From NCBI RefSeq assembly GCF_900156285.1, contig NZ_FTNC01000006.1:62001-126000 (forward strand): a DNA stretch of 64,000 bases, in the 5' to 3' direction. Both the position numbers and the translations under genes were made by a program. The notes below the pieces were generated by a model, which worked only from the letters and a program-made list of their open reading frames with translations, did no database searches and had not been told where the DNA came from. Below are positions 1 through 64,000 of the stretch, piece after piece (positions within the stretch are counted from its first letter, which is position 1; the number at the start of each line of letters is the position of its first letter). The DNA is from Halanaerobium kushneri (GTDB lineage: Bacteria > Bacillota > Halanaerobiia > Halanaerobiales > Halanaerobiaceae).

Positions 1-496
1 TTTCCAGACGTGGAGCTATATTGTCTTCTACTTCGCTTTTTAAATCTGCCAGATTCTGTTCGCCAGTAATTCCATAACTTAAAATTGGAAACATCGCCGG
101 GTCAAATTTAAAGATAAGCGTGTCATCAGCCTCATCAGGCAAAAAACTACTAATTAAGTCAATCTGCTGTCTTAAATCTAAAACAGCAAAATCCATATCT
201 GTTCCCCATTCAAATTCAACTACTATAGTCGACTGTCCGGTATCTGAAGTCGAAGAAACAGATTTAACTCCAGTTACTGTAGAAACCGAACTTTCAATAG
301 GTTTAGTTATCAGGTTTTCAATTTCTTCGGGACCAACACCGGAATAAGTTGTTACTATTGCTGCACCAGGAAAAGTGACATCAGGATAAAGGTCGACTTT
401 TAATCGGCTAAAAGAAATTATTCCGATTAATACGACCAGTAAAACTAACATTGCCGTTGTAATCCGCCTGGAGATGGAAAAATTTGAGATTTTCAT
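1..496 (-). CDS. RND-family multidrug efflux pump, inner-membrane subunit (partial, N-terminal 165 codons)
   Basis: Only the N-terminus is in the window; the gene runs off the left edge. Translation of the minus strand starts MKISNFSISRR, followed by a hydrophobic first membrane helix (about residues 14-30). Then comes the AcrB/HAE-type porter-domain opening with VDLYPDVTFPG and YSGVGPEEIE and the matching 'TKPIE' segment near residue 65. Proteins of this family use the proton or sodium gradient to export drugs, lipids or other amphiphiles through a TolC channel. The start codon overlaps the upstream adaptor stop in a TAATG arrangement, so the two are translationally coupled. It is the last visible gene of a tetR-tolC-adaptor-pump operon. 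Substrate cannot be deduced. The family call is firm, the subfamily is not. Confidence 0.9.
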   Translation of the reverse strand, partial: MKISNFSISRRITTAMLVLLVVLIGIISFSRLKVDLYPDVTFPGAAIVTTYSGVGPEEIENLITKPIESSVSTVTGVKSVSSTSDTGQSTIVVEFEWGTDMDFAVLDLRQQIDLISSFLPDEADDTLIFKFDPAMFPILSYGITGEQNLADLKSEVEDNIAPRLE

Positions 497-2004
497 TAGT
501 TAATCACCTCAACTTCTTCTCCATCACTTAGTCTATTCTGACCTTTAAGGATTATTTGATCATTTTCTTCTACACCGGAGACTAGTTCAACTAAATTATC
601 TGACACGATTCCAATCTTAACTGCTTTTTTTACAGCTTTATTGTCTTCAACAATATAAACATGAGGTTCTGTTGAGTCAAAACCAACTATCGTTGAAATT
701 GGAACAACCAGTGTATTTTCGGCAGACTGCACACTAAAAACTGCATCTGCAAACATTCCTGGCTTTATTTGATGAGCTGAATTATCAACGAGCATTTTTA
801 CCGGGAAATTTTTACTTGCCGGATCTGCTTCGGGACTAATTGTATCAATTTTTGCAGTTAGCTCTTCATTTTTAATTGCTTCAGGAATAATTCTAACCTG
901 ATCTCCCTCCTGTAATCTGCTCATTGTAGCTGCTGTAACTGAAACTTCCAGATAAAGCTGATCAATATCAATAACAGTAACTATCGGCTGTCCTGGAGAA
1001 ATAATTTCTCCAGCTTCTGTTCTAACTGCTGAGACTACTCCCTTAATTGGGCTTTTAACTATAGAATTTTCCAGGCTGAGCTTAGCCTGCTCCAGACCTG
1101 CTTCTGCCTGTTTTACCTGGGCCAGGCTCGCATTTAACTGCTCTTGAGTAGCTCCCTTTTTAACCTGTTCCAAATTTGCTTCAGCAACTGCCAGACCTGC
1201 CTGGGCAGACTTAACCTGACTGCGAGCATTTTCCAGCTGCTGTTTTAACTGAGTCGGATTATTAAAAGTCTGTTCTGTTAATTTATAACTCTGTTGGGCA
1301 GTATTATATCCAATTTTAGCCTGTTCTAAACCTATCTGAGCAGTGTTTAATGAAGATTTAGCATTTTTATACTGACTTTCGGCACCTTCAAACTGCTTTT
1401 CAGTTATGACTTTTTCTTCATATAAATACTGCATTCTCTCATATTCTCGTTCAGCCTGTTCAAAATTAATTTCTGCCTGATTATATCTTTCGCGAGCACT
1501 TGCTAACTGCTGTTCTGCATTTGCCAGCTGACTCTCGGCAGATGTAAGCTGCTGCTTTAAACTAATTTTGTCTTCATATATTTCTTTCATTAATTCTAAA
1601 TTCGACTTGGCCCCCTCCAGAGAAGCCTGAGCCTGATCATAAGAAGCCTGGGCTCTATTAATTTCTTCCTGGCTGGCTCCATTTTTAAGCTGCTGATAAT
1701 TTGCTCTAGCAGCATCTAAAGCAGCCTCTGCCTGTTTGATTTGAATATTTAGTTTATCCTGGTTTAACTGTAATAATTTTTGATCCTGACTAACATCATC
1801 TCCCACACTTACTGTAATTTGATCTACAATCCCACCTATTTCAGCAGGTATATTTACTTTTTTGAAAGCAGAAAAATTACCTGTAATTGTATCTCTAACT
1901 GAAATCCCGGTTCTCTCAGGAGTAGTAACTTCTACCGGAGATTGTGCCATAACATTAAAGGAGAGGAAAATTAATAATAAAAGTATTATAATTGTTTTTC
2001 TCAT
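496..2004 (-). CDS. Periplasmic adaptor (membrane fusion protein) of RND efflux system
   Basis: 502 residues. It has an N-terminal signal peptide (hydrophobic core about residues 4-18, ending NVMAQ) with no lipobox cysteine. The first half of a lipoyl/barrel-sandwich domain lies around residues 42-80 (PAEIGGIVDQITVSVGDDV). A very long Ala/Gln/Glu-rich coiled coil follows, about residues 85-315. The second lipoyl half is near 315-345 (VKSPIKGVVSAVRTEAGE), then beta-barrel and membrane-proximal domains to the end. Such adaptors bridge the inner-membrane pump and the outer-membrane channel. The coiled coil is much longer than in AcrA-type adaptors. The start ATG follows the tolC-like stop without spacing (TAA-ATG), and its own stop overlaps the pump start. 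Confidence 0.92.
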   Translation of the reverse strand: MRKTIIILLLLIFLSFNVMAQSPVEVTTPERTGISVRDTITGNFSAFKKVNIPAEIGGIVDQITVSVGDDVSQDQKLLQLNQDKLNIQIKQAEAALDAARANYQQLKNGASQEEINRAQASYDQAQASLEGAKSNLELMKEIYEDKISLKQQLTSAESQLANAEQQLASARERYNQAEINFEQAEREYERMQYLYEEKVITEKQFEGAESQYKNAKSSLNTAQIGLEQAKIGYNTAQQSYKLTEQTFNNPTQLKQQLENARSQVKSAQAGLAVAEANLEQVKKGATQEQLNASLAQVKQAEAGLEQAKLSLENSIVKSPIKGVVSAVRTEAGEIISPGQPIVTVIDIDQLYLEVSVTAATMSRLQEGDQVRIIPEAIKNEELTAKIDTISPEADPASKNFPVKMLVDNSAHQIKPGMFADAVFSVQSAENTLVVPISTIVGFDSTEPHVYIVEDNKAVKKAVKIGIVSDNLVELVSGVEENDQIILKGQNRLSDGEEVEVIN

Positions 2005-3357
2005 TTATATCACATCCTTAAATAGTTCTTTAATTCTACCAGTATTGTAAAATAATTTATATAGATTTTTTTCATAATCATATTCAGCCTGCAGCAAAGC
2101 AATCTGGGCCTGTTTATAAGAAGTCTGGGCATTTATAACATCTATATTGGTGTTAATTCCAGCCTGATAGCTCTTATTTGTCAGTTCTAAGTTTTCTTCT
2201 GCGTTTTCTAAAGATAATTTCTCCAACTTAATCATTTCTTCTGAATGCTGCAGTGACAGCAGAGTATCTTCAATTTCAATTCTGATAGATTCTTTTAGAT
2301 CTTTTGTTGAATTATCAAGATTATTTACTTCTATTTTCTTTTTTTCTTCATTTAAATTAGCCTTACCACCATCATATAAAGAAATTGAACCTGCAACCGT
2401 TACATTCCAGCTGCCATCACTAAATTCTAATTCTGATCCCTGCCAGCTATATGAACCATTTAAAGAAATCTGAGGTCGATAAGGATTACCTTCCAGATCT
2501 TTCTGCTTCTCCAGCATTTTTTGATTTACGGATAGTGACTTTAATTCAGCTCTATTTTCTAAAGCAAGGTTGATTAATTTATCCAGTTCAGTTGCCGGCT
2601 CCGGATTTTTTTGTGGTGTGGAAACCTGATACATAACACTGCTGTCACCAAGCAACTGGGCCAGCCTCTTTTTAGCAATCTGCAGCTGATTTTCAGCAGC
2701 AATTAAATCTTCTTCTGCTTTGCGCTGCTCAATTTGAGTCTGCAGCAAATCCTGTCTCAAACTCATTCCTGCTTCATTATTAACTTTTACAATTCTTAAA
2801 TGTTCATTTACTACTTCCAGGGCATTTTCTCTAATCTCAACCATGCCCTGAGCCTGTAGGACACCATAGTAGGCCTGAACAAGATTGAAAATACTCTGAT
2901 CCAGCTGTTTTTGATATTCAATTTTGCTCATCTCAAGCCCCAGTTTAGAAATATCTTTTCCAATCCGCACTCTGCCTCCCAGATAAAGTGGCTGCGAAAG
3001 TGATAGGGAAGTGCTGTAATTCTGATCTGGAGTTTCAGTCATTGGAAATCCATCTTGGAAAAAATTATAACTTGGATCAGATAATTGCTGAAAATCAATA
3101 GTCTGCTGACCTGATTCCAGCTTGGTATAGGAGGTCTGCAGATTGGCTGTTGGATAATAGCCTCTTCCGCTCAGCTCAACATCTTTTTGGGCCTTTTCTA
3201 TATTCTGACGGCTGTTAATCAGCTGTCTGTTGTTTTCCATTAAAATCTTTACTGCTTGTGTCAGAGTGATTTCTGTTTCTTCAGCTGCAGCCACGTTAAA
3301 TGAAGCAGTTAATAGACAGAATAATAAAATCAAAATGATATACTTAGTTTTCTTCAT
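2005..3357 (-). CDS. TolC-family outer-membrane efflux channel
   Basis: 450 residues from the chosen start. It opens with a signal peptide (MKKTKYIILILLFCLL, then a cleavage-like VAAAEE). Two outer-membrane-factor repeats of alternating long helices and strands follow (for example YYPTANLQTSYTKLESG and YRPQISLNGSYSWQGSE as the matching strand regions). A longer in-frame ORF reaches 3429, but I start at 3357 because an AGGGAGG ribosome site sits just ahead and the upstream tetR stop overlaps this start by 14 bases, a typical coupling. TolC-type proteins form trimeric tunnels through an outer membrane, so the gene itself argues for a diderm cell. Co-operonic adaptor and pump genes complete a tripartite exporter. 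Confidence 0.92.
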   Translation of the reverse strand: MKKTKYIILILLFCLLTASFNVAAAEETEITLTQAVKILMENNRQLINSRQNIEKAQKDVELSGRGYYPTANLQTSYTKLESGQQTIDFQQLSDPSYNFFQDGFPMTETPDQNYSTSLSLSQPLYLGGRVRIGKDISKLGLEMSKIEYQKQLDQSIFNLVQAYYGVLQAQGMVEIRENALEVVNEHLRIVKVNNEAGMSLRQDLLQTQIEQRKAEEDLIAAENQLQIAKKRLAQLLGDSSVMYQVSTPQKNPEPATELDKLINLALENRAELKSLSVNQKMLEKQKDLEGNPYRPQISLNGSYSWQGSELEFSDGSWNVTVAGSISLYDGGKANLNEEKKKIEVNNLDNSTKDLKESIRIEIEDTLLSLQHSEEMIKLEKLSLENAEENLELTNKSYQAGINTNIDVINAQTSYKQAQIALLQAEYDYEKNLYKLFYNTGRIKELFKDVI

Positions 3358-3934
3358 TTTTAACCTCCCTGGAGATTCCCTGCATAATAAAATTATAAAT
3401 AAATTCCACATCTTTTTCTCTACTTTCAAAATTGTAAAATAATTCCTGAGGATGAGAATTGAAAATTAATACCATAATCATCACTGCGGTGTTGTGAGGA
3501 TCATTAGTTTGCATACTTCCTTCTTTAATCCCCTGTTCAATTACAAGTTTAATAGCATTTAAGGCTGATTTATGTCTTTCAATCATTTTTTTCTGAAATT
3601 CACTGCTGATCAACTGAATATTATTTTTCAAAATATTTGCCATTTTAATATTATCCGCCAGCATACTAATACTAAAATCAACTATTTGGAATAACTTTTC
3701 CTCTGCATTTGAATCACTATTCTGGATTTCCTGATACTTTTCATGAAAATATTCTAAACCAACTAAAACTAATTCTCTAAATAAATCTTCCTTGCTGTCA
3801 AAATGCCAGTAAAGAGTTCCCTTACTCAGACCTGCTTCTTTGGCTATCATGGACATTGAGGTAGCATGATAATTATTTATTGAAAATAAGTTAAGTGCCG
3901 CTTTTAGTATTTCATCTCTTGTGTCTTTAGCCAT
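3344..3934 (-). CDS. TetR/AcrR-family transcriptional regulator of the efflux operon
   Basis: 196 residues. The N-terminal TetR helix-turn-helix spans about residues 6-52 (TRDEILKAALNLF, then EAGLSKGTLYWHFDSKEDLF, the family hallmark). The C-terminal ligand-binding domain is all-helical, about 60-196. Regulators of this kind repress efflux genes until a ligand binds. The gene is the first of the tetR-tolC-adaptor-pump operon, so autoregulation is likely. Two palindromes that each sit at the start site of a good sigma-A-type promoter lie upstream (3950-3963 and 4153-4176) and are the natural operator candidates. The inducing ligand is unknown. Confidence 0.93.
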   Translation of the reverse strand: MAKDTRDEILKAALNLFSINNYHATSMSMIAKEAGLSKGTLYWHFDSKEDLFRELVLVGLEYFHEKYQEIQNSDSNAEEKLFQIVDFSISMLADNIKMANILKNNIQLISSEFQKKMIERHKSALNAIKLVIEQGIKEGSMQTNDPHNTAVMIMVLIFNSHPQELFYNFESREKDVEFIYNFIMQGISREVKNEEN

Positions 3935-3949
3935 ATTATCCCCCTCTCG

Positions 3950-3963
3950 ACTAACCGGTCAGT
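3950..3963 (-). promoter_or_regulatory. TetR operator candidate O2
   Basis: Near-perfect 14-base palindrome around ACCGGT (minus strand ACTGACCGGTTAGT, a single mismatched pair). It lies just downstream of the proximal promoter and just ahead of the tetR ribosome site. The ACCGGT-centred half-sites resemble many TetR/AcrR targets. Binding is inferred, not shown. Confidence 0.65.
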
Positions 3964-3972
3964 ATAGAGTAT

Positions 3973-4001
3973 ATTATATTGAATCTGAGTAATAAAATCA
4001 A
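3973..4001 (-). promoter_or_regulatory. Proximal sigma-A-type promoter of tetR efflux operon
   Basis: Minus strand: -35 TTGATT (3996-4001), 17-base spacer, -10 TATAAT (3973-3978). The expected start near 3966 places operator O2 at about +3 to +16, a repression geometry. Confidence 0.7.
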
Positions 4002-4152
4002 GTAAATAAGACTACAAAAATTAAAAAAATTAGTCTGCAGCTGATTTATTCTTTTTTTTTAATAATATAATATTATATAGCCCATTCCACCTATCAAAAG
4101 TTAGGTTTTAAGAATTCATAGCTTGAAATTTCAAAATAATATATTATTAAAT

Positions 4153-4176
4153 AGTGCACTAGTTAACTGGTACACT
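4153..4176 (-). promoter_or_regulatory. Second palindromic operator candidate O1
   Basis: 24-base inverted repeat centred on GTTAAC with two mismatched pairs (AGTGyACyAGTTAACT... arms). It overlaps the start site of the distal promoter (about +1). The inner ACCAGTTAACTAGT resembles O2 in size and layout. It could bind the same TetR protein or another regulator. Confidence 0.55.
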
Positions 4177-4179
4177 GTT

Positions 4180-4208
4180 AGTATAATCTTATTTTTAAAT
4201 TTTGTCAA
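4180..4208 (-). promoter_or_regulatory. Distal sigma-A-type promoter of tetR efflux operon
   Basis: Minus strand: perfect -35 TTGACA (4203-4208), 17-base spacer, -10 TATACT (4180-4185). It directs transcription into operator O1 and then tetR, giving the operon two stacked promoters in the 408-base gap behind eno. Confidence 0.75.
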
Positions 4209-4270
4209 GTGATTTTTTTAATAAACTTTGTTTTAGCTGCTTTTTTACTTTTATTTTTTTCTTTATAAAT

Positions 4271-4308
4271 AAAAAAAGACCAAGTAGAGAATAAACCCTA
4301 CTCGGCCC
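4271..4308 (-). terminator. Intrinsic terminator after eno
   Basis: On the minus strand a 12-pair stem (GGCCGAGTAGGG with CTCTACTTGGTC, three G-U pairs), 6-base loop, then seven T. It lies 35 bases after the eno stop and closes the glycolytic operon. The rest of the 3935-4342 gap holds the two efflux promoters and operators and AT-rich sequence. Confidence 0.9.
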
Positions 4309-4342
4309 TTTATATTACTTACACTATTTAATTTAATAAATT

Positions 4343-5644
<1,302 letters not shown>

Positions 5645-5684
5645 TTATAATTTTACAGCGAAACTAATTTAGATTTATTTTTGC

Positions 5685-5706
5685 AGAGACAGTTAAGACT
5701 GCCTCT
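5685..5706 (-). other. Intercistronic hairpin between gpmI and eno
   Basis: Nine-pair stem (AGAGGCAGT/ACTGTCTCT, one G-U) with a 4-base loop in the 104-base gap. No T-run follows, so it is not an intrinsic terminator. mRNA processing or stability is possible. Confidence 0.4.
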
Positions 5707-5733
5707 ACTTATTAATTAATTTAAGCTTGACTA

Positions 5734-7275
5734 TTAATTATCAATAATCAGTGATTCACCAGTCATTAATTCTGGTTTTTCAATTCCTAAAATTTCTAAC
5801 ATTGTTGGAGCAAGATCAGCCAATTTCCCTGATGCAATACCTTTATTTTCTGGTCCACCTATATAATAAAGTGGAACTATATTAGCAGTATGAGCAGTAA
5901 ATGGAGAACCATCTTCTTCTTTCATCTTCTCTCCATTACCATGGTCAGCTGTCAGTAAGGCCTGACCTCCCTTTTCTAAAATAGCAGGAACCAGTTTAGA
6001 AAGACATTCGTCCACTGTTTCTACAGCTTTAATAGCTGCATCCATATAACCTGTATGTCCTACCATATCAATATTAGCATAATTTAAGATAATCACATCA
6101 TATTCATCAGTTTCAATTTTTTCTAAGAGCTTATCTGTTACTTCATAAGCACTCATTTCTGGCTGCATTTCATAGGTTGCAACCTGTGGTGAAGGAATTA
6201 AAATTCTGTCTTCACCTTCATTCGGCTCTTCAACTCCTCCATTAAAGAAAAATGTTACATGGGCATATTTTTCAGTTTCAGCAATTCTGAGCTGTTTTAA
6301 GCCTTCCCGGCTTAATACTTCTCCCAGTCCATCTTTAATTTCTACAGGTTCAAAAGCAACCGGCAGATCAAATTCTTCATCATATTCTGTCATGGTAACA
6401 TAATATAAGTCTTTGGGATGTTCAGGAGCACGCTCAAAACCTTCAAAACCATCAATTGTTAAAGCCTGAGTTATCTGACGCGCTCTATCAGCTCTAAAGT
6501 TAAAGAAAATTACAGAATCATGATCCTTCATTTCACCTACAGGCTCACCGTTTTCAGTAATTACTGTTGGCACAACAAATTCATCTTCCACATCCTCTTT
6601 ATAAGAAGCTTCTACAGCCTCAATGGCATCTTCTGCCTTATTTCCTTCTCCCAGCACTAACATATCATAGGCCTTTTTAGTTCTATCCCAGCGGTTGTCA
6701 CGGTCCATTGTGTAGTAACGACCACTGACAGTTGCAATTTTACCGATTCCTACTTCGTCCAGTTCTGCCTGCAGTTGTTCTAAATAGCCTGTACCGCTGG
6801 CAGGAGGAGTATCTCTCCCATCAAGAATCGGATGAATATATACTTTCTCTAAACCGGCCCGATCAGCCATCTCAATCAGTCCAAAAAGATGTTTAATATG
6901 GCTGTGCACACCACCATCAGATAGAAGTCCAATTAAATGCAGTGCTCCATCATTTTCCTTGGCATGTTCTACTGCTTTTTTTAGAACTTCGTTCTCTAAC
7001 AGATGTTTTTCTTCTACAGCTTTATTAATTCTTGTAAAATCCTGATAAACTATGCGGCCAGCACCAATATTTAAGTGTCCAACCTCAGAATTACCCATCT
7101 GACCTTCTGGTAAGCCAACAGCCTCTCCAGATGGTTTTAAGATTGAATGGGGATAATCTTGATTTAATTTATCTAAGAAAGGAGTATCTGCCTGATAAAC
7201 AGCATTTCCTTCCGCATTTTCGTTTATTCCCAGCCCATCTGCAATAATCAGGGCCAGTGGTTTGGGTCTTGCCAT
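5734..7275 (-). CDS. gpmI: 2,3-bisphosphoglycerate-independent phosphoglycerate mutase
   Basis: 513 residues, typical of the manganese-dependent iPGM family. It interconverts 3- and 2-phosphoglycerate. Metal-binding start [16 protein letters not shown] (Asp13), active-site serine in [17 protein letters not shown] (Ser63, phosphorylated in the mechanism), [14 protein letters not shown], and the C-terminal metal motifs [12 protein letters not shown] and [12 protein letters not shown] are all intact. AAGGAGG ribosome site. Fourth enzyme of the glycolytic operon, between tpiA and eno. Mn-dependent iPGMs are pH-sensitive in spore-forming Firmicutes; whether that matters here is unknown. Confidence 0.99.
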
Positions 7276-7303
7276 AAATAATCCTCCTTATAATATATCT
7301 TAT

Positions 7304-8068
7304 TTACTTATAGATTTCGGCAGTTTTTAAAATAATTTCAGAAAAAGAATCTGCTGCCAGGCTGGCTCCACCAACTAAAGCACCATCAATTTCTTCCTGA
7401 GCCATAATTTCTTCTACATTATGTGGTTTAACACTTCCACCATACTGAATTCTAATCTTATCAGCAGCTTCAGGATATTCTTTTCTAATGTTTTTTCTAA
7501 TAATTCCAATTACACGATTAGCTTCTTCAGCAGAAGCAGTTTCTCCTGTACCAATAGCCCAGATTGGTTCATAGGCAATTACCACATCTTCTACCTCATC
7601 TTCACTTAGACCAGCAAGTGCAGAATCAACCTGAAAGTTAACTTTGGCTTCTATTTGATCTGCCTTTCTTTCTTCTAAAGTTTCTCCAACACAGACAATT
7701 GGCTTCACACCATGTTCAAGTGCAGAAAGAACCTTCTTATTTACTTCATAGTCACTTTCTCCAAAAATCTCTCTTCTTTCAGAGTGACCAACAATAGTAT
7801 ATTCAATATTACTATCAGCAAGCATCTTCGCAGATATTTCGCCAGTATAAGCACCTGAGTCTTTCCAGTAAATATTTTCGGCACCTGTTACAATATCACT
7901 GCCCTGAGCAGCTTCCTTAACAGTTGTTAAACAGAGAGCGGTTGGGCAAATACCCATTTCTACATTTTCTACACCTTTAACTTTATCTTTTAAAGCGGTT
8001 ATCATTGCTTCAGCTTCTTCAACATTTTTATTCATTTTCCAGTTTCCACAAATAAATGGTTTACGCAT
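7304..8068 (-). CDS. tpiA: Triosephosphate isomerase
   Basis: 254 residues, a complete (beta/alpha)8 barrel. It interconverts dihydroxyacetone phosphate and glyceraldehyde 3-phosphate. Catalytic residues are present: Lys11 in GNWKMNK, His95 in IVGHSERREIFGE, and Glu167 in AYEPIWAIGTG. The phosphate-binding IQYGGSVKPHN and GALVGGASL segments follow. AGGAGG precedes the start. It lies 28 bases ahead of gpmI and 106 bases after pgk in the CggR-controlled operon. Confidence 0.99.
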   Translation of the reverse strand: MRKPFICGNWKMNKNVEEAEAMITALKDKVKGVENVEMGICPTALCLTTVKEAAQGSDIVTGAENIYWKDSGAYTGEISAKMLADSNIEYTIVGHSERREIFGESDYEVNKKVLSALEHGVKPIVCVGETLEERKADQIEAKVNFQVDSALAGLSEDEVEDVVIAYEPIWAIGTGETASAEEANRVIGIIRKNIRKEYPEAADKIRIQYGGSVKPHNVEEIMAQEEIDGALVGGASLAADSFSEIILKTAEIYK

Positions 8069-8174
8069 TAATATTCCTCCTCAAACTCTGCCCAAATGCA
8101 AAGTTTTTGTTTAGAATTTTTTTGAATAATTAATCGTTATTCTTAGTTTATTCTACTAAATGAACTTAATAAAA

Positions 8175-9359
8175 TTACTCAACATCGTCCAGTGCAGCAA
8201 CACCAGGAAGTTCTTTACCTTCAAAGAACATCAGAGAAGCTCCACCACCGGTAGAAATATGACTCATCTTATCAGCCACTCCAGCCTGATTGATCGCTGC
8301 AGCAGAATCTCCTCCACCAATTACTGAATGAGCATCTGATTCAGCCAGAGCTTTTGCTAATTCCACTGTACCGTGAGCAAATTTCTCCATCTCAAATACT
8401 CCTAAAGGTCCATTCCAGATTACTGTTTTGGCATTTTTTATAATTTTCTTGTAGTTTTCTAAACTCTGAGGGCCACCACAGTCCAGAATCTGCCAGCCAG
8501 CAGGAACTTCTTTTACAGATACTGTTTTTGTATTAGCATCATTGGAAAAATCATCAGCAATTACTACATCAATTGGAAGCACAATTTCTACTCCCTTTTC
8601 TTCAGCTTCAGTCATTAATTCTTTAGCCAGATCAACTTTGTCAGCCTCAACTAAAGAATCTCCAACTTCATAACCTTTTGCCATCAGAAATGTATTGGCG
8701 ATTCCCCCAGCAACAATTAATTGATCAACTTTATTGATCAGATTCTTAATCACATCAATTTTATCAGAAACTTTAGCGCCACCCATTATGGCAACAAAAG
8801 GACTTTCCGGATTTTCCATTACCTCACCCAGAGCATTTAATTCTCTCTGCATTAAGAAACCAGCAGCAGATGGTAAGTATTCTGTTACCCCAACTGTAGT
8901 GGCATGAGCTCTATGGGCAGCACCAAAAGCATCATTGACATAAAGGTCAGCAAGTGATGCTAATTCTTTCGCGAATTCTGGATCATTTTTCTTTTCACCT
9001 GCATGGAAACGGCTGTTTTCTAAGACTAAAACTTCACCGTTTTTAAGGCTGTCAGCTGCCTTTTTAACTTCGTCACCAATACAGTCATCAGCTTTTTTAA
9101 CTTCTTTGTTTAATAAATTAGCCAGTTCTTTAGCAACTGGATCCATTCTTAACTCATCTTTTGGCTCTCCACCCGGGCGACCCAAATGAGAGATAAGTAA
9201 TACTTTTGCTTCTTCTTTAATTAAATACTCAATTGTTGGCAGAGCTGCTTTAATTCTGGTCGTATCACCAACAACTCCATCTTTAAGAGGAACATTAAAA
9301 TCTACTCTAACTAAAACTTTCTTTCCTTTAAAATCCATATCTTTAAGTGTTTTTTTCAT
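8175..9359 (-). CDS. pgk: Phosphoglycerate kinase
   Basis: 394 residues from the chosen ATG at 9359. The in-frame ATG at 9374 lies inside the GGAGGT ribosome site and is rejected. It transfers phosphate from 1,3-bisphosphoglycerate to ADP. Motifs: [23 protein letters not shown] (substrate arginine site), [37 protein letters not shown], and nucleotide-loop [10 protein letters not shown] near the C-terminus. It is separated from gap by 155 bases holding a stable hairpin, so its expression may be tuned separately. Confidence 0.99.
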
Positions 9360-9463
9360 TTTTAATACCTCCATATTAATTAGCAGTTACTAATTTTTTG
9401 ACAGCTATCTTAAAAGGCTTAATATCTATCTCTAAAAATAAGGCAAAAAAATTTATTGAGAAA

Positions 9464-9498
9464 ATTTCAGGGCAGGCAACTATGCCCCACCCTGAAAT
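9464..9498 (-). terminator. Terminator-like hairpin between gap and pgk
   Basis: Minus-strand stem ATTTCAGGG/CCCTGAAAT closes on an inner GGGGC/GCC segment. A T-rich stretch follows only after about 15 bases. It may be a partial terminator or an mRNA-protecting hairpin that sets gap above the downstream genes. Confidence 0.5.
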
Positions 9499-9514
9499 GA
9501 TTTTTATATTTAAA

Positions 9515-10507
9515 TTACAGCTTTAATGATAAATCTACGACTCTATTTGTATAACTTAATTCGTTGTCATACCAGGAAATAACTTTAACCATATTGCCAT
9601 TAACTACCATAGTTGACTGAGCATCAATTTTAGAAGATTCGAACTGTCCCATAATATCTCTGGAAACTAATTCATCTTCAGTATAGCCTAAAATACCTTT
9701 CATTTCACCTTCTGCTTTTTCTTTAAACATTGCATTTACTTCTTCAGCAGTTACATCTTTCTCTAAAGTAAATACTCCATCAACACAGGAGCCATCAGGT
9801 ACTGGAACACGAATAGCCATACCATCAATTTTACCATCTAACTCAGGCAGTACTTTTGTTGTTGCAATAGCAGCACCTGTAGTTGTAGGAATAATGTTTT
9901 CAGCAGCTGCTCTACCTCTTCTTGTTTTTCCAGCTGGCATATCTAGGATAGCCTGACTGGTTGTATAACCATGAACAGTTGTGATTAATCCTTTTTCGAT
10001 TCCAAACTCATCGTTAAGAGCCTTAGCTAAAGGAGCTAAACAATTAGTTGTACAGGAAGCATTGGAAACAATTAAGTCATCATCGCTGAGATCGTCATCA
10101 TTAACACCAAGTACAATAGTATTATCAATCTCATCTTTAGCAGGTACAGTTAAAAGAACTTTTTTCGCACCAGCTTCAATATGCTGCATTAACTGAGCTT
10201 TTTTGCGGAATACACCAGTAGATTCAATTACTACATCAATGTCATTTTCGCCCCATGGTAGTTCTTTAGGATCTTTAATAGCAGTAACTTTAATTGTTTT
10301 ACCATTAACTACTAAGTTTCCAGCTTCAACCTCTACTGTACCATCAAAACGACCATGTACAGAGTCATATTTAAGTAAATAAGCTAAATTTTCAACATCA
10401 ACTAAATCGTTAATTGCAACGATTTCAATGTCTTCTCCTCTTTTTTCAACTAATCTTAAGTAACCTCTACCAATACGTCCAAATCCATTAATTGCTACTT
10501 TTTTCAT
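9515..10507 (-). CDS. gap: Glyceraldehyde-3-phosphate dehydrogenase (glycolytic, NAD type)
   Basis: 330 residues from the ATG at 10507, which follows AAGGAGG. The longer in-frame start at 10564 adds 19 non-homologous residues. It oxidises glyceraldehyde 3-phosphate to 1,3-bisphosphoglycerate. Rossmann motif INGFGRIGR at 7-14; acidic Asp34 in AINDLVD favours NAD over NADP; catalytic Cys152 in SNASCTTNCLAPL; conserved TVHGYTTSQ and SWYDNELSYTNRV. It directly follows the cggR regulator gene, the classical Firmicute arrangement that makes it the most strongly CggR-responsive enzyme gene. Confidence 0.99.
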   Translation of the reverse strand: MKKVAINGFGRIGRGYLRLVEKRGEDIEIVAINDLVDVENLAYLLKYDSVHGRFDGTVEVEAGNLVVNGKTIKVTAIKDPKELPWGENDIDVVIESTGVFRKKAQLMQHIEAGAKKVLLTVPAKDEIDNTIVLGVNDDDLSDDDLIVSNASCTTNCLAPLAKALNDEFGIEKGLITTVHGYTTSQAILDMPAGKTRRGRAAAENIIPTTTGAAIATTKVLPELDGKIDGMAIRVPVPDGSCVDGVFTLEKDVTAEEVNAMFKEKAEGEMKGILGYTEDELVSRDIMGQFESSKIDAQSTMVVNGNMVKVISWYDNELSYTNRVVDLSLKL

Positions 10508-10601
10508 TATTTTATTCCTCCTTATAATATGTTGAACATTTACATAAATTAATTTACTAAACAAAGACTTAAAAAATTTGAAAGTTTATAACCTGCTGAT
10601 T

Positions 10602-11651
10602 CTAATCTGCCAGCCTGTCTTCGGCCTCACCCCCCTTAAGAGAGATAATTTTTCGGGCTGTAATTTCATCAGTAATTAAAATATCCTGGTATTTAGGAGA
10701 AACTGCAGAAATAATAGCTTCTGCCTTATTTTCTCCACCTGCAACAACAATCACTTTATTTATTGCCTGCAGATCATCAAGATTCAAACCAACACTGGTA
10801 GTGGAATAGATAATCTCACCCCGGGAGTTAAAATAAAATCCAAAAGCCTCTCCCACGGCACCGGCATTAAGGAGATCATTGATTTCTTTTTCGTCCATCC
10901 CCCGTCGGCCTGCCATATCTTTAGCTGTTCCTACTCCGTGAATCAAAATATTGGCTCTTTTTAAAATTTCCAGAGTTTTTTTAATTGTTGGTTCTTTTGT
11001 TATATGATAAATATTTTCTTCAGCCATATTGTCCGGAATATGCAGGAGATGATAGCTGCCGCCTAGCTTTTTGGCAATTTCAGCAGCAATCGTATTAGCC
11101 TGTATTTCAACATCCTCACCCAGTCCACCTCGGCCGGGAACTACTGTCACATCCCTGGATTCAGCGCTGTAGGTCATCTCTGCTGCAACCTGGGCCAGGG
11201 TTGTCCCACCCGTCACAGCAAGAATGTCTCCATTTTTAATTTCCTGCTGTAAAAGCTGTGAGGCCATTCTACCAATCTCGGCCTTTAAATCTCCGGCCGG
11301 AACTGCGCCATTAACCAGCTTAACTTTTTTTATCCCCAGAATATTTTCCAGTCTATTTTCTAAATAACTGATATCTCGTAACTCTTTGATGTACTCATCT
11401 AATTCTATCAGAAATTCTTCTCCAATTCTAGTAATTTGAGTACCTGCCGGGGTAATAGTTATAAAGGCATTTTTTTCAAAAAACTCCAGATCATTACGAA
11501 TTGTTCTTTCACTCAATCCTAATATCTTTGCTAGAGCTCGTCTTCCAATAGGCTGATTGTAATATATACCACGTAAAATATTATATCTTTGCTGGGCTGT
11601 CTTAACAATTTCCGGTACAATTTTCTGCTGAATTTTAAACAGTTTATTCAT
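10602..11651 (-). CDS. cggR: Central glycolytic genes regulator (SorC/DeoR-type repressor)
   Basis: 349 residues from the ATG at 11651 (CGGAGGTT ribosome site). A 14-residue upstream extension overlaps the operator and is rejected. An N-terminal winged helix-turn-helix, about residues 20-70, includes GRRALAKILGLSERTIRNDL. The C-terminal sugar-phosphate-binding domain (about 90-345) has VTGGTTLAQVA and HGVGTAKDMAGRRGM. CggR represses the gap operon and is released by fructose-1,6-bisphosphate in Bacillus. First gene of cggR-gap-pgk-tpiA-gpmI-eno, so autoregulated. The tandem GGACAN5GTTCC boxes upstream are the expected operator. Confidence 0.96.
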   Translation of the reverse strand: MNKLFKIQQKIVPEIVKTAQQRYNILRGIYYNQPIGRRALAKILGLSERTIRNDLEFFEKNAFITITPAGTQITRIGEEFLIELDEYIKELRDISYLENRLENILGIKKVKLVNGAVPAGDLKAEIGRMASQLLQQEIKNGDILAVTGGTTLAQVAAEMTYSAESRDVTVVPGRGGLGEDVEIQANTIAAEIAKKLGGSYHLLHIPDNMAEENIYHITKEPTIKKTLEILKRANILIHGVGTAKDMAGRRGMDEKEINDLLNAGAVGEAFGFYFNSRGEIIYSTTSVGLNLDDLQAINKVIVVAGGENKAEAIISAVSPKYQDILITDEITARKIISLKGGEAEDRLAD

Positions 11652-11667
11652 GTTTAACCTCCGAGCT

Positions 11668-11702
11668 GGAACGTTTTTGTCCAAATGGAACATAATTGTC
11701 CC
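11668..11702 (-). promoter_or_regulatory. CggR operator: two tandem GGACAN5GTTCC boxes
   Basis: On the minus strand, GGACA-N5-GTTCC occurs twice (11687-11701 and 11668-11682) with a 19-base period. The upstream copy begins CGGGACA, like the CGGGAC repeats of known CggR operators. It lies immediately ahead of the cggR ribosome site. Binding is inferred from position and motif. Confidence 0.75.
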
Positions 11703-11711
11703 GATACAGCC

Positions 11712-11738
11712 AAAAACAAAGCTGATTTTTAAATCAGC
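11712..11738 (-). terminator. Hairpin with T-rich tail between whiA and cggR
   Basis: Minus-strand palindrome GCTGATTTAAAAATCAGC followed by TTTGTTTTT. It looks like a weak intrinsic terminator of the whiA transcript. It lies downstream of a promoter-like sequence at 11772-11799, so it could also act as an attenuator of cggR. Confidence 0.55.
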
Positions 11739-11771
11739 AGCAAGTTTGATTTATTTTTAACTTCCAAATGT

Positions 11772-11799
11772 ATTATATCATCTCCTGAGATAATTTCAA
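11772..11799 (-). promoter_or_regulatory. Candidate promoter of the cggR glycolytic operon
   Basis: Minus strand: -35 TTGAAA (11794-11799, overlapping the whiA stop), 16-base spacer, -10 TATAAT (11772-11777). The start would fall near 11765, with a roughly 115-base leader carrying a hairpin and the CggR boxes. Confidence 0.6.
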
Positions 11800-12719
11800 G
11801 TTAAATTTTGGGCAATTTTTTTAATTCTTCGCAAACGATGATTAACTCCCGATTTACTGAGATCTAAAATTTCACCCAGCTCTTTTAAAGAGGCATAAGG
11901 ATTTTCTCTTCTAACCTCAGCCATTTCCTGCAGACCGGGGCTCAATGACTCCAACCCTTCTTTGCGCTCTATAATATCTATATACTCCAGCTGATCCATA
12001 GCTGCAGAAACAGATTTCTCTAAATTTGCAGTTTCAAAATTCACCCGCCGATTAACATCATTTTTTAACTCTTTAACAATATGATCATTTTCCATTTTAA
12101 GCATTGCCTGATGAGCTCCAATAATATTTAAAACCTTAACTACTTCAGCATAGCTCTTAAAATAAATTACATGATAACCCTTGTGTTGAGTCTGATGAGC
12201 CTCTAATTCAAATTTAGCCAGTAAAATTTTCAAATCTTCAGCTACACTTTCACGCTCACAGCGAAATTCAAGGTGATATTCGCTCTGAGGTTTATTAACT
12301 GATCCCCCACCTAAAAATAAACCGCGTAAATAAGCCTGAGATAATTGGCGAGAATTCAAATATTCATCTTTAATATGAAAAACTAAACTATTATCCGGGG
12401 TTAGAAATCCCAGTTCCAGTAGAAATTCTCTCACACCTGGCTGTGGTGTAACAATAATATCGTAACTATGGCTTAAATTAAATCTTTTATCCTGTCTGAC
12501 TCTGATCTCGATACTGAAACCAAACCGCTCCTTAATCAGGGAATAAATTCTGCGGGCTAAATTACCATGATAAAGAGTAATCTTAACAGCCAGATGTTTA
12601 TTTGAGATTTGAATCGATCCATCTATCCTGATTAGAGCCGCCAGTTCGGCCAGCTGCTCAGAGTAATCATATTTATCTTTATGTGTTAATTCTTCCTTAA
12701 CCTGATCAGTAAAAGACAT
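11796..12719 (-). CDS. whiA: WhiA-family DNA-binding protein
   Basis: 307 residues from ATG 12719 (AAAGGTGAT upstream). A GTG three codons earlier lies in the ribosome site. It has an N-terminal degenerate LAGLIDADG-homing-endonuclease-like fold (about 1-215, with QAYLRGLFLGGGSVNKP). The C-terminal helix-turn-helix is about 255-307 (LKELGEILDLSKSGVNHRLRR). WhiA is conserved through Gram-positives, where it influences division and chromosome segregation in Bacillus and sporulation in Streptomyces. The rapZ-yvcK-whiA order is the standard Firmicute cluster. Confidence 0.97.
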   Translation of the reverse strand: MSFTDQVKEELTHKDKYDYSEQLAELAALIRIDGSIQISNKHLAVKITLYHGNLARRIYSLIKERFGFSIEIRVRQDKRFNLSHSYDIIVTPQPGVREFLLELGFLTPDNSLVFHIKDEYLNSRQLSQAYLRGLFLGGGSVNKPQSEYHLEFRCERESVAEDLKILLAKFELEAHQTQHKGYHVIYFKSYAEVVKVLNIIGAHQAMLKMENDHIVKELKNDVNRRVNFETANLEKSVSAAMDQLEYIDIIERKEGLESLSPGLQEMAEVRRENPYASLKELGEILDLSKSGVNHRLRRIKKIAQNLT

Positions 12720-12772
12720 TTTTATCACCTTTTAAATCTTAATTAATGAAATTAGTTTGTAATCTCCTGTTG

Positions 12773-14053
12773 TTAATTATATTTCTTATTTAAATCATAA
12801 ATAAGTTCTGCCAGTGCATCCGGATCATGTCGCAGATAGCTGTCTTTTTTTAAGAGATCAGCTTCAATAACCTTTACTCCCAGTTTCTCTAACTGCTGAT
12901 GATCTATCTTAACTGGGTAAGCACCTTCTGCTTCATATTTCTTTCTCAGTTTAGCTGTACCCTGACGATTGTTGACAACAATATAGTCAAAAACTCCACT
13001 ACCACAGTGATCAATGATTGCTCGAGCATGATCAGCTGCTGTATAACCATCGGTTTCTCCAGGCTGAGTCATCACATTACAGATATATAGTTTTAAGGCA
13101 CTACTATTTTTAATTTCTTCTGTAATTCCTTTCACCAGCAAATTGGGCAAAATACTGGTATAAAGACTACCCGGGCCAATCACTATTACATCTGCTTTTT
13201 GGATTGACTCTTTTACTTCTGGAGTAGTACTTGCATTTTCAGGATACAAAAAAACTTTATTGATTTCTTTATCATAGACTGGAATAGCAGATTCGCCCAT
13301 TCTTTCTTCCTGATCGTGATAAACTGCCCCCAATTTAATATCTTCGTTAGTAGCAGGTAGAACTTTACCCCTAATAGCCAGAACTTTGCTGGAAGCTCTA
13401 ACTGCTTCCTCAAAATCTCCTAAAACCTCAGTCATAGCAGCAATATATAAATTACCAAAGCTGTGACCTTCAAGCCCACCTTCAGATTCAAAGCGGTGTT
13501 GAAATAATTTCTCCATTAAAGGTTCTCTATCAGCCAGTGCAACCAGGCAGTTACGAATATCTCCAGGTGGTAAAATACCCATTTCATCTCTTAAACGACC
13601 TGAACTACCACCATCATCAGCCACTGTGACGACTGCTGTCAGATTGTCACTATTTTTTTTCAGGCCCCGCAGGAGATTTGATAAACCGGTACCACCACCA
13701 AAAGCAACAATTTCTGGTCCCTTATTTGACCTTCTTTTTTCATATAATAAATCAAGAATTTCTCCATTAGGAGTTATATGGGTATTAAATTCTGATTTGA
13801 TTTTTAGCAGAGAATAATAAGTCAAACTAATCCCACTTAAAATCATAAACAAAGCAGTCAATTTAAGCACAAAACCGGCCTGATGACCAAATATATTGTT
13901 GAGCATTAAAAGCAGCTGATTTGTAACATAGACACTTATGTCAAAACCAAATAAAGGAGTTATTCCAATACTAATTAAAATAAATGCAAATATAATAACT
14001 AAAAACCACCGCTTAACACCCAGACCGGGAAAAAACCATTTTGGCAGGTTCAT
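12773..14053 (-). CDS. yvcK: YvcK/CofD-like gluconeogenesis and morphogenesis factor, membrane-anchored form
   Basis: 426 residues. Two membrane helices occupy about residues 14-38 and 56-82, ahead of a soluble UDP-sugar-binding CofD-like domain starting near 112. That domain has IVAFGGGTGLSNLLRG, VTVADDGGSSGRLR and the PPGDIRNCLVALAD segment. YvcK supports growth on gluconeogenic carbon and cell-wall morphogenesis in Bacillus and binds UDP-GlcNAc there. The Bacillus protein is about 320 residues and soluble, so the anchored N-terminus is an extension (also known from some clostridia). Sits between rapZ and whiA as usual. Confidence 0.95.
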   Translation of the reverse strand: MNLPKWFFPGLGVKRWFLVIIFAFILISIGITPLFGFDISVYVTNQLLLMLNNIFGHQAGFVLKLTALFMILSGISLTYYSLLKIKSEFNTHITPNGEILDLLYEKRRSNKGPEIVAFGGGTGLSNLLRGLKKNSDNLTAVVTVADDGGSSGRLRDEMGILPPGDIRNCLVALADREPLMEKLFQHRFESEGGLEGHSFGNLYIAAMTEVLGDFEEAVRASSKVLAIRGKVLPATNEDIKLGAVYHDQEERMGESAIPVYDKEINKVFLYPENASTTPEVKESIQKADVIVIGPGSLYTSILPNLLVKGITEEIKNSSALKLYICNVMTQPGETDGYTAADHARAIIDHCGSGVFDYIVVNNRQGTAKLRKKYEAEGAYPVKIDHQQLEKLGVKVIEADLLKKDSYLRHDPDALAELIYDLNKKYN

Positions 14054-14065
14054 AATTACACTTCC

Positions 14066-14914
14066 TTATTTTTCGATATCCCGATGTTCAATATTTATAT
14101 TAAAATCTTTATCCTTTAAAAATTCCGCTAACTTATTAACTGTAGTAACTGAGCGGTGCTTGCCACCAGTACAGCCAATTGCAATCGAAAGATGACTCTT
14201 TCCCTCTTTTTTATATTCAGGTAGTAAAAAATCAATTAAATCAAAAAATTTACTGTAAAACTTATCTGTTAATGGCCATTTTAAAACATAATTCTGAACT
14301 TCCTGATCATTACCCGTTTGCTCTCTTAAAGACTCAACATAATAAGGGTTGGGCAAAAATCTTACATCCATTACTAAATCTGCATCGCGTGGTATTCCAT
14401 ATTTAAAACCAAAAGATATTAAACTTAAATGTAGTAAATTTTTATCTTCTTCTCCCAAAAATAATTGATTTAATTCCTCCTGTAATTCTGAACTCTTCAA
14501 TTCCCCGGTATCAATAATCTTTGTTGCTCTACCCCGGAGTTCTTCTAACATTTTTCTTTCTCTTTCAATAGCATCCAGAATTCTTCCCTCTTCATCCAGA
14601 GGATGACGTCTTCTACTCTCTTTATATCTTCTAATTAAAACATCATCAGAAGCCTCCAGAAAAAGAATATTATAATTTAAATTCATATCCTCTATCTTAG
14701 CCAGTTCTTCGAATAATTCGGTAAAAAATTCTCGCCCTCTAATATCACTAACCAGAGCAATTTTATCCAGATCAGACTGCAGACACAATTCCGCAAATTT
14801 GGAAATTAAAGCTGGCGGAAGGTTATCCACACAGAAATATCCCCTATCCTCAAAATAATTTAAGGCAAGAGACTTTCCCGCTCCAGACATACCAGTAATC
14901 AGTAAAAAATCCAT
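14066..14914 (-). CDS. rapZ: RapZ/YvcJ nucleotide-binding protein
   Basis: 282 residues. P-loop GMSGAGKS at 8-15, Walker B-like region LVSDIRGREFF, then RRHPLDEEGRILDAIERER and the C-terminal signature GCTGGKHRSVTTVNKLAEFL (about 245-264). In E. coli RapZ is an RNase E adaptor controlling GlcN6P synthase; in Bacillus YvcJ is a GTPase tied to competence and growth. It precedes yvcK by 12 bases and forms the conserved rapZ-yvcK-whiA block. The Firmicute role is less defined than the enterobacterial one. Confidence 0.97.
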   Translation of the reverse strand: MDFLLITGMSGAGKSLALNYFEDRGYFCVDNLPPALISKFAELCLQSDLDKIALVSDIRGREFFTELFEELAKIEDMNLNYNILFLEASDDVLIRRYKESRRRHPLDEEGRILDAIERERKMLEELRGRATKIIDTGELKSSELQEELNQLFLGEEDKNLLHLSLISFGFKYGIPRDADLVMDVRFLPNPYYVESLREQTGNDQEVQNYVLKWPLTDKFYSKFFDLIDFLLPEYKKEGKSHLSIAIGCTGGKHRSVTTVNKLAEFLKDKDFNINIEHRDIEK

Positions 14915-14954
14915 TACATTTTTTCTCCTTTCTCAGCAAAATAAATCAAAGCAG

Positions 14955-15926
14955 CTAATCCTTTATCCGAGCTGCATGCTTAAAAAAATATTTTTCAGGA
15001 GACCGCATAATATTTAAAAAAGTCAATTTAGAAGTTTTAACAGGTTTATCTCCATAAAATACTTCCGGATTATTATTCAGCTTATCTAGAGTTGCAAGCC
15101 CAAGGGCATTATTAACTGCAAAAAACTTTTTATAGCCTTTAAGCTCATCCGGCAGTGCCTGATAATATTTTTTTAAAGCCGGAATATGGTTTTTTAAATC
15201 TAAAAGCATCTGCTCCAGAGCCTGCATAGCCTGCTCCCTACATTCTGGATCTGCCAGTTCTGCCTCACTAATCCCCAAATCTTTGAGCGGCCAAAAATGC
15301 TTATCTCTACTTTCTAAATCTTCTCTAATATCTCTAATCAAATTTACTTTCTGCAGAAAAAGCCCCGCCTGATTAAAATTATCCATTAGAAGCTTCTGGT
15401 TCTGTTGATCAATCTCAAATTTATAAATTATAGTTTCAGTCAAAAAACCACCAACTGTACCTGCAACATAATAACAGTATTCATCTAATTCGGCAAAGGT
15501 TTCGACTTCTTTTTTTAAGTATTTTTGCATTCCCTGATTCATTTCCTGCAGCCATTTGTGAGAAACCTGCTGAATTTTAGGTTCTAAACTCTGATAACCC
15601 TGATAGACTAAATCAACATTTCTGGTTAATTCCTGCAGTGATGAATCCTCAATTAAGCTGCTGTTTTTTTTAATAATTTCAAAATCAGAACTGCGGTCAT
15701 AAACTACCGGCGAAAAAATTCTGCTGACTCGATCCATCAGATCCTTCTGTAATTTAAGATCGGGAGGATAAATTTCATCTTCAAAATTATCAAGTATCCT
15801 ATCCTGCAGATAGGCCAGAAGAACCTCATCTTTTATTTGATCATCGAGCATAGGGATTGTTAAAGCAAAACTTCGAGATACCTTTTTTAAGATTTTCCTG
15901 GCATAATTCATTGGCTCGGCTGTCAT
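14955..15926 (-). CDS. Squalene/phytoene synthase family protein
   Basis: 323 residues. It belongs to the head-to-head prenyl-diphosphate synthases. Both aspartate-rich Mg-diphosphate motifs are intact as DxxED: D46-N-F-E49-D50 and D199-I-R-E202-D203, the latter inside KVNLIRDIREDLESR. YCYYVAGTVGGF at about 150-161 resembles squalene-synthase helices more than phytoene synthase. Expected substrate is farnesyl (or geranylgeranyl) diphosphate. No terpene cyclase or desaturase lies nearby; the neighbours are rapZ and a surface protein. The product (squalene, dehydrosqualene or a C40 compound) cannot be settled from sequence. AGAGGTGA ribosome site. Confidence 0.88.
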   Translation of the reverse strand: MTAEPMNYARKILKKVSRSFALTIPMLDDQIKDEVLLAYLQDRILDNFEDEIYPPDLKLQKDLMDRVSRIFSPVVYDRSSDFEIIKKNSSLIEDSSLQELTRNVDLVYQGYQSLEPKIQQVSHKWLQEMNQGMQKYLKKEVETFAELDEYCYYVAGTVGGFLTETIIYKFEIDQQNQKLLMDNFNQAGLFLQKVNLIRDIREDLESRDKHFWPLKDLGISEAELADPECREQAMQALEQMLLDLKNHIPALKKYYQALPDELKGYKKFFAVNNALGLATLDKLNNNPEVFYGDKPVKTSKLTFLNIMRSPEKYFFKHAARIKD

Positions 15927-15951
15927 TATTTCACCTCTTAAAAATTTAAAT

Positions 15952-16890
15952 TTAATTATGATATTTAAACCTATAAATTACAAAAATTAATAAAAATATG
16001 TAAAACAAAAGAATGGAAACAGAAATTTTATTGATCGGTTTTAAATAATCTATTATTGTCGGCTCAACAGCAGCAATATCAGTATCAATCTCAAGATATG
16101 GTATTGCTGGTAATTCACCTTTTAATATCTCTTTTTGACTACCCCCCCCGGGAACCAGTATATCAAGAACTCTGGGTGCTTTAGTCAGAGATATCTCATT
16201 TTCAGAATAAATCTGCCAGTAACTTTTGCTTTTTGATAGTGAACGAAAATGATCATAACCAAATGGATCAAAACTTCCTACCATAACAACTATCTTGCTG
16301 TTATCCAGTGATTTTATTTCGCTTTTTGGCAGTATCAAAAAAATATCATTATCTTTCTTATTTAAACTAAAATTATTATTTACTCCTGGCTCATTAAGAG
16401 ATAACTCGTTTATATTTAAAAGATTTTCTTTCTGACTGTCCGGATTAAAAGCTCTTATCCACCAGCCGCTAATTTTAATAAATTTATTCCAGTTAAAATC
16501 AGGATCAAAACTAACACCAGCCCCACTGTGGAAAAGTTGATTACTGCCAGTAGAATTATTATCTATGTATATTTCTAATAATGGTAAAGAAAAACCGTAT
16601 TTTGCCCCCCAGGGATCAGTTAAATTAGAAAAAGAAAAGCGAATTTTATATTCGCTTTTAGATTCAAAAATAGTCATCGACTGAAGATCAAAAAGATTAC
16701 CTTTGTTTTGAAATATATGATTCTGAGGATAAAGATAATTTCCCGGCCCATAGTCATCGCCAGCGGCATCGAGATGATTAAATATTACATTATAATTTTC
16801 TGCGTTAACTGCTGCAGTAAAAATAAAAAGACAGATAATGAATAATATGATTAGTTTTTTTCTCTTATCTTTAATTTTTTTTAAAACCAT
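15952..16890 (-). CDS. Exported membrane-anchored protein with glucodextranase-C-like domain
   Basis: 312 residues. A lysine-rich N-terminus and hydrophobic helix (about 13-28, ending TAAVNA) form a signal peptide. The body looks like the glucodextranase C-terminal (DOMON-like, CBM9-related) beta domain. It has HLDAAGDDYGPGNYLYP with acidic calcium-type residues, IFESKSEYKIRFSFSNL, LEIYIDNN, and GSFDPFGYDHFRSL. A C-terminal membrane helix (about 287-306) with a basic tail anchors it. Such domains usually bind carbohydrate in secreted glycosidases or occur alone in envelope proteins. No catalytic domain is present. Its place upstream of the terpene-synthase-like gene is unexplained. Confidence 0.72.
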   Translation of the reverse strand: MVLKKIKDKRKKLIILFIICLFIFTAAVNAENYNVIFNHLDAAGDDYGPGNYLYPQNHIFQNKGNLFDLQSMTIFESKSEYKIRFSFSNLTDPWGAKYGFSLPLLEIYIDNNSTGSNQLFHSGAGVSFDPDFNWNKFIKISGWWIRAFNPDSQKENLLNINELSLNEPGVNNNFSLNKKDNDIFLILPKSEIKSLDNSKIVVMVGSFDPFGYDHFRSLSKSKSYWQIYSENEISLTKAPRVLDILVPGGGSQKEILKGELPAIPYLEIDTDIAAVEPTIIDYLKPINKISVSILLFYIFLLIFVIYRFKYHN

Positions 16891-16916
16891 TTTTACACCT
16901 CTGCCAGAAGCATTCT

Positions 16917-17834
16917 TTATCTTTTCATTATATTCTCTGTAAAATCAACTGCAGCATTATAGCCCATTGATTTCATTCTATAATTCATAGCTGCAACCTC
17001 TAAAACTAGAGCCAGATTTCTCCCTGGTTTGACTGGAATCACTATTTCATCAATTTCAAGATCCATAATTTCTGTTTTACGACTGTCAATACCAAGTCTT
17101 TCATATTCCTCTCCCTCTTCCCATTTTTCTAATTTAATGGTTAAATTAATTGGAGAGTCATGTTTTACTGCTCCAGCCCCAAACAGAGTTTTTACATTGA
17201 TAATACCAATACCTCTCATTTCAAGAAAGTAGCGCGAATTACTGGGAGCAGTACCACTAAGTCGCAGCTCACCAATTTTTTTAATTTCAATAATATCATC
17301 AGCAACCAGACGATGTCCTCTTTTAACCAGTTCGATAGCAGTCTCACTTTTACCAATTCCGCTCTGGCCTCTAATTAAAACACCAATACCATAAATATCT
17401 ACTAAGACACCATGAATAACCTTAACAGGCGCCAATTTTTCTTCCAGATAGTTTAAAAGCATACTGCTAAATCTGGTTGTCGAAATTTCTGTGGAAAGAA
17501 CTGGAATACCATTTTGATTTGCTTTTTCCAGTAAATAATCGGGAATATGCTCTCCTCTGGCAACTATAATACAGACTGGATTATAATCTACATATTCTTC
17601 AATTCTTTTTTTTAATATTTTTTCATCAAGCCCCCGCAAAAAAGACAATTCGGTTCTTCCTATCAAATTAACCCGCTCGGGGACAAAGTGCTTCCAGAAA
17701 CCTGCAAGCTCAATTCCTGGTCTCTTAATATCACTTACTTTAACCTCTCTTTTAATGCCAGAGCGTCCGGCTTTAATTTCAAGATCAAAACGATTAAAAA
17801 TATCAAGAACTAATACTTTATCTTCATCAATCAT
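16917..17834 (-). CDS. hprK: HPr kinase/phosphorylase
   Basis: 305 residues. It phosphorylates HPr on serine and removes the phosphate, controlling carbon catabolite repression. N-terminal domain 1-130. Conserved HGVLVDIYGIGVLI with His141. P-loop GQSGIGKS 156-163. RGIGIINVKTLFGAGAVK. C-terminal HPrK signature VKPGRNLALVLEVAAMNYRM. The start overlaps the glucokinase stop by 8 bases, so the two are coupled. No ptsH lies in the window. Its presence next to glucokinase and close to the CggR operon groups sugar-flux sensing genes. Confidence 0.97.
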   Translation of the reverse strand: MIDEDKVLVLDIFNRFDLEIKAGRSGIKREVKVSDIKRPGIELAGFWKHFVPERVNLIGRTELSFLRGLDEKILKKRIEEYVDYNPVCIIVARGEHIPDYLLEKANQNGIPVLSTEISTTRFSSMLLNYLEEKLAPVKVIHGVLVDIYGIGVLIRGQSGIGKSETAIELVKRGHRLVADDIIEIKKIGELRLSGTAPSNSRYFLEMRGIGIINVKTLFGAGAVKHDSPINLTIKLEKWEEGEEYERLGIDSRKTEIMDLEIDEIVIPVKPGRNLALVLEVAAMNYRMKSMGYNAAVDFTENIMKR

Positions 17835-18801
17835 TTTTTACTAACCTATCTTCCATTGCTACAGCTATAGCTCCCATCAAACCAATATCAGATCCAAGTT
17901 CAGCTTCCTTAACTGTAACCATCTCCAGAGAACCCGCCAGAGCAATATCCTCCATAGTCTTTATTGCTTCATCTAAAAATAAATCGGAAGCCTTCATAAC
18001 TCCACCACCGAGAATTATCATCTCTGTATTAAAAGTATTTACAACATTACCGAGTCCAATCCCAAGATGATAGCCTGCATTTTTAAAGATATCTCTAGCC
18101 ACCTGATCTCCCTGATAAGCAGCCTGGGCACAGATTACCGCATCAATATCTTCAACTATATTATCTGCCAGTTCCAGCATTTCTTTGCTCTCACCAGCTG
18201 CCGCTGCTTCTTTAGCTCTCTTGCCAATCGATGTACCAGAAGAAAAAGCTTCCAGACAACCGTGGTTTCCACAGCCGCAGAGTGGACCATTAGGATCAAT
18301 AACTGTATGTCCAATTTCACAGGCATTATCATTAACCCCTGTAAATAACTCTTTATTAATAATAGCTCCCCCACCTATACCGGTAGAGATAGTTATGTAG
18401 ACCATATTTTCAACATTTCTCCCTGCTCCAAACCATTTTTCACCCAGAGCAGCAGCATTAGCATCATTCTGCAGTAGGGTTTTAATCCCCAACGCCGACT
18501 CCATTCTTTCAACCAGAGGCACATTTTTCCAGGGGAGGTTTGCATTTTCAATTATAATCCCTTTTTTCGAATCAAGCGGGCCCGGACTGCCAATACCCAG
18601 AGTTATAATCTGATCTTTGCTAACATCTGACTCTTCTAATACATCCTCTATAGTTGCTATCATATTTTCTATTATTTTATCTTCACCTAAATCAGCTTCT
18701 GTATCTCTGCGTGATCTGGTAATTATCTTTCCTTCACTATCAGCAAGACCTGTTAAAATTTTTGTTCCACCAAGATCAAGACCCAAATAATATTCTTTCA
18801 T
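17827..18801 (-). CDS. glkA: ROK-family glucokinase
   Basis: 324 residues. ATP-binding LGLDLGGTKILTGL at 5-18; catalytic region LLQNDANAAALGE; glycine-rich YITISTGIGGGAI; ROK signature with zinc cysteines in GPLCGCGNHGCLEAFSSG; C-terminal MIILGGGVM. It phosphorylates glucose (possibly other hexoses) to feed glycolysis, consistent with coupling to hprK and proximity to the glycolytic operon. AGAGGGGA ribosome site ahead of ATG. Full length with no DNA-binding domain, so an enzyme rather than a ROK repressor. Confidence 0.93.
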   Translation of the reverse strand: MKEYYLGLDLGGTKILTGLADSEGKIITRSRRDTEADLGEDKIIENMIATIEDVLEESDVSKDQIITLGIGSPGPLDSKKGIIIENANLPWKNVPLVERMESALGIKTLLQNDANAAALGEKWFGAGRNVENMVYITISTGIGGGAIINKELFTGVNDNACEIGHTVIDPNGPLCGCGNHGCLEAFSSGTSIGKRAKEAAAAGESKEMLELADNIVEDIDAVICAQAAYQGDQVARDIFKNAGYHLGIGLGNVVNTFNTEMIILGGGVMKASDLFLDEAIKTMEDIALAGSLEMVTVKEAELGSDIGLMGAIAVAMEDRLVKND

Positions 18802-18840
18802 TAATTATTCCCCTCTCAATTTATAGCTTAAATTTATATT

Positions 18841-19503
18841 TTAATATTTTGCCAGCATTTCTTTTGTTCCCTGAAGAATCAGAATACCAATAATCCCAAT
18901 AAATCCAGCTGGCAGACCAATACCTGTAACAAATAAAATTACACTAATTAAGAAAATTGCTAGAAACCAGAGCAGTGAAAATATAATGTTATCCAGACTG
19001 AGAATTACTGCATTTTTAAAAATGTCCTTTAATGGTCTCTCACCCTGAATAATTAAAAGTCCCCATAAATAAGCCTGATAAATTGAAAAATAGATCAATA
19101 AATAGGCAAATAAAAAAGCAAAAGCCAAAAGCCATATATTTTCCTGTCCTTTTAACAAAAAGAAGCGTAGATCAACCACAAAAATTATATATAAAATAAC
19201 CGAGATTAAAAAAACTAAAAATCCACGCCAAAAATTATTTTTAAAATATGAAAAAAGTGCTTTAAGAGCAATACTTCCCTCTTCTAAAATCTGACTGGTC
19301 CCATAAAGTGAAGTCAAAAATACTGGTCCCAAAAAAACTAAGGGTAACAAAAGTATTAAATACCAGCCACTGGTCAGCCCAATAAAAACAGCAAATAAAA
19401 GTACTGAACTTATTACAAACCAGGCTACACTAAGCAAAACCAGTTTAAATAAGTCTTCATAAAAATCTTTAAATGTTGATTTTAAAATCGAAAAAATTTC
19501 CAA
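18841..19503 (-). CDS. DUF624/YesL-like integral membrane protein
   Basis: 220 residues from a TTG at 19503 placed 5 bases after GGAGGG. A longer in-frame TTG at 19524 would put that ribosome site inside the gene. Five to six strongly hydrophobic helices are visible (about 18-50, 55-72, 95-118, 122-145, 180-215). The opening EIFSILKSTFKDFYEDLFKL resembles the DUF624/YesL family, often found with sugar-uptake genes in Firmicutes. Function is unknown. First gene of the presumed glkA-hprK transcription unit. Confidence 0.7.
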   Translation of the reverse strand: MEIFSILKSTFKDFYEDLFKLVLLSVAWFVISSVLLFAVFIGLTSGWYLILLLPLVFLGPVFLTSLYGTSQILEEGSIALKALFSYFKNNFWRGFLVFLISVILYIIFVVDLRFFLLKGQENIWLLAFAFLFAYLLIYFSIYQAYLWGLLIIQGERPLKDIFKNAVILSLDNIIFSLLWFLAIFLISVILFVTGIGLPAGFIGIIGILILQGTKEMLAKY

Positions 19504-19552
19504 ATAAATCCCTCCAAATTGCAACCAATATTAAAGTTAATCACTATCTTAA

Positions 19553-19558
19553 ATTATA
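19553..19558 (-). promoter_or_regulatory. Candidate extended -10 promoter ahead of the DUF624-glkA-hprK genes
   Basis: Minus strand TGTTATAAT, an extended -10 with TGn, about 50 bases ahead of the TTG start. No convincing -35 (ATGCAT at 17 bases). Confidence 0.45.
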
Positions 19559-19596
19559 ACATAAATAGTTGGAAAATGCATAATCTAAGGAGCAGC

Positions 19597-20415
19597 CTAA
19601 TTATTTAAATCAAGATCAAGTTTAAAATGCTGTTTTAAATAGCGAGCTATTCCCAACTCATCGTGATCTGGTGCAGTATCATCAGCATGTTCCTGCAATT
19701 CGGGATGTGCATTCTGCATAGCCACACCTTTACCTACCCATTCGATCATTTTAAGATCATTTAAACCATCTCCAAAAGCCATAATTTCTTCCTGTTTAAT
19801 ATTGAAATCTGCTGCCAGTTTCTTAACCGGAACTGCTTTAGACATATCTTTTTTTGTTATTTCAATAAAAGAGGGATAGGACGAAGAAAGTTCAATCTCT
19901 TCAGCAAAATTTTCATTTAAAAAATGATTAATCTCAACCTGCTTATCTTCATCCTCTTCGATTATTAACATTTTGGTAGGTTCAGCCTCAAGAAAATCAT
20001 CCAGACGACCAACAGCATTGGCTTTAATTCCAGAAATCTCTTCGTAACGATCTGTAAATTTATTTTCCTCTGCTACATAGAGCTTATCATCAATATATAG
20101 CTGCAGATGATAATTGTTTTCGACAACCATTTTTGTGATTTTTTTAGCAATTTCGAAAGGTATTGGGGCGTGGAAAATCTCTTTCTGGGTTGAAGGATCA
20201 ACCACCAGCGCACCATTATATGTAATTATAGGATCTACAATCTCCAGTTTATCAGTATGTGGTTTAGCAGAACAATACATTCTACCGGTTGCAACCAGAG
20301 TTCTAATCCCCTTATTTCTAATCATTTTAACTGCCTCAATTGTTTTATTATGCAGCTGATGATCAATATCCAGTAAAGTTCCATCCAGATCAAATACTAT
20401 CATTTTAATATCCAT
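19597..20415 (-). CDS. Cof-type HAD-IIB phosphatase
   Basis: 272 residues from ATG 20415 (AAAGGTGAT upstream). The 20-residue upstream extension reads through the glyA terminator and is rejected. HAD motif I FDLDGTLLDID (about 8-18), motif II ATGR (about 43), Cof-type cap domain (about 85-190), motif III lysine near KAVPVKKLAA, motif IV AFGDGLNDLKMI (about 219-230). These hydrolases dephosphorylate sugar phosphates, pyridoxal phosphate or flavin phosphates; specificity is not predictable. It stands alone between glyA and the DUF624 gene. Confidence 0.93.
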   Translation of the reverse strand: MDIKMIVFDLDGTLLDIDHQLHNKTIEAVKMIRNKGIRTLVATGRMYCSAKPHTDKLEIVDPIITYNGALVVDPSTQKEIFHAPIPFEIAKKITKMVVENNYHLQLYIDDKLYVAEENKFTDRYEEISGIKANAVGRLDDFLEAEPTKMLIIEEDEDKQVEINHFLNENFAEEIELSSSYPSFIEITKKDMSKAVPVKKLAADFNIKQEEIMAFGDGLNDLKMIEWVGKGVAMQNAHPELQEHADDTAPDHDELGIARYLKQHFKLDLDLNN

Positions 20416-20446
20416 AATATCACCTTTTCTTATATTCTTATATTCT

Positions 20447-20473
20447 AAAAAAATGACCGGGTTTCCCCGGCCC
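20447..20473 (-). terminator. Intrinsic terminator after glyA
   Basis: Minus strand GGCCGGG-GAAA-CCCGGTC stem with a GNRA tetraloop, followed by ATTTTTTT, about 25 bases past the glyA stop. Confidence 0.9.
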
Positions 20474-20497
20474 ATTAATTATTAGCTTATATATAAT

Positions 20498-21727
20498 CTA
20501 CTCCATAAACTGAGCAGAAAAAGCATGAACCTCTTTTTTCATTTCTTTTAATTTGTCTTCATTTTCAAGATTTTTTAAAGCATCAAAGATAAATTCTGCG
20601 ATTTTTTTCATATCTTTTTCTTTCATACCCCTGGTTGTAACTGCCGGGGTTCCAATTCTAATTCCACTGGTAACAAAAGGACTTTTGGTCTCAAATGGAA
20701 TTGTGTTTTTATTTACTGTAATTCCAACTTTATCTAAGGCTTCTTCTGCTTCTTTACCCGTGATTTCCATATTATTTAAATCAACCAGCATCATATGATT
20801 ATCTGTGCCGCCAGAAACCAGTCTCATTCCATAACCCTTTAATTCTTCTGCCAGTGTATGTGCATTATCTATAATTTGCTGCTGATATTCCATAAAATCA
20901 TCTGTCAGTGCTTCTTTAAAAGAAACGGCTTTAGCAGCAATAATATGCATCAGCGGACCTCCCTGCAGTCCAGGGAAAATTGCTTTATCAATATCTTTTG
21001 CATATTTTTCCTTGCAGAGAATCATACCACCCCTGGTTCCTCTTAAAGTTTTATGAGTAGTGGTTGTAACAAAGTCTGCAGTTTCTACTGGGTTGGGATG
21101 TAATCCAGCTGCTATTAAACCGGCAATATGGGCCATATCCACCATAAATAATGCGCCAACCGAATCGGCAATTTCTTTAAATGTTTTAAAGTTAATGACT
21201 CTGGGATAGGCACTGGCACCGGCTACAATTAAATCAGGTTGATGTTTTTCAGCAAGAGCTCTTACCTGATCATAATCAATAATTTCTTTTTCTCTGGTTA
21301 CACCATAGTGAATAAAATCATAATACTTACCTGACATATTAACAGGACTACCGTGGGTTAAATGGCCACCGTGAGTAAGATCCATTGCCAGTATTGTGCC
21401 ACCTTTTGGAACCTGAGAAAAATAAACTGCCTGATTTGCCTGTGAACCAGAATGAGGCTGTACATTAGCATGTTCAGCACCAAATAATTCTTTTGCTCTT
21501 TTTATCGCCAGTTCTTCTGCCTTATCAATTACCTCACAGCCACCATAATATCTTTTATGAGGATAACCTTCTGCATATTTGTTTGTTAAAACAGAACCAG
21601 CTGCCTCCATCACAGCAGAACTAACAAAATTCTCTGAAGCAATTAATTCAATATTTTGAGCCTGTCTCTTCTCTTCTTCTGAAATAATTTCTGCTATTTC
21701 CGGATCAATTTTCTTTAATTCCCGCAT
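20498..21727 (-). CDS. glyA: Serine hydroxymethyltransferase
   Basis: 409 residues. PLP enzyme converting serine and tetrahydrofolate to glycine and methylene-tetrahydrofolate. Motifs: [17 protein letters not shown], the [14 protein letters not shown] region, [29 protein letters not shown]-lysine signature [17 protein letters not shown] (Lys near 226), and [13 protein letters not shown]. The ribosome site GGAG sits 11 bases ahead of the ATG, slightly far. A clear terminator follows, so it is a single-gene unit. The 125-base leader contains a small hairpin (TTCTCTTTTAGAGAA) but no recognisable riboswitch. Confidence 0.99.
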
Positions 21728-21855
21728 CCAAAGCTCATCTCCTTAATTTAATAGTTATAATCTACCTTTATGTATATTTCTCTAAAAGAGAATTAAATCC
21801 TGCTTAATTTCTAGCTTCTTTTTTAAATAAAATTAAAATTTTGATTTTTTAAAAT

Positions 21856-21888
21856 GAAAAAGACCGGAGAATCCCCCCGGTTTTTTCA
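21856..21888 (-). terminator. Intrinsic terminator after the ferredoxin gene
   Basis: Minus strand stem around ACCGG/CCGGT extended by A-T pairs, 9-base loop, then CTTTTT; 14 bases after the ferredoxin stop. T-runs on both sides make it potentially bidirectional, but no plus-strand gene arrives here. Confidence 0.85.
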
Positions 21889-21901
21889 AAAATTTATAAA
21901 C

Positions 21902-22072
21902 TTATGCCTGGCTGATAACATCTACTGGACAAACAGATACACAGGCTGCACAGTCGATGCATTCGTCAGCATCAATTTCATATTTTGTATCACCTTCACT
22001 GATACATTCTACAGGGCATTCTGGTGCACAGGCACCACACATAATACAACCATCTGCAATTACATGAGCCAT
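21902..22072 (-). CDS. 2[4Fe-4S] ferredoxin
   Basis: 56 residues, found by direct translation. Two classical cluster motifs CxxCxxCxxxCP: Cys9, 12, 15, 19 and Cys38, 41, 44, 48, each followed by proline. This is a clostridial-type low-potential electron carrier serving pyruvate:ferredoxin oxidoreductase, hydrogenase and similar enzymes, and fits a fermentative anaerobe. The start follows AGGAGGTGA. It has its own near-consensus promoter and terminator, so it is a single-gene transcript. One extra cysteine (Cys23) lies between the motifs. Confidence 0.96.
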   Translation of the reverse strand: MAHVIADGCIMCGACAPECPVECISEGDTKYEIDADECIDCAACVSVCPVDVISQA

Positions 22073-22134
22073 TTAAACATTCACCTCCTGCTATTCAACT
22101 TTATTAAAATTATTTGTAAAAAGTTCACAAAACT

Positions 22135-22163
22135 ATTATACCCAGCCAGTTGCTAAATGTCAA
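22135..22163 (-). promoter_or_regulatory. Consensus sigma-A promoter of the ferredoxin gene
   Basis: Minus strand TTGACA (22158-22163), 17-base spacer, TATAAT (22135-22140). A perfect consensus, consistent with strong constitutive expression; about 60 bases of leader follow. Confidence 0.9.
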
Positions 22164-22221
22164 CTACTTTACACTTCTGAAAATTCTTTTATCAATAATT
22201 TTTCTTGATTAAATACTATGA

Positions 22222-22264
22222 GGCTAAAATTACTCCATTTAGGCAGAAATTTTAGCCTTTTTTT
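22222..22264 (+). terminator. Plus-strand intrinsic terminator without an upstream plus-strand gene
   Basis: Ten-pair stem GGCTAAAATT/AATTTTAGCC with a 16-base loop, followed on the plus strand by seven T. On the minus strand there is no T-run. It could end an antisense transcript or be a relic. The 22073-22295 gap otherwise holds the ferredoxin promoter. Confidence 0.6.
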
Positions 22265-22295
22265 AACTATAGGGAATTAAAACTTAACTTTTTAA

Positions 22296-23681
22296 TTAAA
22301 AACTATAATGTAAAGAAATTGAACTGAAATCATTATCATCAAACTGACCAAAATCAGTATTTTGATCTCCATTAAATATTTTATGAGAAAATTTCATTAC
22401 CAAATCCTGTTTTAACTCATATTCTACTGCATTTTCCAGAGAATAATCATGATCACTTAAGTTATAAACCCAGGTGATTTGAGGTATTATTTTTTCATTT
22501 TGATAGCTGTCTTCCAGTTTAACTACAGCTCTATTTGTCAAATAATCTCCATCTTGATTATACTGTAAATCTGCAGCATTATTGGCCTCAATCTGGCTGT
22601 CATCTAAAATTTTCTCACCTGTAAATTGAATATTTAGATTTAAATTACTGATTGGTAGATCTCTGTCTCCACCAATAACCCAGGCAACTTTATTATTTCT
22701 AATTGTTGGATCATTACCTGAACTGTCATCTGTATTATAATATGCCAGTTCAAAGCGACTATTAATACTGGCAATCACTCGGGCCATTTCAAAACCAAAA
22801 ACATCAACCTGATCATAGTGAAGATCAGCAGCATCCAGTAGCTGACTAAATATATCTCTATTTTGCGCCGGGTTATTTGTAAATGGATTTGAACCTGTAT
22901 TAAATGCCGCAGGATCATAACTTGGTTCTCTTAAATATCCGTGGTAGTAGCTGAAGCCATAATCTGTACCACCTCTGGTATCAGTAAAGCGCAGACCAAA
23001 CTGCTGCTCTTCCTCTTTAACTGCAGCTTCTACCTGCCTAATAATTTCTGTTTCACTGTAGTTAGTAGCTGACTTAAGTGCAGAGATTGAAATCTTATCA
23101 GCAAAAGGATTGATTATCCAGTTGCCGAGTGGACTATCAGGATCTTCTGCCAGCCGGTGCCCCTCAAAATCTGGCGTGTAGATAAACTCAAGATTGGCAT
23201 TGCCATTTCTAAAATATCTATCAATTTTAATCATTTCTTCCCCAATCTGACGATCTTTATAATCAGGGTTATAAAAATCACTTAAGTCTTCCGGATTTAT
23301 ATTATCTAAAACATGAAGTTGATCTCCTTTGCCCCAGATTACTCTGTGTTTTCCCAGCAATAAACTGTATTTATTGCCAAAATACTGATAGTTTAATTCG
23401 TTAAATTCAATTTCTTTAGCAGCCCCAATCTGAAAATCAGTTATAAGTTGAAAACTGTGTTTATTGCCAGGATAACTTATATCAAGGTTACCACTTAAAT
23501 TTCTTTCTAAATCTCCATCATCAAAAACTCTAATTTCAGGTTTTAGATCACCAATAATTGTTGTTGCTGTCTCTTTTTGTTCAGCGTAAAAACTACCATC
23601 ATCAAAGGCAATTACTGCTGTTGAGGAAAGAACGATAATTATTAATAAAATAAATGTAATCTTTTTAATATTTGTTAACAT
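22296..23681 (-). CDS. Predicted outer-membrane beta-barrel protein (DUF1302-like)
   Basis: 461 residues. Signal peptide at 1-25 (hydrophobic IKKITFILLIIIVLSS, then AVIAFDDG). The rest is beta-rich with alternating aromatic strands (YSLLLGKHRVIWGKGDQLHVLDNINP, FGLRFTDTRGGTDYGFSYYHG), ending in a terminal Phe strand (SSISLHYSF) typical of outer-membrane barrels. The RVIWGKGD and NPEDLSDF segments resemble DUF1302-type porins, which travel with MMPL exporters and LolA-like proteins in Gram-negatives. It is the last gene of the marR-MMPL-lolA-like-barrel cassette. A likely channel or lipid-acceptor; function is not established. Confidence 0.7.
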   Translation of the reverse strand: MLTNIKKITFILLIIIVLSSTAVIAFDDGSFYAEQKETATTIIGDLKPEIRVFDDGDLERNLSGNLDISYPGNKHSFQLITDFQIGAAKEIEFNELNYQYFGNKYSLLLGKHRVIWGKGDQLHVLDNINPEDLSDFYNPDYKDRQIGEEMIKIDRYFRNGNANLEFIYTPDFEGHRLAEDPDSPLGNWIINPFADKISISALKSATNYSETEIIRQVEAAVKEEEQQFGLRFTDTRGGTDYGFSYYHGYLREPSYDPAAFNTGSNPFTNNPAQNRDIFSQLLDAADLHYDQVDVFGFEMARVIASINSRFELAYYNTDDSSGNDPTIRNNKVAWVIGGDRDLPISNLNLNIQFTGEKILDDSQIEANNAADLQYNQDGDYLTNRAVVKLEDSYQNEKIIPQITWVYNLSDHDYSLENAVEYELKQDLVMKFSHKIFNGDQNTDFGQFDDNDFSSISLHYSF

Positions 23682-23730
23682 AATTTCACCTCTGTATCCA
23701 ATTAAGTTTATTGTAAAAAATACTGATTAA

Positions 23731-23795
23731 TTAAAACTTTCCTCACCTCCCTCCCCCGGAAAATGTAGTTAGTAAAACAAAGGTGAGGAAAAGTT
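23731..23795 (-). terminator. Long hairpin between LolA-like and barrel genes
   Basis: Arms 23735-23748 and 23781-23795 form a 14-pair stem (AACTTTTCCTCACCT with AGGTGAGGAAAGTT, one bulge), then TTTTAATT on the minus strand. It looks like a leaky terminator or mRNA-stabilising hairpin separating the barrel gene from the transporter genes. Confidence 0.55.
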
Positions 23796-23822
23796 AAAAT
23801 ATAAAGGAAAAATCATTCCTTT

Positions 23823-24638
23823 TTATCTGCCAGTTTTTAAGAACTGCTGAGTAAACATGCTGTCAGCTATATCTTTGTTATATTCTAAGAGATAATTATT
23901 ATTTCTACTTTTAATATACAATCTTGTGCTGTGACCACTCTCTAAATTTTCCATTGTGGTTGAAAAAATAGACCAGATACCATTCACTTTTTCTATATTT
24001 TGTTCAACTGTCATTCTTTTAAACAGTTCTCCAGTCTTTTTATCATACATTTCTACCTTGACCGGGATAAAATGTTTTTTTGTAATCCAGGAAACTGTTT
24101 TTTTATACTGTTCATCTTCAGGGTTTTTAGGAGTTGCTTCAACAACATAAGTCTCGTAATCTCCCAATACTTCCTCCTTGAGAATTTTATAAGTAAAATT
24201 ATCAATCTCTCTGGATTTCATATCATCATAGCTGAAATCTGACCCCATAAAGGAATCTCCACCCTGAGAAGCTGAAATACGTCTTACTCTACCCAGAGCC
24301 GGTAAATAAATCCACTGATCATCGTCAGCTTCCGTGTTCTGCACCTGTAAAAAACGAGTGTTTTTGACAGAGGAAGGCTCATGAAAAACCATTACTGTTT
24401 TATCAAGATCATCAGCTGGATTACCATATTTTTCTGACCAGACTTCAATTACTCGGGGACTAACTTCACCATTTTTATCAATTAGATCCATTCCCATTAG
24501 TGCATGTCTGCTCTCACCTGTATTCCTTTGATCAACTTTTTCCATTACCTCTCTACCGCTCATTGCCATCACACTACCACTTATAATAAATACAAGCAGA
24601 ATAGTTGTTATTAAAATATTACTTTTTAATTTTTTCAT
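23823..24638 (-). CDS. LolA-like outer membrane lipoprotein-sorting protein
   Basis: 271 residues. Signal peptide 1-26 (MKKLKSNILITTILLVF, GSVMA). The mature part is a LolA/LppX-like half-barrel: REVMEKVDQRNTG, MGMDLIDKNGEVSPRVIEVW, DQWIYLPALGRVRRISASQGGDSFMGSDF, WITKKHFIPVKVEMYDK. The PALGRVRRI and FMGSDFSYDD segments are characteristic of the LolA-like group partnered with MMPL transporters. Likely role: carry a hydrophobic molecule across the periplasm between transporter and outer membrane. AAGGAGG ribosome site, 30 bases after the transporter stop. Confidence 0.88.
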   Translation of the reverse strand: MKKLKSNILITTILLVFIISGSVMAMSGREVMEKVDQRNTGESRHALMGMDLIDKNGEVSPRVIEVWSEKYGNPADDLDKTVMVFHEPSSVKNTRFLQVQNTEADDDQWIYLPALGRVRRISASQGGDSFMGSDFSYDDMKSREIDNFTYKILKEEVLGDYETYVVEATPKNPEDEQYKKTVSWITKKHFIPVKVEMYDKKTGELFKRMTVEQNIEKVNGIWSIFSTTMENLESGHSTRLYIKSRNNNYLLEYNKDIADSMFTQQFLKTGR

Positions 24639-24668
24639 TTTTAATTCCTCCTTTGATTTTGCTTTGGC

Positions 24669-27419
24669 TTATAATTTTTTTGAAATAAACTTGGGTTTAA
24701 ATATTTTTAATATCAATGGTAAAATAGTCATAGAAGCCAGTGATGAAGTAAACATAGTCACTGCAATTAATAATCCTAAATATACCAGAGGATAGAAATT
24801 GGAAAATAATAAGACTAAAAATCCAGCAGCAACTGATAAAGCATTAAAGATTATTGCCTTACCGGTACTGATAAGTGTGTTTCTAGTTACCTGATGTAAA
24901 TCATCAGTTTTTAATCTATTTTCGTGATATTTATCCAGAAAATGAATAGTGTAATCTACTCCAATACCTATAGCCACAGAAGCAACCATTGCTGTACCGA
25001 TATCTAATTTTATACCTGTATATCCCATCAAAGCAAAGTTAATTAACAGAGAAAATGCCAGCGGTATAACACCATAAATACCTGCAATTATGGATCTATA
25101 AGCAAGAGCAACAATTATAAAGACAATTATAAAGGAAACTATTATACTATTTATCTGACTTCCTATAATTAACTCATTTGCTGCCAGAGACATATTAGCA
25201 TGCCCGGCTACTGAAAGATTATAGTTTTCTGGAAAGTTTTCCTTACCATAATCTAAAATATCCTGTTTTATTCTAGCAGTAACAATATTACTGGGATTAT
25301 TTAATTGAATCAGCATTCTAGCCTTATCAGGTTCCAGCTGATCATTAATCATATCATCCAGACTACCTGAATATAAAAGCAAATACTGAGAAACAAGATT
25401 TTTTAAACCCTGCCTGTTCTGAACCGGATATTTGCTTAAATCATAGGGTATTTCATTATATTTGGCCCCCTTATAATTTAATTTCTTATTTATTAGACCA
25501 ACAAATTCTTCTGAACTTAGATTAAGACTATCAGCTTCCGCTAAAGCATTGTTTAAAAGTGAGACTAATTCATACTCACTTAAATTATTTTTTGTATCAG
25601 GACCTTTATTTTCAATCACAGCCTCAGAATTATTCTGTTCTGACTGTTTACTCTGATCCTCTTTGTAAAAACTCGAGCTGCTAGTTTCAGAACTGTTTTC
25701 TGACTCACTGTAGAAGCTTGAAGTACCAGCTGAGCTTTCTTTTTCTGAGTTGCTGTAAAAGCTTGAAATGCCAGACTCAGCATTATTATCAGATCCCTTA
25801 TAAAAACTGGAACTTTCTCCATCAGAATTTTGTTGATCCTGCTTTTCTGTGCCAGCAGCTTCCTGATTATTCTCAGCTGCAGTTGAAGGATAATGCATAA
25901 CCCTGTTCATTCTTTTAATAAAAGTACTAATTGAAGAAGCTTTACCAACTTCCTGATTATTTGCCATTAAATAATTCTGCATTTCTTCCATCGATTTTAA
26001 AATTTCAGGATTAGTTAAACTACCTTTTTCATTTCCTTCCACCAGAACAGTTAAAATTGATGAGCCAGCAAAATTATTATTAATAAATTTATCTGCCTGA
26101 CGAATTTCTGTATTTTCTTTAAACATATTAATTAAAGGGCTATCAATAATTATTTTATCCATTCCAACCAGTGAAACAATAACTATCAGAAAAATTATTA
26201 GAAGTAAACTGATACTTTTTTGTGAATAAAAATTATGCAGTTTTATAATTAGCTTTTCAAAGTGTTTTACCTCAGAATAATTTCTATCATTAGAATTATT
26301 ATTCCTTCTGTTAATAACCAGCAATAAAGCCGGAATCATTAAAATTGCTATTATAAAAGCTACTAAAATACCAAGAGCAGTAAATAAACCAAAATTCTTA
26401 ATTGGAACTATCTTACTTGTAGCCAGCGAACCAAAACCGGCTACAGTTGTTAAACCTGCAAGTAAAACAGGTTTTCCCATACTGTCTACAGTCTTCATCA
26501 CAATTTCCTGGCGCCTTTGAAGACTTATTTTTCCTTTTTCCGCTGCAAGATAATCATAATAATGACTCAAAATATGAATACCATAGGCACTGCCAACCGC
26601 CAGCAGCAAAACCGGTATGACAGTAGAAACAAGTGTCATTTTAATTCCCAGCATTGCCATTAATCCTACTGACCAGATCGTACTAATACTAACTGTCAGC
26701 ATTATTAAGATAACAGGTAAAATTTTTCTAAAAAACAAAAATAAAGCAAGAAATAATATTAAGATTATAAAAGGGATCAAATATTTAACGTCTTCAATCA
26801 TCTTATCGCCGAGAAGTACATTAATTGCAGATGTGCCAGCAATATAGGTTGTTAAATTTTCCTGCTCATATTTATTAGTAATTTCTTTTATATCATAATA
26901 AAGATTATCTTCCTGTTCAGCAGAAATACCATCTTTTAAACTAACTAATAGCTGTGTTGCTTTAAAATTATTAGAATAAAGATTATTTTTATAAAAATCC
27001 CAGGATAATAATCTTGATTTAAAATCTGTTATTTCAGATTCACTCTCCGGGATTTCTTTTACCAGCTCTTCAACAACCATCCCTTCAGAAGTTCCCTCTA
27101 TATAGTCAGAATTACTAAAAGATGTAACTTCATCGACATTTTTAATCGCTTCTAATTCTTCAGTCATTTGATCAATCAGTTTGATATTTTTTGAAGTAAA
27201 GATATTTCCATTTCTAACTTTTACAGCCACTATCATATTTTCACTTGATCCAAAAATATCTTCCATTTTATTATTTACAATAACCGACTTATTACTATCC
27301 GGTAAAAAAGTCATAATATCATTATCAATTTCAATCTTCGGCAGCTGAAAAGCAAAAAATAAAGTTATTATTGCAATTATAGTAATTATTAGTCTGTCGT
27401 GTTTTAATATTTTTTTCAT
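24669..27419 (-). CDS. MMPL/RND superfamily exporter with a 15-residue tandem repeat insert
   Basis: 916 residues, two homologous halves. First membrane helix at about 8-24, then a large periplasmic domain. A bundle of helices about 210-370 carries VLLLAVGSAYGIHILSHYYDYL, and a helix near 400 precedes the second periplasmic domain (about 430-730). The second bundle runs 745-905 with MVASVAIGIGVDYTIHFLDKYHEN. These twin SSD-like bundles and the conserved Gly/Asp-Tyr segments mark MMPL lipid exporters. The second periplasmic loop holds a Ser/Glu-rich insert in which SSFY recurs every 15 residues four times (Phe at about 538, 553, 568, 583). Directly downstream of marR. Substrate unknown, probably a lipid. 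Confidence 0.9.
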   Translation of the reverse strand: MKKILKHDRLIITIIAIITLFFAFQLPKIEIDNDIMTFLPDSNKSVIVNNKMEDIFGSSENMIVAVKVRNGNIFTSKNIKLIDQMTEELEAIKNVDEVTSFSNSDYIEGTSEGMVVEELVKEIPESESEITDFKSRLLSWDFYKNNLYSNNFKATQLLVSLKDGISAEQEDNLYYDIKEITNKYEQENLTTYIAGTSAINVLLGDKMIEDVKYLIPFIILILFLALFLFFRKILPVILIMLTVSISTIWSVGLMAMLGIKMTLVSTVIPVLLLAVGSAYGIHILSHYYDYLAAEKGKISLQRRQEIVMKTVDSMGKPVLLAGLTTVAGFGSLATSKIVPIKNFGLFTALGILVAFIIAILMIPALLLVINRRNNNSNDRNYSEVKHFEKLIIKLHNFYSQKSISLLLIIFLIVIVSLVGMDKIIIDSPLINMFKENTEIRQADKFINNNFAGSSILTVLVEGNEKGSLTNPEILKSMEEMQNYLMANNQEVGKASSISTFIKRMNRVMHYPSTAAENNQEAAGTEKQDQQNSDGESSSFYKGSDNNAESGISSFYSNSEKESSAGTSSFYSESENSSETSSSSFYKEDQSKQSEQNNSEAVIENKGPDTKNNLSEYELVSLLNNALAEADSLNLSSEEFVGLINKKLNYKGAKYNEIPYDLSKYPVQNRQGLKNLVSQYLLLYSGSLDDMINDQLEPDKARMLIQLNNPSNIVTARIKQDILDYGKENFPENYNLSVAGHANMSLAANELIIGSQINSIIVSFIIVFIIVALAYRSIIAGIYGVIPLAFSLLINFALMGYTGIKLDIGTAMVASVAIGIGVDYTIHFLDKYHENRLKTDDLHQVTRNTLISTGKAIIFNALSVAAGFLVLLFSNFYPLVYLGLLIAVTMFTSSLASMTILPLILKIFKPKFISKKL

Positions 27420-27463
27420 TATTTGGCCTCCTGTGCAAAAACAAAAATTATAAATGACAAAAA

Positions 27464-27898
27464 TTAATTATCTCTATTTTTAACTATATAATACATTTTT
27501 TCTATATTATCTAAAACTCTTTTTGCCTCTCTTTCTCCAATTTCATCAATGAAAATTTGGAACCACTGCTGATAAATTCTATTTATTTCTTCCTGGACTG
27601 CATTAGCTTTTTCAGTTAAGTAGATTAAATTTACTCGACCATCCTCAGGCGAACTTTTCTTTTTTAAATATTTCTTATCAATCAGCGAATTAATAGCCCG
27701 AGAAATAGTAGCTTTATCTACAGCTAAATTATCCTTTAATTTACTCTGATTAATTCCATCACCATCCTTATATAAGTAAACCAGTAAATTCGCTTCACTA
27801 TAATTTAATTTGTAATCTTCCAATAAATTATCTACATATTGATCATGATCTTTATATAATTTTGCTATCCATTTTCCGATTGGAGCATCTATCTTCAT
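27464..27898 (-). CDS. MarR-family transcriptional regulator
   Basis: 144 residues. Winged helix-turn-helix about 45-100: YSEANLLVYLYKDGDGINQSKL, then VDKATISRAINSLIDKKYL and a wing SSPEDGRVNLIYLTEKA. MarR proteins are dimeric repressors released by ligands or oxidation. First gene of the cassette with the MMPL exporter, LolA-like and barrel genes, so the probable local regulator. Two copies of TAGTTGN6CAACTA flank its own -10 box, which implies autorepression. AGAGGTGA ribosome site. Confidence 0.94.
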   Translation of the reverse strand: MKIDAPIGKWIAKLYKDHDQYVDNLLEDYKLNYSEANLLVYLYKDGDGINQSKLKDNLAVDKATISRAINSLIDKKYLKKKSSPEDGRVNLIYLTEKANAVQEEINRIYQQWFQIFIDEIGEREAKRVLDNIEKMYYIVKNRDN

Positions 27899-27918
27899 TT
27901 TCTCACCTCTTTTAAATT

Positions 27919-27936
27919 TAGTTGCGCTCTCAACTA
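27919..27936 (-). promoter_or_regulatory. MarR operator candidate, proximal copy
   Basis: Perfect inverted repeat TAGTTG-N6-CAACTA downstream of the -10 box. The same arms recur at 27961-27978; centre-to-centre distance 42 bases, about four helical turns. Confidence 0.75.
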
Positions 27937-27946
27937 TCTTGCTAAA

Positions 27947-27975
27947 ATTATAACAGAAATTAGTTGAGTATGCAA
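27947..27975 (-). promoter_or_regulatory. Promoter of the marR-MMPL operon
   Basis: Minus strand -35 TTGCAT (27970-27975, inside the distal operator), 17-base spacer, -10 TATAAT (27947-27952). Confidence 0.8.
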
Positions 27976-27978
27976 CTA
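27961..27978 (-). promoter_or_regulatory. MarR operator candidate, distal copy
   Basis: Perfect inverted repeat TAGTTG-N6-CAACTA that covers the -35 box; the partner copy lies past the start site. Occupation of either copy would block RNA polymerase. Confidence 0.75.
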
Positions 27979-28015
27979 AATAAGATTAAAATTAGATTAA
28001 ATTTTTATTTTTTTG

Positions 28016-28050
28016 ACAAAAAAATAACCTCTCAACTTAAATGAGAGGTT
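28016..28050 (-). terminator. Intrinsic terminator after trpP
   Basis: Minus strand AACCTCTCA/TGAGAGGTT nine-pair stem, 7-base loop, then ATTTTTTT, about 20 bases after the stop. Confidence 0.92.
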
Positions 28051-28070
28051 AATAAAAATTAAATTTTCAA

Positions 28071-28604
28071 CTAAACAACTTCGTTTTTGGCTCCTTTAAC
28101 TTCTACATCCATTGCAAAATCAACTACACTGAATACAATTACTGCTGTAATAGTATTAACTGCTGCTGCTGGAATTACTACTGTCGAAAATAAAACCGTA
28201 AAGGGACCAGGCAATCCAACTAGCAATGCAGCTGTACCCAAGAATATACAACCACTCAAAAGAGTACCAAAAGCTGTAATAATACCTGTAGATAATTTTC
28301 TCGATGGTAATTTTACTATAATTGGTATTAAAGGATAAACTATCATAAATGTTAATAGTTTATCTACCATATTTGCTACCTGTCCACCAGGAAAACCTGT
28401 GGTCAAAGCAGTAAAAATACCAGTAGATACTGCAACTAAAAAGCCCAATTTAAAATCCTGTTTGATAATCAATAAAATAAACATCATTGCCAGAGCAAAG
28501 TCAGGCTTCATTCCCATCACTATTGGAGGGAAAAATGCATGTAAAATAAATCCAATCGCCACCAACAAAGCCGCCTGTGCTAAATCTTTTGTACTAATTC
28601 TCAT
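28071..28604 (-). CDS. trpP: TrpP-type tryptophan transporter
   Basis: 177 residues, strongly hydrophobic with five to six membrane helices. MRISTKDLAQAALLVAIGF, HAFFPPIVMGMKPDFALAMMF, TALTTGFPGGQVANMVDKLLTF and the IITAFGTLLSGCIF helix match the TrpP family. TrpP is an ECF S-component-like importer of tryptophan. Its leader contains regularly spaced GAG/UAG triplets running through the ribosome site and start codon, the kind of target by which TRAP shuts off trpP in Bacillus. This supports the substrate assignment. Own promoter and terminator make it monocistronic. Confidence 0.87.
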   Translation of the reverse strand: MRISTKDLAQAALLVAIGFILHAFFPPIVMGMKPDFALAMMFILLIIKQDFKLGFLVAVSTGIFTALTTGFPGGQVANMVDKLLTFMIVYPLIPIIVKLPSRKLSTGIITAFGTLLSGCIFLGTAALLVGLPGPFTVLFSTVVIPAAAVNTITAVIVFSVVDFAMDVEVKGAKNEVV

Positions 28605-28677
28605 CTCAACTCATCTCTCCTTTTTATTTTTTTACTAATCTCAACTAATTTTAAGCTAATCTCTATTAGCTTTTCTA
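28594..28677 (-). promoter_or_regulatory. trpP leader with clustered GAG/UAG triplets (TRAP-like target) and a hairpin
   Basis: RNA sense is the minus strand. The cluster at 28594-28619 reads GAG-AU-GAG-UU-GAG-AU-GAG-AAU-UAG and spans the ribosome site and AUG. An upstream cluster (28635-28677) has UAG-UU-GAG-AU-UAG plus further UAG triplets and a perfect AAGCUAAU-AGAG-AUUAGCUU hairpin. TRAP binds such NAG triplets with 2-3 base spacing. No mtrB gene is in the window, so the binder is inferred. Confidence 0.6.
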
Positions 28678-28687
28678 ATTACCTAAT

Positions 28688-28716
28688 ATTATACATCAGC
28701 CAGAATAAATTGTCAA
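28688..28716 (-). promoter_or_regulatory. Consensus promoter of trpP
   Basis: Minus strand TTGACA (28711-28716), 17-base spacer, TATAAT (28688-28693). Leader of about 80 bases to the start codon. It lies directly behind the flagellar cluster; no terminator for flgJ is visible in between. Confidence 0.9.
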
Positions 28717-28743
28717 AATATTTGATATCAATTCAGTTAAAAG

Positions 28744-29070
28744 TTAGGTGTTTTTAAGCTGCTCAACCAGAGCCTGATTAAGTTCAGCCAACATTCCCTG
28801 CTTTCCTGCCATCTGACTGTATTCTCGGTACAACATATCCGAAAAAACATCTTCTGCATAACCACCATCAAGCATTTTATCATCAGCAAGTGTTTTTTTC
28901 ATTGAAGCAAACATTTTCTCAATGAAAATAGAACTGAACTCCTGAGCAGCTTTTTCCAGATTTTCTTCTTTTCCAGCAGAAGTTTTAATACTATTTTCTG
29001 ACTTCAGATTCTGCTGTTTATTAAGCTGATACTGAGCCAGTTGATGATAATTACTATTGAGTTTAACCAT
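28744..29070 (-). CDS. flgJ: FlgJ-like rod-binding protein (N-terminal domain only)
   Basis: 108 residues. The rod-binding domain core is clear: EKAAQEFSSIFIEKMFASMKK (about 38-58), DGGYAEDVFSDMLYREYSQMAGK and the C-terminal MLAELNQALVEQL. It lacks the muramidase domain of enterobacterial FlgJ, as is common outside gamma-proteobacteria. It caps or assists rod assembly in the periplasm. No signal peptide, as expected for a type III export substrate. Last gene of the flagellar cluster, directly after flgI. Confidence 0.9.
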   Translation of the reverse strand: MVKLNSNYHQLAQYQLNKQQNLKSENSIKTSAGKEENLEKAAQEFSSIFIEKMFASMKKTLADDKMLDGGYAEDVFSDMLYREYSQMAGKQGMLAELNQALVEQLKNT

Positions 29071-29112
29071 TCTTACACCTCGTTTTCCTACCAGTTATTT
29101 TATTTCGACTAT

Positions 29113-30246
29113 TTACTGAATTATTAATTCTGCATGCAGCGCCCCAGCAGCATCAATTTTCTGGATAATTGAAATAATATCCCGCGGAGTTGCACCAATA
29201 GCATTTAAAGCTGTCACAAGATCTTCAATAGTATTTTCCTGACTTACAACCATCATATTACCCTGTTGGCCTTCATCTACTTTAATCTTAACATCCTCAG
29301 TCACAGTAGTTTCTCCCGGGCTAAGTGGTGGTGGCTGCGATACATTTTCCTGAGTAGAAATACTAACTGAGAGATTACCATGAGCAACTGCTACAGTAGA
29401 TATCTGAACATTATGACTGAAAACAACAGTACCAGTTTTTTCGTCAATTACAACTCTGGCTTCAACAGCAGGAGTCACTTTTAAGCTGTTCACCTGGGCA
29501 ATAAAATTAACCATTCCCTGGTTAAAGTTTGCTGGTTTTGAAATTTGAATTGTTGAGTCATTCAATGCCCGGGCTGTACCCTGACCAAAATTATTATTAA
29601 TTGTTGTTGTAATCTGACTGGCAGTTTTAAAATTTGGATTGGCAAGTACATAAGTCAGTTGATTTTTATCCAGGCTAGAATTAATTTCTTTTTCTACCAG
29701 AGCACCTCCAGGTATTCTGCCAACAGTAGGATGATTTTGCTGTTCTGAATTAGAACTACCGCCTACACTGTAACCACCGACAGAAAGTGGACCCTGAGCA
29801 GAAGCATAAACTTCACCATTTGGAGCCTGAAGAGGTGTTAATAATAATGTTCCTCCCTGTAAACTATCAGCATCACCAATCGAACTTACTGTAATATCAA
29901 TTGGGTCACCATTATGAGCCACAGGTGGCAGCTCTGCAGTTACCATAACTGCAGCTATATTCTGGCTTGCAACCTGATTATCTGTTACATTAACACCAAA
30001 ATTCTGCAGCATATTGGCAACACTCTGAACTGTAGCCTGACTTCTATTGGAATCACCACTTCCGTTTAATCCAACTACAATACCATAGCCAATTAACTGA
30101 TTAACACGCTGTCCCTTAATCCTGGTTATATTACCAATTTCGACCTGAGGATCATTAACTGCTGCAGTCAGTGTCGAACTGATCAGCAGCAAAAAAATAG
30201 AAATAAATATAGTTCCAAAAGCTTTTGATTTCATTAAATTAAACAA
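29113..30246 (-). CDS. flgI: Flagellar P-ring protein FlgI
   Basis: 377 residues. Signal peptide near the start (SKAFGTIFISIFLLLISS, LTAA). Typical FlgI: EIGNITRIKGQRVNQLIGYGIVVGLNGSGDS, TVQSVANMLQNFGV, AAVMVTAELPP, GGTLLLTPLQAPNGEVYA, and the C-terminal ALNAIGATPRDIISIIQKI. It forms the ring around the rod in the peptidoglycan layer. Its presence with FlgH shows a flagellum built to cross an outer membrane. The start is a TTG at 30246, 5-6 bases after AAGGG; an ATG four codons later lacks a well-spaced site. Confidence 0.97.
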   Translation of the reverse strand: MFNLMKSKAFGTIFISIFLLLISSTLTAAVNDPQVEIGNITRIKGQRVNQLIGYGIVVGLNGSGDSNRSQATVQSVANMLQNFGVNVTDNQVASQNIAAVMVTAELPPVAHNGDPIDITVSSIGDADSLQGGTLLLTPLQAPNGEVYASAQGPLSVGGYSVGGSSNSEQQNHPTVGRIPGGALVEKEINSSLDKNQLTYVLANPNFKTASQITTTINNNFGQGTARALNDSTIQISKPANFNQGMVNFIAQVNSLKVTPAVEARVVIDEKTGTVVFSHNVQISTVAVAHGNLSVSISTQENVSQPPPLSPGETTVTEDVKIKVDEGQQGNMMVVSQENTIEDLVTALNAIGATPRDIISIIQKIDAAGALHAELIIQ

Positions 30247-30266
30247 ACTATCCCTTCTTTCAAATA

Positions 30267-30851
30267 CTAAAAAATAAAATTAAATAATCTAGTTAAAACT
30301 CCCGGGTCCTGTTTATCACCAACAACACCCTCCCCTTCATATTCTATATTTGCATTACTGACCCTTTTGGAAGAAACTTCATTATCAAAATTAATATCCT
30401 GTGGTCGAATTACTCCTTCTAAGATAATTGTCTGAATTTCACCATTAATTTTTACCCTTTTTGTTCCCTGAATTTTAAGATTACCATTTTCTCGTAATTC
30501 TACTACCTCAGTCGTTATGTCTGCCTCCAGAGTACCACTTCGTTGAGTCTGACCATCTGCGGATTCTGAATCTGAATAACTGAAATCAAAGAAAGGAAGA
30601 AAATCTAAAAATCCACTCCCTTCAGCATTGTAATCACTACCCTGACTCGCATCAGAATTAGCGCTCTGAATAGCACTAGCGTCTTCCTCAATTACTACAG
30701 TAATTATATCTCCCATTTCATACTCCGGATAATCCTGATACAAACCTTTAGAATTATCGCTCCAGAGTGATTCTGCAGCTGCAGCAGAAGTTGCCAGAAA
30801 AACTATTATAAGTACTATACTAATCAGTTTAAATTTACCTAAATAATACAT
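30267..30851 (-). CDS. flgH: Flagellar L-ring protein FlgH (no lipobox)
   Basis: 194 residues. Signal peptide 1-27 (FKLISIVLIIVFLATSAAAA). Mature LWSD...LYQDYPEYEMGDIITVVIEEDASA matches FlgH, followed by a Ser/Asp-rich linker and ITTEVVELRENGNLKIQGTKRVKINGE. The C-terminal half has ILEGVIRPQDINFDNEVSS. FlgH forms the bushing in the outer membrane. Classical FlgH is a lipoprotein, but this protein contains no cysteine at all, so it cannot be lipidated at an N-terminal Cys. Located between flgA and flgI. Confidence 0.95.
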   Translation of the reverse strand: MYYLGKFKLISIVLIIVFLATSAAAAESLWSDNSKGLYQDYPEYEMGDIITVVIEEDASAIQSANSDASQGSDYNAEGSGFLDFLPFFDFSYSDSESADGQTQRSGTLEADITTEVVELRENGNLKIQGTKRVKINGEIQTIILEGVIRPQDINFDNEVSSKRVSNANIEYEGEGVVGDKQDPGVLTRLFNFIF

Positions 30852-30864
30852 ATTTGCACCTCTC

Positions 30865-31836
30865 TTAATCTGAGATCATTTTAACCTCAGTTGGTGAAAC
30901 TACTTCAACCTGAAATTGATAACCACTGTTTAAATTTTCAACCGTAATGATTTCACCAATTTTTCCTCTTTCTTTAGCCTCTACAAAGGTAGAAACTTTT
31001 ATATTATTAACTTCAACTTTTAAATGTAATTTTTGTCCCCATTTTACTACATAGGGGGTCTTTAAATAATTTGACTTTAGTATTTCACCTTTTTTTAATC
31101 GCCTTGATAATTGAACATTATTGAAATCGACTTCTGACCAGCTCTGAATAACTTCTGTTGGATCACCTGAAATCTTTTGCTCTCGAATTGAAAAGTCCGA
31201 TTTATTAATTTTTGAATTACTTTTTAAACTTTTATCTGCTGTCAGCACCTTAAGCAGCAGTTTGACTTTAACAGGATAAAAAAGACTTCGTATTTTTTTA
31301 TCATTCTGCCATATTTCAAGCTTTAGATTAATATCCGGCAGAGATAAATTTTGGTTTTCAGCAACCTTTATTTGATAATCACCTGCTGCAATTTCAATAT
31401 TATGGGTAGAACTTTTACTTTCAATTAATATATCTTCAGCCTTAAAGTCAAGCTCAGTTTTTAAATAATCTTTAACCAACCTAGAAATCTCATCCTCGGT
31501 AATCACCCTACTTCGACGGCGAACAATTACTGTTGCCGGCATCCGGAGTTTAAACTGTGATTTTTTATAGTCCAAATTTTGGATGCTTAAATCAACAAGA
31601 ACTCGACTCAGCCTTTTTTGATATCCTGGACCGGGAGAAGATTTAAAAACTAAATTTTTGAGTTCACTCAGAGCAGAATCAGAGAGCTCTGGAGCTTTAA
31701 TTTGAGCAATTTCGCCCAGATAAATCTCGGCAGAACTAACTTCTACTTCTTTTTGTATTTCAATTTCAAAAGCAGCAGTATTAGTAGTTATAATTATTGT
31801 TAAGATCACCGCTAAAAAAACAATTATTTTCTTCAT
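30865..31836 (-). CDS. flgA: Flagellar P-ring assembly chaperone FlgA
   Basis: 323 residues, longer than enterobacterial FlgA (about 220). Signal peptide 1-22 (KIIVFLAVILTIIITTNTAA). The N-terminal region (30-195) includes a basic VIVRRRSRVITEDEISRLV stretch. The C-terminal SAF-like domain (about 200-323) contains SNSKINKSDFSIREQKI, RRLKKGEILKSNYLKTPYVVKWG and the end segment GEIITVENLNSG. It helps FlgI assemble into the P ring in the periplasm. Gene order flgG-flgA-flgH-flgI is typical of diderm flagellar clusters. Confidence 0.92.
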   Translation of the reverse strand: MKKIIVFLAVILTIIITTNTAAFEIEIQKEVEVSSAEIYLGEIAQIKAPELSDSALSELKNLVFKSSPGPGYQKRLSRVLVDLSIQNLDYKKSQFKLRMPATVIVRRRSRVITEDEISRLVKDYLKTELDFKAEDILIESKSSTHNIEIAAGDYQIKVAENQNLSLPDINLKLEIWQNDKKIRSLFYPVKVKLLLKVLTADKSLKSNSKINKSDFSIREQKISGDPTEVIQSWSEVDFNNVQLSRRLKKGEILKSNYLKTPYVVKWGQKLHLKVEVNNIKVSTFVEAKERGKIGEIITVENLNSGYQFQVEVVSPTEVKMISD

Positions 31837-31882
31837 AATTATGCACCTCTGGCCACTGCTTTATTCAATAGTTAGCAACTTA

Positions 31883-32665
31883 TTATCTCTTCAGCTGATT
31901 GGCTGTCTGCAGCATCTCATCCGAAGCCTGAATAGCTTTTGAGTTAGTCTCATATGCTCTCTGAGCTGCAATCATATTTACCATTTCTTCTACTACTTTA
32001 ACATTTGACATTTCTAAAAAGCCCTGAGTTACTGTACCAAAACCAGCTTCTCCAGGAACTCCCTGCATAGCCTGCCCGGAAGCAACTGTCTGTAAATAAA
32101 GATTCCTTCCTTCACTGGAAAGACCGGCTGGATTGGCAAAACGATATAACTGAATTTGACCCAGTTGTTGATTTTCACCATTCACTTTGGCATTTACTGT
32201 ACCATCGGAAGTTATTGATATTTCTGTCGCTTCCTGTGGAATCTGAAATCCAGGATCTATCTGATAACCATCCGAAGTAACTATATTACCATTACTGTCC
32301 TGTTTAAAGGAACCATCTCTGGTATAAGCATAATTCCCATCTGGCAGCTGTATTCTAAAGAAGCCATCTCCTTCAATAACCATATCCAGGGGACTATCAG
32401 TATTTTGAATATTTCCCTGAGTAAATATTTTCTGGGTACTGTTAACTTTAGATCCATGACCAACCTCAATCCCGGTCGGAATTTCTGCTCCCTGAGCATT
32501 TGGTGTCCCGGATTCTCTCATATTTGTATAAATTAAATCCGCAAAATTAATTTTAGATTTTTTAAATCCACTTGTATTTACATTGGCCAGGTTATTAGAA
32601 ATAACATCGATATTAGTCTGCTGTGAATTCATTCCTGTTGCTGATGTCCATAAAGCACTAATCAT
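31883..32665 (-). CDS. flgG: Flagellar distal rod protein FlgG
   Basis: 260 residues from ATG 32665 (GAGGTG upstream; a GTG three codons earlier lies in the ribosome site). N-terminal rod signature ISALWTSATGMNSQQTNID followed by NNLANVNTSGFKKSK; central DMVIEGDGFFRIQLPDGNYAYTRDG; C-terminal VVEEMVNMIAAQRAYETNSKAI and SDEMLQTANQLKR. FlgG forms the distal rod. It follows flgF after a 126-base gap holding a structured RNA element. Confidence 0.97.
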   Translation of the reverse strand: MISALWTSATGMNSQQTNIDVISNNLANVNTSGFKKSKINFADLIYTNMRESGTPNAQGAEIPTGIEVGHGSKVNSTQKIFTQGNIQNTDSPLDMVIEGDGFFRIQLPDGNYAYTRDGSFKQDSNGNIVTSDGYQIDPGFQIPQEATEISITSDGTVNAKVNGENQQLGQIQLYRFANPAGLSSEGRNLYLQTVASGQAMQGVPGEAGFGTVTQGFLEMSNVKVVEEMVNMIAAQRAYETNSKAIQASDEMLQTANQLKR

Positions 32666-32716
32666 ATTTTCCACCTCATTTATTTTTTTGGAAGTGGACA
32701 GACTGAAATAAATTTA

Positions 32717-32782
32717 ATTGAAAACTGCTGTCTCTTTCAGTCAACAGCAGTAAGAGCTTCCTTTTCAGGTCCGGCTCTCAAT
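32717..32782 (-). ncRNA. Three-way-junction RNA element, copy 2 (upstream of flgG)
   Basis: RNA sense is the minus strand. P1 AUUGA/UCAAU (32778-32782 with 32717-32721). P2 GAGCCGGACCU-GAAA-AGGAAGCUC-type hairpin (32754-32777). P3 ACUGCUGU/ACAGCAGU (32724-32731 with 32744-32751). P2 is nearly identical to the element before flgE, whereas P1 and P3 differ but still pair. The P3 loop GACUGAAA is complementary to UUUCAGUC at 32701-32708. Confidence 0.65.
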
Positions 32783-32791
32783 CTAAAATAT

Positions 32792-33544
32792 TTATGCCCG
32801 TCCAACTTCATTAATCACTTTGTTTAATGTCTCATCAATACTACTAATGACTTTCTGGTTTGATTCATAATGCCGGGTAGTCTTAATCATTTTTGCCATT
32901 TCTTCTACAATTTTAACATTAGAACCTTCTAAATACCCCTGAGCAATTCCAGCGTCAGTTTCAACAGCTACTGCCCCTTCCTGAGCTGCATAAAGATTAT
33001 CACCCTGCTGCAGTAATTGGGACTCATCTTCAAAATTCATCAGTGCAATCTGTGCTCCCTGAAGACCATTATTAAAAGTGATCTGACCGTCAGCACTAAC
33101 CCTAAAATCCTGGTCAGGAATAAGCTGAATTCTCTCTCCAGCACTATCCAGCACATAATTGCCGCTCTGGGTTACAAGCTCGGAATCAGAATTGATAGTA
33201 AAATTACCATCCCGAGTGTATCTGTTGCCTGCATCAGTTTCAATTACAAAAAATCCTTTCCCTTCAACAGCAAAATCTAAATAATTATCAGTGCGTTGAA
33301 AAACCCCCTGACTCATATCTTTAAAACTCTGCTCTACATAGGAACCTGTTGCCAACTCACCTATTTCCTTATCAGCTTTACCATTTTCAATCCTGCTTAA
33401 AAGCATTTCGGGAAAAGAAGCAGTGATAGCTTCTGATTTTTTAAAGCCGGCTGTATTAACATTGGCCAGATTATTGGAACGAATATTTGTCTTTTTCTCC
33501 AGCACATTCATCGAAGAAGCGGCAGTATATAAGCCTCTAATCAT
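32792..33544 (-). CDS. flgF: Flagellar proximal rod protein FlgF
   Basis: 250 residues. Rod/hook family with N-terminal MIRGLYTAASSMNVLEKKTNI and SNNLANVNTAGFKKSEAI, central DFAVEGKGFFVIETDAGNRYTRDG and C-terminal YLEGSNVKIVEEMAKMIKTTRHYESNQK. It is the first of two adjacent FlgG-family genes; shorter and more divergent than the second, so FlgF is the natural assignment. AAGGAGGTG precedes the ATG. Confidence 0.92.
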   Translation of the reverse strand: MIRGLYTAASSMNVLEKKTNIRSNNLANVNTAGFKKSEAITASFPEMLLSRIENGKADKEIGELATGSYVEQSFKDMSQGVFQRTDNYLDFAVEGKGFFVIETDAGNRYTRDGNFTINSDSELVTQSGNYVLDSAGERIQLIPDQDFRVSADGQITFNNGLQGAQIALMNFEDESQLLQQGDNLYAAQEGAVAVETDAGIAQGYLEGSNVKIVEEMAKMIKTTRHYESNQKVISSIDETLNKVINEVGRA

Positions 33545-33556
33545 TTTAACACCTCC

Positions 33557-35155
33557 TTATACATTAGTTTTCTGTCTTAACTCCTTATTAACTTCAGTAA
33601 AGGCACATTTCGAAATTTTGTTGCGAATAATCATTTTATCCTTACTACTTAAAAGCTGTACTCCAGGGAAAATACAGTTATTAACTTTTATAACCGCCTC
33701 CTCAGATGCAGTTAACTGTTCTTCCAGTTCTTCAATTTCAGACTCAAGTTCTGATTTTCTTTCTTCCAGCTCATCTTTAGTAGCTTTTAATTTAGAAAAC
33801 ATTTCTCGCTTATTTGCTGGTAACTTGATTCCTTTTTCTTTCATTGATTTTAATAGATCTACACTTTTGATTACCTTATCCAGATTGTTCTCCACTGTCT
33901 CCAGCTCATCTTTGGCAGCTTTGAATTTCTTGCGCAGTTCTGGCTCCAGCCCAATCTCAATATATGTCTTTGTTGCCAGACTGGAGCCAATCATATTTGC
34001 TTCGATGATATTTTGGGCCATAACCCGCCCGCCAACAATTAAACCTTTACCTCCACTTACTATAACACTATTTTTAGCAGTAACATGACTGTGCATTATT
34101 GCCTCATGTACTCTTACATTATTGGCTTTAATTTCAGCATTTTCTACAAAACGAGCATTTACATCACCACTGGCATTAATTTCGCCTTTATTCCTGCCCA
34201 AAAAACCTTTTTTTATTAAAACACTACCTCCACTTTCAATTTTTGCAGCACCTACATTTCCTGCAATTTCTATATCTCCAGAAGCTTTAACAACAAAACC
34301 TTCTCTAACATTACCACTAATTTTAACACTACCAACAAAATCTATATTACCTTCTTCCAGGTCTACATCCCCTTTGACCTGATAAACAGGATTAATAGAT
34401 ATTTTTGTCCCATTACGCACTATCTGACCGTCTTTAGCAGCATAAATGCTGTTATTTTTTTTGACAGTGTTTTTGGCACGAGGTAATTTTACGGACTTAG
34501 GAACAGGAGCTTTAATTTCCTCTCCAAAAACATCTTTTCCTGGTTCACCTGCGGTTGGTTCTACCATTGTTACAATTTTTTCTCCCCGACGAACATTATT
34601 AATTAAATTTTTGGAATGAAAATCCATGGTTCCATCTTCTCGTAGAGTACCAATATTATTTTCCTTCTCTTCAAAATGATAAATTAGATATCCATCTTCT
34701 CCTGGTAAAGGTTCTTTCCCTTCAGCAATTACTTCTCTTTTTACCGGCTGTCTAATTTTTAAAACCTGTTTTATTTTTTCTTCTTTGATTCCATAGCTAA
34801 TATTCTTATCTGCCAGCAGCTCTTTTAAATCTCCAAATTTAATTTCCTTCCCATCTCTACCCGGAGTAAAATCTAATAAAACTTTTAATCCTTCATTAGA
34901 AACTTCAATTTCTATTTTATCATCTTCGGAAGGCAAATTTATATTTTCAGCAATTTTAAACCATTCTTCCTGCTCATTACTTAGTGCTTTTTTAATTTTT
35001 TCATAATCTGCTTCCATAATATTATTTTCTACTAAAAAATCTTCAATCTCTAGTAAATCTGGATTATTATCCAACCTTAATTTCAATAATATTTCATCTT
35101 CTGTAAACTTAAGCAGACAATTCTGGTCTTTTCTATCAAACTGCTCTTTACTCAC
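33557..35155 (-). CDS. fapA: FapA family (DUF342) flagellar-associated protein
   Basis: 532 residues. The long beta-helix-like FapA domain (about 150-390) has hallmark segments MVEPTAGEPGKDVFGEEI, IYAAKDGQIV, and repeated ISGNV / IEIAGNVG / ASGDVNARFVENAEI turns. A coiled coil follows (about 400-500). FapA-like proteins occur in flagellar operons of many Firmicutes and in Vibrio, where FapA affects polar flagellar assembly; the molecular role is not well defined. The start is GTG after GAGAGGTAGG. It sits between fliA and flgF. Confidence 0.9.
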   Translation of the reverse strand: MSKEQFDRKDQNCLLKFTEDEILLKLRLDNNPDLLEIEDFLVENNIMEADYEKIKKALSNEQEEWFKIAENINLPSEDDKIEIEVSNEGLKVLLDFTPGRDGKEIKFGDLKELLADKNISYGIKEEKIKQVLKIRQPVKREVIAEGKEPLPGEDGYLIYHFEEKENNIGTLREDGTMDFHSKNLINNVRRGEKIVTMVEPTAGEPGKDVFGEEIKAPVPKSVKLPRAKNTVKKNNSIYAAKDGQIVRNGTKISINPVYQVKGDVDLEEGNIDFVGSVKISGNVREGFVVKASGDIEIAGNVGAAKIESGGSVLIKKGFLGRNKGEINASGDVNARFVENAEIKANNVRVHEAIMHSHVTAKNSVIVSGGKGLIVGGRVMAQNIIEANMIGSSLATKTYIEIGLEPELRKKFKAAKDELETVENNLDKVIKSVDLLKSMKEKGIKLPANKREMFSKLKATKDELEERKSELESEIEELEEQLTASEEAVIKVNNCIFPGVQLLSSKDKMIIRNKISKCAFTEVNKELRQKTNV

Positions 35156-35175
35156 TTTTAATTACCTACCTCTCA

Positions 35176-35922
35176 TTAGAAAAAATATTCTTTTGATCTA
35201 CTCAGCATTCCCCGCAGGCGTCGAATTGCCTGACTATGCAGCTGAGAAACTCTTGCTGCAGACAACTCTAGCACTTCTGCTATTTCAACCTGAGTTAGTT
35301 CTTCATAGTAATATAAAGTTAAAACCAGTTTTTCGTTTTCAGAAAGCAAATCAATTTTTTTAGATAACAAATCAACAGCTTCCTGATCTGTTAATCTATC
35401 AACTGCCTGATCAAGATCAGCAGCAATTAATTCTATTAATTCAGCTCCATCAAATTCATGGGACAGTGAAATCCAATTAGCCAGCTGACTGTGTCTTTCA
35501 ATAGTATTTAATCTATTTTCACTAATTCCTGTTAATTCTGCAAGTTCTTTTTGATCTGGCTCTCTGCCGGTTTTAGCCTTAAAATTTTCTCGCTGCTCTT
35601 CTACTCTTTTTAATTCTCTTCGCATATTATCCGGAAGCCAGTCCTTACTTCTTAAATAATCATAAATTTCTCCCTTAATCCTTGGCAGAGCAAAAGTAGA
35701 AAATTCAACTCCTCTTTGATAGTCAAATTTTTCTACTGCCTCAATCAAACCAATTATTCCATAACTTTCTAAATCTTCAGCTTCAATTTGATCAGGAAGC
35801 ATAATAATAATTCTACCTACAGCATACCTTACCAGTCCCAGATGTTTTAAGATAATCTCTTCTCTAGCCTGCTGATTATTATTTAGCCTGTATTTTTTCC
35901 AGAGTAATTTATCTAAAGCCAT
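35176..35922 (-). CDS. fliA: Flagellar sigma factor FliA/SigD
   Basis: 248 residues. Sigma-70 region 2 (about 12-85: LGLVRYAVGRI, EDLESYGIIGLIEAVEKFDYQRGVEFSTFALPRIKGEIYDYLR split across the -10 binding helices), region 3 (about 90-150: TGREPDQKELAELTGIS), region 4 (about 195-245: LVLTLYYYEELTQVEIAEVLELSAARVSQLHSQA). It directs late flagellar and chemotaxis transcription. No region 1.1, as expected. No SigD-type promoter (TAAA-N15-GCCGATAT) was seen ahead of cheY or flgB, so the early operon seems to use the main sigma factor. No flgM is in the window. Confidence 0.95.
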   Translation of the reverse strand: MALDKLLWKKYRLNNNQQAREEIILKHLGLVRYAVGRIIIMLPDQIEAEDLESYGIIGLIEAVEKFDYQRGVEFSTFALPRIKGEIYDYLRSKDWLPDNMRRELKRVEEQRENFKAKTGREPDQKELAELTGISENRLNTIERHSQLANWISLSHEFDGAELIELIAADLDQAVDRLTDQEAVDLLSKKIDLLSENEKLVLTLYYYEELTQVEIAEVLELSAARVSQLHSQAIRRLRGMLSRSKEYFF

Positions 35923-35938
35923 AATAATCTCCCTTTAA

Positions 35939-36322
35939 TTAGTTATTATCCTGCTGATAGTCAAATTCTTCTGGGTTAAAAGCTGAAAACTCCTGATTAT
36001 CGAACTCATTTTCAACTGCAGATTCAGCAAATTCCTGCCCTGCTTCTGAGTCGGTAGCTGTTTCTCCCTGATCATTCAGTTCCGATTCAGAATTTAGCTG
36101 TCCATTTTCGTCTTCCGAATTTTCTATCTCAGTTGCAGCACCTGAATTATAATCTTTAATTAAATAATAACTGAGCTGCAGAAAAAAAGTCATCAGGGTT
36201 GAATAAACTAAAAATTTGAGCCCCAGAAAAAAAACCAACTCCAAACTTTGTCGTATAATTAAATTATAAATAACTGCAGCTGTATATGTAATTAGCCCTA
36301 TAATAAGCGAGTTTACTAACAT
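35939..36322 (-). CDS. Small membrane protein with acidic tail, unknown function
   Basis: 127 residues, not recognised. Two membrane helices (about 3-22 and 28-52: LIIGLITYTAAVIYNLII and LVFFLGLKFLVYSTLMTFFLQL) are followed by a roughly 65-residue tail dominated by Glu, Asp, Gln and Asn (TEIENSEDENGQLNSESE, EFDYQQDNN at the end). It starts immediately after the pilZ-like gene and ends 16 bases before fliA, so it is co-transcribed with flagellar genes. The position resembles that of small unknown genes between pilZ and fliA in other Firmicute clusters. Not a shadow: its hydrophobicity pattern and spacing look coding. Confidence 0.7.
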   Translation of the reverse strand: MLVNSLIIGLITYTAAVIYNLIIRQSLELVFFLGLKFLVYSTLMTFFLQLSYYLIKDYNSGAATEIENSEDENGQLNSESELNDQGETATDSEAGQEFAESAVENEFDNQEFSAFNPEEFDYQQDNN

Positions 36323-36964
36323 CTATCTCAAACCTTTTTTTCTGCTTTTACGCTGATAGGCAAAAATCCACTGTATTATCTGTTCTCGCTGCTCTTCTTC
36401 AATTTCTACAAACTGAACTCCATAGTTGTTGAGCTCATTATTTTCCCGCTGGATTCGAACAATTTTTGCTTTAATAAATTCTTTTGGTGGCAGAATATTT
36501 TTTAAACTGATTAGTATTTCTTCATTTTTTTTGAATTTCTTTTTTAACTGCATTTGAATCCCTCCACCACTTATATCCAGCAGTCTGGCTTCGGAAATTT
36601 TTTTTGGATATTTTTTGTCATCCATCATCTTATATATATCAACCGTACCGGTAACATCGAGTCTGAAATAATCACGCCTCTGAATTCGAGTTACCGAATC
36701 AGCTCTTTCAATTAAAAGTAATGGTATCGGTTTATTGGTTCTTTTTAAAATTTTAGATTTAAATTTATAAGCAGCCCGATCAGTAGTATAATAAACATTA
36801 ATTGTCTGATCTAATCTAAGAGGAAGTGGTGCTCCCTCGCGATAGAGACCTGTAATTATAATTCCAGCCTCCAGAAAATCTGCTACTTTACTTAAATAGT
36901 TTCCCTGATAGGAACCTGATAAAACTTCTATTTCAAGTTTTTGATTAACCTCTAATTCCTTCAT
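36323..36964 (-). CDS. YcgR-like PilZ-domain c-di-GMP effector
   Basis: 213 residues. N-terminal YcgR-N/flagellar-brake-like beta domain (about 1-90). The C-terminal PilZ domain has both c-di-GMP contact motifs intact: RxxxR at 97-101 (RDYFR) and DxSxxG at 130-135 (DISGGG). In E. coli and Bacillus, YcgR/DgrA with c-di-GMP slows the flagellar motor at MotA or FliG. Together with the c-di-GMP riboswitch at the head of the same cluster, this gives the nucleotide two points of control over motility. Lies between flhG and the small membrane protein gene. Confidence 0.93.
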   Translation of the reverse strand: MKELEVNQKLEIEVLSGSYQGNYLSKVADFLEAGIIITGLYREGAPLPLRLDQTINVYYTTDRAAYKFKSKILKRTNKPIPLLLIERADSVTRIQRRDYFRLDVTGTVDIYKMMDDKKYPKKISEARLLDISGGGIQMQLKKKFKKNEEILISLKNILPPKEFIKAKIVRIQRENNELNNYGVQFVEIEEEQREQIIQWIFAYQRKSRKKGLR

Positions 36965-36981
36965 ATTCTCAACTCCATCGA

Positions 36982-37875
36982 CTATTTAACATGTTTATTA
37001 AAAAAACCAACCATTTTGTAAAAATAACTTTTTACACCTTTTGCCTGCTGTTCTTTTTCAGCACCGGTAATTTTTCTTGCCAGATTTTCAAAATCTCTGG
37101 CTGCTTTCCGATTAGAAAATAATTCAGAATAAGGTTTTTGTCTGCGCAGTGCAGCACTAATCTTTCGATCATGAGCTATACTGCCAATTAAAGTTAGATC
37201 TAAATCAAGATAATTTTTAACTGTCTTGATAATTCTTTTGGCAGTTTTTTGAGCATCCTTTTCGTCCTCAGTCTGGTTAATTACCATTTTGATCGGTTTA
37301 TTATATTTGTGATTGGCCAGAATTTTAATTAAACTGTAACTATCCATAACAGAGGTTGGTTCTGTAGTTAAAAGAAGGATCAACTCTTCAGCAGCCAGGA
37401 TTGTATTTACAATACTTTTTGCTGCCCCAGCCCCCAGATCAATTAAGAGATAATCATAATTTTTTTCAATCTGATCCCCCAGATCAATTAATTTTTGCAT
37501 AGCATCATTTTGAATATCAATAAAACTATCATCACCGGTAATACCACTTAATAGTTTAATTCCAGCGGGACCTTCTATCACAGCATCTTCCAGACTGCAT
37601 TCTCCCCGCAAAAGGTGTCCCATATCATAGTTAGGTTGTACTCCCAGCATAATATCGAGATTAGCCATCCCAATATCACTGTCAATAATTAGAACTTCTT
37701 TGTCCAGCTTGCTAAGATTATAGGCAAAATTAACTGTAAAGGTTGATTTGCCAACACCACCTTTACCACTGGCAATCGCTATGGTCCGGGTGGATGAAGT
37801 TTCAAATTCCTTTACCTCAACCTTTTCTTTTTTTTCCTGCATTATTTCTTTTAATTTTGCTGCCTGACTACGCAT
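36982..37875 (-). CDS. flhG: FlhG (YlxH/MinD-like) flagellar number regulator
   Basis: 297 residues from ATG 37875, overlapping the flhF stop by 8 bases; a GTG four codons earlier is less likely. The N-terminal SQAAKLKEIM resembles the conserved motif by which FlhG stimulates FlhF GTPase. Deviant Walker A KGGVGKS at 38-44 (IASGKGGVGKSTFTVNF), LIIDSDIGMANLDIMLG, LLIDLGAGAAKS, and a C-terminal amphipathic region (YFYKMVGFFNKHVK) as membrane-targeting helix. It controls number and placement of flagella with FlhF. Confidence 0.96.
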   Translation of the reverse strand: MRSQAAKLKEIMQEKKEKVEVKEFETSSTRTIAIASGKGGVGKSTFTVNFAYNLSKLDKEVLIIDSDIGMANLDIMLGVQPNYDMGHLLRGECSLEDAVIEGPAGIKLLSGITGDDSFIDIQNDAMQKLIDLGDQIEKNYDYLLIDLGAGAAKSIVNTILAAEELILLLTTEPTSVMDSYSLIKILANHKYNKPIKMVINQTEDEKDAQKTAKRIIKTVKNYLDLDLTLIGSIAHDRKISAALRRQKPYSELFSNRKAARDFENLARKITGAEKEQQAKGVKSYFYKMVGFFNKHVK

Positions 37876-39181
37876 AAAAATCACCAAATAAATAACTGTA
37901 TATCTGATCAGCTCCTGCTATTTCAAAATCTTCAGGAACATCCTGACCACAAGTTAAATAGGATAACGACAGGTTATAATTCTCTTTAATATTTATTATA
38001 TCTCCATAACTACTTGTTTCGTCCAGTTTTGTCAGCAGAGCTCTGTCAGGTTTAAGTTTGGAAAACTCAGAGATAATACTGCGCAGATCACTGCTTTTAG
38101 TATTTAAACTTAATAATAAATGAACCTCATCTACCAGAGTGTGATCAACATAGTCTTTTAGTCGCCCTAACTGAATCTGATCTTTCCAGCTGCTGCCCGG
38201 AGTGTCAATCAAAACTAAATCACAATTTCTAAACTGTCCTGCAATCATTTCTTCCAGCTTAGAACTGCTGTAACAGACAGCAAATGGAATATCGATAATT
38301 TTACTATAAGTCTGCAGCTGTTCTACTGCAGCTATCCGATAGGTATCAGCTGTAATTAAACCAACATTTTTATTTTTATCTACTGCAAAGTGAGCAGCAA
38401 TTTTTGCCATAGTAGTGGTTTTGCCGACTCCGGTTGGACCGATAAAAGAAACAACTTTTTGAGCTGAATCTAATTTTATTGCCTCATTTTCAGCAAAATA
38501 AATTCCTAAAAATTCTTTTAAACGACTCTCAAAGTTATTTTCACCTGCTGAAGCTGTTTTTATATCCATTTCTTTTAAAAACAGATTAACATTTCTGCTG
38601 TCTACTCCCTGCTCTAACAGATAATTATATAATTGATTACTATTATTTAAATTTTTATTTTTATTTCCTGGATTTTTTTGATCAAATTTATTCTGCAGTT
38701 TTTGAGCAGCTGTTAAATTCTGCTGATTTTTTAATTCTTTTTTAAAAGAGTTTTCCGGCTCTACAGTCTGATTGCTGGTTTTAGTTTGTTTCGGCTGCTC
38801 TGATTTTTTTTCTGTTACATCTACTTCAGATCCGGCAGCAGTTTTTAAATCATCTATAAATTCTTTAATTGCATTTTTATTTTCAGGATCTTTACTTGCA
38901 GTTTTCTGGATCTTAGTTCTCTCAACTTTCCTCGTTTTTCTTCCATAGTTTGAAATTTCAACAATATCATCATTATTATCTTCTTTTACTGTAGTCTCTG
39001 AATCAGACTCTTTACTATCCAAAGCAGCAACTACCTCAAAAACCTCTTTTCCGAAAAATCCGAAAAACCCACCCTGTTTCAATTTTCTTTTATTTACAAT
39101 AACAGCCTCAGGTCCCAGATCAGCCTTAACCTGAAAAATTACATCCTGCATTGTTTCGCCAGTATATTTTTTTACTTTCAT
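37868..39181 (-). CDS. flhF: FlhF, SRP-type GTPase
   Basis: 437 residues. N-terminal basic/B domain (1-120: MKVKKYTGETMQDVIFQVKADLGPEAVIVNKR), a polar linker rich in Lys, Asn, Gln (120-200), then the NG GTPase domain: VSFIGPTGVGKTTTMAKIAAHF (P-loop), GLITADTYRIAAVEQLQTYSKI, LVLIDTPGSSWKD, LLTKLDETSSYGDI. It marks the site of flagellar assembly at the cell pole or membrane. The TKLDE specificity motif is intact. It starts immediately after the flhA stop and is coupled to flhG. Confidence 0.97.
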   Translation of the reverse strand: MKVKKYTGETMQDVIFQVKADLGPEAVIVNKRKLKQGGFFGFFGKEVFEVVAALDSKESDSETTVKEDNNDDIVEISNYGRKTRKVERTKIQKTASKDPENKNAIKEFIDDLKTAAGSEVDVTEKKSEQPKQTKTSNQTVEPENSFKKELKNQQNLTAAQKLQNKFDQKNPGNKNKNLNNSNQLYNYLLEQGVDSRNVNLFLKEMDIKTASAGENNFESRLKEFLGIYFAENEAIKLDSAQKVVSFIGPTGVGKTTTMAKIAAHFAVDKNKNVGLITADTYRIAAVEQLQTYSKIIDIPFAVCYSSSKLEEMIAGQFRNCDLVLIDTPGSSWKDQIQLGRLKDYVDHTLVDEVHLLLSLNTKSSDLRSIISEFSKLKPDRALLTKLDETSSYGDIINIKENYNLSLSYLTCGQDVPEDFEIAGADQIYSYLFGDFYA

Positions 39182-41251
39182 TTAATTAACAACCCCCTGA
39201 ACCTGAAGTTCAACATCAGATTCCAACTCATTAAAAGAGAGTACTGTTAGATCAGAGAAAGTTCGATGTACCATTTCTTTAATTGGCCTTCTAATCATTG
39301 GTGAAGTCAATAAAATGGGCTCTCTTCCCTGTTCTAATAACTGCTTAGCCTGCTGAACTATACTATTAATTAAATTTTGTGCCTCAGCCGGCTGTAAAGA
39401 TAAATAATTACCCTGATCAGACTGCTCCAGAGAATTTGCCAGTTTTTCCTCTTTCTGCGGATCAATAGTAAAAACATTTAAATTGTTATTCTCATCAGTA
39501 AACTGATTACTGATCTGTCGGGATAATCCCTGACGTACATATTCAGTCAAAATAGTCTGGTCTTTAGTTCGAGCAGCATGATCTGCCAGAGTTTCTAAAA
39601 TTAAAACCAGATTTTTTATTGGAATATTTTCCCACAATAGATTCTGCAGTATTTTCTGAATTTCTCCCAGATTCATAAGATCCGGCATAAGTTCATCCAC
39701 TACAGCCTGATTATCCTCTTTTACATTATCAATTAATTTTTTGACTTCTTCTCTGCCCAGCAATTCATAAGCATGAGATTTAATAATTTCAGTTAAATGA
39801 GTAGCCATGACTGAACCAGGATCTACTACTGTGTAATTTGCCATCTCAGCTCTTTCCCGCTGTTCAGCCTCAATCCAGATAGCAGGTGTACCGAAGGCGG
39901 GCTCTTCAGTATCTACTCCTTCTATATCTTCAAAAGTATCACCTGGATCCATAGCCAGATATTTATCAGCAAATAATTGGTATTCGCTTATTTCTACTCC
40001 CTGCAGCTTAATCTTATATGTGTTTGGCTGCAGCTGTAAGTTGTCCACAATTCTTACCGGTGGTAAAATAATACCCAGCTCCATAGCAATCTGCTTTCTG
40101 ATATTGGCAACTCTATCTAAAAAGTCTCCACCCTGTTCGGGAAGAACAAGCGAAATTAGGTTATATCCAACTTCAATTTCAAGTTTATCAACTTTTATCA
40201 GCTGTTTTATTTCTTGTTCCTTCATCTCCTGTTTTTCTTCCGGGCTTAACTCCGCTTTTTCTTTTTTCTTTTCTCTCGGAGCTTCAACCTGAGCGGTCCT
40301 GATAATTAAATACGCCATAGTAGCAATAAATACTGCCAGCACTAAAAATGGAATTGTAGGTAAACCGGGAACAAAGCCAAGTACTAATAAAACTCCCGCA
40401 GCTATAAAAAGAGCTTTGGGCTGTTTTAAAAGCTGTTCCGTCATCTCATTACCCATATTATTATCAGAGGCAGCTCTGGTGACCACCATACCGGTAGCTG
40501 TAGAAATTAGAAGTGCAGGAAATTGAGAAACCAGACCATCACCAACAGTTAAAAGAATATATGTTTGAGAAGCTTCGCCAAAACCCATTCCCTGCTGTAA
40601 CATTCCAATAACAAGTCCACCTATAATATTAATAAAAGTTATAATAATACCGGCAATAGCATCACCTTTTACAAATTTACTGGCACCATCCATTGCTCCA
40701 TAAAAATCTGCTTCCTGTCTAATTTTTTCTCTTTCTCTTTTTGCTTCTCTTTCGTCAATAATACCTGCATTTAAATCAGCATCAATACTCATCTGTTTAC
40801 CGGGCATTGCATCTAGAGTAAATCGAGCTGCTACTTCTGCAACTCGCTCTGCACCTTTAGTAATTACAACAAACTGTATAACTACCAAAATTAAAAAGAT
40901 TATCAGACCAACAACATAATTTCCCCCGACCACAAAATCACCAAAACTCATTATGATTTCTCCAGCATAACCCTGACCTAAAATTAATCTGGTCGTAGAA
41001 ACATTAAGCCCCAGTCTAAAAAGAGTTGCAAAAAGTAAAAGAGAGGGAAAAACTGAAAGGTCCAGTGGCTCTGTGGTATAAATACTCACCAGAATAACAA
41101 CCATTGAAAAGGTTATATTGGCAGCCAGCAGCATATCCAAAAGCATAGTTGGTAAGGGAATAATAAACATTACAATTATTCCAACTACCATTAAAGCAAA
41201 AATTATATCCATATTTTTTGTTATATTTGTAAAAGCTGCAGTATTATCCAC
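39182..41251 (-). CDS. flhA: FlhA, flagellar type III export gate protein
   Basis: 689 residues. About eight membrane helices in 1-330 with IIFALMVVGIIVMFIIPLP and VFPSLLLFATLFRLGLNVST, and the FHIPEP-type loop DAMPGKQMSIDADLNAG. The cytosolic domain (about 345-689) forms the nonameric chaperone-docking ring. The start is a GTG (41251), 12 bases after GGAGG; the ATG 13 codons on (MDIIFALMVV) is a possible alternative. An internal -10-like TATAAT lies at 41306-41311. Confidence 0.97.
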   Translation of the reverse strand: MDNTAAFTNITKNMDIIFALMVVGIIVMFIIPLPTMLLDMLLAANITFSMVVILVSIYTTEPLDLSVFPSLLLFATLFRLGLNVSTTRLILGQGYAGEIIMSFGDFVVGGNYVVGLIIFLILVVIQFVVITKGAERVAEVAARFTLDAMPGKQMSIDADLNAGIIDEREAKREREKIRQEADFYGAMDGASKFVKGDAIAGIIITFINIIGGLVIGMLQQGMGFGEASQTYILLTVGDGLVSQFPALLISTATGMVVTRAASDNNMGNEMTEQLLKQPKALFIAAGVLLVLGFVPGLPTIPFLVLAVFIATMAYLIIRTAQVEAPREKKKEKAELSPEEKQEMKEQEIKQLIKVDKLEIEVGYNLISLVLPEQGGDFLDRVANIRKQIAMELGIILPPVRIVDNLQLQPNTYKIKLQGVEISEYQLFADKYLAMDPGDTFEDIEGVDTEEPAFGTPAIWIEAEQRERAEMANYTVVDPGSVMATHLTEIIKSHAYELLGREEVKKLIDNVKEDNQAVVDELMPDLMNLGEIQKILQNLLWENIPIKNLVLILETLADHAARTKDQTILTEYVRQGLSRQISNQFTDENNNLNVFTIDPQKEEKLANSLEQSDQGNYLSLQPAEAQNLINSIVQQAKQLLEQGREPILLTSPMIRRPIKEMVHRTFSDLTVLSFNELESDVELQVQGVVN

Positions 41252-41305
41252 TAATAAAATTAACCTCCACCAGTATAAGTAAAAAATTTAAAACAAGTTG
41301 TTCTT

Positions 41306-41311
41306 ATTATA
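41306..41311 (-). promoter_or_regulatory. Possible internal promoter ahead of flhA
   Basis: Minus-strand TATAAT in the 113-base flhB-flhA gap, one of the larger gaps in the cluster. No good -35 at 16-18 bases (TTTTAA at 17). Weak evidence. Confidence 0.3.
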
Positions 41312-41364
41312 TCAACTATCAGACTAAATTAAAACAAAATATAGCAATTAATAAATTAATCTCT

Positions 41365-42423
41365 TTAATTTCTATTTTGAAATATTTTTGCCAGGATTTC
41401 AGCCACTGCCTGATAAAGCTCAACCGGAACCTGATCACCAATCTCCGTCATTTTATTTAAGGAACGAGCCAGTGGTTTGTTTTCAACTATTTCGACCTCT
41501 GCATCTCTTGCTCTTTCTTTTATTTTCTGAGCAATAAAATCTTCACCTTTAGCCACAACCACAGGAGCTTCCATATCCTCCAGATCATATTCCAGTGCTA
41601 CAGCAATATGAGTAGGATTAGTGATTACTACATCAGCATCTTTGACAGAAGACATCATACGATTCATACTCATCTCTCGCTGTCTCTGCTTCCGCTGCTG
41701 CTGAATCATGGGATCCCCTTCCATCTCTTTTCGTTCCTGTTTTACTTCATATTTAGACATCTTAAGATCCTTATTGTGCTGCCATCTTTGATAAAGTAAA
41801 TCTAGTACTCCCAAAATTACTAAAGCAGCAATAATTGCAAAAGCCATCCTGGTAATCAAACCAGCAATAGCAACCAGTGACTGATCCAGTCCCTGGTGGA
41901 TACTATTTTCAAATATATTAAGATTATTCATTAAAAAACGATAAGCAATAACTGCAATCACAGCCAGCTTAAATAATGATTTTAATAATTCAACAAACCC
42001 CTTGAGGGAAAAAATGTTTTTTGCACCTTTAATCGGATCTATTTTTTTAAGATCAGGCACCAGGGGCTTGGTTGTAAAGAGAGCTCCAATCTGTAGAAAA
42101 TTGACCAAAATCCCTGCTGCAGCAGTAACTATCATAATTGGATAAATAGTTTCTACCACTGAAAAAAAAGCATCATATAAAATATTAAAAGCCATATTAA
42201 TTGTAAACGGTCTGACAATTAAGTTTTTAAAATAATACTGAAGTTGATTAAGTACACCAAAAAATATCTGCTGCATTAAAAAATAAAGAAACATAAAACT
42301 TGCCAGCAGCGTAAAAGCCTGACTTATTTCTTTTCCTTTGGCCACATTACCTTCTTCTCTGGCCTCTCTTTTCCGTTTGGGCGTGGCTTCTTCTGTTTTT
42401 TCACCAGTTCCATTATCCGCCAT
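41365..42423 (-). CDS. flhB: FlhB, flagellar type III export switch protein
   Basis: 352 residues. N-terminal GEKTEEATPKRKREAREEGNVAKGKE, four membrane helices within 35-210, then the cytosolic autocleavage domain with N269-P-T-H272 (DVVITNPTHIAVALEY). Cleavage after Asn in NPTH switches export from rod/hook to filament substrates. Downstream VVAKGEDFIAQKIKERARD is conserved. Normal full length. AAGGAGA precedes the ATG. Confidence 0.97.
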   Translation of the reverse strand: MADNGTGEKTEEATPKRKREAREEGNVAKGKEISQAFTLLASFMFLYFLMQQIFFGVLNQLQYYFKNLIVRPFTINMAFNILYDAFFSVVETIYPIMIVTAAAGILVNFLQIGALFTTKPLVPDLKKIDPIKGAKNIFSLKGFVELLKSLFKLAVIAVIAYRFLMNNLNIFENSIHQGLDQSLVAIAGLITRMAFAIIAALVILGVLDLLYQRWQHNKDLKMSKYEVKQERKEMEGDPMIQQQRKQRQREMSMNRMMSSVKDADVVITNPTHIAVALEYDLEDMEAPVVVAKGEDFIAQKIKERARDAEVEIVENKPLARSLNKMTEIGDQVPVELYQAVAEILAKIFQNRN

Positions 42424-42502
42424 AATTTTATCTCCTTCAGTTCAATTTATAATAAGCTAAAAATATTATTAATCTAATATACTCCTTCAAATCACAGTAA
42501 AA

Positions 42503-43273
42503 CTAGGGTGCAATCAATTTAAAGAGAGCCGGAATTTCATTAATGACATCCATTAATATTTCTGCATAATAGTGGTTTAAAACCGGCATTAAAACAAATA
42601 TCAAAATCAAACCAGCCATAATTTTAATTGGTAGTCCAATTATAAATAAATTCATCTGTGGTACTGATCTTGCCAGAAAAGCAAGTATAATGTCAATAAA
42701 AAAGATAGCTCCAGCTATCGGCAGAGCAATCTTAACTGCAAGTAGAAACATATCAGCACTTCTTCTAAAAAAATACTGCCAGAGTTCTGAAGAAAAATTA
42801 ACTCGCCCAGGAGGAATAATCTCAAATGACTGATATAGATGTTTGATTAAAAGCAAATGACCATTTAAAGCCAGAAAAATTAAAGTTACAAAAATATTTT
42901 TCAGCTGTCCAATCACCGGTGAATCTACTCCACTAAACGGATCAACAACATTGGCAATTCTGAAACCCATCCGCATATCAACAATTTGACCACCTAACTG
43001 GACTGCAGAAAAAACTAGAAAAACAGCCAGGCCCATAAAAAGGCCAATACTTGCTTCACTGATAATTTCAATAATCACCAGCAAATTACTGTCCGGATAA
43101 ACTGCAGGATAATTCCCTACTACAAGTGGAAATGTAAGAACAGCCAGACTCACCGCTACTAAAATTTTAATCTGATATAATATTACTCGACTGCTAAATA
43201 TGGGGGTTAAAAGCATCATTCCCAGATAGCGGCTCAAAATTAGAAAGAATAGGTAAATATGTTCGTTAATCAT
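42503..43273 (-). CDS. fliR: FliR, flagellar type III export protein
   Basis: 256 residues from ATG 43273 (a GTG at 43288 is a possible alternative). Six hydrophobic segments including IYLFFLILSRYLGMMLLTPIF, VSLAVLTFPLVV, ASIGLFMGLAVFLVFSAVQLGGQIVDMRMGF and MNLFIIGLPIKIMAGLILIFVLMP. The GxQIxDxxxGF-type motif is a FliR/SctT hallmark. With FliP and FliQ it builds the export pore. Lies between fliQ and flhB. Confidence 0.96.
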   Translation of the reverse strand: MINEHIYLFFLILSRYLGMMLLTPIFSSRVILYQIKILVAVSLAVLTFPLVVGNYPAVYPDSNLLVIIEIISEASIGLFMGLAVFLVFSAVQLGGQIVDMRMGFRIANVVDPFSGVDSPVIGQLKNIFVTLIFLALNGHLLLIKHLYQSFEIIPPGRVNFSSELWQYFFRRSADMFLLAVKIALPIAGAIFFIDIILAFLARSVPQMNLFIIGLPIKIMAGLILIFVLMPVLNHYYAEILMDVINEIPALFKLIAP

Positions 43274-43301
43274 TAATCCATCTATCACTTATAATCAGCC
43301 C

Positions 43302-43571
43302 CTAACTAATATAGGTAGGAATATTCTGCAGAAGTTCCTGCACAAACTCTACAACAGTTGTCATTATCCAGGGACCAAAAAAAGCTATCGAAGCCAGTAC
43401 AGCAAATATTTTGGGGACAAAGGCCAGTGTCTGTTCCTGAATCTGAGTTGTAGCCTGAAAAATAGCAACTAAAAGACCGGTAATCAAACCCGCTCCCAGA
43501 ACTGGCAAAACAACAATAATAACAGTATATAAGGCCTGTCTTCCAATATCAAGAACTACTGCTTCTCCCAT
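43302..43571 (-). CDS. fliQ: FliQ, flagellar type III export protein
   Basis: 89 residues from ATG 43571 (upstream TTG rejected). Two membrane helices (about 14-38 and 50-72) with VLPVLGAGLITGLLVAIFQATTQIQEQTLAFVPK, here split by the conserved FQATTQIQEQTL turn that identifies FliQ/SctS. Four copies assemble around FliP/FliR in the export gate. GGGAG ribosome site. Confidence 0.97.
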   Translation of the reverse strand: MGEAVVLDIGRQALYTVIIVVLPVLGAGLITGLLVAIFQATTQIQEQTLAFVPKIFAVLASIAFFGPWIMTTVVEFVQELLQNIPTYIS

Positions 43572-43629
43572 ATGCTTCAACTCCCAAATTATTTAAAATT
43601 AGCAATTAAAAATAAGTTTTTTTAATTAA

Positions 43630-44394
43630 TTAGAAAAAAGTTTCGATTAAAGAACCAATTAAAAGATGCCAGCCATCTGCCAGAACAAATAGTAAAATTT
43701 TAAACGGTAATGAGATAATAACCGGTGGTAACATCATCATACCCATCGACATTAAAATACTGGCTACAATCATATCTATCATCAAAAATGGAATATATAA
43801 TAAAAATCCAATCTGAAAGGCTATTTTAATCTCATTAACTAAAAAAGCGGGAATTAAAACAAATGTTGGAAGGTCTTCCCTGGTCTCCGGTCGCTCAATC
43901 TCCGCAATGTTAGTGAATAGTGCCAGTGAACGTTCATCAACCTGATTAAACATAAATTCTCTAACTGGAGAAATAGTATTCTGATAAGCTTCTTCCAGAC
44001 TTATTTCATCAGCAAGATAGGGCTGAAGAGCATTCTGATTTACCCCCTGCCAGACAGGAGACATAATAAATATAGTTAAAAATATTGCAATTCCAATTAA
44101 AACCTGGTTGGGCGGCATATTATTTAAAGCAAGTGCCCTCTTTAATATTGAAAAAACAATTATGATTCTGGTAAAAGATGTAAAAAGTATTATGATTGCC
44201 GGAGCAAGAGATAAAACTGTCAGCAGGAGTAAAATTTGAAGTGATAAAACTAAATCATCCCCCTGATTTTCAGCTCCCTCATCTCCAATTTGAAAAGAAA
44301 TATTTGGAATATTAAAATCCTGAGCTGAAACAGAAAAACTGAAATTAAATAACAATAATATTACCAGAGCAATTAAAAATAATCTTTTAAACAT
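43630..44394 (-). CDS. fliP: FliP, flagellar type III export protein
   Basis: 254 residues from ATG 44394, overlapping the fliO stop. Signal-type N-terminus (FKRLFLIALVILLLFNFSFSVSA). Then SLAPAIIILFTSFTRIIIVFSILKRALALNNMPPNQVLIGIA in the core helices, DERSLALF, and ASILMSMGMMMLPPVIISLPFKILLFVLADGW at the end, the two FliP signatures. Pore-forming component of the export gate. A GTG at 44403 in the same frame is possible. Confidence 0.97.
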   Translation of the reverse strand: MFKRLFLIALVILLLFNFSFSVSAQDFNIPNISFQIGDEGAENQGDDLVLSLQILLLLTVLSLAPAIIILFTSFTRIIIVFSILKRALALNNMPPNQVLIGIAIFLTIFIMSPVWQGVNQNALQPYLADEISLEEAYQNTISPVREFMFNQVDERSLALFTNIAEIERPETREDLPTFVLIPAFLVNEIKIAFQIGFLLYIPFLMIDMIVASILMSMGMMMLPPVIISLPFKILLFVLADGWHLLIGSLIETFF

Positions 44395-44755
44395 CCTGAT
44401 CACTGCTGTTAGAACTTTTATCTTTAGCCAGAATACTTTTTAGCTTATCTTTAAAATCTCCTTTTTTCCCTTTTTCTTTTCTCAAATCATTAAAATCAAA
44501 ATCTAACTGATCGATCGGCCAGCTTCGCAAATAATTTAATTCTTCTTTACTACCACCAAGCATTACAATTTCGTTAAAAACCTTAACCAGATAAATTGTC
44601 TCTCCATTGGCCAACCGCATTGTATCAATTATTTCCATCTGCCTGGAATTGGTTAAATTAAATCTGTTTTTCAAAAGATAATAAATTGCTAAAATAAAGC
44701 CAATTACTAAAACAAGGTAAAAAGTAATCTTAAAGGTTTCCCAGAGATAATTCAT
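44387..44755 (-). CDS. fliO: FliO/FliZ-like flagellar biosynthesis protein
   Basis: 122 residues. A single N-terminal membrane helix (about 9-28: ITFYLVLVIGFILAIYYLL), then a small soluble domain with IIDTMRLANGETIYLVKVFNEIVMLGGS (the FliO fold around 42-72) and a lysine-rich tail. It lacks the long signal-peptide plus periplasmic region found in some Firmicute FliZ proteins. FliO helps assemble FliP. Position directly ahead of fliP supports the call. Confidence 0.9.
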   Translation of the reverse strand: MNYLWETFKITFYLVLVIGFILAIYYLLKNRFNLTNSRQMEIIDTMRLANGETIYLVKVFNEIVMLGGSKEELNYLRSWPIDQLDFDFNDLRKEKGKKGDFKDKLKSILAKDKSSNSSDQDV

Positions 44756-44767
44756 TATATCACCAGC

Positions 44768-46009
44768 CTATATCTTTGATAGTCGTTCAGCGGGACTAAT
44801 TATGTCTTTAACTCTAAAGCCAAAGTTTTCATCAATAACAACAACTTCTCCCTTTGCGACCAGCTTTCCGTTAACCAAAAGATCTACTGGTTCTCCAGCG
44901 AGCTTGTCAAGCTCAATTATAGAGCCATCCCCAAGATCAAGAATATCTCTAATTTTCATAACTGTTTTACCCAGCCTTACTGTAACTTCCAGCGGTACAT
45001 CTTTAATTAATTCCATATTATTTGGTAAGGGCTGTGTAGATGACTGACTAAATTCGGGAAATTGTGCTGACTGAACATCAACTTTTTCTTCTCTTTCAAT
45101 ATTTCTATTTTGCGGTTCTCTTCTCTGCTGTGAAGACCGCCCGGCTTCACCAGTATTAGTCTGAGAAGCTGATTTGTTTTTTTGTCCCTGAGAGCTCTGA
45201 GAACCTTCTGTTTCCTGATATTCTTCTTTAACTGAAGTATCAACTTCTTCTTTTACTTCTTCTTCAATTTCTTCTTCATCAATAGTATTATCCATCAAAC
45301 CTGTATTACCATGGAGCAGAGAATCAGCCAGATCCTTAACAAAATTATAAGAAGAAATCTGTTTAAAACTGCTATCAATTACATCTCCAACCTTCAGCTT
45401 AAAAGAAGTGACAACAATTTTTTCGTTCGGATCAAACCAGTCTCTTCCCTCTTCAATAACATCATCCAGATCTATAAATTCTGCTGTTGGAGGAGATATA
45501 TTAACCAGTTCATCCAAAATATTTGACATTGCTGTAGAAGCAGCTCCCATCATCTGATTCATTGCTTCTCCAACTGCACTAATTGAAATTTCATTTAACA
45601 TTTCCTGGTCCATACCTTCGAGACCATCTCCACCCATCATTAAATCAGCAATTACTGCAGCATCTTCTGTATCAATAACTAAAAGACTTAGACCCTCAAT
45701 TCCTTCGACATATTCTACCTTAACTAAGACACAGGGTCTGTCATATTCTTCAATTAACTGCTGAAAAGTTTTAACATCAACTTCTGGGGTTGTTATATCT
45801 ACTTTCTCATCAAGTAATGTGGAGAGCGCTGTAGCTGAAGAGCCCATAGCAATGTTATTAACTTCTCCAATAACATCAATTTCTTCTGAATTCAAATCAG
45901 AAGCATCTGGCCCACCTTTTTGACTATCTGCTACAGGTTCTTCGTCTTCCTGATCATTCATTAATGCATCTATTTCATCCTGTGATAAAAAATTACCATC
46001 ATTCGTCAT
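44768..46009 (-). CDS. fliY: FliY (FliN-type switch protein with CheC-like phosphatase domain)
   Basis: 413 residues from ATG 46009, overlapping the fliM stop region. The N-terminal FliM-like peptide ([14 protein letters not shown]) binds CheY-P. The CheC-like domain (about 40-225) keeps both phosphatase motifs: [15 protein letters not shown] and [18 protein letters not shown], each with the Glu/Asn pair. A Glu/Gln/Ser/Arg linker (about 235-325) follows. The C-terminal SpoA/FliN domain (about 330-410: [39 protein letters not shown]) ends the protein. It combines motor switching and CheY-P dephosphorylation. Confidence 0.96.
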
Positions 46010-47006
46010 CGTCTTCACTCTCCTCTAACAAGTTTTCCGCTACACCAATAATTTGAATTGCTTTATGATTATTTTTATTTCCAACAACTGCTTCGTATTT
46101 TCTTCTGCTGCCAATTTTTAATTCAGCATTTTCTTCAACTTTTTTATCAAGTCTTACCACATCTCCGGGCTGGAGATAAAGGAAATCTTCAACTGTAATT
46201 TCTGTACTTCCTAAAACTGCATCAACTTCAACCAGAGCCTCATTTAATCTTTTGCGAAGTTTCGCTATATGTTCTGGAGTCTGTTTCTCTCTGGTACTCG
46301 AAAACCAGTATTGAGCATTTAGGTTACTTACAATTGGCTCCAGCATTATATATGGCAGACAAATATTCATTAATCCCTCACTGCCACCTATTCTCGCCGA
46401 AAGAGTAACAATTATTGTCATGTCACTGTCTGGAACAATCTGGGTAAATTGAGGATTTGATTCCAGTTCAAGCAGCTTTGGTTTTAACTGAGAAATATTT
46501 TCCCAGGCTTCACTAAACCCTTCCAGAAGCCAGCTCATAACTCTTTTAATTACTACCTGTTCAATATCTGTAAAAGAACGTACTTCATCTATTGGATTGC
46601 CGAAACCTCCAAAAAGTCTATCAATAATTGCAAAACCAATTTCTGGATTAATTTCAAAAATAAATTGTCCGTCAAGAGGATCCAAATTATTAATTCCAAT
46701 AATAGTTGGTTCAGGTAGAGAGTGAATAAACTCTGAATAAGAAAGCTGTTCGATTGATGCAACTTCAAAATTAACCATACTGCGAAGTTTGGTAGATAAA
46801 GTTGTTGTAAATAGTCTTGAAAGATTTTCGTGAATCATCTGTAATGTTCGCATCTGCTCTTTAGAAAGCTTATCAGGTCTGCGAAAATCATAATCTTTAA
46901 CTTCTTTTTCTTCTGATTGTTCTTTAGCTTCCTCCACATCAAGGCTGCCGTCACTAATTGCAGAGAGCAGAGAGTCTATTTCATTTTGATTTAGTACATC
47001 AGCCAT
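45999..47006 (-). CDS. fliM: FliM, flagellar motor switch protein
   Basis: 335 residues. N-terminal CheY-binding peptide [13 protein letters not shown] (about 5-17). Middle domain with [26 protein letters not shown] and [22 protein letters not shown]-terminal SpoA-like domain (about 250-320: [33 protein letters not shown]). It forms the C-ring with FliG and FliY. AGGGAGGATA ribosome site. Ends in an acidic tail that overlaps the fliY start. Confidence 0.97.
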
Positions 47007-47018
47007 CTTTTATCCTCC

Positions 47019-47471
47019 CTACTGTACAACCAGTTCTGTAAACCAGACATTTGTAATCTTTCCTGAAATCAATAACTCATTTATTTTATCTTTAACAATT
47101 TTTTTAATTGTATCTGAACCAGGCTCTTCTAAAATCTCCTGATTCTGAGCTCTTAGAGTAGAAATTACTCTGTCTCTAATCTGAGATGAGCGTTTGTCCA
47201 ACTCTTTTGCCAGCTCAGCATTTTCAAGCTCAAAAACTATAGTTGCTCGAACAAAGCTAATCTGACTGTTATTTGAAATATTAACTGTATAACTCCCGGC
47301 ATTATAAGTTGGCCGTATATCTTCTATACTCTTAACTTGTTCTTTATTTTGCTCATCACTGGAAACTGAAAAATAAGTAAAAAAAGTAAAACTTGCCACC
47401 CCGGTTATAATTACTACTAAAACTATAATTAAGGCCAGCATTTTAAAATTCATCTGTCCTTCTTCAGCCAT
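47019..47471 (-). CDS. fliL: FliL, flagellar basal-body-associated protein
   Basis: 150 residues. One N-terminal membrane helix (about 10-32: LALIIVLVVIITGVASFTFFTYF) and a periplasmic stomatin-like domain with YTVNISNNSQISFVRATIVFELE, KRSSQIRDRVISTLRAQN and a short C-terminal ITNVWFTELVVQ. FliL surrounds or stabilises the stator. Starts inside the motB end (8-base overlap), after GGAGG. Confidence 0.92.
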   Translation of the reverse strand: MAEEGQMNFKMLALIIVLVVIITGVASFTFFTYFSVSSDEQNKEQVKSIEDIRPTYNAGSYTVNISNNSQISFVRATIVFELENAELAKELDKRSSQIRDRVISTLRAQNQEILEEPGSDTIKKIVKDKINELLISGKITNVWFTELVVQ

Positions 47472-48318
47472 CTATATTTCCTCCTTCCTCAGTATTTTCA
47501 GTTTGATTATTATTTAACAGATTTTTTGTATTTGCCTCAGCTGCAGACTCCTGATTACTAACTACAGGCTTGTCTTCAGCTTCAGCGCCATTATTAACTG
47601 TATACTGAGAATTTAATACAACTACTTCGACCCTTCTATTTTCAGCTCTTCCCTCAGCTGTAGTATTTTCTGCAACCGGGCGATATTCAGAATAACCTGC
47701 TGCAGAAAGTCTTGCCGGATCAAAGTTCCTTTCTTCTATCAAAAATTTTATCACATTAACAGCTCTGGCAGTTGACAACTCCCAGTTAGATGGGAATTCG
47801 TCTGTTCTAATCGGTAAATCATCTGTATGCCCTTCAATCATAATATCATTGGGAATATCTTTAAGAATATCAGAAATCATGGCCAGAACTTCTCTCCCCT
47901 GGTCTCTAATTTCAGCTCTACCAAGTTCATACAGAATTTCACCAGTTAAACTGATTACCAGTCCCTTTCTTTTGTTTTCAACATTAACTCTGTCACCCAG
48001 ATTATTAGCTTCTATATAATTGTTTAATTCCCGCATTACCTGTCGAATGTTCTGGGGTGCCTGAGCATAATCTTCACCCAGGGTTCCGGCATCAATATTA
48101 GGATTGGGAGTAATAGTCTGTCCTCCCTCTAAAACACCTAATTGACTTTGAAGAGCAGAAATAAAACCCTTAAACTTTTCTACATCCATTGTCGAAAAAG
48201 AATATAGTAATACGAAAAAAACTAAAAGCAGAGTCATCATATCTCCAAAAGTTGTCATCCAGGCAGGTGAACCACCTTCATCTCCCCCGCCATTATTATT
48301 CTTTTTATTACGAGGCAT
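47464..48318 (-). CDS. motB: MotB-type stator protein
   Basis: 284 residues from ATG 48318; a GTG four codons earlier is possible. A Gly/Asn/Lys-rich cytosolic tip (PRNKKNNNGGGDEGGSPAW) leads to the single membrane helix with the ion-carrying aspartate in TTFGDMMTLLLVFFVLLYSFS. A plug/linker region follows, then the OmpA-like peptidoglycan-binding domain (about 120-240: IMIEGHTDDLPI, NWELSTARAVNVIKFL, ENRRVEVVV), and an Asn/Glu-rich tail. The helix looks closer to PomB-type sodium stators than to Bacillus MotB, by eye only. Coupled to motA and fliL. Confidence 0.95.
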   Translation of the reverse strand: MPRNKKNNNGGGDEGGSPAWMTTFGDMMTLLLVFFVLLYSFSTMDVEKFKGFISALQSQLGVLEGGQTITPNPNIDAGTLGEDYAQAPQNIRQVMRELNNYIEANNLGDRVNVENKRKGLVISLTGEILYELGRAEIRDQGREVLAMISDILKDIPNDIMIEGHTDDLPIRTDEFPSNWELSTARAVNVIKFLIEERNFDPARLSAAGYSEYRPVAENTTAEGRAENRRVEVVVLNSQYTVNNGAEAEDKPVVSNQESAAEANTKNLLNNNQTENTEEGGNIDG

Positions 48319-49117
48319 TTTCTGCAGCACCCACCTCTCCTGCTTCTCCTATTCTGGCTTCTACTTCTTCTTTTTCTCCTTCGGAGAGAAAAGCATGTAA
48401 TTTTTCTTTAACAATTCTTGGGTTCTCTCCAGCCTGGATTGAAAGAATCCCTTCAATGATAACCTCTTTTACATGAATCTCGTGGTTACTCTGAGTTTCT
48501 AAATTCTTAGAAAGAGGAATAAAAATCCAGTTTGCCAGCAGAGCACCATACAGAGTAGTTATTAGTGCTACTGCCATCCCGGATCCAAGCTGATTTGGAT
48601 CATCAAGCTGACTCAACATTTGCACCAGACCAATTAAAGTACCAATCATTCCGAAAGCTGGTGCCAGCTGACCCATTGTAGCAAAAATACCTCTCCCCTT
48701 GGCATGCCTTTCCTGTAAAAAAGTAAGTTTTGTTTCCAGTATATTTCTAACCAGCTCTGGATCTGTTCCATCAACTACCAGCTGAATTCCTTTTTGTAAA
48801 AATTCATCATCCATTTCTGCTGCATCATCTTCTAAGGCCAAAAGCCCTTCTCTTCTCGCTTTTTCAGCAAAATTTACTAAATTTTCTATTACATGTTCTG
48901 ACTCCATTTTGTCATCCTGAAATGAAACTCTTAAAAGATTGGGGATATTCTTTAAATCTTGGAAAGTATAACTGATCATTACACCGGCCAGGGTACCACC
49001 TAGAACTACCAGGGCGGACTGAACACTGACAAAGATTACTACATTGCCACCCAGCACCGCGACTAAACTAAATATTATTGCTCCTGCTACCATACCCACT
49101 ATTGTTGCTAAATCCAT
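48308..49117 (-). CDS. motA: MotA-type stator protein
   Basis: 269 residues. Four membrane helices: about 3-22 and 28-50 near the N-terminus (IVGMVAGAIIFSLVAVLGG, VSVQSALVVLGGTLAGVMISY), then about 150-172 and 182-203 (MIGTLIGLVQMLSQL, ALITTLYGALLANWIFIPL). The cytosolic loop between holds the charged FliG-contacting region; the conserved proline-containing APAFGMIGT is present. It forms the ion-driven stator with MotB. It starts one base after the flbD stop. Confidence 0.96.
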   Translation of the reverse strand: MDLATIVGMVAGAIIFSLVAVLGGNVVIFVSVQSALVVLGGTLAGVMISYTFQDLKNIPNLLRVSFQDDKMESEHVIENLVNFAEKARREGLLALEDDAAEMDDEFLQKGIQLVVDGTDPELVRNILETKLTFLQERHAKGRGIFATMGQLAPAFGMIGTLIGLVQMLSQLDDPNQLGSGMAVALITTLYGALLANWIFIPLSKNLETQSNHEIHVKEVIIEGILSIQAGENPRIVKEKLHAFLSEGEKEEVEARIGEAGEVGAAENAS

Positions 49118-49330
49118 TTAAGATCTCTCCCCTGTTCTAGAAATTCCAGCCATTATTTTCTGGCGATAAGTTACTACTTTTTTAATTATATCATCTGCTG
49201 AATCTTTGACAAGCAATTTCTTGCCATTGGTAAGAGTAATTACCGTATCTGGAGTCTCCTGTACTTCTTCTATCAGATCAGCATTTAATACAAATTCTTT
49301 TCCACTGGTTCTGGTCAATTTAATCATCAT
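49118..49330 (-). CDS. flbD: FlbD-like small flagellar protein
   Basis: 70 residues. The Firmicute FlbD/YlzI family: IKLTRTSGKEFVLNADLIEEVQ followed by PDTVITLTNGKKLLVKDS and a helical C-terminus. These short proteins sit between flgE and motA or fliL in many clusters; their function is unknown (swarming-related in some Bacillus). They are unrelated to the Caulobacter FlbD activator. Two adjacent ATG codons are possible starts. Confidence 0.9.
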   Translation of the reverse strand: MMIKLTRTSGKEFVLNADLIEEVQETPDTVITLTNGKKLLVKDSADDIIKKVVTYRQKIMAGISRTGERS

Positions 49331-49358
49331 ACACTTCCTTATTAAAGAACTTTATTAT

Positions 49359-49397
49359 CTATCAGGCCGAAACCTGTGATAGGTCTCAGCCTGACAG
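49359..49397 (-). other. Long stable hairpin after flgE
   Basis: Minus strand arms CTGTCAGGCTGAGACCT and AGGTTTCGGCCTGATAG pair over 17 positions with three G-U pairs and a 5-base loop. It begins 12 bases after the flgE start-distal end (stop at 49409) on the flbD side. No T-run follows, so it is not an intrinsic terminator; an mRNA-stability or processing element is likely. Confidence 0.7.
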
Positions 49398-49408
49398 TTT
49401 AATTAAAA

Positions 49409-51052
49409 TTATCTTTTTAAATTAACTAATTCCTGCAGCATTTCATCTGAGGTTGTAATCAATTTGGAACTTGCCTGAAAACCTCTCTGAGCTGTAATCA
49501 TATTTGTAAACTCCTGAGAAAGGTTGGCATTTGACATTTCAAGTGTTGCTGGAGCCAGAGAACCAAAACCACCCTGAGCCGCAGCACCTAATTCCGGATC
49601 ACCGGAGTTACTTGTAGTCTGGAAAACTCCTTCCTGCCGCATCAATCCAGCCGGGTTAGAAAAGTTTGCTAATCCTAACTTAGCCAGAGTTTGTGTTAAA
49701 CCATTACTATAAGAACCAACAACATCTCCTGTTTCTGTAAAGGAGAACGATTCTAATGCACCATCTTCATAACCATTAACATTGGTAAAATTAGCAGTCA
49801 TAGATCCATCAAACTGAGTTACTGCACTAAAATCGAGTTCAACAGTTTGTTCCATATCAGGACCAGCAGGGGTAAAAGTTAATTCAACAGTTTCTCCACC
49901 ATCAATATTACCATTTGCATCAAAGGTTATTGTATGGTCTCCACCCAAACTGGCAGTACCAGTAATACCATCTACAGAAAAATCTTCGTCACTATCACTT
50001 ATCTGCCATTCATTATTAGCTGTTTTTTCAAGTGGAAGCACTACAGTATGTTTGCCGCCCTGACTATCAAAAACATCAACAGCAATGTTTCTTTTAGCTG
50101 TTTGTTCGAAGGCAAGATCAACATTTGCATCATTCACTCCTGTTGAGTTAGTAAAAATATTATTTACATCAGTTGATGATAGAGACAAAGTTTCATCGGG
50201 GTTAGTTCCGCTTGGGTCAACAATAGTTGTTACCAAAGGATTTGTCAACAAATCAACTTCAGTTGCTAATCCTTCATTTGTTTCAAAAGAAGTAATATTG
50301 CCATTATTATCTAATTTAATTTTACCTTTTAAAGTATCATCAAAAGTTTCTCCATTTGAACTAAATTCAGTTGATGAGTTACTCGCATTCAAAGTAAAAT
50401 CCCAAACATTAAATTCTTCTGTTTCTTGTAGACTAAATGATAATTCTTCTCCATAACCAGATGCAGTTGATAATTCTAAATTCTGTTCTAAAATTTCTAG
50501 ACTATTCATTGCTCCAGCATCAAGATTTTTCCCATACTTTACTTTGTCAGTCTCTTGAGCATTAATTTCCTGTTTTAATGTAATGTCATCAATATTTTGA
50601 GCATTAAAATCTCCATAGTCTCCATTGGCATCTGCCATCCAGCCCTGAACCAGCATTCCAGTACTGGATGAATATAACCTTCCGTTTTCATCGAAGTTTA
50701 AGTTTCCTGCTCTGGAATAAACCTGATTGTTGCCATCTCGTAAAACAAAGAATCCATCTCCCTGAATTGCAACATCAGAAGTCTTCCCTGTTGACTGCAG
50801 GTTACCGGAAGACATATCACTATCTATACTTCCAACTCCCACACCAAGTCCAACCTGCTGTGGATTGGTACCGGCCCGGTTAGCCTGTGGTGCAGAAGCA
50901 CCCTGAATTGTCTGACTTAACATTTCTTTAAAAGTGACACGGCTGCTTTTAAAACCAATAGTATTTACATTGGAAATATTGTTACCTGTCACGTCCATCA
51001 TCTGCTGATGTGCATTTAAACCTGACACACCGGCATACATCGATCTTAACAT
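49409..51052 (-). CDS. flgE: Flagellar hook protein FlgE
   Basis: 547 residues. N-terminal rod/hook signature MLRSMYAGVSGLNAHQQM and NISNVNTIGFKSSRVTF; DVAIQGDGFFVLRDGNNQVYSRAG; a long variable Ser/Thr/Asn/Asp-rich central part (about 150-440) that forms the hook outer domains; C-terminal LEMSNANLSQEFTNMITAQRGFQASSKLI and SDEMLQELVNLKR. Low in Lys and Arg in the central part, which fits a halophile-type acidic surface. It carries a structured leader and a 3' hairpin, so its expression may be set apart within the cluster. Good GGAGGA ribosome site. Confidence 0.97.
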   Translation of the reverse strand: MLRSMYAGVSGLNAHQQMMDVTGNNISNVNTIGFKSSRVTFKEMLSQTIQGASAPQANRAGTNPQQVGLGVGVGSIDSDMSSGNLQSTGKTSDVAIQGDGFFVLRDGNNQVYSRAGNLNFDENGRLYSSSTGMLVQGWMADANGDYGDFNAQNIDDITLKQEINAQETDKVKYGKNLDAGAMNSLEILEQNLELSTASGYGEELSFSLQETEEFNVWDFTLNASNSSTEFSSNGETFDDTLKGKIKLDNNGNITSFETNEGLATEVDLLTNPLVTTIVDPSGTNPDETLSLSSTDVNNIFTNSTGVNDANVDLAFEQTAKRNIAVDVFDSQGGKHTVVLPLEKTANNEWQISDSDEDFSVDGITGTASLGGDHTITFDANGNIDGGETVELTFTPAGPDMEQTVELDFSAVTQFDGSMTANFTNVNGYEDGALESFSFTETGDVVGSYSNGLTQTLAKLGLANFSNPAGLMRQEGVFQTTSNSGDPELGAAAQGGFGSLAPATLEMSNANLSQEFTNMITAQRGFQASSKLITTSDEMLQELVNLKR

Positions 51053-51076
51053 ATAATTTTTCCTCCTTCAGTATTT

Positions 51077-51142
51077 ATCGGAGTCCTGCTGTTATCGACA
51101 GCAGGACAGAGCTTCCTGAAAAAGGTCCAGCTCATATCCGAT
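51077..51142 (-). ncRNA. Three-way-junction RNA element, copy 1 (flgE leader)
   Basis: RNA sense is the minus strand. P1 AUCGGA/UCCGAU (51137-51142 with 51077-51082). P2 GAGCUGGACCU...AGGAAGCUC hairpin (51109-51133). P3 GUCCUGCUGU/ACAGCAGGAC (51083-51107, 5-base loop). It ends about 10 bases ahead of the flgE ribosome site. The same architecture with a matching P2 but different, still paired, P1 and P3 occurs before flgG. Confidence 0.7.
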
Positions 51143-51215
51143 TTTAAGCTAGTTTTATTATTTTTAGCTTAAATTAAATCAATTAACTTTCCTAATCTCA
51201 AATATTATTTCACTT

Positions 51216-51611
51216 TTATTTCATAAAAACTGCACTATCTATATTTGTAAAGACATTATCATCCATACTTTCCTCATCAACTGCAGTAACTACAGTATTA
51301 TTTTCCACACTCACAATATAAGCCACATTATTAACCATCACTAGAGAATCCCTTGCTCCTTTATCGCGAGCCTTTTCTACTCCATTATTAAGCTTATCAA
51401 TTTCAGCTTTAGTAACTGGAATAGCACGGGAATTAATTCTTTTCTGTGCATGTTTCGAAAAAGAAAGTTTTTCTTTTCCTTTCATCTTTTCTCCCAGAAC
51501 ATCTTTAAAAGAAGGAGAATTGGTATTTTTCTTTTTCTGAGCAGTCTTATTTTGCTGCTGTGTTTTAGGTAGAGGTCGTATTGGTTGATTGATCTGTAGT
51601 CGATTATCCAT
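51216..51611 (-). CDS. Flagellar operon protein (TIGR02530-like)
   Basis: 131 residues from ATG 51611 (GAGGTG upstream; GTG three codons earlier rejected). N-terminal Gln/Lys/Pro-rich segment, then the conserved block SFKDVLGEKM, LSFSKHAQKRINSR, AEIDKLNNGVEKARDKGARDSL and VNNVAYIVSVENNTVVTAVD. This family lies between flgD and flgE in many Firmicute and spirochaete clusters. Its function is not known; a role in hook assembly is suggested by position. Confidence 0.88.
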   Translation of the reverse strand: MDNRLQINQPIRPLPKTQQQNKTAQKKKNTNSPSFKDVLGEKMKGKEKLSFSKHAQKRINSRAIPVTKAEIDKLNNGVEKARDKGARDSLVMVNNVAYIVSVENNTVVTAVDEESMDDNVFTNIDSAVFMK

Positions 51612-51631
51612 TATTAACACCTCTTTTAGCT

Positions 51632-52063
51632 TTAAACTTCAACATTTTTAACCTGATTAATTTTATTGATTTCAATTTCAGATCCAGTATCAAGAACTGC
51701 TAAAACTTTATCCTTGGAAGATTTAACTGCCTCAACAACCCCTTTAAGTTCAACGCCTTCAACGCTGGCTGTAATTTCTTTTCCAATTAGATTACTGTTA
51801 TCAATCACCTGGTTGGAACTCAGTTTGTTTTCCAGCAGAGAATAAAGTTTTTCAGTTTTTTCCAGTGAAGAAAACTCTGCCATCTGAGATATAAACTCAC
51901 GATCCTGCATTGGATTAAGTGGATCCTGATTTTGAAGCTGGGTAATTAATAACTTAAAAAATGCATCCTGACCCAGACCATTGTCACCAGTTAGACTGCC
52001 TCTCTCCGTTTCCTGTTCATATTGAGTATTTTGAGCGGCTGTTACACCGGTAATATCAGACAT
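51632..52063 (-). CDS. flgD: FlgD, hook-cap protein (short form)
   Basis: 143 residues. Conserved FlgD N-terminal core DAFFKLLITQLQNQDPLNPMQDREFISQMAEFSSLEKTE here split by the LNPMQD turn, then VIDNSNLIGKEITASVEGVELKG. It lacks the C-terminal Ig-like/Tudor domain of longer FlgD proteins, as in many Firmicutes. It caps the growing hook; export-dependent and without a signal peptide. AAAGGAGGT ribosome site. Confidence 0.95.
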   Translation of the reverse strand: MSDITGVTAAQNTQYEQETERGSLTGDNGLGQDAFFKLLITQLQNQDPLNPMQDREFISQMAEFSSLEKTEKLYSLLENKLSSNQVIDNSNLIGKEITASVEGVELKGVVEAVKSSKDKVLAVLDTGSEIEINKINQVKNVEV

Positions 52064-52076
52064 TTAACTACCTCCT

Positions 52077-53711
52077 TTAGGCAAGCAAATTGAGCTTTTC
52101 ATTAGAAAAAGCCGCTCTATTAATAATTTCCTGCTGCCTCATTACTAAACTATCATTATCTAAGTCAGGGCTACCATTATGTCTTCGAACATAATACTGT
52201 CCCTGAAAGAACTGACGCTGCTCATATTCCTGATTCTGACCTGTTTCCCCATCACTAAAACTGTTCTGTTGATCAAAGACAAAGTTTTCCTGTTTATCAA
52301 CCTGCTGGGGGCCATTTTTCGCAGTTTCAATCTTAAACTGTTCAATATTGATTCCCTGTTTAAGCAGATCTGATTTTAGTCCTTTAAGACTATTTTCCAG
52401 CTGTGCCCTCACCAGCTCACTCTCAACCAGCATTTTACCTGTTAATTCTTGATTATCATAAGAAAGACTAATATCAATTTTACCAAGTGATTCTGGTTTT
52501 AGTTGAATCTGCATTTCTTTTGTTTCCGGGGAATATTCTCCTTTAAACTGCTCCACAACCTGTGATCTTAAATCAGCACTTTCAGCAAGTTGAGCTCTGT
52601 TCTCATTATTTAAACTAAACTGCTCTGTATTAACACTTCCGTTAAGATTTTGATTTTCCTGCCCAAAATTAAAAAGCAAATTAGAATTATCTAAATCAAA
52701 AAAATTATTTTGATTTTCTAATTTCCCTGCAGAATCAAAAACAGAAGACAGATCCGAGTTTAGAGAAAAAAGTTCTGAGTTAAGCAGATCAGTTTTAGCT
52801 GCTGAATTATTAGCAGAGCTTTGTGAGTCTTGCTGTTTAAGCATTTCTTCTAATTGAACACTTAATTCTGCAAATAATGACTCTCCATCACCAGAAGTAA
52901 CCATATTGACCGATTCTGACAAAGCAGAATTATCCGGATCAAGTAAGCTGCTTAAAACAGGTGTTTCGAGATTTTCCAGCCTGGAAATTTGGTCCAGTGA
53001 ATCACTTTCCAGATCAACTGATTTTAAAACAGAAATTAAATGCTCTAAACTACTATCATCATTGGCAGCTGCTTTAGTTTGATTTAAATCAGATTTTAAT
53101 TTCCTACTATCCAGATTAGACAAAATTTGACTCAGTTTATTTATTTCACTCTTCAGTTCAGAATTTTCTTTTTCAGATAATTTAACCATCCCATTTTTCA
53201 TTAAATAAGACAGCTTTTCTAAATCTTCAATATTCAATGACTGAAAAGACAGAGCCTTACTTCCTTCAGTTTCATTAAATAAATACTGCAGACTGGACTC
53301 TTCTAGATTTAATCTGTTACTGTTTTTTTCCAGTAATGACTTGAGATCTGAAATACTAAGATTATTATTCTGCAAATTTAGCATTAACTGTCCCAACATT
53401 GCTCTCTGCTCCCTATTCAAACTAACATTCTGAAGCATTGAGAGAAGTTCTGAAGGAACTTTTTTGCTGTCTTTCTGCAAAACTTTCTTCAACTTTTTAA
53501 AGAATCCCTTTTCATCAAGCTTAGCCTTTTTATTCTGACTGGATATAGGTTCTCTGGCAGAATAAGTTTTTCTTTTTTGAGATTGACTGTTAATTTCACG
53601 CATAGTCTTAGCAAAACTTTTAGAATGCCCGGATTCAAGATTTTCTTTACCTGGCGAAAAAAAGTCTTTGTTTGAGCTTTGAATTATATTATTGACTATC
53701 GCTTCTGTCAT
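52077..53711 (-). CDS. fliK: FliK, hook-length control protein
   Basis: 544 residues. Long low-complexity Ser/Leu/Asn/Glu/Gln-rich N-terminal ruler (about 1-390). The C-terminal Flg_hook domain (about 395-470) has QMQIQLKPESLGKIDISLSY and LVESELVRAQLENSLKGLKSDLLKQGI, which identify FliK. Gln-rich tail. It measures hook length and triggers the FlhB switch. Its leader (53727-53817) contains a tandem repeat. AAAGGAGGTG precedes ATG. Confidence 0.95.
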   Translation of the reverse strand: MTEAIVNNIIQSSNKDFFSPGKENLESGHSKSFAKTMREINSQSQKRKTYSAREPISSQNKKAKLDEKGFFKKLKKVLQKDSKKVPSELLSMLQNVSLNREQRAMLGQLMLNLQNNNLSISDLKSLLEKNSNRLNLEESSLQYLFNETEGSKALSFQSLNIEDLEKLSYLMKNGMVKLSEKENSELKSEINKLSQILSNLDSRKLKSDLNQTKAAANDDSSLEHLISVLKSVDLESDSLDQISRLENLETPVLSSLLDPDNSALSESVNMVTSGDGESLFAELSVQLEEMLKQQDSQSSANNSAAKTDLLNSELFSLNSDLSSVFDSAGKLENQNNFFDLDNSNLLFNFGQENQNLNGSVNTEQFSLNNENRAQLAESADLRSQVVEQFKGEYSPETKEMQIQLKPESLGKIDISLSYDNQELTGKMLVESELVRAQLENSLKGLKSDLLKQGINIEQFKIETAKNGPQQVDKQENFVFDQQNSFSDGETGQNQEYEQRQFFQGQYYVRRHNGSPDLDNDSLVMRQQEIINRAAFSNEKLNLLA

Positions 53712-53726
53712 TTATTCACCTCCTTT

Positions 53727-53817
53727 CACAAAGTTTTCTTTTATATACAAAATGATAACTTTGTATTTGGGCATTGAGCCCGTCACACTAAGTTTTCTTT
53801 ATATATACCTAACTTTC
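53727..53817 (-). repeat. Imperfect tandem repeat with central hairpin in the fliK leader
   Basis: Two related units, 53727-53763 and 53786-53817 (plus-strand core CACwAAGTTTTCTTT...ATATA...AACTTT), flank a GGGC-5-GCCC hairpin. On the RNA strand the copy nearest fliK folds ACAAAGUU with AACUUUGU just before the ribosome site. The function is unknown; a structured leader is inferred. Confidence 0.6.
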
Positions 53818-53826
53818 AGAATTAAT

Positions 53827-54372
53827 TTATTCTAAACCCAGCTGGCTGATAAACTTTGCAGCCTGCTGCTGGGGCATAGCCTCTAATATTAAAGCAGCCT
53901 GTTCCTCTTTCAATCTACTTAAAACTTCAACTGCCAGATTATTTTCCAGTTCCTGAATTACAGCTGCTGCTGATCCTGGTTCCATCCGGCGATAAATGTT
54001 AGCGATTTTTTCTAACCTTGCTTCCCGATTATTCTTTTCAGTCTTTAAAGACTTATAATCTGATTCTAAATTTGCAAATTGATTATTTTGCTCTGCTAAT
54101 TTTTTATTTAATTCTTCAATTTGAGTTTCTAATTCCGCAATTTTACTATCTTTTTCAGAAATTGTATTTTTAAGAGAATTATTTTCTTCTTTTAAAGAAT
54201 CAAGCTCTGACTGAGTAATTAAATAATCTTTAACAAACGGAGTATTATTAGCAAGATTACTCACAGTCGCCTTAATATCAATAATTCCCAGTGCATCAAA
54301 AGACCAGGATAACATAGCAAATAATATTAAAAATAATAAGAGAAAAAATAAAATCTTTTTTATCAAGTTCAT
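53827..54372 (-). CDS. MotE/YlxF-like flagellar protein with coiled coil
   Basis: 181 residues. An N-terminal membrane helix (about 4-22: IKKILFFLLLFLILFAML), a coiled coil (about 55-118: SELDSLKEENNSLKNTISEKDSKIAELE) and a C-terminal MgtE-intracellular-like helical domain (about 120-181: ANIYRRMEPGSAAAVIQELENN, LKEEQAALILEAMP). This is the usual protein between fliJ and fliK in Firmicutes (YlxF) and is related to MotE of alpha-proteobacteria. Possible stator or export-associated role. The ATGA overlap with fliJ implies coupling. Confidence 0.85.
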   Translation of the reverse strand: MNLIKKILFFLLLFLILFAMLSWSFDALGIIDIKATVSNLANNTPFVKDYLITQSELDSLKEENNSLKNTISEKDSKIAELETQIEELNKKLAEQNNQFANLESDYKSLKTEKNNREARLEKIANIYRRMEPGSAAAVIQELENNLAVEVLSRLKEEQAALILEAMPQQQAAKFISQLGLE

Positions 54373-54803
54373 CTCCCACCCATAGAATAAAGTCGTCCCA
54401 ACTCGTCAAGTTCTTTTTGCTCATCCTCCAGAAATTCTTTAACAAACTTTTCAATTTCCTGTTCCTTTAATTTTTCTAAAGTCTTTCGCTCTTTTTTCTT
54501 TTCCAGTAGAATATCAAGCTGCTCATCTACTTCTTTCTTTTTTTCCTTTTTTTCTTTACGGACTCTTTCTTGTTTAAGTTTTAAATTTTTCAAATAACGC
54601 CTGAGGCTGATATTTAGTGCAAGATCATTTTCTTGATCTCTTAAATGCTTAAAAATATTTTCTTTTTCCGATTCCAGTGTCTTAATCTTATTTTTAAGAG
54701 CATTTAACTCTTTTTTTAAGATTAAATATTTATCTTCTTCCTGTTCTTCCTGTCTGATCCTTAAATTTAAGATTTTTTCAAACTTAAATTTATATCCCTT
54801 CAT
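54369..54803 (-). CDS. fliJ: FliJ, export-apparatus stalk protein
   Basis: 144 residues from ATG 54803 (GAGGTGG upstream; the upstream TTG start is rejected). Almost entirely antiparallel coiled coil, very rich in Lys and Glu: FKFEKILNLRIRQEEQEEDKY, LKNKIKTLESEKENIF, KKEVDEQLDILLEKKKER. FliJ fits the centre of the FliI ATPase ring, like the gamma subunit of F-ATPase. Identity rests on length, coiled-coil character, and position after fliI. Confidence 0.9.
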   Translation of the reverse strand: MKGYKFKFEKILNLRIRQEEQEEDKYLILKKELNALKNKIKTLESEKENIFKHLRDQENDLALNISLRRYLKNLKLKQERVRKEKKEKKKEVDEQLDILLEKKKERKTLEKLKEQEIEKFVKEFLEDEQKELDELGRLYSMGGR

Positions 54804-54829
54804 TTTAAGCCACCTCAATAACTATATAT

Positions 54830-56137
54830 CTAATTATTAGCTATTTCAATTAACCGTTTTACAGTCTGCTCATAACTGGCTGATTCATTAACCCCCTGAG
54901 TCAAAAAATCATTAATTTCATCTATTTTATTTATTGCTTTATCCACCTCAGGATTGGAACCTTTTTCATAAGCTCCAATATTGATTAAATCTTCAGACTG
55001 ATTATAAGTTGCAATCATTTTCTGCAAGCTTGCTGCAGCCTGACTGTGTTCTTCGCTCACAATATCTTCCATAATTCTGCTCACACTGCTTAGAACATCA
55101 ACAGCAGGATAATGACTTGCTTCTGCAAGTTCTCGCGAAAGCGAAATATGACCATCTAAAATACCTCTCACTGTATCTGAAACAGGTTCATTAAAATCAT
55201 CACCCTCAACAAGCACAGTATAAAGAGCAGTTATTGATCCCCGATCATTGGTCCCAGTTCTCTCTAATAATTTGGGTAGCTCAGCAAAAACAGAGGGTGG
55301 GTAACCCCTTGTAGCTGGTGGTTCTCCTATTGCCAGCCCAACCTCTCTCAGAGCCATAGCAACCCGAGTTACAGAATCCATCATTAACAGCACATCTTCT
55401 CCCTGATCTCTAAAGTATTCTGCAATTGCAGTGGCAATATTTGCAGCTTTAACTCTCAGCAGAGCCGGTTGGTCGGAGGTAGCAACTACTACAATTGAGC
55501 GTTCTAAGCCTTCTTCCCCCAGATCTTTTTCGATGAAGTCTCTGACCTCACGTCCCCGCTCACCCACAAGACCAATAACATTAATATCAGCATTGGTATT
55601 CCGAGCAGCCATCCCAAGTAAAGTAGATTTTCCAACACCACTACCTGCGAAAATACCCATTCGCTGGCCTTTACCGCAGGTCAAAAAACCATCAATACAG
55701 CGAACCCCTAACGACAGTGGCTCTTTAATTCTTTCCCTGGTTAATGGATTGGGAGGTTTACGATTAACGGGAACTTCACTTAAACCACCAAGATCAGCGT
55801 CGGTAATTACATTTCCTGATCCATCAATTATTTTACCAAGCAGCTCTCGTCCCACCTTAACTTTCAATTTCGAATCAGTGGCCACAACTCTCGCTCCGGG
55901 CTTAATGCCTTCCATCTCACCAATCGGCATCATTAAAACTTTATTATCATCAAAACCAACAACCTCAGCTTTAATATCACCCTGTTCTCCTTTGATCAAA
56001 CAGAGCTCTCCCAGTGATGCCTGGGGTCCAATAGATTCGATAACCAGACCAATCACCCGATTGATATGACCAAAATTACGAGTCATATTAATATCCTTAA
56101 GTTTATTCTCTAATTTTGACATATCTAAATCAATCAT
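54830..56137 (-). CDS. fliI: FliI, flagellum-specific ATPase
   Basis: 435 residues. RecA-type core: Walker A GIFAGSGVGKSTLLG (about 165-179), VNVIGLVGERGREVRDF (catalytic Glu loop), Walker B VLLMMDSVTRVAMALREVGLA, GYPPSVFAELPKLLERTG, and TVLVEGDDFNEPVSDTVRGILDGHI. It energises unfolding and delivery of export substrates. A large open frame on the opposite strand is a codon shadow. The start overlaps the fliH end by 8 bases. Confidence 0.98.
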   Translation of the reverse strand: MIDLDMSKLENKLKDINMTRNFGHINRVIGLVIESIGPQASLGELCLIKGEQGDIKAEVVGFDDNKVLMMPIGEMEGIKPGARVVATDSKLKVKVGRELLGKIIDGSGNVITDADLGGLSEVPVNRKPPNPLTRERIKEPLSLGVRCIDGFLTCGKGQRMGIFAGSGVGKSTLLGMAARNTNADINVIGLVGERGREVRDFIEKDLGEEGLERSIVVVATSDQPALLRVKAANIATAIAEYFRDQGEDVLLMMDSVTRVAMALREVGLAIGEPPATRGYPPSVFAELPKLLERTGTNDRGSITALYTVLVEGDDFNEPVSDTVRGILDGHISLSRELAEASHYPAVDVLSSVSRIMEDIVSEEHSQAAASLQKMIATYNQSEDLINIGAYEKGSNPEVDKAINKIDEINDFLTQGVNESASYEQTVKRLIEIANN

Positions 56138-56888
56138 GCTGTTCTACCTCTTTTAACAACTCAGTTTTTATTAAATCAAGTTTATGATCAAGACTTCCTT
56201 CTTTGCCACCAAGATTAGTTTCAACTACACAATCACCTTTTCGCAATTCTGGATCTGAAATAAATTCAATATTTTTTTGATTTATATGCTGATAAAAACG
56301 ATTCTCCTCAATATATGGCAGCAGCTGCGGATTAACCCTGACTACAATATCTCGATGATTATCGTCTACTTTTCTCAGCATATCAGAAATAATATTATTT
56401 ATCATATCATGCTCTGTTTCTAATTTAACGTCAATAACAATACTGGCAATTTTAACCGCCAGTTCAATCACATCTTTGCGAATACTACTTTTTTCCTTTT
56501 CAAACTCTCTCTCAAAACTGGAAATTAAATCAACTAATTGTTTTTCCTTTTTTTCAATTTGAGATTCTGCTTCTGCCAGACCTTCTTTTCGGGCTTCATC
56601 TTTAGTTTCCTGATATATTTTATCTTTCTCAGACAGTATTTTCTCTTTTTTAGATTTTGCCTGTTCAATAATTGTTTCCGCTTCTTTTTCTGCTTCTTTA
56701 ATAATTTTATCTGCTTTTTTTTCAGCCTGGCTCAAAATTTTATTTTTATTACTATTAATTTTATTTGCTTTATTTTCCTCTTTCGAAAAAGATTCATCTC
56801 TGTCATCATTATTTAAAGAAATGGTTTTAGGTTTTTGACTTATCTTATATTTACCTGTAACCTGAGATGCCTTAATAACTTTAGACAA
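56130..56888 (-). CDS. fliH: FliH, export ATPase regulator
   Basis: 252 residues. N-terminal Lys/Asn/Ser-rich region (1-50), long alternating Glu/Lys coiled coil (about 50-130: KKADKIIKEAEKEAETIIEQ), then the conserved C-terminal FliH domain (about 135-245: VIELAVKIASIVIDVKLE, RDIVVRVNPQLLPYIEEN, FISDPELRKGDCVVETNLG). It binds and inhibits FliI and links it to the C-ring. Overlaps fliG by 8 bases upstream and fliI by 8 bases downstream. Confidence 0.93.
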   Translation of the reverse strand: MSKVIKASQVTGKYKISQKPKTISLNNDDRDESFSKEENKANKINSNKNKILSQAEKKADKIIKEAEKEAETIIEQAKSKKEKILSEKDKIYQETKDEARKEGLAEAESQIEKKEKQLVDLISSFEREFEKEKSSIRKDVIELAVKIASIVIDVKLETEHDMINNIISDMLRKVDDNHRDIVVRVNPQLLPYIEENRFYQHINQKNIEFISDPELRKGDCVVETNLGGKEGSLDHKLDLIKTELLKEVEQHD

Positions 56889-57885
56889 TTACTTCACTCT
56901 CCCCACCTCTGGCTATAACAATTTCTCCACTTTCTTCTAATTCTCTAATCACATTAACAATTCTCTGCTGAGCATCTTCGACCTCTCTAATTCTTACAGG
57001 TCCCATAAATTCCATATCTTCTTCCAACATCTCTGCTGCTCGCTGAGACATATTTCCAGTTATAATATTTTCAACCTCATCACTGGCTGTTTTCAAAGCT
57101 AATGCAAGGTCGTGAGTTTCAACCTGTCTTAATACAAGCTGTACTGCTCTATCTGATAGAAGAACAATATCCTCAAAAACAAACATTCTCTTTTTAATCT
57201 CTTCCACCAGTTCCGGGTCATCCTCTTCCAATTTGTCTAAAATATTCTTTTCAGTACCCCGGTCAACCTGATTTAAAACATCAACAATTGACTGGACTCC
57301 TCCTGCACTAGCATATTCATTAGCAGCAACTGATGAAAGTTTCTTTTCTAAGACGGACTCAACTTCCTTGATTATTTCCGGAGAAGTTCTATCCATAACA
57401 GCTATTCTTTTTGCTACTTCACTCTGAATTTCTGGTGAAAGTGAGGATAGGACTTGAGAAGCCTGAGTTGGATTAATATAGGCAAGAATCAGAGCAATTG
57501 TCTGTGGATGTTCTCCCTGAATAAAATTCAACAATTGAGTGGGGTCTGATTTGCGAATTGAATCAAAGGGCCGTACCTGAAGAGTAGCAGTTAAACGATT
57601 GATAATACTTCGGGTTTTATCCTTACCAAATGACTTTTCCAGTATTTTCTTGGCATAATTAATCCCACCAGAATTAATATAATCATTTGCTTTCTGCAGT
57701 TGCAAAAATTCTTCCTGAATCTTCTTTTTGGTCTCAGGATCAATTTTATTTTGATTGGCAATTTCTAACGTTAATTTCTCAACCTCTTCGTCATCTAAAT
57801 GCTTAAAAATATCAGAAGATACGTCCGGTCCCAGTGAAATCAACAAAATAGCCGCCTTTTCTTTTCCTGTTAACTCTTCTCTCAT
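56881..57885 (-). CDS. fliG: FliG, flagellar motor switch protein
   Basis: 334 residues. N-terminal domain (LTGKEKAAILLISLGPDVSSDIFKHL), middle domain with the EHPQTIALILAYINPTQASQVLSSL FliM-contact motif read as two segments, and the C-terminal torque domain (about 220-334: MFVFEDIVLLSDRAVQLVLRQVETHDLALAL) with its charged ridge. It transmits stator force to the rotor. Complete length. Confidence 0.98.
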   Translation of the reverse strand: MREELTGKEKAAILLISLGPDVSSDIFKHLDDEEVEKLTLEIANQNKIDPETKKKIQEEFLQLQKANDYINSGGINYAKKILEKSFGKDKTRSIINRLTATLQVRPFDSIRKSDPTQLLNFIQGEHPQTIALILAYINPTQASQVLSSLSPEIQSEVAKRIAVMDRTSPEIIKEVESVLEKKLSSVAANEYASAGGVQSIVDVLNQVDRGTEKNILDKLEEDDPELVEEIKKRMFVFEDIVLLSDRAVQLVLRQVETHDLALALKTASDEVENIITGNMSQRAAEMLEEDMEFMGPVRIREVEDAQQRIVNVIRELEESGEIVIARGGESEVIV

Positions 57886-57905
57886 AACAAAAACCCCTTT
57901 GACAT

Positions 57906-59444
57906 TTATTCATCAACTAACCAGCTGCGTATCAACTTAGCTGCATTTTCTGGATCAGAATGAATCATATTTTCAAGTTCATTTTTAACTCTGGCTCTTT
58001 TTTTCTGGTCTGCATCTGGTTCAAATAAATCAATTTCTTCTTCATCTTCTTCAACTGAAACATCAACTTTACTTCCTCTGTTTGCCGCGGGTTTTTTGCG
58101 ATATAAATAAATAATTAAAGCAGATGTTAGTAATAAAACTAATAATATAAGGCCACCATAAATATACATCTGTCTTCTTTCCGCTGCTGCACGAGCCTGA
58201 ATAGCATCCTGAGCTGCCTGTTCAAGTGAATCGTCAAAAGCCATCGAGCTGATATTTAAAACATCACCTCGCTGCTCATTATAGCCAATTGCTGCACTAA
58301 CCGCATCCCTAATTTGTTGCATAGTTTCTTCATCTGTACTCTGATCTACAACTACAGAAACAGATAAACGCTGAACCTCACCTGGCGCATAAACATGATG
58401 TTCAATTCTTTCATTTATTTCATAATTAGTAATATTATTTTTTTTCTCATAACTGCTATTTTCTCCGGTGCCATTCCCTTGATATTGAGGAATATTTGTA
58501 TCTGTGCCCGGAGCACCACCTGAAGCTCCATTTTGCTGAGTTTCAGTATTTATTTCTTCACTGCGAACAATTCCACTTTCATCAATTACAGGTGAATATA
58601 TTTTGCTTTCTGACTCCCTCTGATCAAAATTTAAGTTTGCGTTAACCTGAACTGCAAAGTTATTTGGTCCTAAAACCTTAGTTAACAGGGTATTTAAATC
58701 ATTTTTTAAAGCAGATTCGAATTCCTGCTGCATTGCAAAATTCTGGGGATCAGACCACTGATCATTATTAGGATTAGAAGGATGAGACAGCAGGTTTCCG
58801 TTTGTGTCAACAACTGTCACCTCTGTTAAAGGTAAATCCTGAACTCCACTTGCAACTAGATTCTGAACAGCATTAACTCTTTCTGCACTCATATTATATC
58901 CAGGAGCCAGTTTAACCATAACTGAAGCCGTAGCCGACTTCTCCTCATCTAAAAATAGACTTTCCTCTGGTGGTGTGATCTGAACACGAGCAAATTCTAT
59001 CCCTGAAATTGACTGAATAGAACGGCTCAATTCTCCACCCAGTGCGCGATAGTAATTAACTCTTCTTTCAAATTCTGTTGTACCAAATTCACTATTATCA
59101 AAAATTTCAAAACCGACAACTCCCTGATCCGGGAGACCTGCCGAAGCCATATCAAGTCTTAATCTATAGATCTCGCTTTCTGGAACTAAAACTGTATTAC
59201 CATTACCCCCAAGCTGATAATCTACATTATTTTCATCCAGTCTTTCTACAATAGCTGCAGTATCATCTGTAGACAGGTTGGTAAAAAGAGGTTGATAGTT
59301 TGTAGAAGTTCCTCTAAATATAAGATAGCCAAAAGCTCCAGCCATTAATATTGTGAGAACAATAATTAAGATTTGAATGTTTCTATTCAATTTTTGCCAC
59401 GTGTTTTGAATCTCTTCTTTATATTTTGCGAAAAATTCGGCCAT
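57906..59444 (-). CDS. fliF: FliF, MS-ring protein
   Basis: 512 residues from ATG 59444 (AGAGG upstream; the GTG one codon earlier is less likely). First membrane helix about 25-46 (ILIIVLTILMAGAFGYLIF). YscJ-type ring domains include VDYQLGGNGNTVLVPESEIYRLR and DNSEFGTTEFERRVNYYRALGGEL. Second membrane helix is near 430-452 (GLILLVLLLTSALIIYLY). The C-terminal tail that binds FliG is acidic. A Ser/Gly/Asn-rich loop lies near 300-340. First structure assembled in the flagellum. Confidence 0.97.
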   Translation of the reverse strand: MAEFFAKYKEEIQNTWQKLNRNIQILIIVLTILMAGAFGYLIFRGTSTNYQPLFTNLSTDDTAAIVERLDENNVDYQLGGNGNTVLVPESEIYRLRLDMASAGLPDQGVVGFEIFDNSEFGTTEFERRVNYYRALGGELSRSIQSISGIEFARVQITPPEESLFLDEEKSATASVMVKLAPGYNMSAERVNAVQNLVASGVQDLPLTEVTVVDTNGNLLSHPSNPNNDQWSDPQNFAMQQEFESALKNDLNTLLTKVLGPNNFAVQVNANLNFDQRESESKIYSPVIDESGIVRSEEINTETQQNGASGGAPGTDTNIPQYQGNGTGENSSYEKKNNITNYEINERIEHHVYAPGEVQRLSVSVVVDQSTDEETMQQIRDAVSAAIGYNEQRGDVLNISSMAFDDSLEQAAQDAIQARAAAERRQMYIYGGLILLVLLLTSALIIYLYRKKPAANRGSKVDVSVEEDEEEIDLFEPDADQKKRARVKNELENMIHSDPENAAKLIRSWLVDE

Positions 59445-59488
59445 CACTATACCTCTTCCATAAATACTCTTTGTTTTACCATCTTATA

Positions 59489-59785
59489 CTATACCTGCAG
59501 ACGCATAATTTCATTATATGCATCAATCACTTTGGTCTGAACTGCAGTTGTCAGATTAACTGCTACCTTAGCTTTCTCGGCAGCAATCATCACATCATGT
59601 ATATTGTCTGTTTCTCCAGCAGCAAAACTGGCTGTCATAGCCTGCGAATCTTTTTGCAGCTGATTAACTTCGTTCATTTTTTCTCTAAACAAATCCGAAA
59701 AAGCTTCGGTTTTTTTGTTTTTATTCTCATTTTCAAGAGAAAAGTTTTCAAATCCACTCTGAAATTTAACTGGATTAATCTCCAT
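59489..59785 (-). CDS. fliE: FliE, MS-ring/rod junction protein
   Basis: 98 residues. Typical FliE C-terminal half: FSDLFREKMNEVNQLQKDSQ, AAGETDNIHDVMIAAEKAKVAVNLTTAVQTKVIDAYNEI (split here by family turns), ending MRLQV. It links the MS ring to the rod. No signal peptide; export substrate. GGAGGG ribosome site 16 bases after the flgC stop. Confidence 0.95.
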   Translation of the reverse strand: MEINPVKFQSGFENFSLENENKNKKTEAFSDLFREKMNEVNQLQKDSQAMTASFAAGETDNIHDVMIAAEKAKVAVNLTTAVQTKVIDAYNEIMRLQV

Positions 59786-59801
59786 TTTCTTCCCTCCTTA
59801 A

Positions 59802-60227
59802 TTAAGTACTAATATTTAAAGCACTATTTGCCATACTCTTATAATTAGAAATTGCCTGAATGTTTGCCTCATAGGCTCTTGTTGCATCTATCATATTAAC
59901 CATTTCGGTCATAATACTAATATTAGGAAGCTCTACATAACCGTCCTCATTTGCATCAGGGTGCTCAGGACGATACTCAAGGCGAAATGGAGATTGATCT
60001 TCTGCAATTTCTGCAACTTCTACTCCAGCCGATTTAAGATTATCAGAATCAATTCCAACTTCCATCTGATTTTCTATTTTTTGTCTAAAAATCGGAACTT
60101 TTCGTCTGTAGGTATTGCCATCTTCATCCCTGGTTGTTTCCGCATTAGAAATATTTGATGATATGGTATCCATTCTTAATCTCTGAGCAGTTAAACCGGA
60201 AGCACTAATATCTATTCCTTTAAACAT
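59802..60227 (-). CDS. flgC: Flagellar rod protein FlgC
   Basis: 141 residues. N-terminal FKGIDISASGLTAQRLRMDTI with SNISNAETTRDEDGNTYRRKVP, and C-terminal VELPNISIMTEMVNMIDATRAYEANIQAI, the rod-family heptad ends. PDANEDGYVELPN is characteristic of FlgC. Proximal rod component. GGGAGGT upstream. Two bases separate it from flgB. Confidence 0.97.
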   Translation of the reverse strand: MFKGIDISASGLTAQRLRMDTISSNISNAETTRDEDGNTYRRKVPIFRQKIENQMEVGIDSDNLKSAGVEVAEIAEDQSPFRLEYRPEHPDANEDGYVELPNISIMTEMVNMIDATRAYEANIQAISNYKSMANSALNIST

Positions 60228-60229
60228 TA

Positions 60230-60616
60230 TTATTTACCTCCCTGCTGGATAACCTGGTTTAAGGTGGAAAAATGTCCGGCAGCTCTATTTGACATTACAT
60301 TATAATAAATACTATTTTTTGCCAGTTCTGCCATCTCAACCTCAACATCCACACTATTTTCGTCATTTCTACTATTCCTATTATTCTGACCGCTGCGAAC
60401 AGAAGTATATTGTTTACTAAAAGCTATATGGTTACTCTGAGTAGTTTTCAGACTAATAGAATTAGAAGAATTTATTTCCTTTTTCAAGGCAGTTTTAAAA
60501 TCAATATCCTGTCTTTTGTAGCCCGGGGTGCTCACATTTGCCAGATTATTAGCAATTAATTCACCTCTCCGAGCAGAACCATTAAGTGCTCTGGTTATAA
60601 TTTCTAAATTGTCCAT
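60230..60616 (-). CDS. flgB: Flagellar rod protein FlgB
   Basis: 128 residues. First gene of the flagellar cluster. MDNLEIITRALNGSARRGELIANNLANVSTPGYKRQDID shows the rod-protein N-terminus; the C-terminus has VEVEMAELAKNSIYYNVMSNRAAGHFSTLNQVI. An AAAGGGG ribosome site lies 11 bases ahead. The c-di-GMP-I riboswitch and terminator directly upstream govern its transcription. Confidence 0.97.
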   Translation of the reverse strand: MDNLEIITRALNGSARRGELIANNLANVSTPGYKRQDIDFKTALKKEINSSNSISLKTTQSNHIAFSKQYTSVRSGQNNRNSRNDENSVDVEVEMAELAKNSIYYNVMSNRAAGHFSTLNQVIQQGGK

Positions 60617-60637
60617 ATATTTAAACCCCTTTCAAGC

Positions 60638-60667
60638 AAAAAAATCTACAGTCACAGCTATAGATTT
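60638..60667 (-). terminator. Riboswitch expression platform: intrinsic terminator ahead of flgB
   Basis: Minus strand AAATCTATAG/CTGTAGATTT ten-pair stem (one G-U), 6-base loop, then a run of T. It lies between the c-di-GMP aptamer and the flgB ribosome site, so termination would silence the flagellar cluster. Confidence 0.88.
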
Positions 60668-60675
60668 TTGAATGT

Positions 60676-60757
60676 GCAGTCTGGCAATCATAATACAAAA
60701 TATCTTAGACCCATAACTTTGCGTCATTAGCTTTCGCTAATTTTGCTAATATTTTAA
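60676..60757 (-). promoter_or_regulatory. Cyclic-di-GMP-I (GEMM-I) riboswitch aptamer
   Basis: RNA sense is the minus strand. It has the conserved GEMM-I order: GCAAA, hairpin AUUAGC-GAAA-GCUAAU with the GAAA tetraloop, the invariant GACGCAAAG, then AUGGGUCUAAG and AUGAUUGCCAGACUGC forming the second helix and closing stem. The tetraloop and its receptor-side helix are both present. The layout matches the C. difficile Cd1 element upstream of flgB. Ligand-dependent termination is inferred from the adjacent terminator. The AT-rich 60758-60849 stretch has no promoter I can call with confidence. Confidence 0.92.
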
Positions 60758-60849
60758 ATACATATATTAATTTTTTAAAAAAATAATTTATATTTAAATA
60801 TATTAAAAATAAATATAATCAAAGATTTATTAAATATTATAATTCAATA

Positions 60850-61203
60850 TTACAGCAGCTTTTTAAGCGATTCCATTACCCTATCTTTTTTAAATGGTTT
60901 GACAATAAAATCTTTTGCTCCCATTTCAATCGCCTGAATAACAATTTTTTGCTGACCCATAGCACTACAAACAACAATCTGAGCACTGGGATCTATATCC
61001 TGAATTGCTTTAATAGCTTCCAGTCCATCCATAACTGGCATTGTAATATCCATAGTAACTATATCGGGATTTAATTCCTGGTATAATTCAACTGCTTCTT
61101 TTCCATTTTCGGCTTCACCGGCTATTTCAAATTCATCTTTTAATATATTTTTTAAATTTAATCTCATAAATGCTGCATCATCAACAATTAACACCCTAGG
61201 CAT
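60850..61203 (-). CDS. cheY: Chemotaxis response regulator CheY
   Basis: 117 residues, a stand-alone receiver. Acidic pocket Asp8/Asp9 (LIVDDAAFMR), phosphoacceptor Asp52 (IVTMDITMPVMDG), Ser80 in the Thr/Ser position (VVCSAMGQ) and Lys102 in FIVKPF. Phosphorylated CheY binds FliM and FliY. It has its own promoter 139 bases after cheD, and is separated from the flagellar cluster by the riboswitch. AGAGGAGGT ribosome site. Confidence 0.97.
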   Translation of the reverse strand: MPRVLIVDDAAFMRLNLKNILKDEFEIAGEAENGKEAVELYQELNPDIVTMDITMPVMDGLEAIKAIQDIDPSAQIVVCSAMGQQKIVIQAIEMGAKDFIVKPFKKDRVMESLKKLL

Positions 61204-61233
61204 TTAAAAATTACCTCCTCTAGATTATATCTA

Positions 61234-61255
61234 CTGTTATATTATATAATAACAG
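61234..61255 (-). promoter_or_regulatory. Palindrome overlapping the cheY -10 box
   Basis: Seven-base arms CTGTTAT/ATAACAG around an AT core, covering the -10 of the cheY promoter. A regulator site is possible; AT-richness makes chance likely too. Confidence 0.35.
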
Positions 61256-61274
61256 AAATGATTCTTGTTTACAA
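61246..61274 (-). promoter_or_regulatory. Candidate cheY promoter
   Basis: Minus strand -35 TTGTAA (61269-61274), 17-base spacer, -10 TATTAT (61246-61251), sigma-A type. No SigD-type sequence is visible. Confidence 0.6.
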
Positions 61275-61342
61275 TAGTAAAAAAATAATTTATCTAAAAA
61301 TACTAATAATGTCTTTTTTCCATCTATTACTATATAATAAAT

Positions 61343-61807
61343 TTATATGGTAATCAAGTCTCTGCTGAATGATTTAACTTCAACTCGACCATCATCAGGA
61401 TAAAAATACATTGAACGTCCATAATCTTTGCCAACATCACTACCTATAACTTTTATTCCCTCATTTTTTAAAACTTCTTTAACTGCTTCAATATTTCTTT
61501 CACCAATCTTCATTACTGAGTCTCCACTTTCCGACTTAAACATTCCTGCCCCACCTACAATCTTAGCTGAAAGCCGCCTTTTTTTGGCACCTGCAGCCTC
61601 CATTTCCTCAATCAAAAAAGGAATCCCTGTATCTGCATATTTTACAGTTTTTTTGCCCCCTGGATTTTCAGGCAGCATAATATGGACAAGTCCCCCTACC
61701 TTAGAAAATTTATCATAAAGCGCAATTCCAATACAGGAGCCAAGTCCCAGAGTTGCTAAAACTGTATTTTCATCACCTATGGCATGATCTGCCATTTTAA
61801 CAACCAT
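61343..61807 (-). CDS. cheD: CheD, chemoreceptor glutamine deamidase
   Basis: 154 residues from ATG 61807. A TTG at 61837 (after AGGTGG, overlapping the cheC end) is an alternative; longer frames only read into cheC. Catalytic cysteine in LATLGLGSCIGIALYD, His in GGLVHIMLP, and the AKIVGGAGMF and INIEAVKEVL-like (ERNIEAVKEVLKNEG) segments. C-terminus GRSMYFYPDDGRVEVK. It deamidates glutamines in MCPs and, in Bacillus, is sequestered by CheC, its gene neighbour here. Confidence 0.95.
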   Translation of the reverse strand: MVVKMADHAIGDENTVLATLGLGSCIGIALYDKFSKVGGLVHIMLPENPGGKKTVKYADTGIPFLIEEMEAAGAKKRRLSAKIVGGAGMFKSESGDSVMKIGERNIEAVKEVLKNEGIKVIGSDVGKDYGRSMYFYPDDGRVEVKSFSRDLITI

Positions 61808-61829
61808 TTTTTCTGCTACCAGATCCGAA

Positions 61830-62432
61830 CTAGGCAAAACTACCACCTGCCAGTCGCTGAAAAAGAAAATCCAGGGAATCTTTTTCCGGAATGAAAAAAT
61901 AAAAGAGTTCCAATTTCTCTTTACCAGCAACAAATTCTGTTTCCAGAAGCAAAATAAAATCTTCAGTCTGACTGTAATCAATAACAGAAGAACTTAAAAC
62001 AGCTCCAGCCATGTCGTAAGCCATCGCTGGTACACTTTGATCAAGGTCTAAATCAGTAAAATCATTGATTGCTTTTAAATAAGCTCCACTTAGTATATTT
62101 CCCAATTCATTAAGAGCAGAATTCTGCATTTCTTTTCCGGGAAGATCATCCGTAGAAAAAATTAATTTTAACATTTTTTCAACATTTTCCATATCAACTA
62201 CAAGTAAAATTTTACCCGATATTTCTCCAGAAAAATTAATCATAATACAGGCAATATATTCTTCTTCATCACCGGTAATTGCAGGTAAATCCTGGATATC
62301 AATTAACTCCACTTTAGGAACAGTCATATTTATTTCATGACCAATCATCCCTGAAAAAGCAGTGGCTGCGTTTCCCGCCCCGATATTTGCTACTTCTTTA
62401 AGTATATCTTTTTTGGTCCTATCTAATTCCAT
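61830..62432 (-). CDS. cheC: CheC, CheY-P phosphatase
   Basis: 200 residues. Both phosphatase motifs with the Glu/Asn pair are intact: ILKEVANIGAGNAATAFSGMIG (about 10-31) and SALNELGNILSGAYLKAIND (about 105-124). The VPAMAYDMAGAVL and LLLETEF strands match the CheC/FliY fold. CheC removes phosphate from CheY and is enhanced by CheD. With FliY in the flagellar cluster the cell encodes two CheY-P phosphatases; no CheZ or CheX is visible. Confidence 0.96.
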   Translation of the reverse strand: MELDRTKKDILKEVANIGAGNAATAFSGMIGHEINMTVPKVELIDIQDLPAITGDEEEYIACIMINFSGEISGKILLVVDMENVEKMLKLIFSTDDLPGKEMQNSALNELGNILSGAYLKAINDFTDLDLDQSVPAMAYDMAGAVLSSSVIDYSQTEDFILLLETEFVAGKEKLELFYFFIPEKDSLDFLFQRLAGGSFA

Positions 62433-62459
62433 AAACTCCTCCTCCTGGCATTATTTATT

Positions 62460-62945
62460 TTAACTATCGACTTTTTTTAGTTCTTCTATTTCGCGATTAC
62501 TTAAAACATTTTTTAGGTCAAGAAGCAGGAGAAGCTCACCATCTTTATCAGCTCTACCAACTCCCTCAATATAATCACTATCTACTTTTCTGGCTAAATC
62601 AGGAAGGTTTACAATATTTTCTCTGGTTAAAGGCTCAATTTCTTTAACATCATCAACCATCATCCCCGCAGTTAAACCATCCAGCTCTACAATTATTATT
62701 TTCTCTTCTCTATTTTTTTTCTGCCCTTCAATATTAAGACGCAACTTTAAATCAACAACCGGAACAACAGCTCCCCTTAAATTAATTATTCCGCTGATAA
62801 AATCTGGACTATCAGGAACAAAGGTCATTTCTGTATTAGAAAGGATTTCTTTTGTTTGATTGATATTTACTCCAAATTTTTTGTCTGCCAGATAAAAAAT
62901 AACATACTGTTTTTTATCCCGGGTTATTTCTTTAAGCTCCAACAC
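62460..62945 (-). CDS. cheW: CheW chemotaxis coupling protein
   Basis: About 161 residues. The 9-base AGGAGGTGA ribosome site abuts the ATG at 62948, so GTG 62945 or TTG 62942 is more plausible as start. Beta-barrel CheW fold: YVIFYLADKKFGVNINQTKEIL, VPDSPDFISGIINLRGAVVPVVDLKLR, KIIIVELDGLTAGMMVDDVKEI, and C-terminal LLLLDLKNVLS. It links CheA to receptors. Second of two tandem cheW genes, separated from the first by a long hairpin. Confidence 0.95.
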   Translation of the reverse strand: MLELKEITRDKKQYVIFYLADKKFGVNINQTKEILSNTEMTFVPDSPDFISGIINLRGAVVPVVDLKLRLNIEGQKKNREEKIIIVELDGLTAGMMVDDVKEIEPLTRENIVNLPDLARKVDSDYIEGVGRADKDGELLLLLDLKNVLSNREIEELKKVDS

Positions 62946-62982
62946 CATCACCTCCTGTACATTTATAAAACCTTTTTTCAGA

Positions 62983-63033
62983 ATAAAACTTTCCTCTGCT
63001 TCATTTATCAGCTAAAAATTTAGCAAAGGAAAG
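62983..63033 (-). terminator. Terminator-like hairpin between the two cheW genes
   Basis: Arms 62989-63000 and 63022-63033 give a 12-pair stem (CUUUCCUUUGCU with AGCAGAGGAAAG, one G-U) and a 21-base loop, followed by TTTTAT on the minus strand. A weak terminator or processing site. Confidence 0.5.
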
Positions 63034-63044
63034 CTCTTGATAAC

Positions 63045-63536
63045 TTATTGGGTAAAAAGTGTTTTTTCTAAGTCCAGCAGAATCAAAAGATGATCCTCAT
63101 CACGAGCGCAGACCCCGCGCAGGTAATCCTGACGCAATCCACTTTCCACATCAGGAGCCGGAGTAATACTATCTTCTTCTAACCAGACAATACCTTCAAT
63201 ATGATCTACCTGGATTCCCAGCAACATATCGTTAACTTCCACGGTAATAGTTCGCTGTTCATCTTTTTCAAAATCTCCACTATCCTGATCTATTTCAAAG
63301 CGGCTGTGCAGATCAACAACTGGAACAATTATCCCCCTCAAATTAATAACACCTACAACATGTTCATCCGTATTGGGAACATTTGTTATTTGAGCAGATT
63401 TGATAATTTCTCGAGTATATTCTATTTCTATCCCGTATTCTTCTTCTCCAATATTAAAAACTACATATTGAGCCTGACCGCTTTTTTTATTATTTTTAGC
63501 ATTTTCTAAATCTACGCGTTCTTGAGCTGTCTCCAT
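63045..63536 (-). CDS. cheW: CheW chemotaxis coupling protein
   Basis: 163 residues from ATG 63536 (GGGGTG upstream). A TTG start 12 codons earlier overlaps the MCP end and is rejected. CheW fold: YVVFNIGEEEYGIEIEYTREII, VPNTDEHVVGVINLRGIIVPVVDLHSRF, TITVEVNDMLLGIQVDHIEGIVWL, ending LLILLDLEKTLF. More acidic and divergent from the second cheW, so not a recent duplicate. Follows the MCP gene by 13 bases. Confidence 0.95.
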   Translation of the reverse strand: METAQERVDLENAKNNKKSGQAQYVVFNIGEEEYGIEIEYTREIIKSAQITNVPNTDEHVVGVINLRGIIVPVVDLHSRFEIDQDSGDFEKDEQRTITVEVNDMLLGIQVDHIEGIVWLEEDSITPAPDVESGLRQDYLRGVCARDEDHLLILLDLEKTLFTQ

Positions 63537-63549
63537 AATCACACCCCAT

Positions 63550-64000
63550 TTATGAAATTTTAAATTCTCCAACTAATTCTTTTAATTCAACTGTCATCTC
63601 AGTCAGACTATCAACTGCCTGGTTAAGATTTTCCATCGACTCTGATTGTTGCTGAACAGAATCGGAAATCTGATCACTATTAACTGCCTGCTCTTCTGTA
63701 ACTTTAGAAATATCCTGACTTCCTTTTGAAAGCTCGTTAACAGAGGCAGCTGTTTCTTTAACCTGAGCAACAACATCCTTAATTTTATCAGTAATATTGT
63801 TGAAGGTTTTACCAGTTTCAGAAACAGAATTTGCTCCTGTTTTAATCTGGTCATTGGTATTATTGATAACACCAACTGTAGCCTTTATTTCATCCTGCAG
63901 GTTATCAACTAGGCCTTTAATCTCATCGGTTGATCCCTTAGTTTCTTCAGCTAATTCTCTAATTTCGTCTGCCACTACTGCAAATCCTCGCCCGGCTTCT
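63550..64000 (-). CDS. Methyl-accepting chemotaxis protein (partial, C-terminal 149 residues)
   Basis: The gene begins beyond the right edge. The visible part starts just after the signalling hairpin (EAGRGFAVVADEIRELAEETK), the most conserved MCP tip segment. A long coiled coil follows (DNLQDEIKATVGVINNTND, SQDISKVTEEQAVNSDQISDSVQQQS) and ends ELVGEFKIS. Gln/Glu pairs suitable for methylation and CheD deamidation occur in the coil. The sensory domain and membrane topology are outside the window. Confidence 0.95.
   Translation of the reverse strand, partial: EAGRGFAVVADEIRELAEETKGSTDEIKGLVDNLQDEIKATVGVINNTNDQIKTGANSVSETGKTFNNITDKIKDVVAQVKETAASVNELSKGSQDISKVTEEQAVNSDQISDSVQQQSESMENLNQAVDSLTEMTVELKELVGEFKIS

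Follow-up and report, generated by a model that had tools for sequence, protein, structure and literature searches.

The leader of the hook gene flgE in Halanaerobium kushneri raises the question of whether it carries a functional structured RNA and, if so, what would act on it. In the window, that is, the whole stretch of 64,000 nucleotides that was analyzed, flgE (P0001, 547 aa; 49409..51052, minus strand) is assigned to the hook protein by a family model. The element occupies 51077..51142 on the minus strand (reading 51142 -> 51077), in the leader between the TIGR02530 gene and flgE. A sequence-only reading of this DNA had proposed that the leader folds as a three-way junction, that a twin precedes flgG, and that the two represent a functional RNA family.

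The flgE leader and its twin before flgG

The flgE element consists, on the minus strand, of P1 (51142-51137/51082-51077; AUCGGA/UCCGAU), P2 (51133-51109; GAGC UGGA CCU UUUUC AGG AA GCUC), and P3, a perfect 10-bp stem (51107-51098/51092-51083). Folding of the 66-mer gave -30.4 kcal/mol (z -4.5), with none of 200 shuffles equally good, and all three helices formed. The proposed three-way junction thus held for the 66-mer but not for the longer leader, whose most stable fold pairs the P2 strand CCUUUUUCAG (51125-51116) with the Shine-Dalgarno (SD) region CUGAAGGAGG (51062..51071, minus strand) in an alternative helix that sequesters the SD. This fold was calculated at -37.9 kcal/mol, compared to -31.4 kcal/mol for the forced P1-P2-P3 arrangement, and single-strand folding paired the SD to the P2 strand with a probability of 0.97. 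Reading the element as an intrinsic terminator was ruled out from the sequence, given that P3 lacks a U-run. An A/U-rich hairpin, AAGCUA...UAGCUU (51146-51170, minus strand), lies immediately upstream of P1, and the flgE leaders of Halanaerobium relatives have hairpins there (AAGCUGAA...UUCAGCUU and AAGCUUAA...UUGAGCUU) with apparent compensatory changes. Judging from the predicted fold, the hairpin may compete with P2.

The twin was indeed found ahead of flgG, within the outer limits given earlier (32782-32717, minus strand). Its core (32724..32778, minus strand; 62.6 bits with the covariance model R2 described below) lies between flgF (P0003; 32792..33544, minus strand) and flgG, the gene of the distal rod protein (P0002; 31883..32674, minus strand, likely ATG start at 32665), and comprises P2 (32778-32753) and P3 (32750-32744/32731-32725, loop UGACUGAAAGAG). 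The pairing of P1 that had been claimed for this copy fared less well: P1 was absent from the minimum-energy fold of the flgG 66-mer and is weak across flgG copies (P 0.03). In the flgG SD region (32670..32698, minus strand), UCCACUUCC (32698-32690) pairs with GAGGUGGA (32677-32670), such that a separate local helix hides the SD; its paired probability was 1.0, none of which was to P2. Family models assigned flgF as well as flgE and flgG, and both copies precede axial (hook/rod) genes.

A conserved RNA family and its distribution

We built one covariance model, R1, from 12 flgG leaders with P1 left out (the window flgG element is 1 of these 12 seed sequences), and a second, R2, from 100 sequences. 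R1, although made only from flgG leaders, still detected the window flgE element (38.7 bits), and R2 found its core at 51134..51085 (41.4 bits). R2 recovered 248 copies from the analyzed loci. The P2 hairpin has the form GCYGGACCU-loop-AGGAAGC with an internal loop YGGA/AA; a covarying outer stem is followed by a nearly invariant GC / YGGA / CC..loop..GG / AA (or AG) / GC. P3 is a covarying stem closed by the loop nGACYGANAGAn. Selection by pattern biases set A10 toward these motif letters; the model-selected set A9 is affected less.

The pairing of these stems was maintained through sequence change. Among the 12 flgG leaders, 11 of 15 core pairs had changes on both sides, with a covariation score of 0.476 against 0.192 in shuffled alignments. 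A set of 73 other sequences (A11) had both-side changes at 14/15 pairs and scored 0.643 against 0.211 when shuffled and at most 0.164 in slid controls; most of these sequences were not used for R2, but their alignment was fitted to the model, so that it leans towards R2. The flgE and flgG leaders are copies of one conserved RNA family, and the earlier proposal of a functional RNA family before axial genes is strongly supported, with a range that reaches well past Halanaerobiales.

The arms differ in how widely they are kept. In the flgE copies of Halanaerobiia, P1 is solid (native duplexes -7.34 kcal/mol, swapped ones -3.35, 0/3000) and closes the three-way junction with pairs such as AUCGGA/UCCGAU, AACUGG/CCAGUU, CCCCGG/CCGGG, and others, whereas flgE copies outside this class have a mild tendency to form it (-2.58 vs -1.74, 0/2000). 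The window flgG copy carries the P3-loop motif GACYGANAGA (GACUGAAAGA), which is lost in Halanaerobiaceae flgE copies; that of the window has CGAUA as its P3 loop while keeping the P2 and P3 stems. This loss is why P2 had looked like the shared arm to the sequence-only reading.

Almost every genome of the genus matched a loose P2 pattern, often twice with about 18 kb between the two matches, which correspond to the flgE and flgG leaders. R1 found the element in 29/29 good genomes of the order (E<=1); for the class the count was 41/47 good genomes, and for genomes spread over the window's phylum it was 168/398. With the covariance models, the element is found in Geobacter-type bacteria and in most flagellated genomes sampled from this phylum. 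When 84,980 species genomes were scanned with an exact pattern, 102 loci were returned; of the first 80 of these, nearly all lay directly before flgE-type genes, in taxa including Bacillus, Cytobacillus, Brevibacillus, Paenibacillus, Lachnospiraceae, Ruminococcus, and Geobacter. We rejected weak 45-nt R1 matches inside open reading frames (L217-L222), matches in two genomes with no flg gene downstream (G194 and G546), and an archaeal pattern match inside a tRNA-synthetase-like open reading frame (L168), which R2 did not recover. In one Geobacter genome, two flgE paralogues are each preceded by a separate RNA copy, the two copies lying 1.3 kb from each other (L163: 4986-5039 and 6326-6380), and another contig has a third match (L248).

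Association with TIGR02530

Confident copies occupy two positions, TIGR02530-[RNA]-flgE and flgF-[RNA]-flgG. In the analyzed loci, a TIGR02530 open reading frame was directly upstream of 171/177 FlgE-type matches, and the remaining six were mostly locus-end cuts or second copies. The distance from the end of the element to the start codon has a median of 30 nt for flgE and 42.5 nt for flgG, which places the element beside the ribosome footprint. In the window, the upstream gene (P0004, 134 aa; 51216..51620, minus strand) passes the NCBIfam cut-off of TIGR02530 (flg_new, PF12611) with 110.8 vs 83.2 bits; its product is the putative partner of the RNA.

The RNA and TIGR02530 occur together across genomes, although these counts ignore phylogeny and the genomes are not independent. 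In the Geobacter-type phylum, 247 genomes were searched: the RNA (E<1e-5) was detected in 10/10 with TIGR02530 over its cut-off and in 0/237 others. TIGR02530 was present in 166 of the 168 R1-positive genomes among the 398 from the window's phylum, and the two others (G094 and G194) had weak RNA matches. Of 50 TIGR02530-positive genomes without an R1 match, R2 then detected the RNA in 47 and had no match in the other three, bringing the total to 213/216 of the TIGR02530-positive genomes tested. An R2 search of 30 TIGR02530-negative genomes gave three weak matches, none of them credible, the best of which (G194) was not before a flg gene. Flagella alone do not explain this link, given that FlgE/F/G were present in 39/80 TIGR02530-negative genomes. 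The only exception seen was an 84% complete flagellated genome (G321) with no TIGR02530 match and an RNA match in a flg locus (L365). Inheritance of TIGR02530-RNA-flgE as one block may account for part of the co-occurrence; the flgG copies, which lie elsewhere and often on another contig, follow the same rule except in G321. That the RNA is confined to flgE and flgG and accompanies TIGR02530 argues for a protein partner over a metabolite ligand. Its occurrence almost exclusively together with this neighboring protein gene suggests a dedicated system for controlling hook and rod synthesis. TIGR02530 had no match in 14 control genomes, including E. coli, or in B. subtilis 168. FlbD/SwrD was rejected as the partner, since in the Geobacter-type phylum it was present in only 6/10 RNA-bearing genomes and also in 12 that lack the RNA. 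In the window, a 70-aa protein of this family lies directly after flgE (49118-49330, minus strand; 101 bits), and its start, MIKLTR..GKEFVLN, resembles by eye that of CsrA, MLVLTR..GESIVIG.

The open-access literature yielded no paper that treats TIGR02530 as a flagellar protein or addresses its function, and we found no solved structure related to it by sequence. The AlphaFold model had a pLDDT of 83 (89.5 for the C-terminal domain alone, pTM 0.81) and a helix-helix-beta4 fold, with a four-stranded sheet after the two helices. In two structure comparisons, the top rows were almost all RelE, ParE, HigB, YoeB, YafQ, and colicin-E5-type domains, with moderate Z scores of 4.5-6.1 (below 8; best 6.1 and 5.9), and chains of RelE, HigB, YoeB, and ParE superposed with an rmsd of about 3 A over 65-75 residues. 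Foldseek alone was not significant (best E 0.13). Independently of these comparisons, Pfam DUF4258 was touched by 79/124 family members (best E 0.0016), T4 RegB (RegB_T4) was matched by 2/124, and H57 and R61 are invariant in the family and R65 nearly so. Given the moderate Z of about 6 and the Foldseek result, a RelE/DUF4258 ribonuclease-like fold is a likely assignment for the protein.

Proposed control of hook and rod synthesis

The ribosome-binding sites bear on how such a protein could act. In element-bearing leaders, GGAGG was followed by UC in 59/155 cases, compared to 7/458 for other open reading frames of the same loci, in which GGAGG mostly continues with UG (Fisher p 6e-32, a value that ignores phylogeny). 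P2 contains GACCUC, the complement of GGAGGUC, and from sequence this unusual complementarity of many flgE ribosome-binding sites suggests a sequestration switch. Pairing of the SD to the P2 strand was dominant in 35/170 flgE leaders (~21%), including that of the window, and in ~4% of flgG leaders by single-strand folding, so it was rejected as the universal mechanism. Native and swapped SD/P2 duplexes differed slightly (-7.64 vs -7.38). Folding thus accounts for only part of the unusual GGAGGUC before element-bearing flgE genes of many Bacillota, and this stretch may also belong to a protein recognition site.

We consider it fairly probable that the leaders are cis-regulatory RNAs bound by the TIGR02530 protein and that the hook and distal-rod genes are thereby controlled at translation. 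The RelE-fold-like protein, encoded directly upstream of [RNA]-flgE, would recognize the internal loop YGGA/AA of P2 and the P3 loop GACYGANAGA, and binding would adjust how the FlgE mRNA, and in genomes with a second copy also the FlgG mRNA, is translated or locally cleaved. In complementary leaders, binding would act as an activator of translation: the bound protein would stabilize P2, keep its strand GGACCU off the SD, and leave the SD free. Leaders that do not have this complementarity would need another mode, in which the bound protein could act by its position beside the ribosome-binding site or by RegB-like cleavage. The sign is therefore uncertain, with activation modestly favored in our judgement. 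We put forward more tentatively, as somewhat short of probable, that a RelE-fold protein related to the mRNA interferases of toxin systems and phages has come to regulate, or as a nuclease to process, one dedicated RNA element in a sequence-specific way, and that the pair constitutes a checkpoint across phyla that sets hook and distal-rod synthesis while the flagellum is assembled.

A rather unlikely alternative is that TIGR02530 is a RelE/RegB-like site-specific endoribonuclease that cuts the element, for instance within the P2 internal loop, where GGA is unpaired, and thereby separates the flgE (or flgG) mRNA from the operon or inactivates its ribosome-binding site. The RelE/YoeB-like predicted fold with its conserved H57, R61, and R65 and the unpaired GGA beside a helix would suit such an enzyme, as would the precedent of T4 RegB, a structural relative of RelE/YoeB that cuts within GGAG/U of ribosome-binding regions and can act alone if GGA is unpaired and the next base is constrained (PMC3014915). 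However, cleavage and the match of catalytic residues are putative, and RegB_T4 was matched by only those two family members. We judged it clearly unlikely that the element is a pure RNA device that has no dedicated trans-acting factor, in which ribosomes finishing TIGR02530 or flgF unfold P2, or in which a 5' stabilizer raises FlgE/FlgG yield within the operon. This reading is consistent with a TIGR02530 stop codon that touches the element (median gap 0 nt) and with the need for more copies of hook and rod proteins than of most operon products, but it explains neither the invariant loop sequences nor the absence of the RNA from flagellated TIGR02530-negative genomes, and in the window the stop codon lies 73 nt from the flgE element.

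The two remaining explanations replace the partner. A metabolite riboswitch governing flgE and flgG is very unlikely: conserved internal and hairpin loops could make a pocket, and a c-di-GMP-I riboswitch already lies upstream within the window, but the element is small and bipartite, has no Rfam riboswitch match, and occurs in confident copies only at flgE/flgG across phyla, tracking one protein gene. CsrA usually binds GGA in a hairpin loop. We give hardly any chance to CsrA binding the element through the two GGA motifs of P2, as in the hag/CsrA/FliW system; flagellin translation is repressed by CsrA in several bacteria (PMC4894983), but the GGAs here sit in the internal loop and stem, they do not account for the conservation of the P2 internal loop or of GACYGANAGA in the P3 loop, and the RNA tracks TIGR02530.

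The proposed binding of the leaders by the TIGR02530 protein has counterparts in known systems. The hag leader with CsrA-FliW is likewise a post-transcriptional control of an abundant axial protein (flagellin) through a GGA-bearing leader, whereas the new element is a larger conserved RNA that serves hook and rod genes and is associated with TIGR02530. As in ribosomal-protein-type mRNA leaders, a small conserved leader lies beside the gene of its putative binder; here, exported flagellar subunits would be controlled, and the putative binder resembles a RelE toxin fold. TIGR02530 probably shares its predicted fold with the mRNA interferases T4 RegB, RelE, and YoeB but is a flagellar-operon gene, and any ribonuclease activity is putative. 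In Salmonella, FlgE is reportedly controlled post-transcriptionally by assembly stage (Bonifield 2000, cited in PMC4032328), which would parallel the proposed regulation of hook protein synthesis after transcription. Given that TIGR02530 had no match in the control genomes, E. coli included, the device would be separate from that of Salmonella.

The element appears to be new as a family. No Rfam 15 family matched either window element at its gathering score or at E<=5 or E<=2, and nothing in Rfam fitted the elements of 13 relatives' loci at E<=2. Two other candidate structured RNAs take their names from flg genes, Termite-flg (RF01729), for which termite hindgut is the only listed source, and flg-Rhizobiales (RF01736), which is listed solely for Rhizobiales (PMC2864571), but neither model scored in any element locus, and the earlier suggestion of a relation to Termite-flg found no support at any of these thresholds. 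The open-access literature yielded neither a description of a flgE-leader RNA of this kind nor any conserved RNA element that serves hook or rod genes. The kind of device, a protein-binding mRNA leader, is familiar, and the family, its regulon, and the proposed RelE-like binder appear new. The element spans a large share of flagellated Bacillota and Geobacter-type bacteria while having no Rfam model, and it provides a first lead to the function of TIGR02530. The matching of hook and rod synthesis to assembly becomes a two-component question in culturable bacteria such as Cytobacillus and Brevibacillus.

The c-di-GMP-I riboswitch (RF01051) was matched only at 60757..60672 (minus strand; 71.7 bits) and not at the elements. 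It lies about 55 nt before the ATG of the open reading frame 60616..60230, among upstream genes of the same direction, and the flagellar region may thus combine the new element with a c-di-GMP switch.
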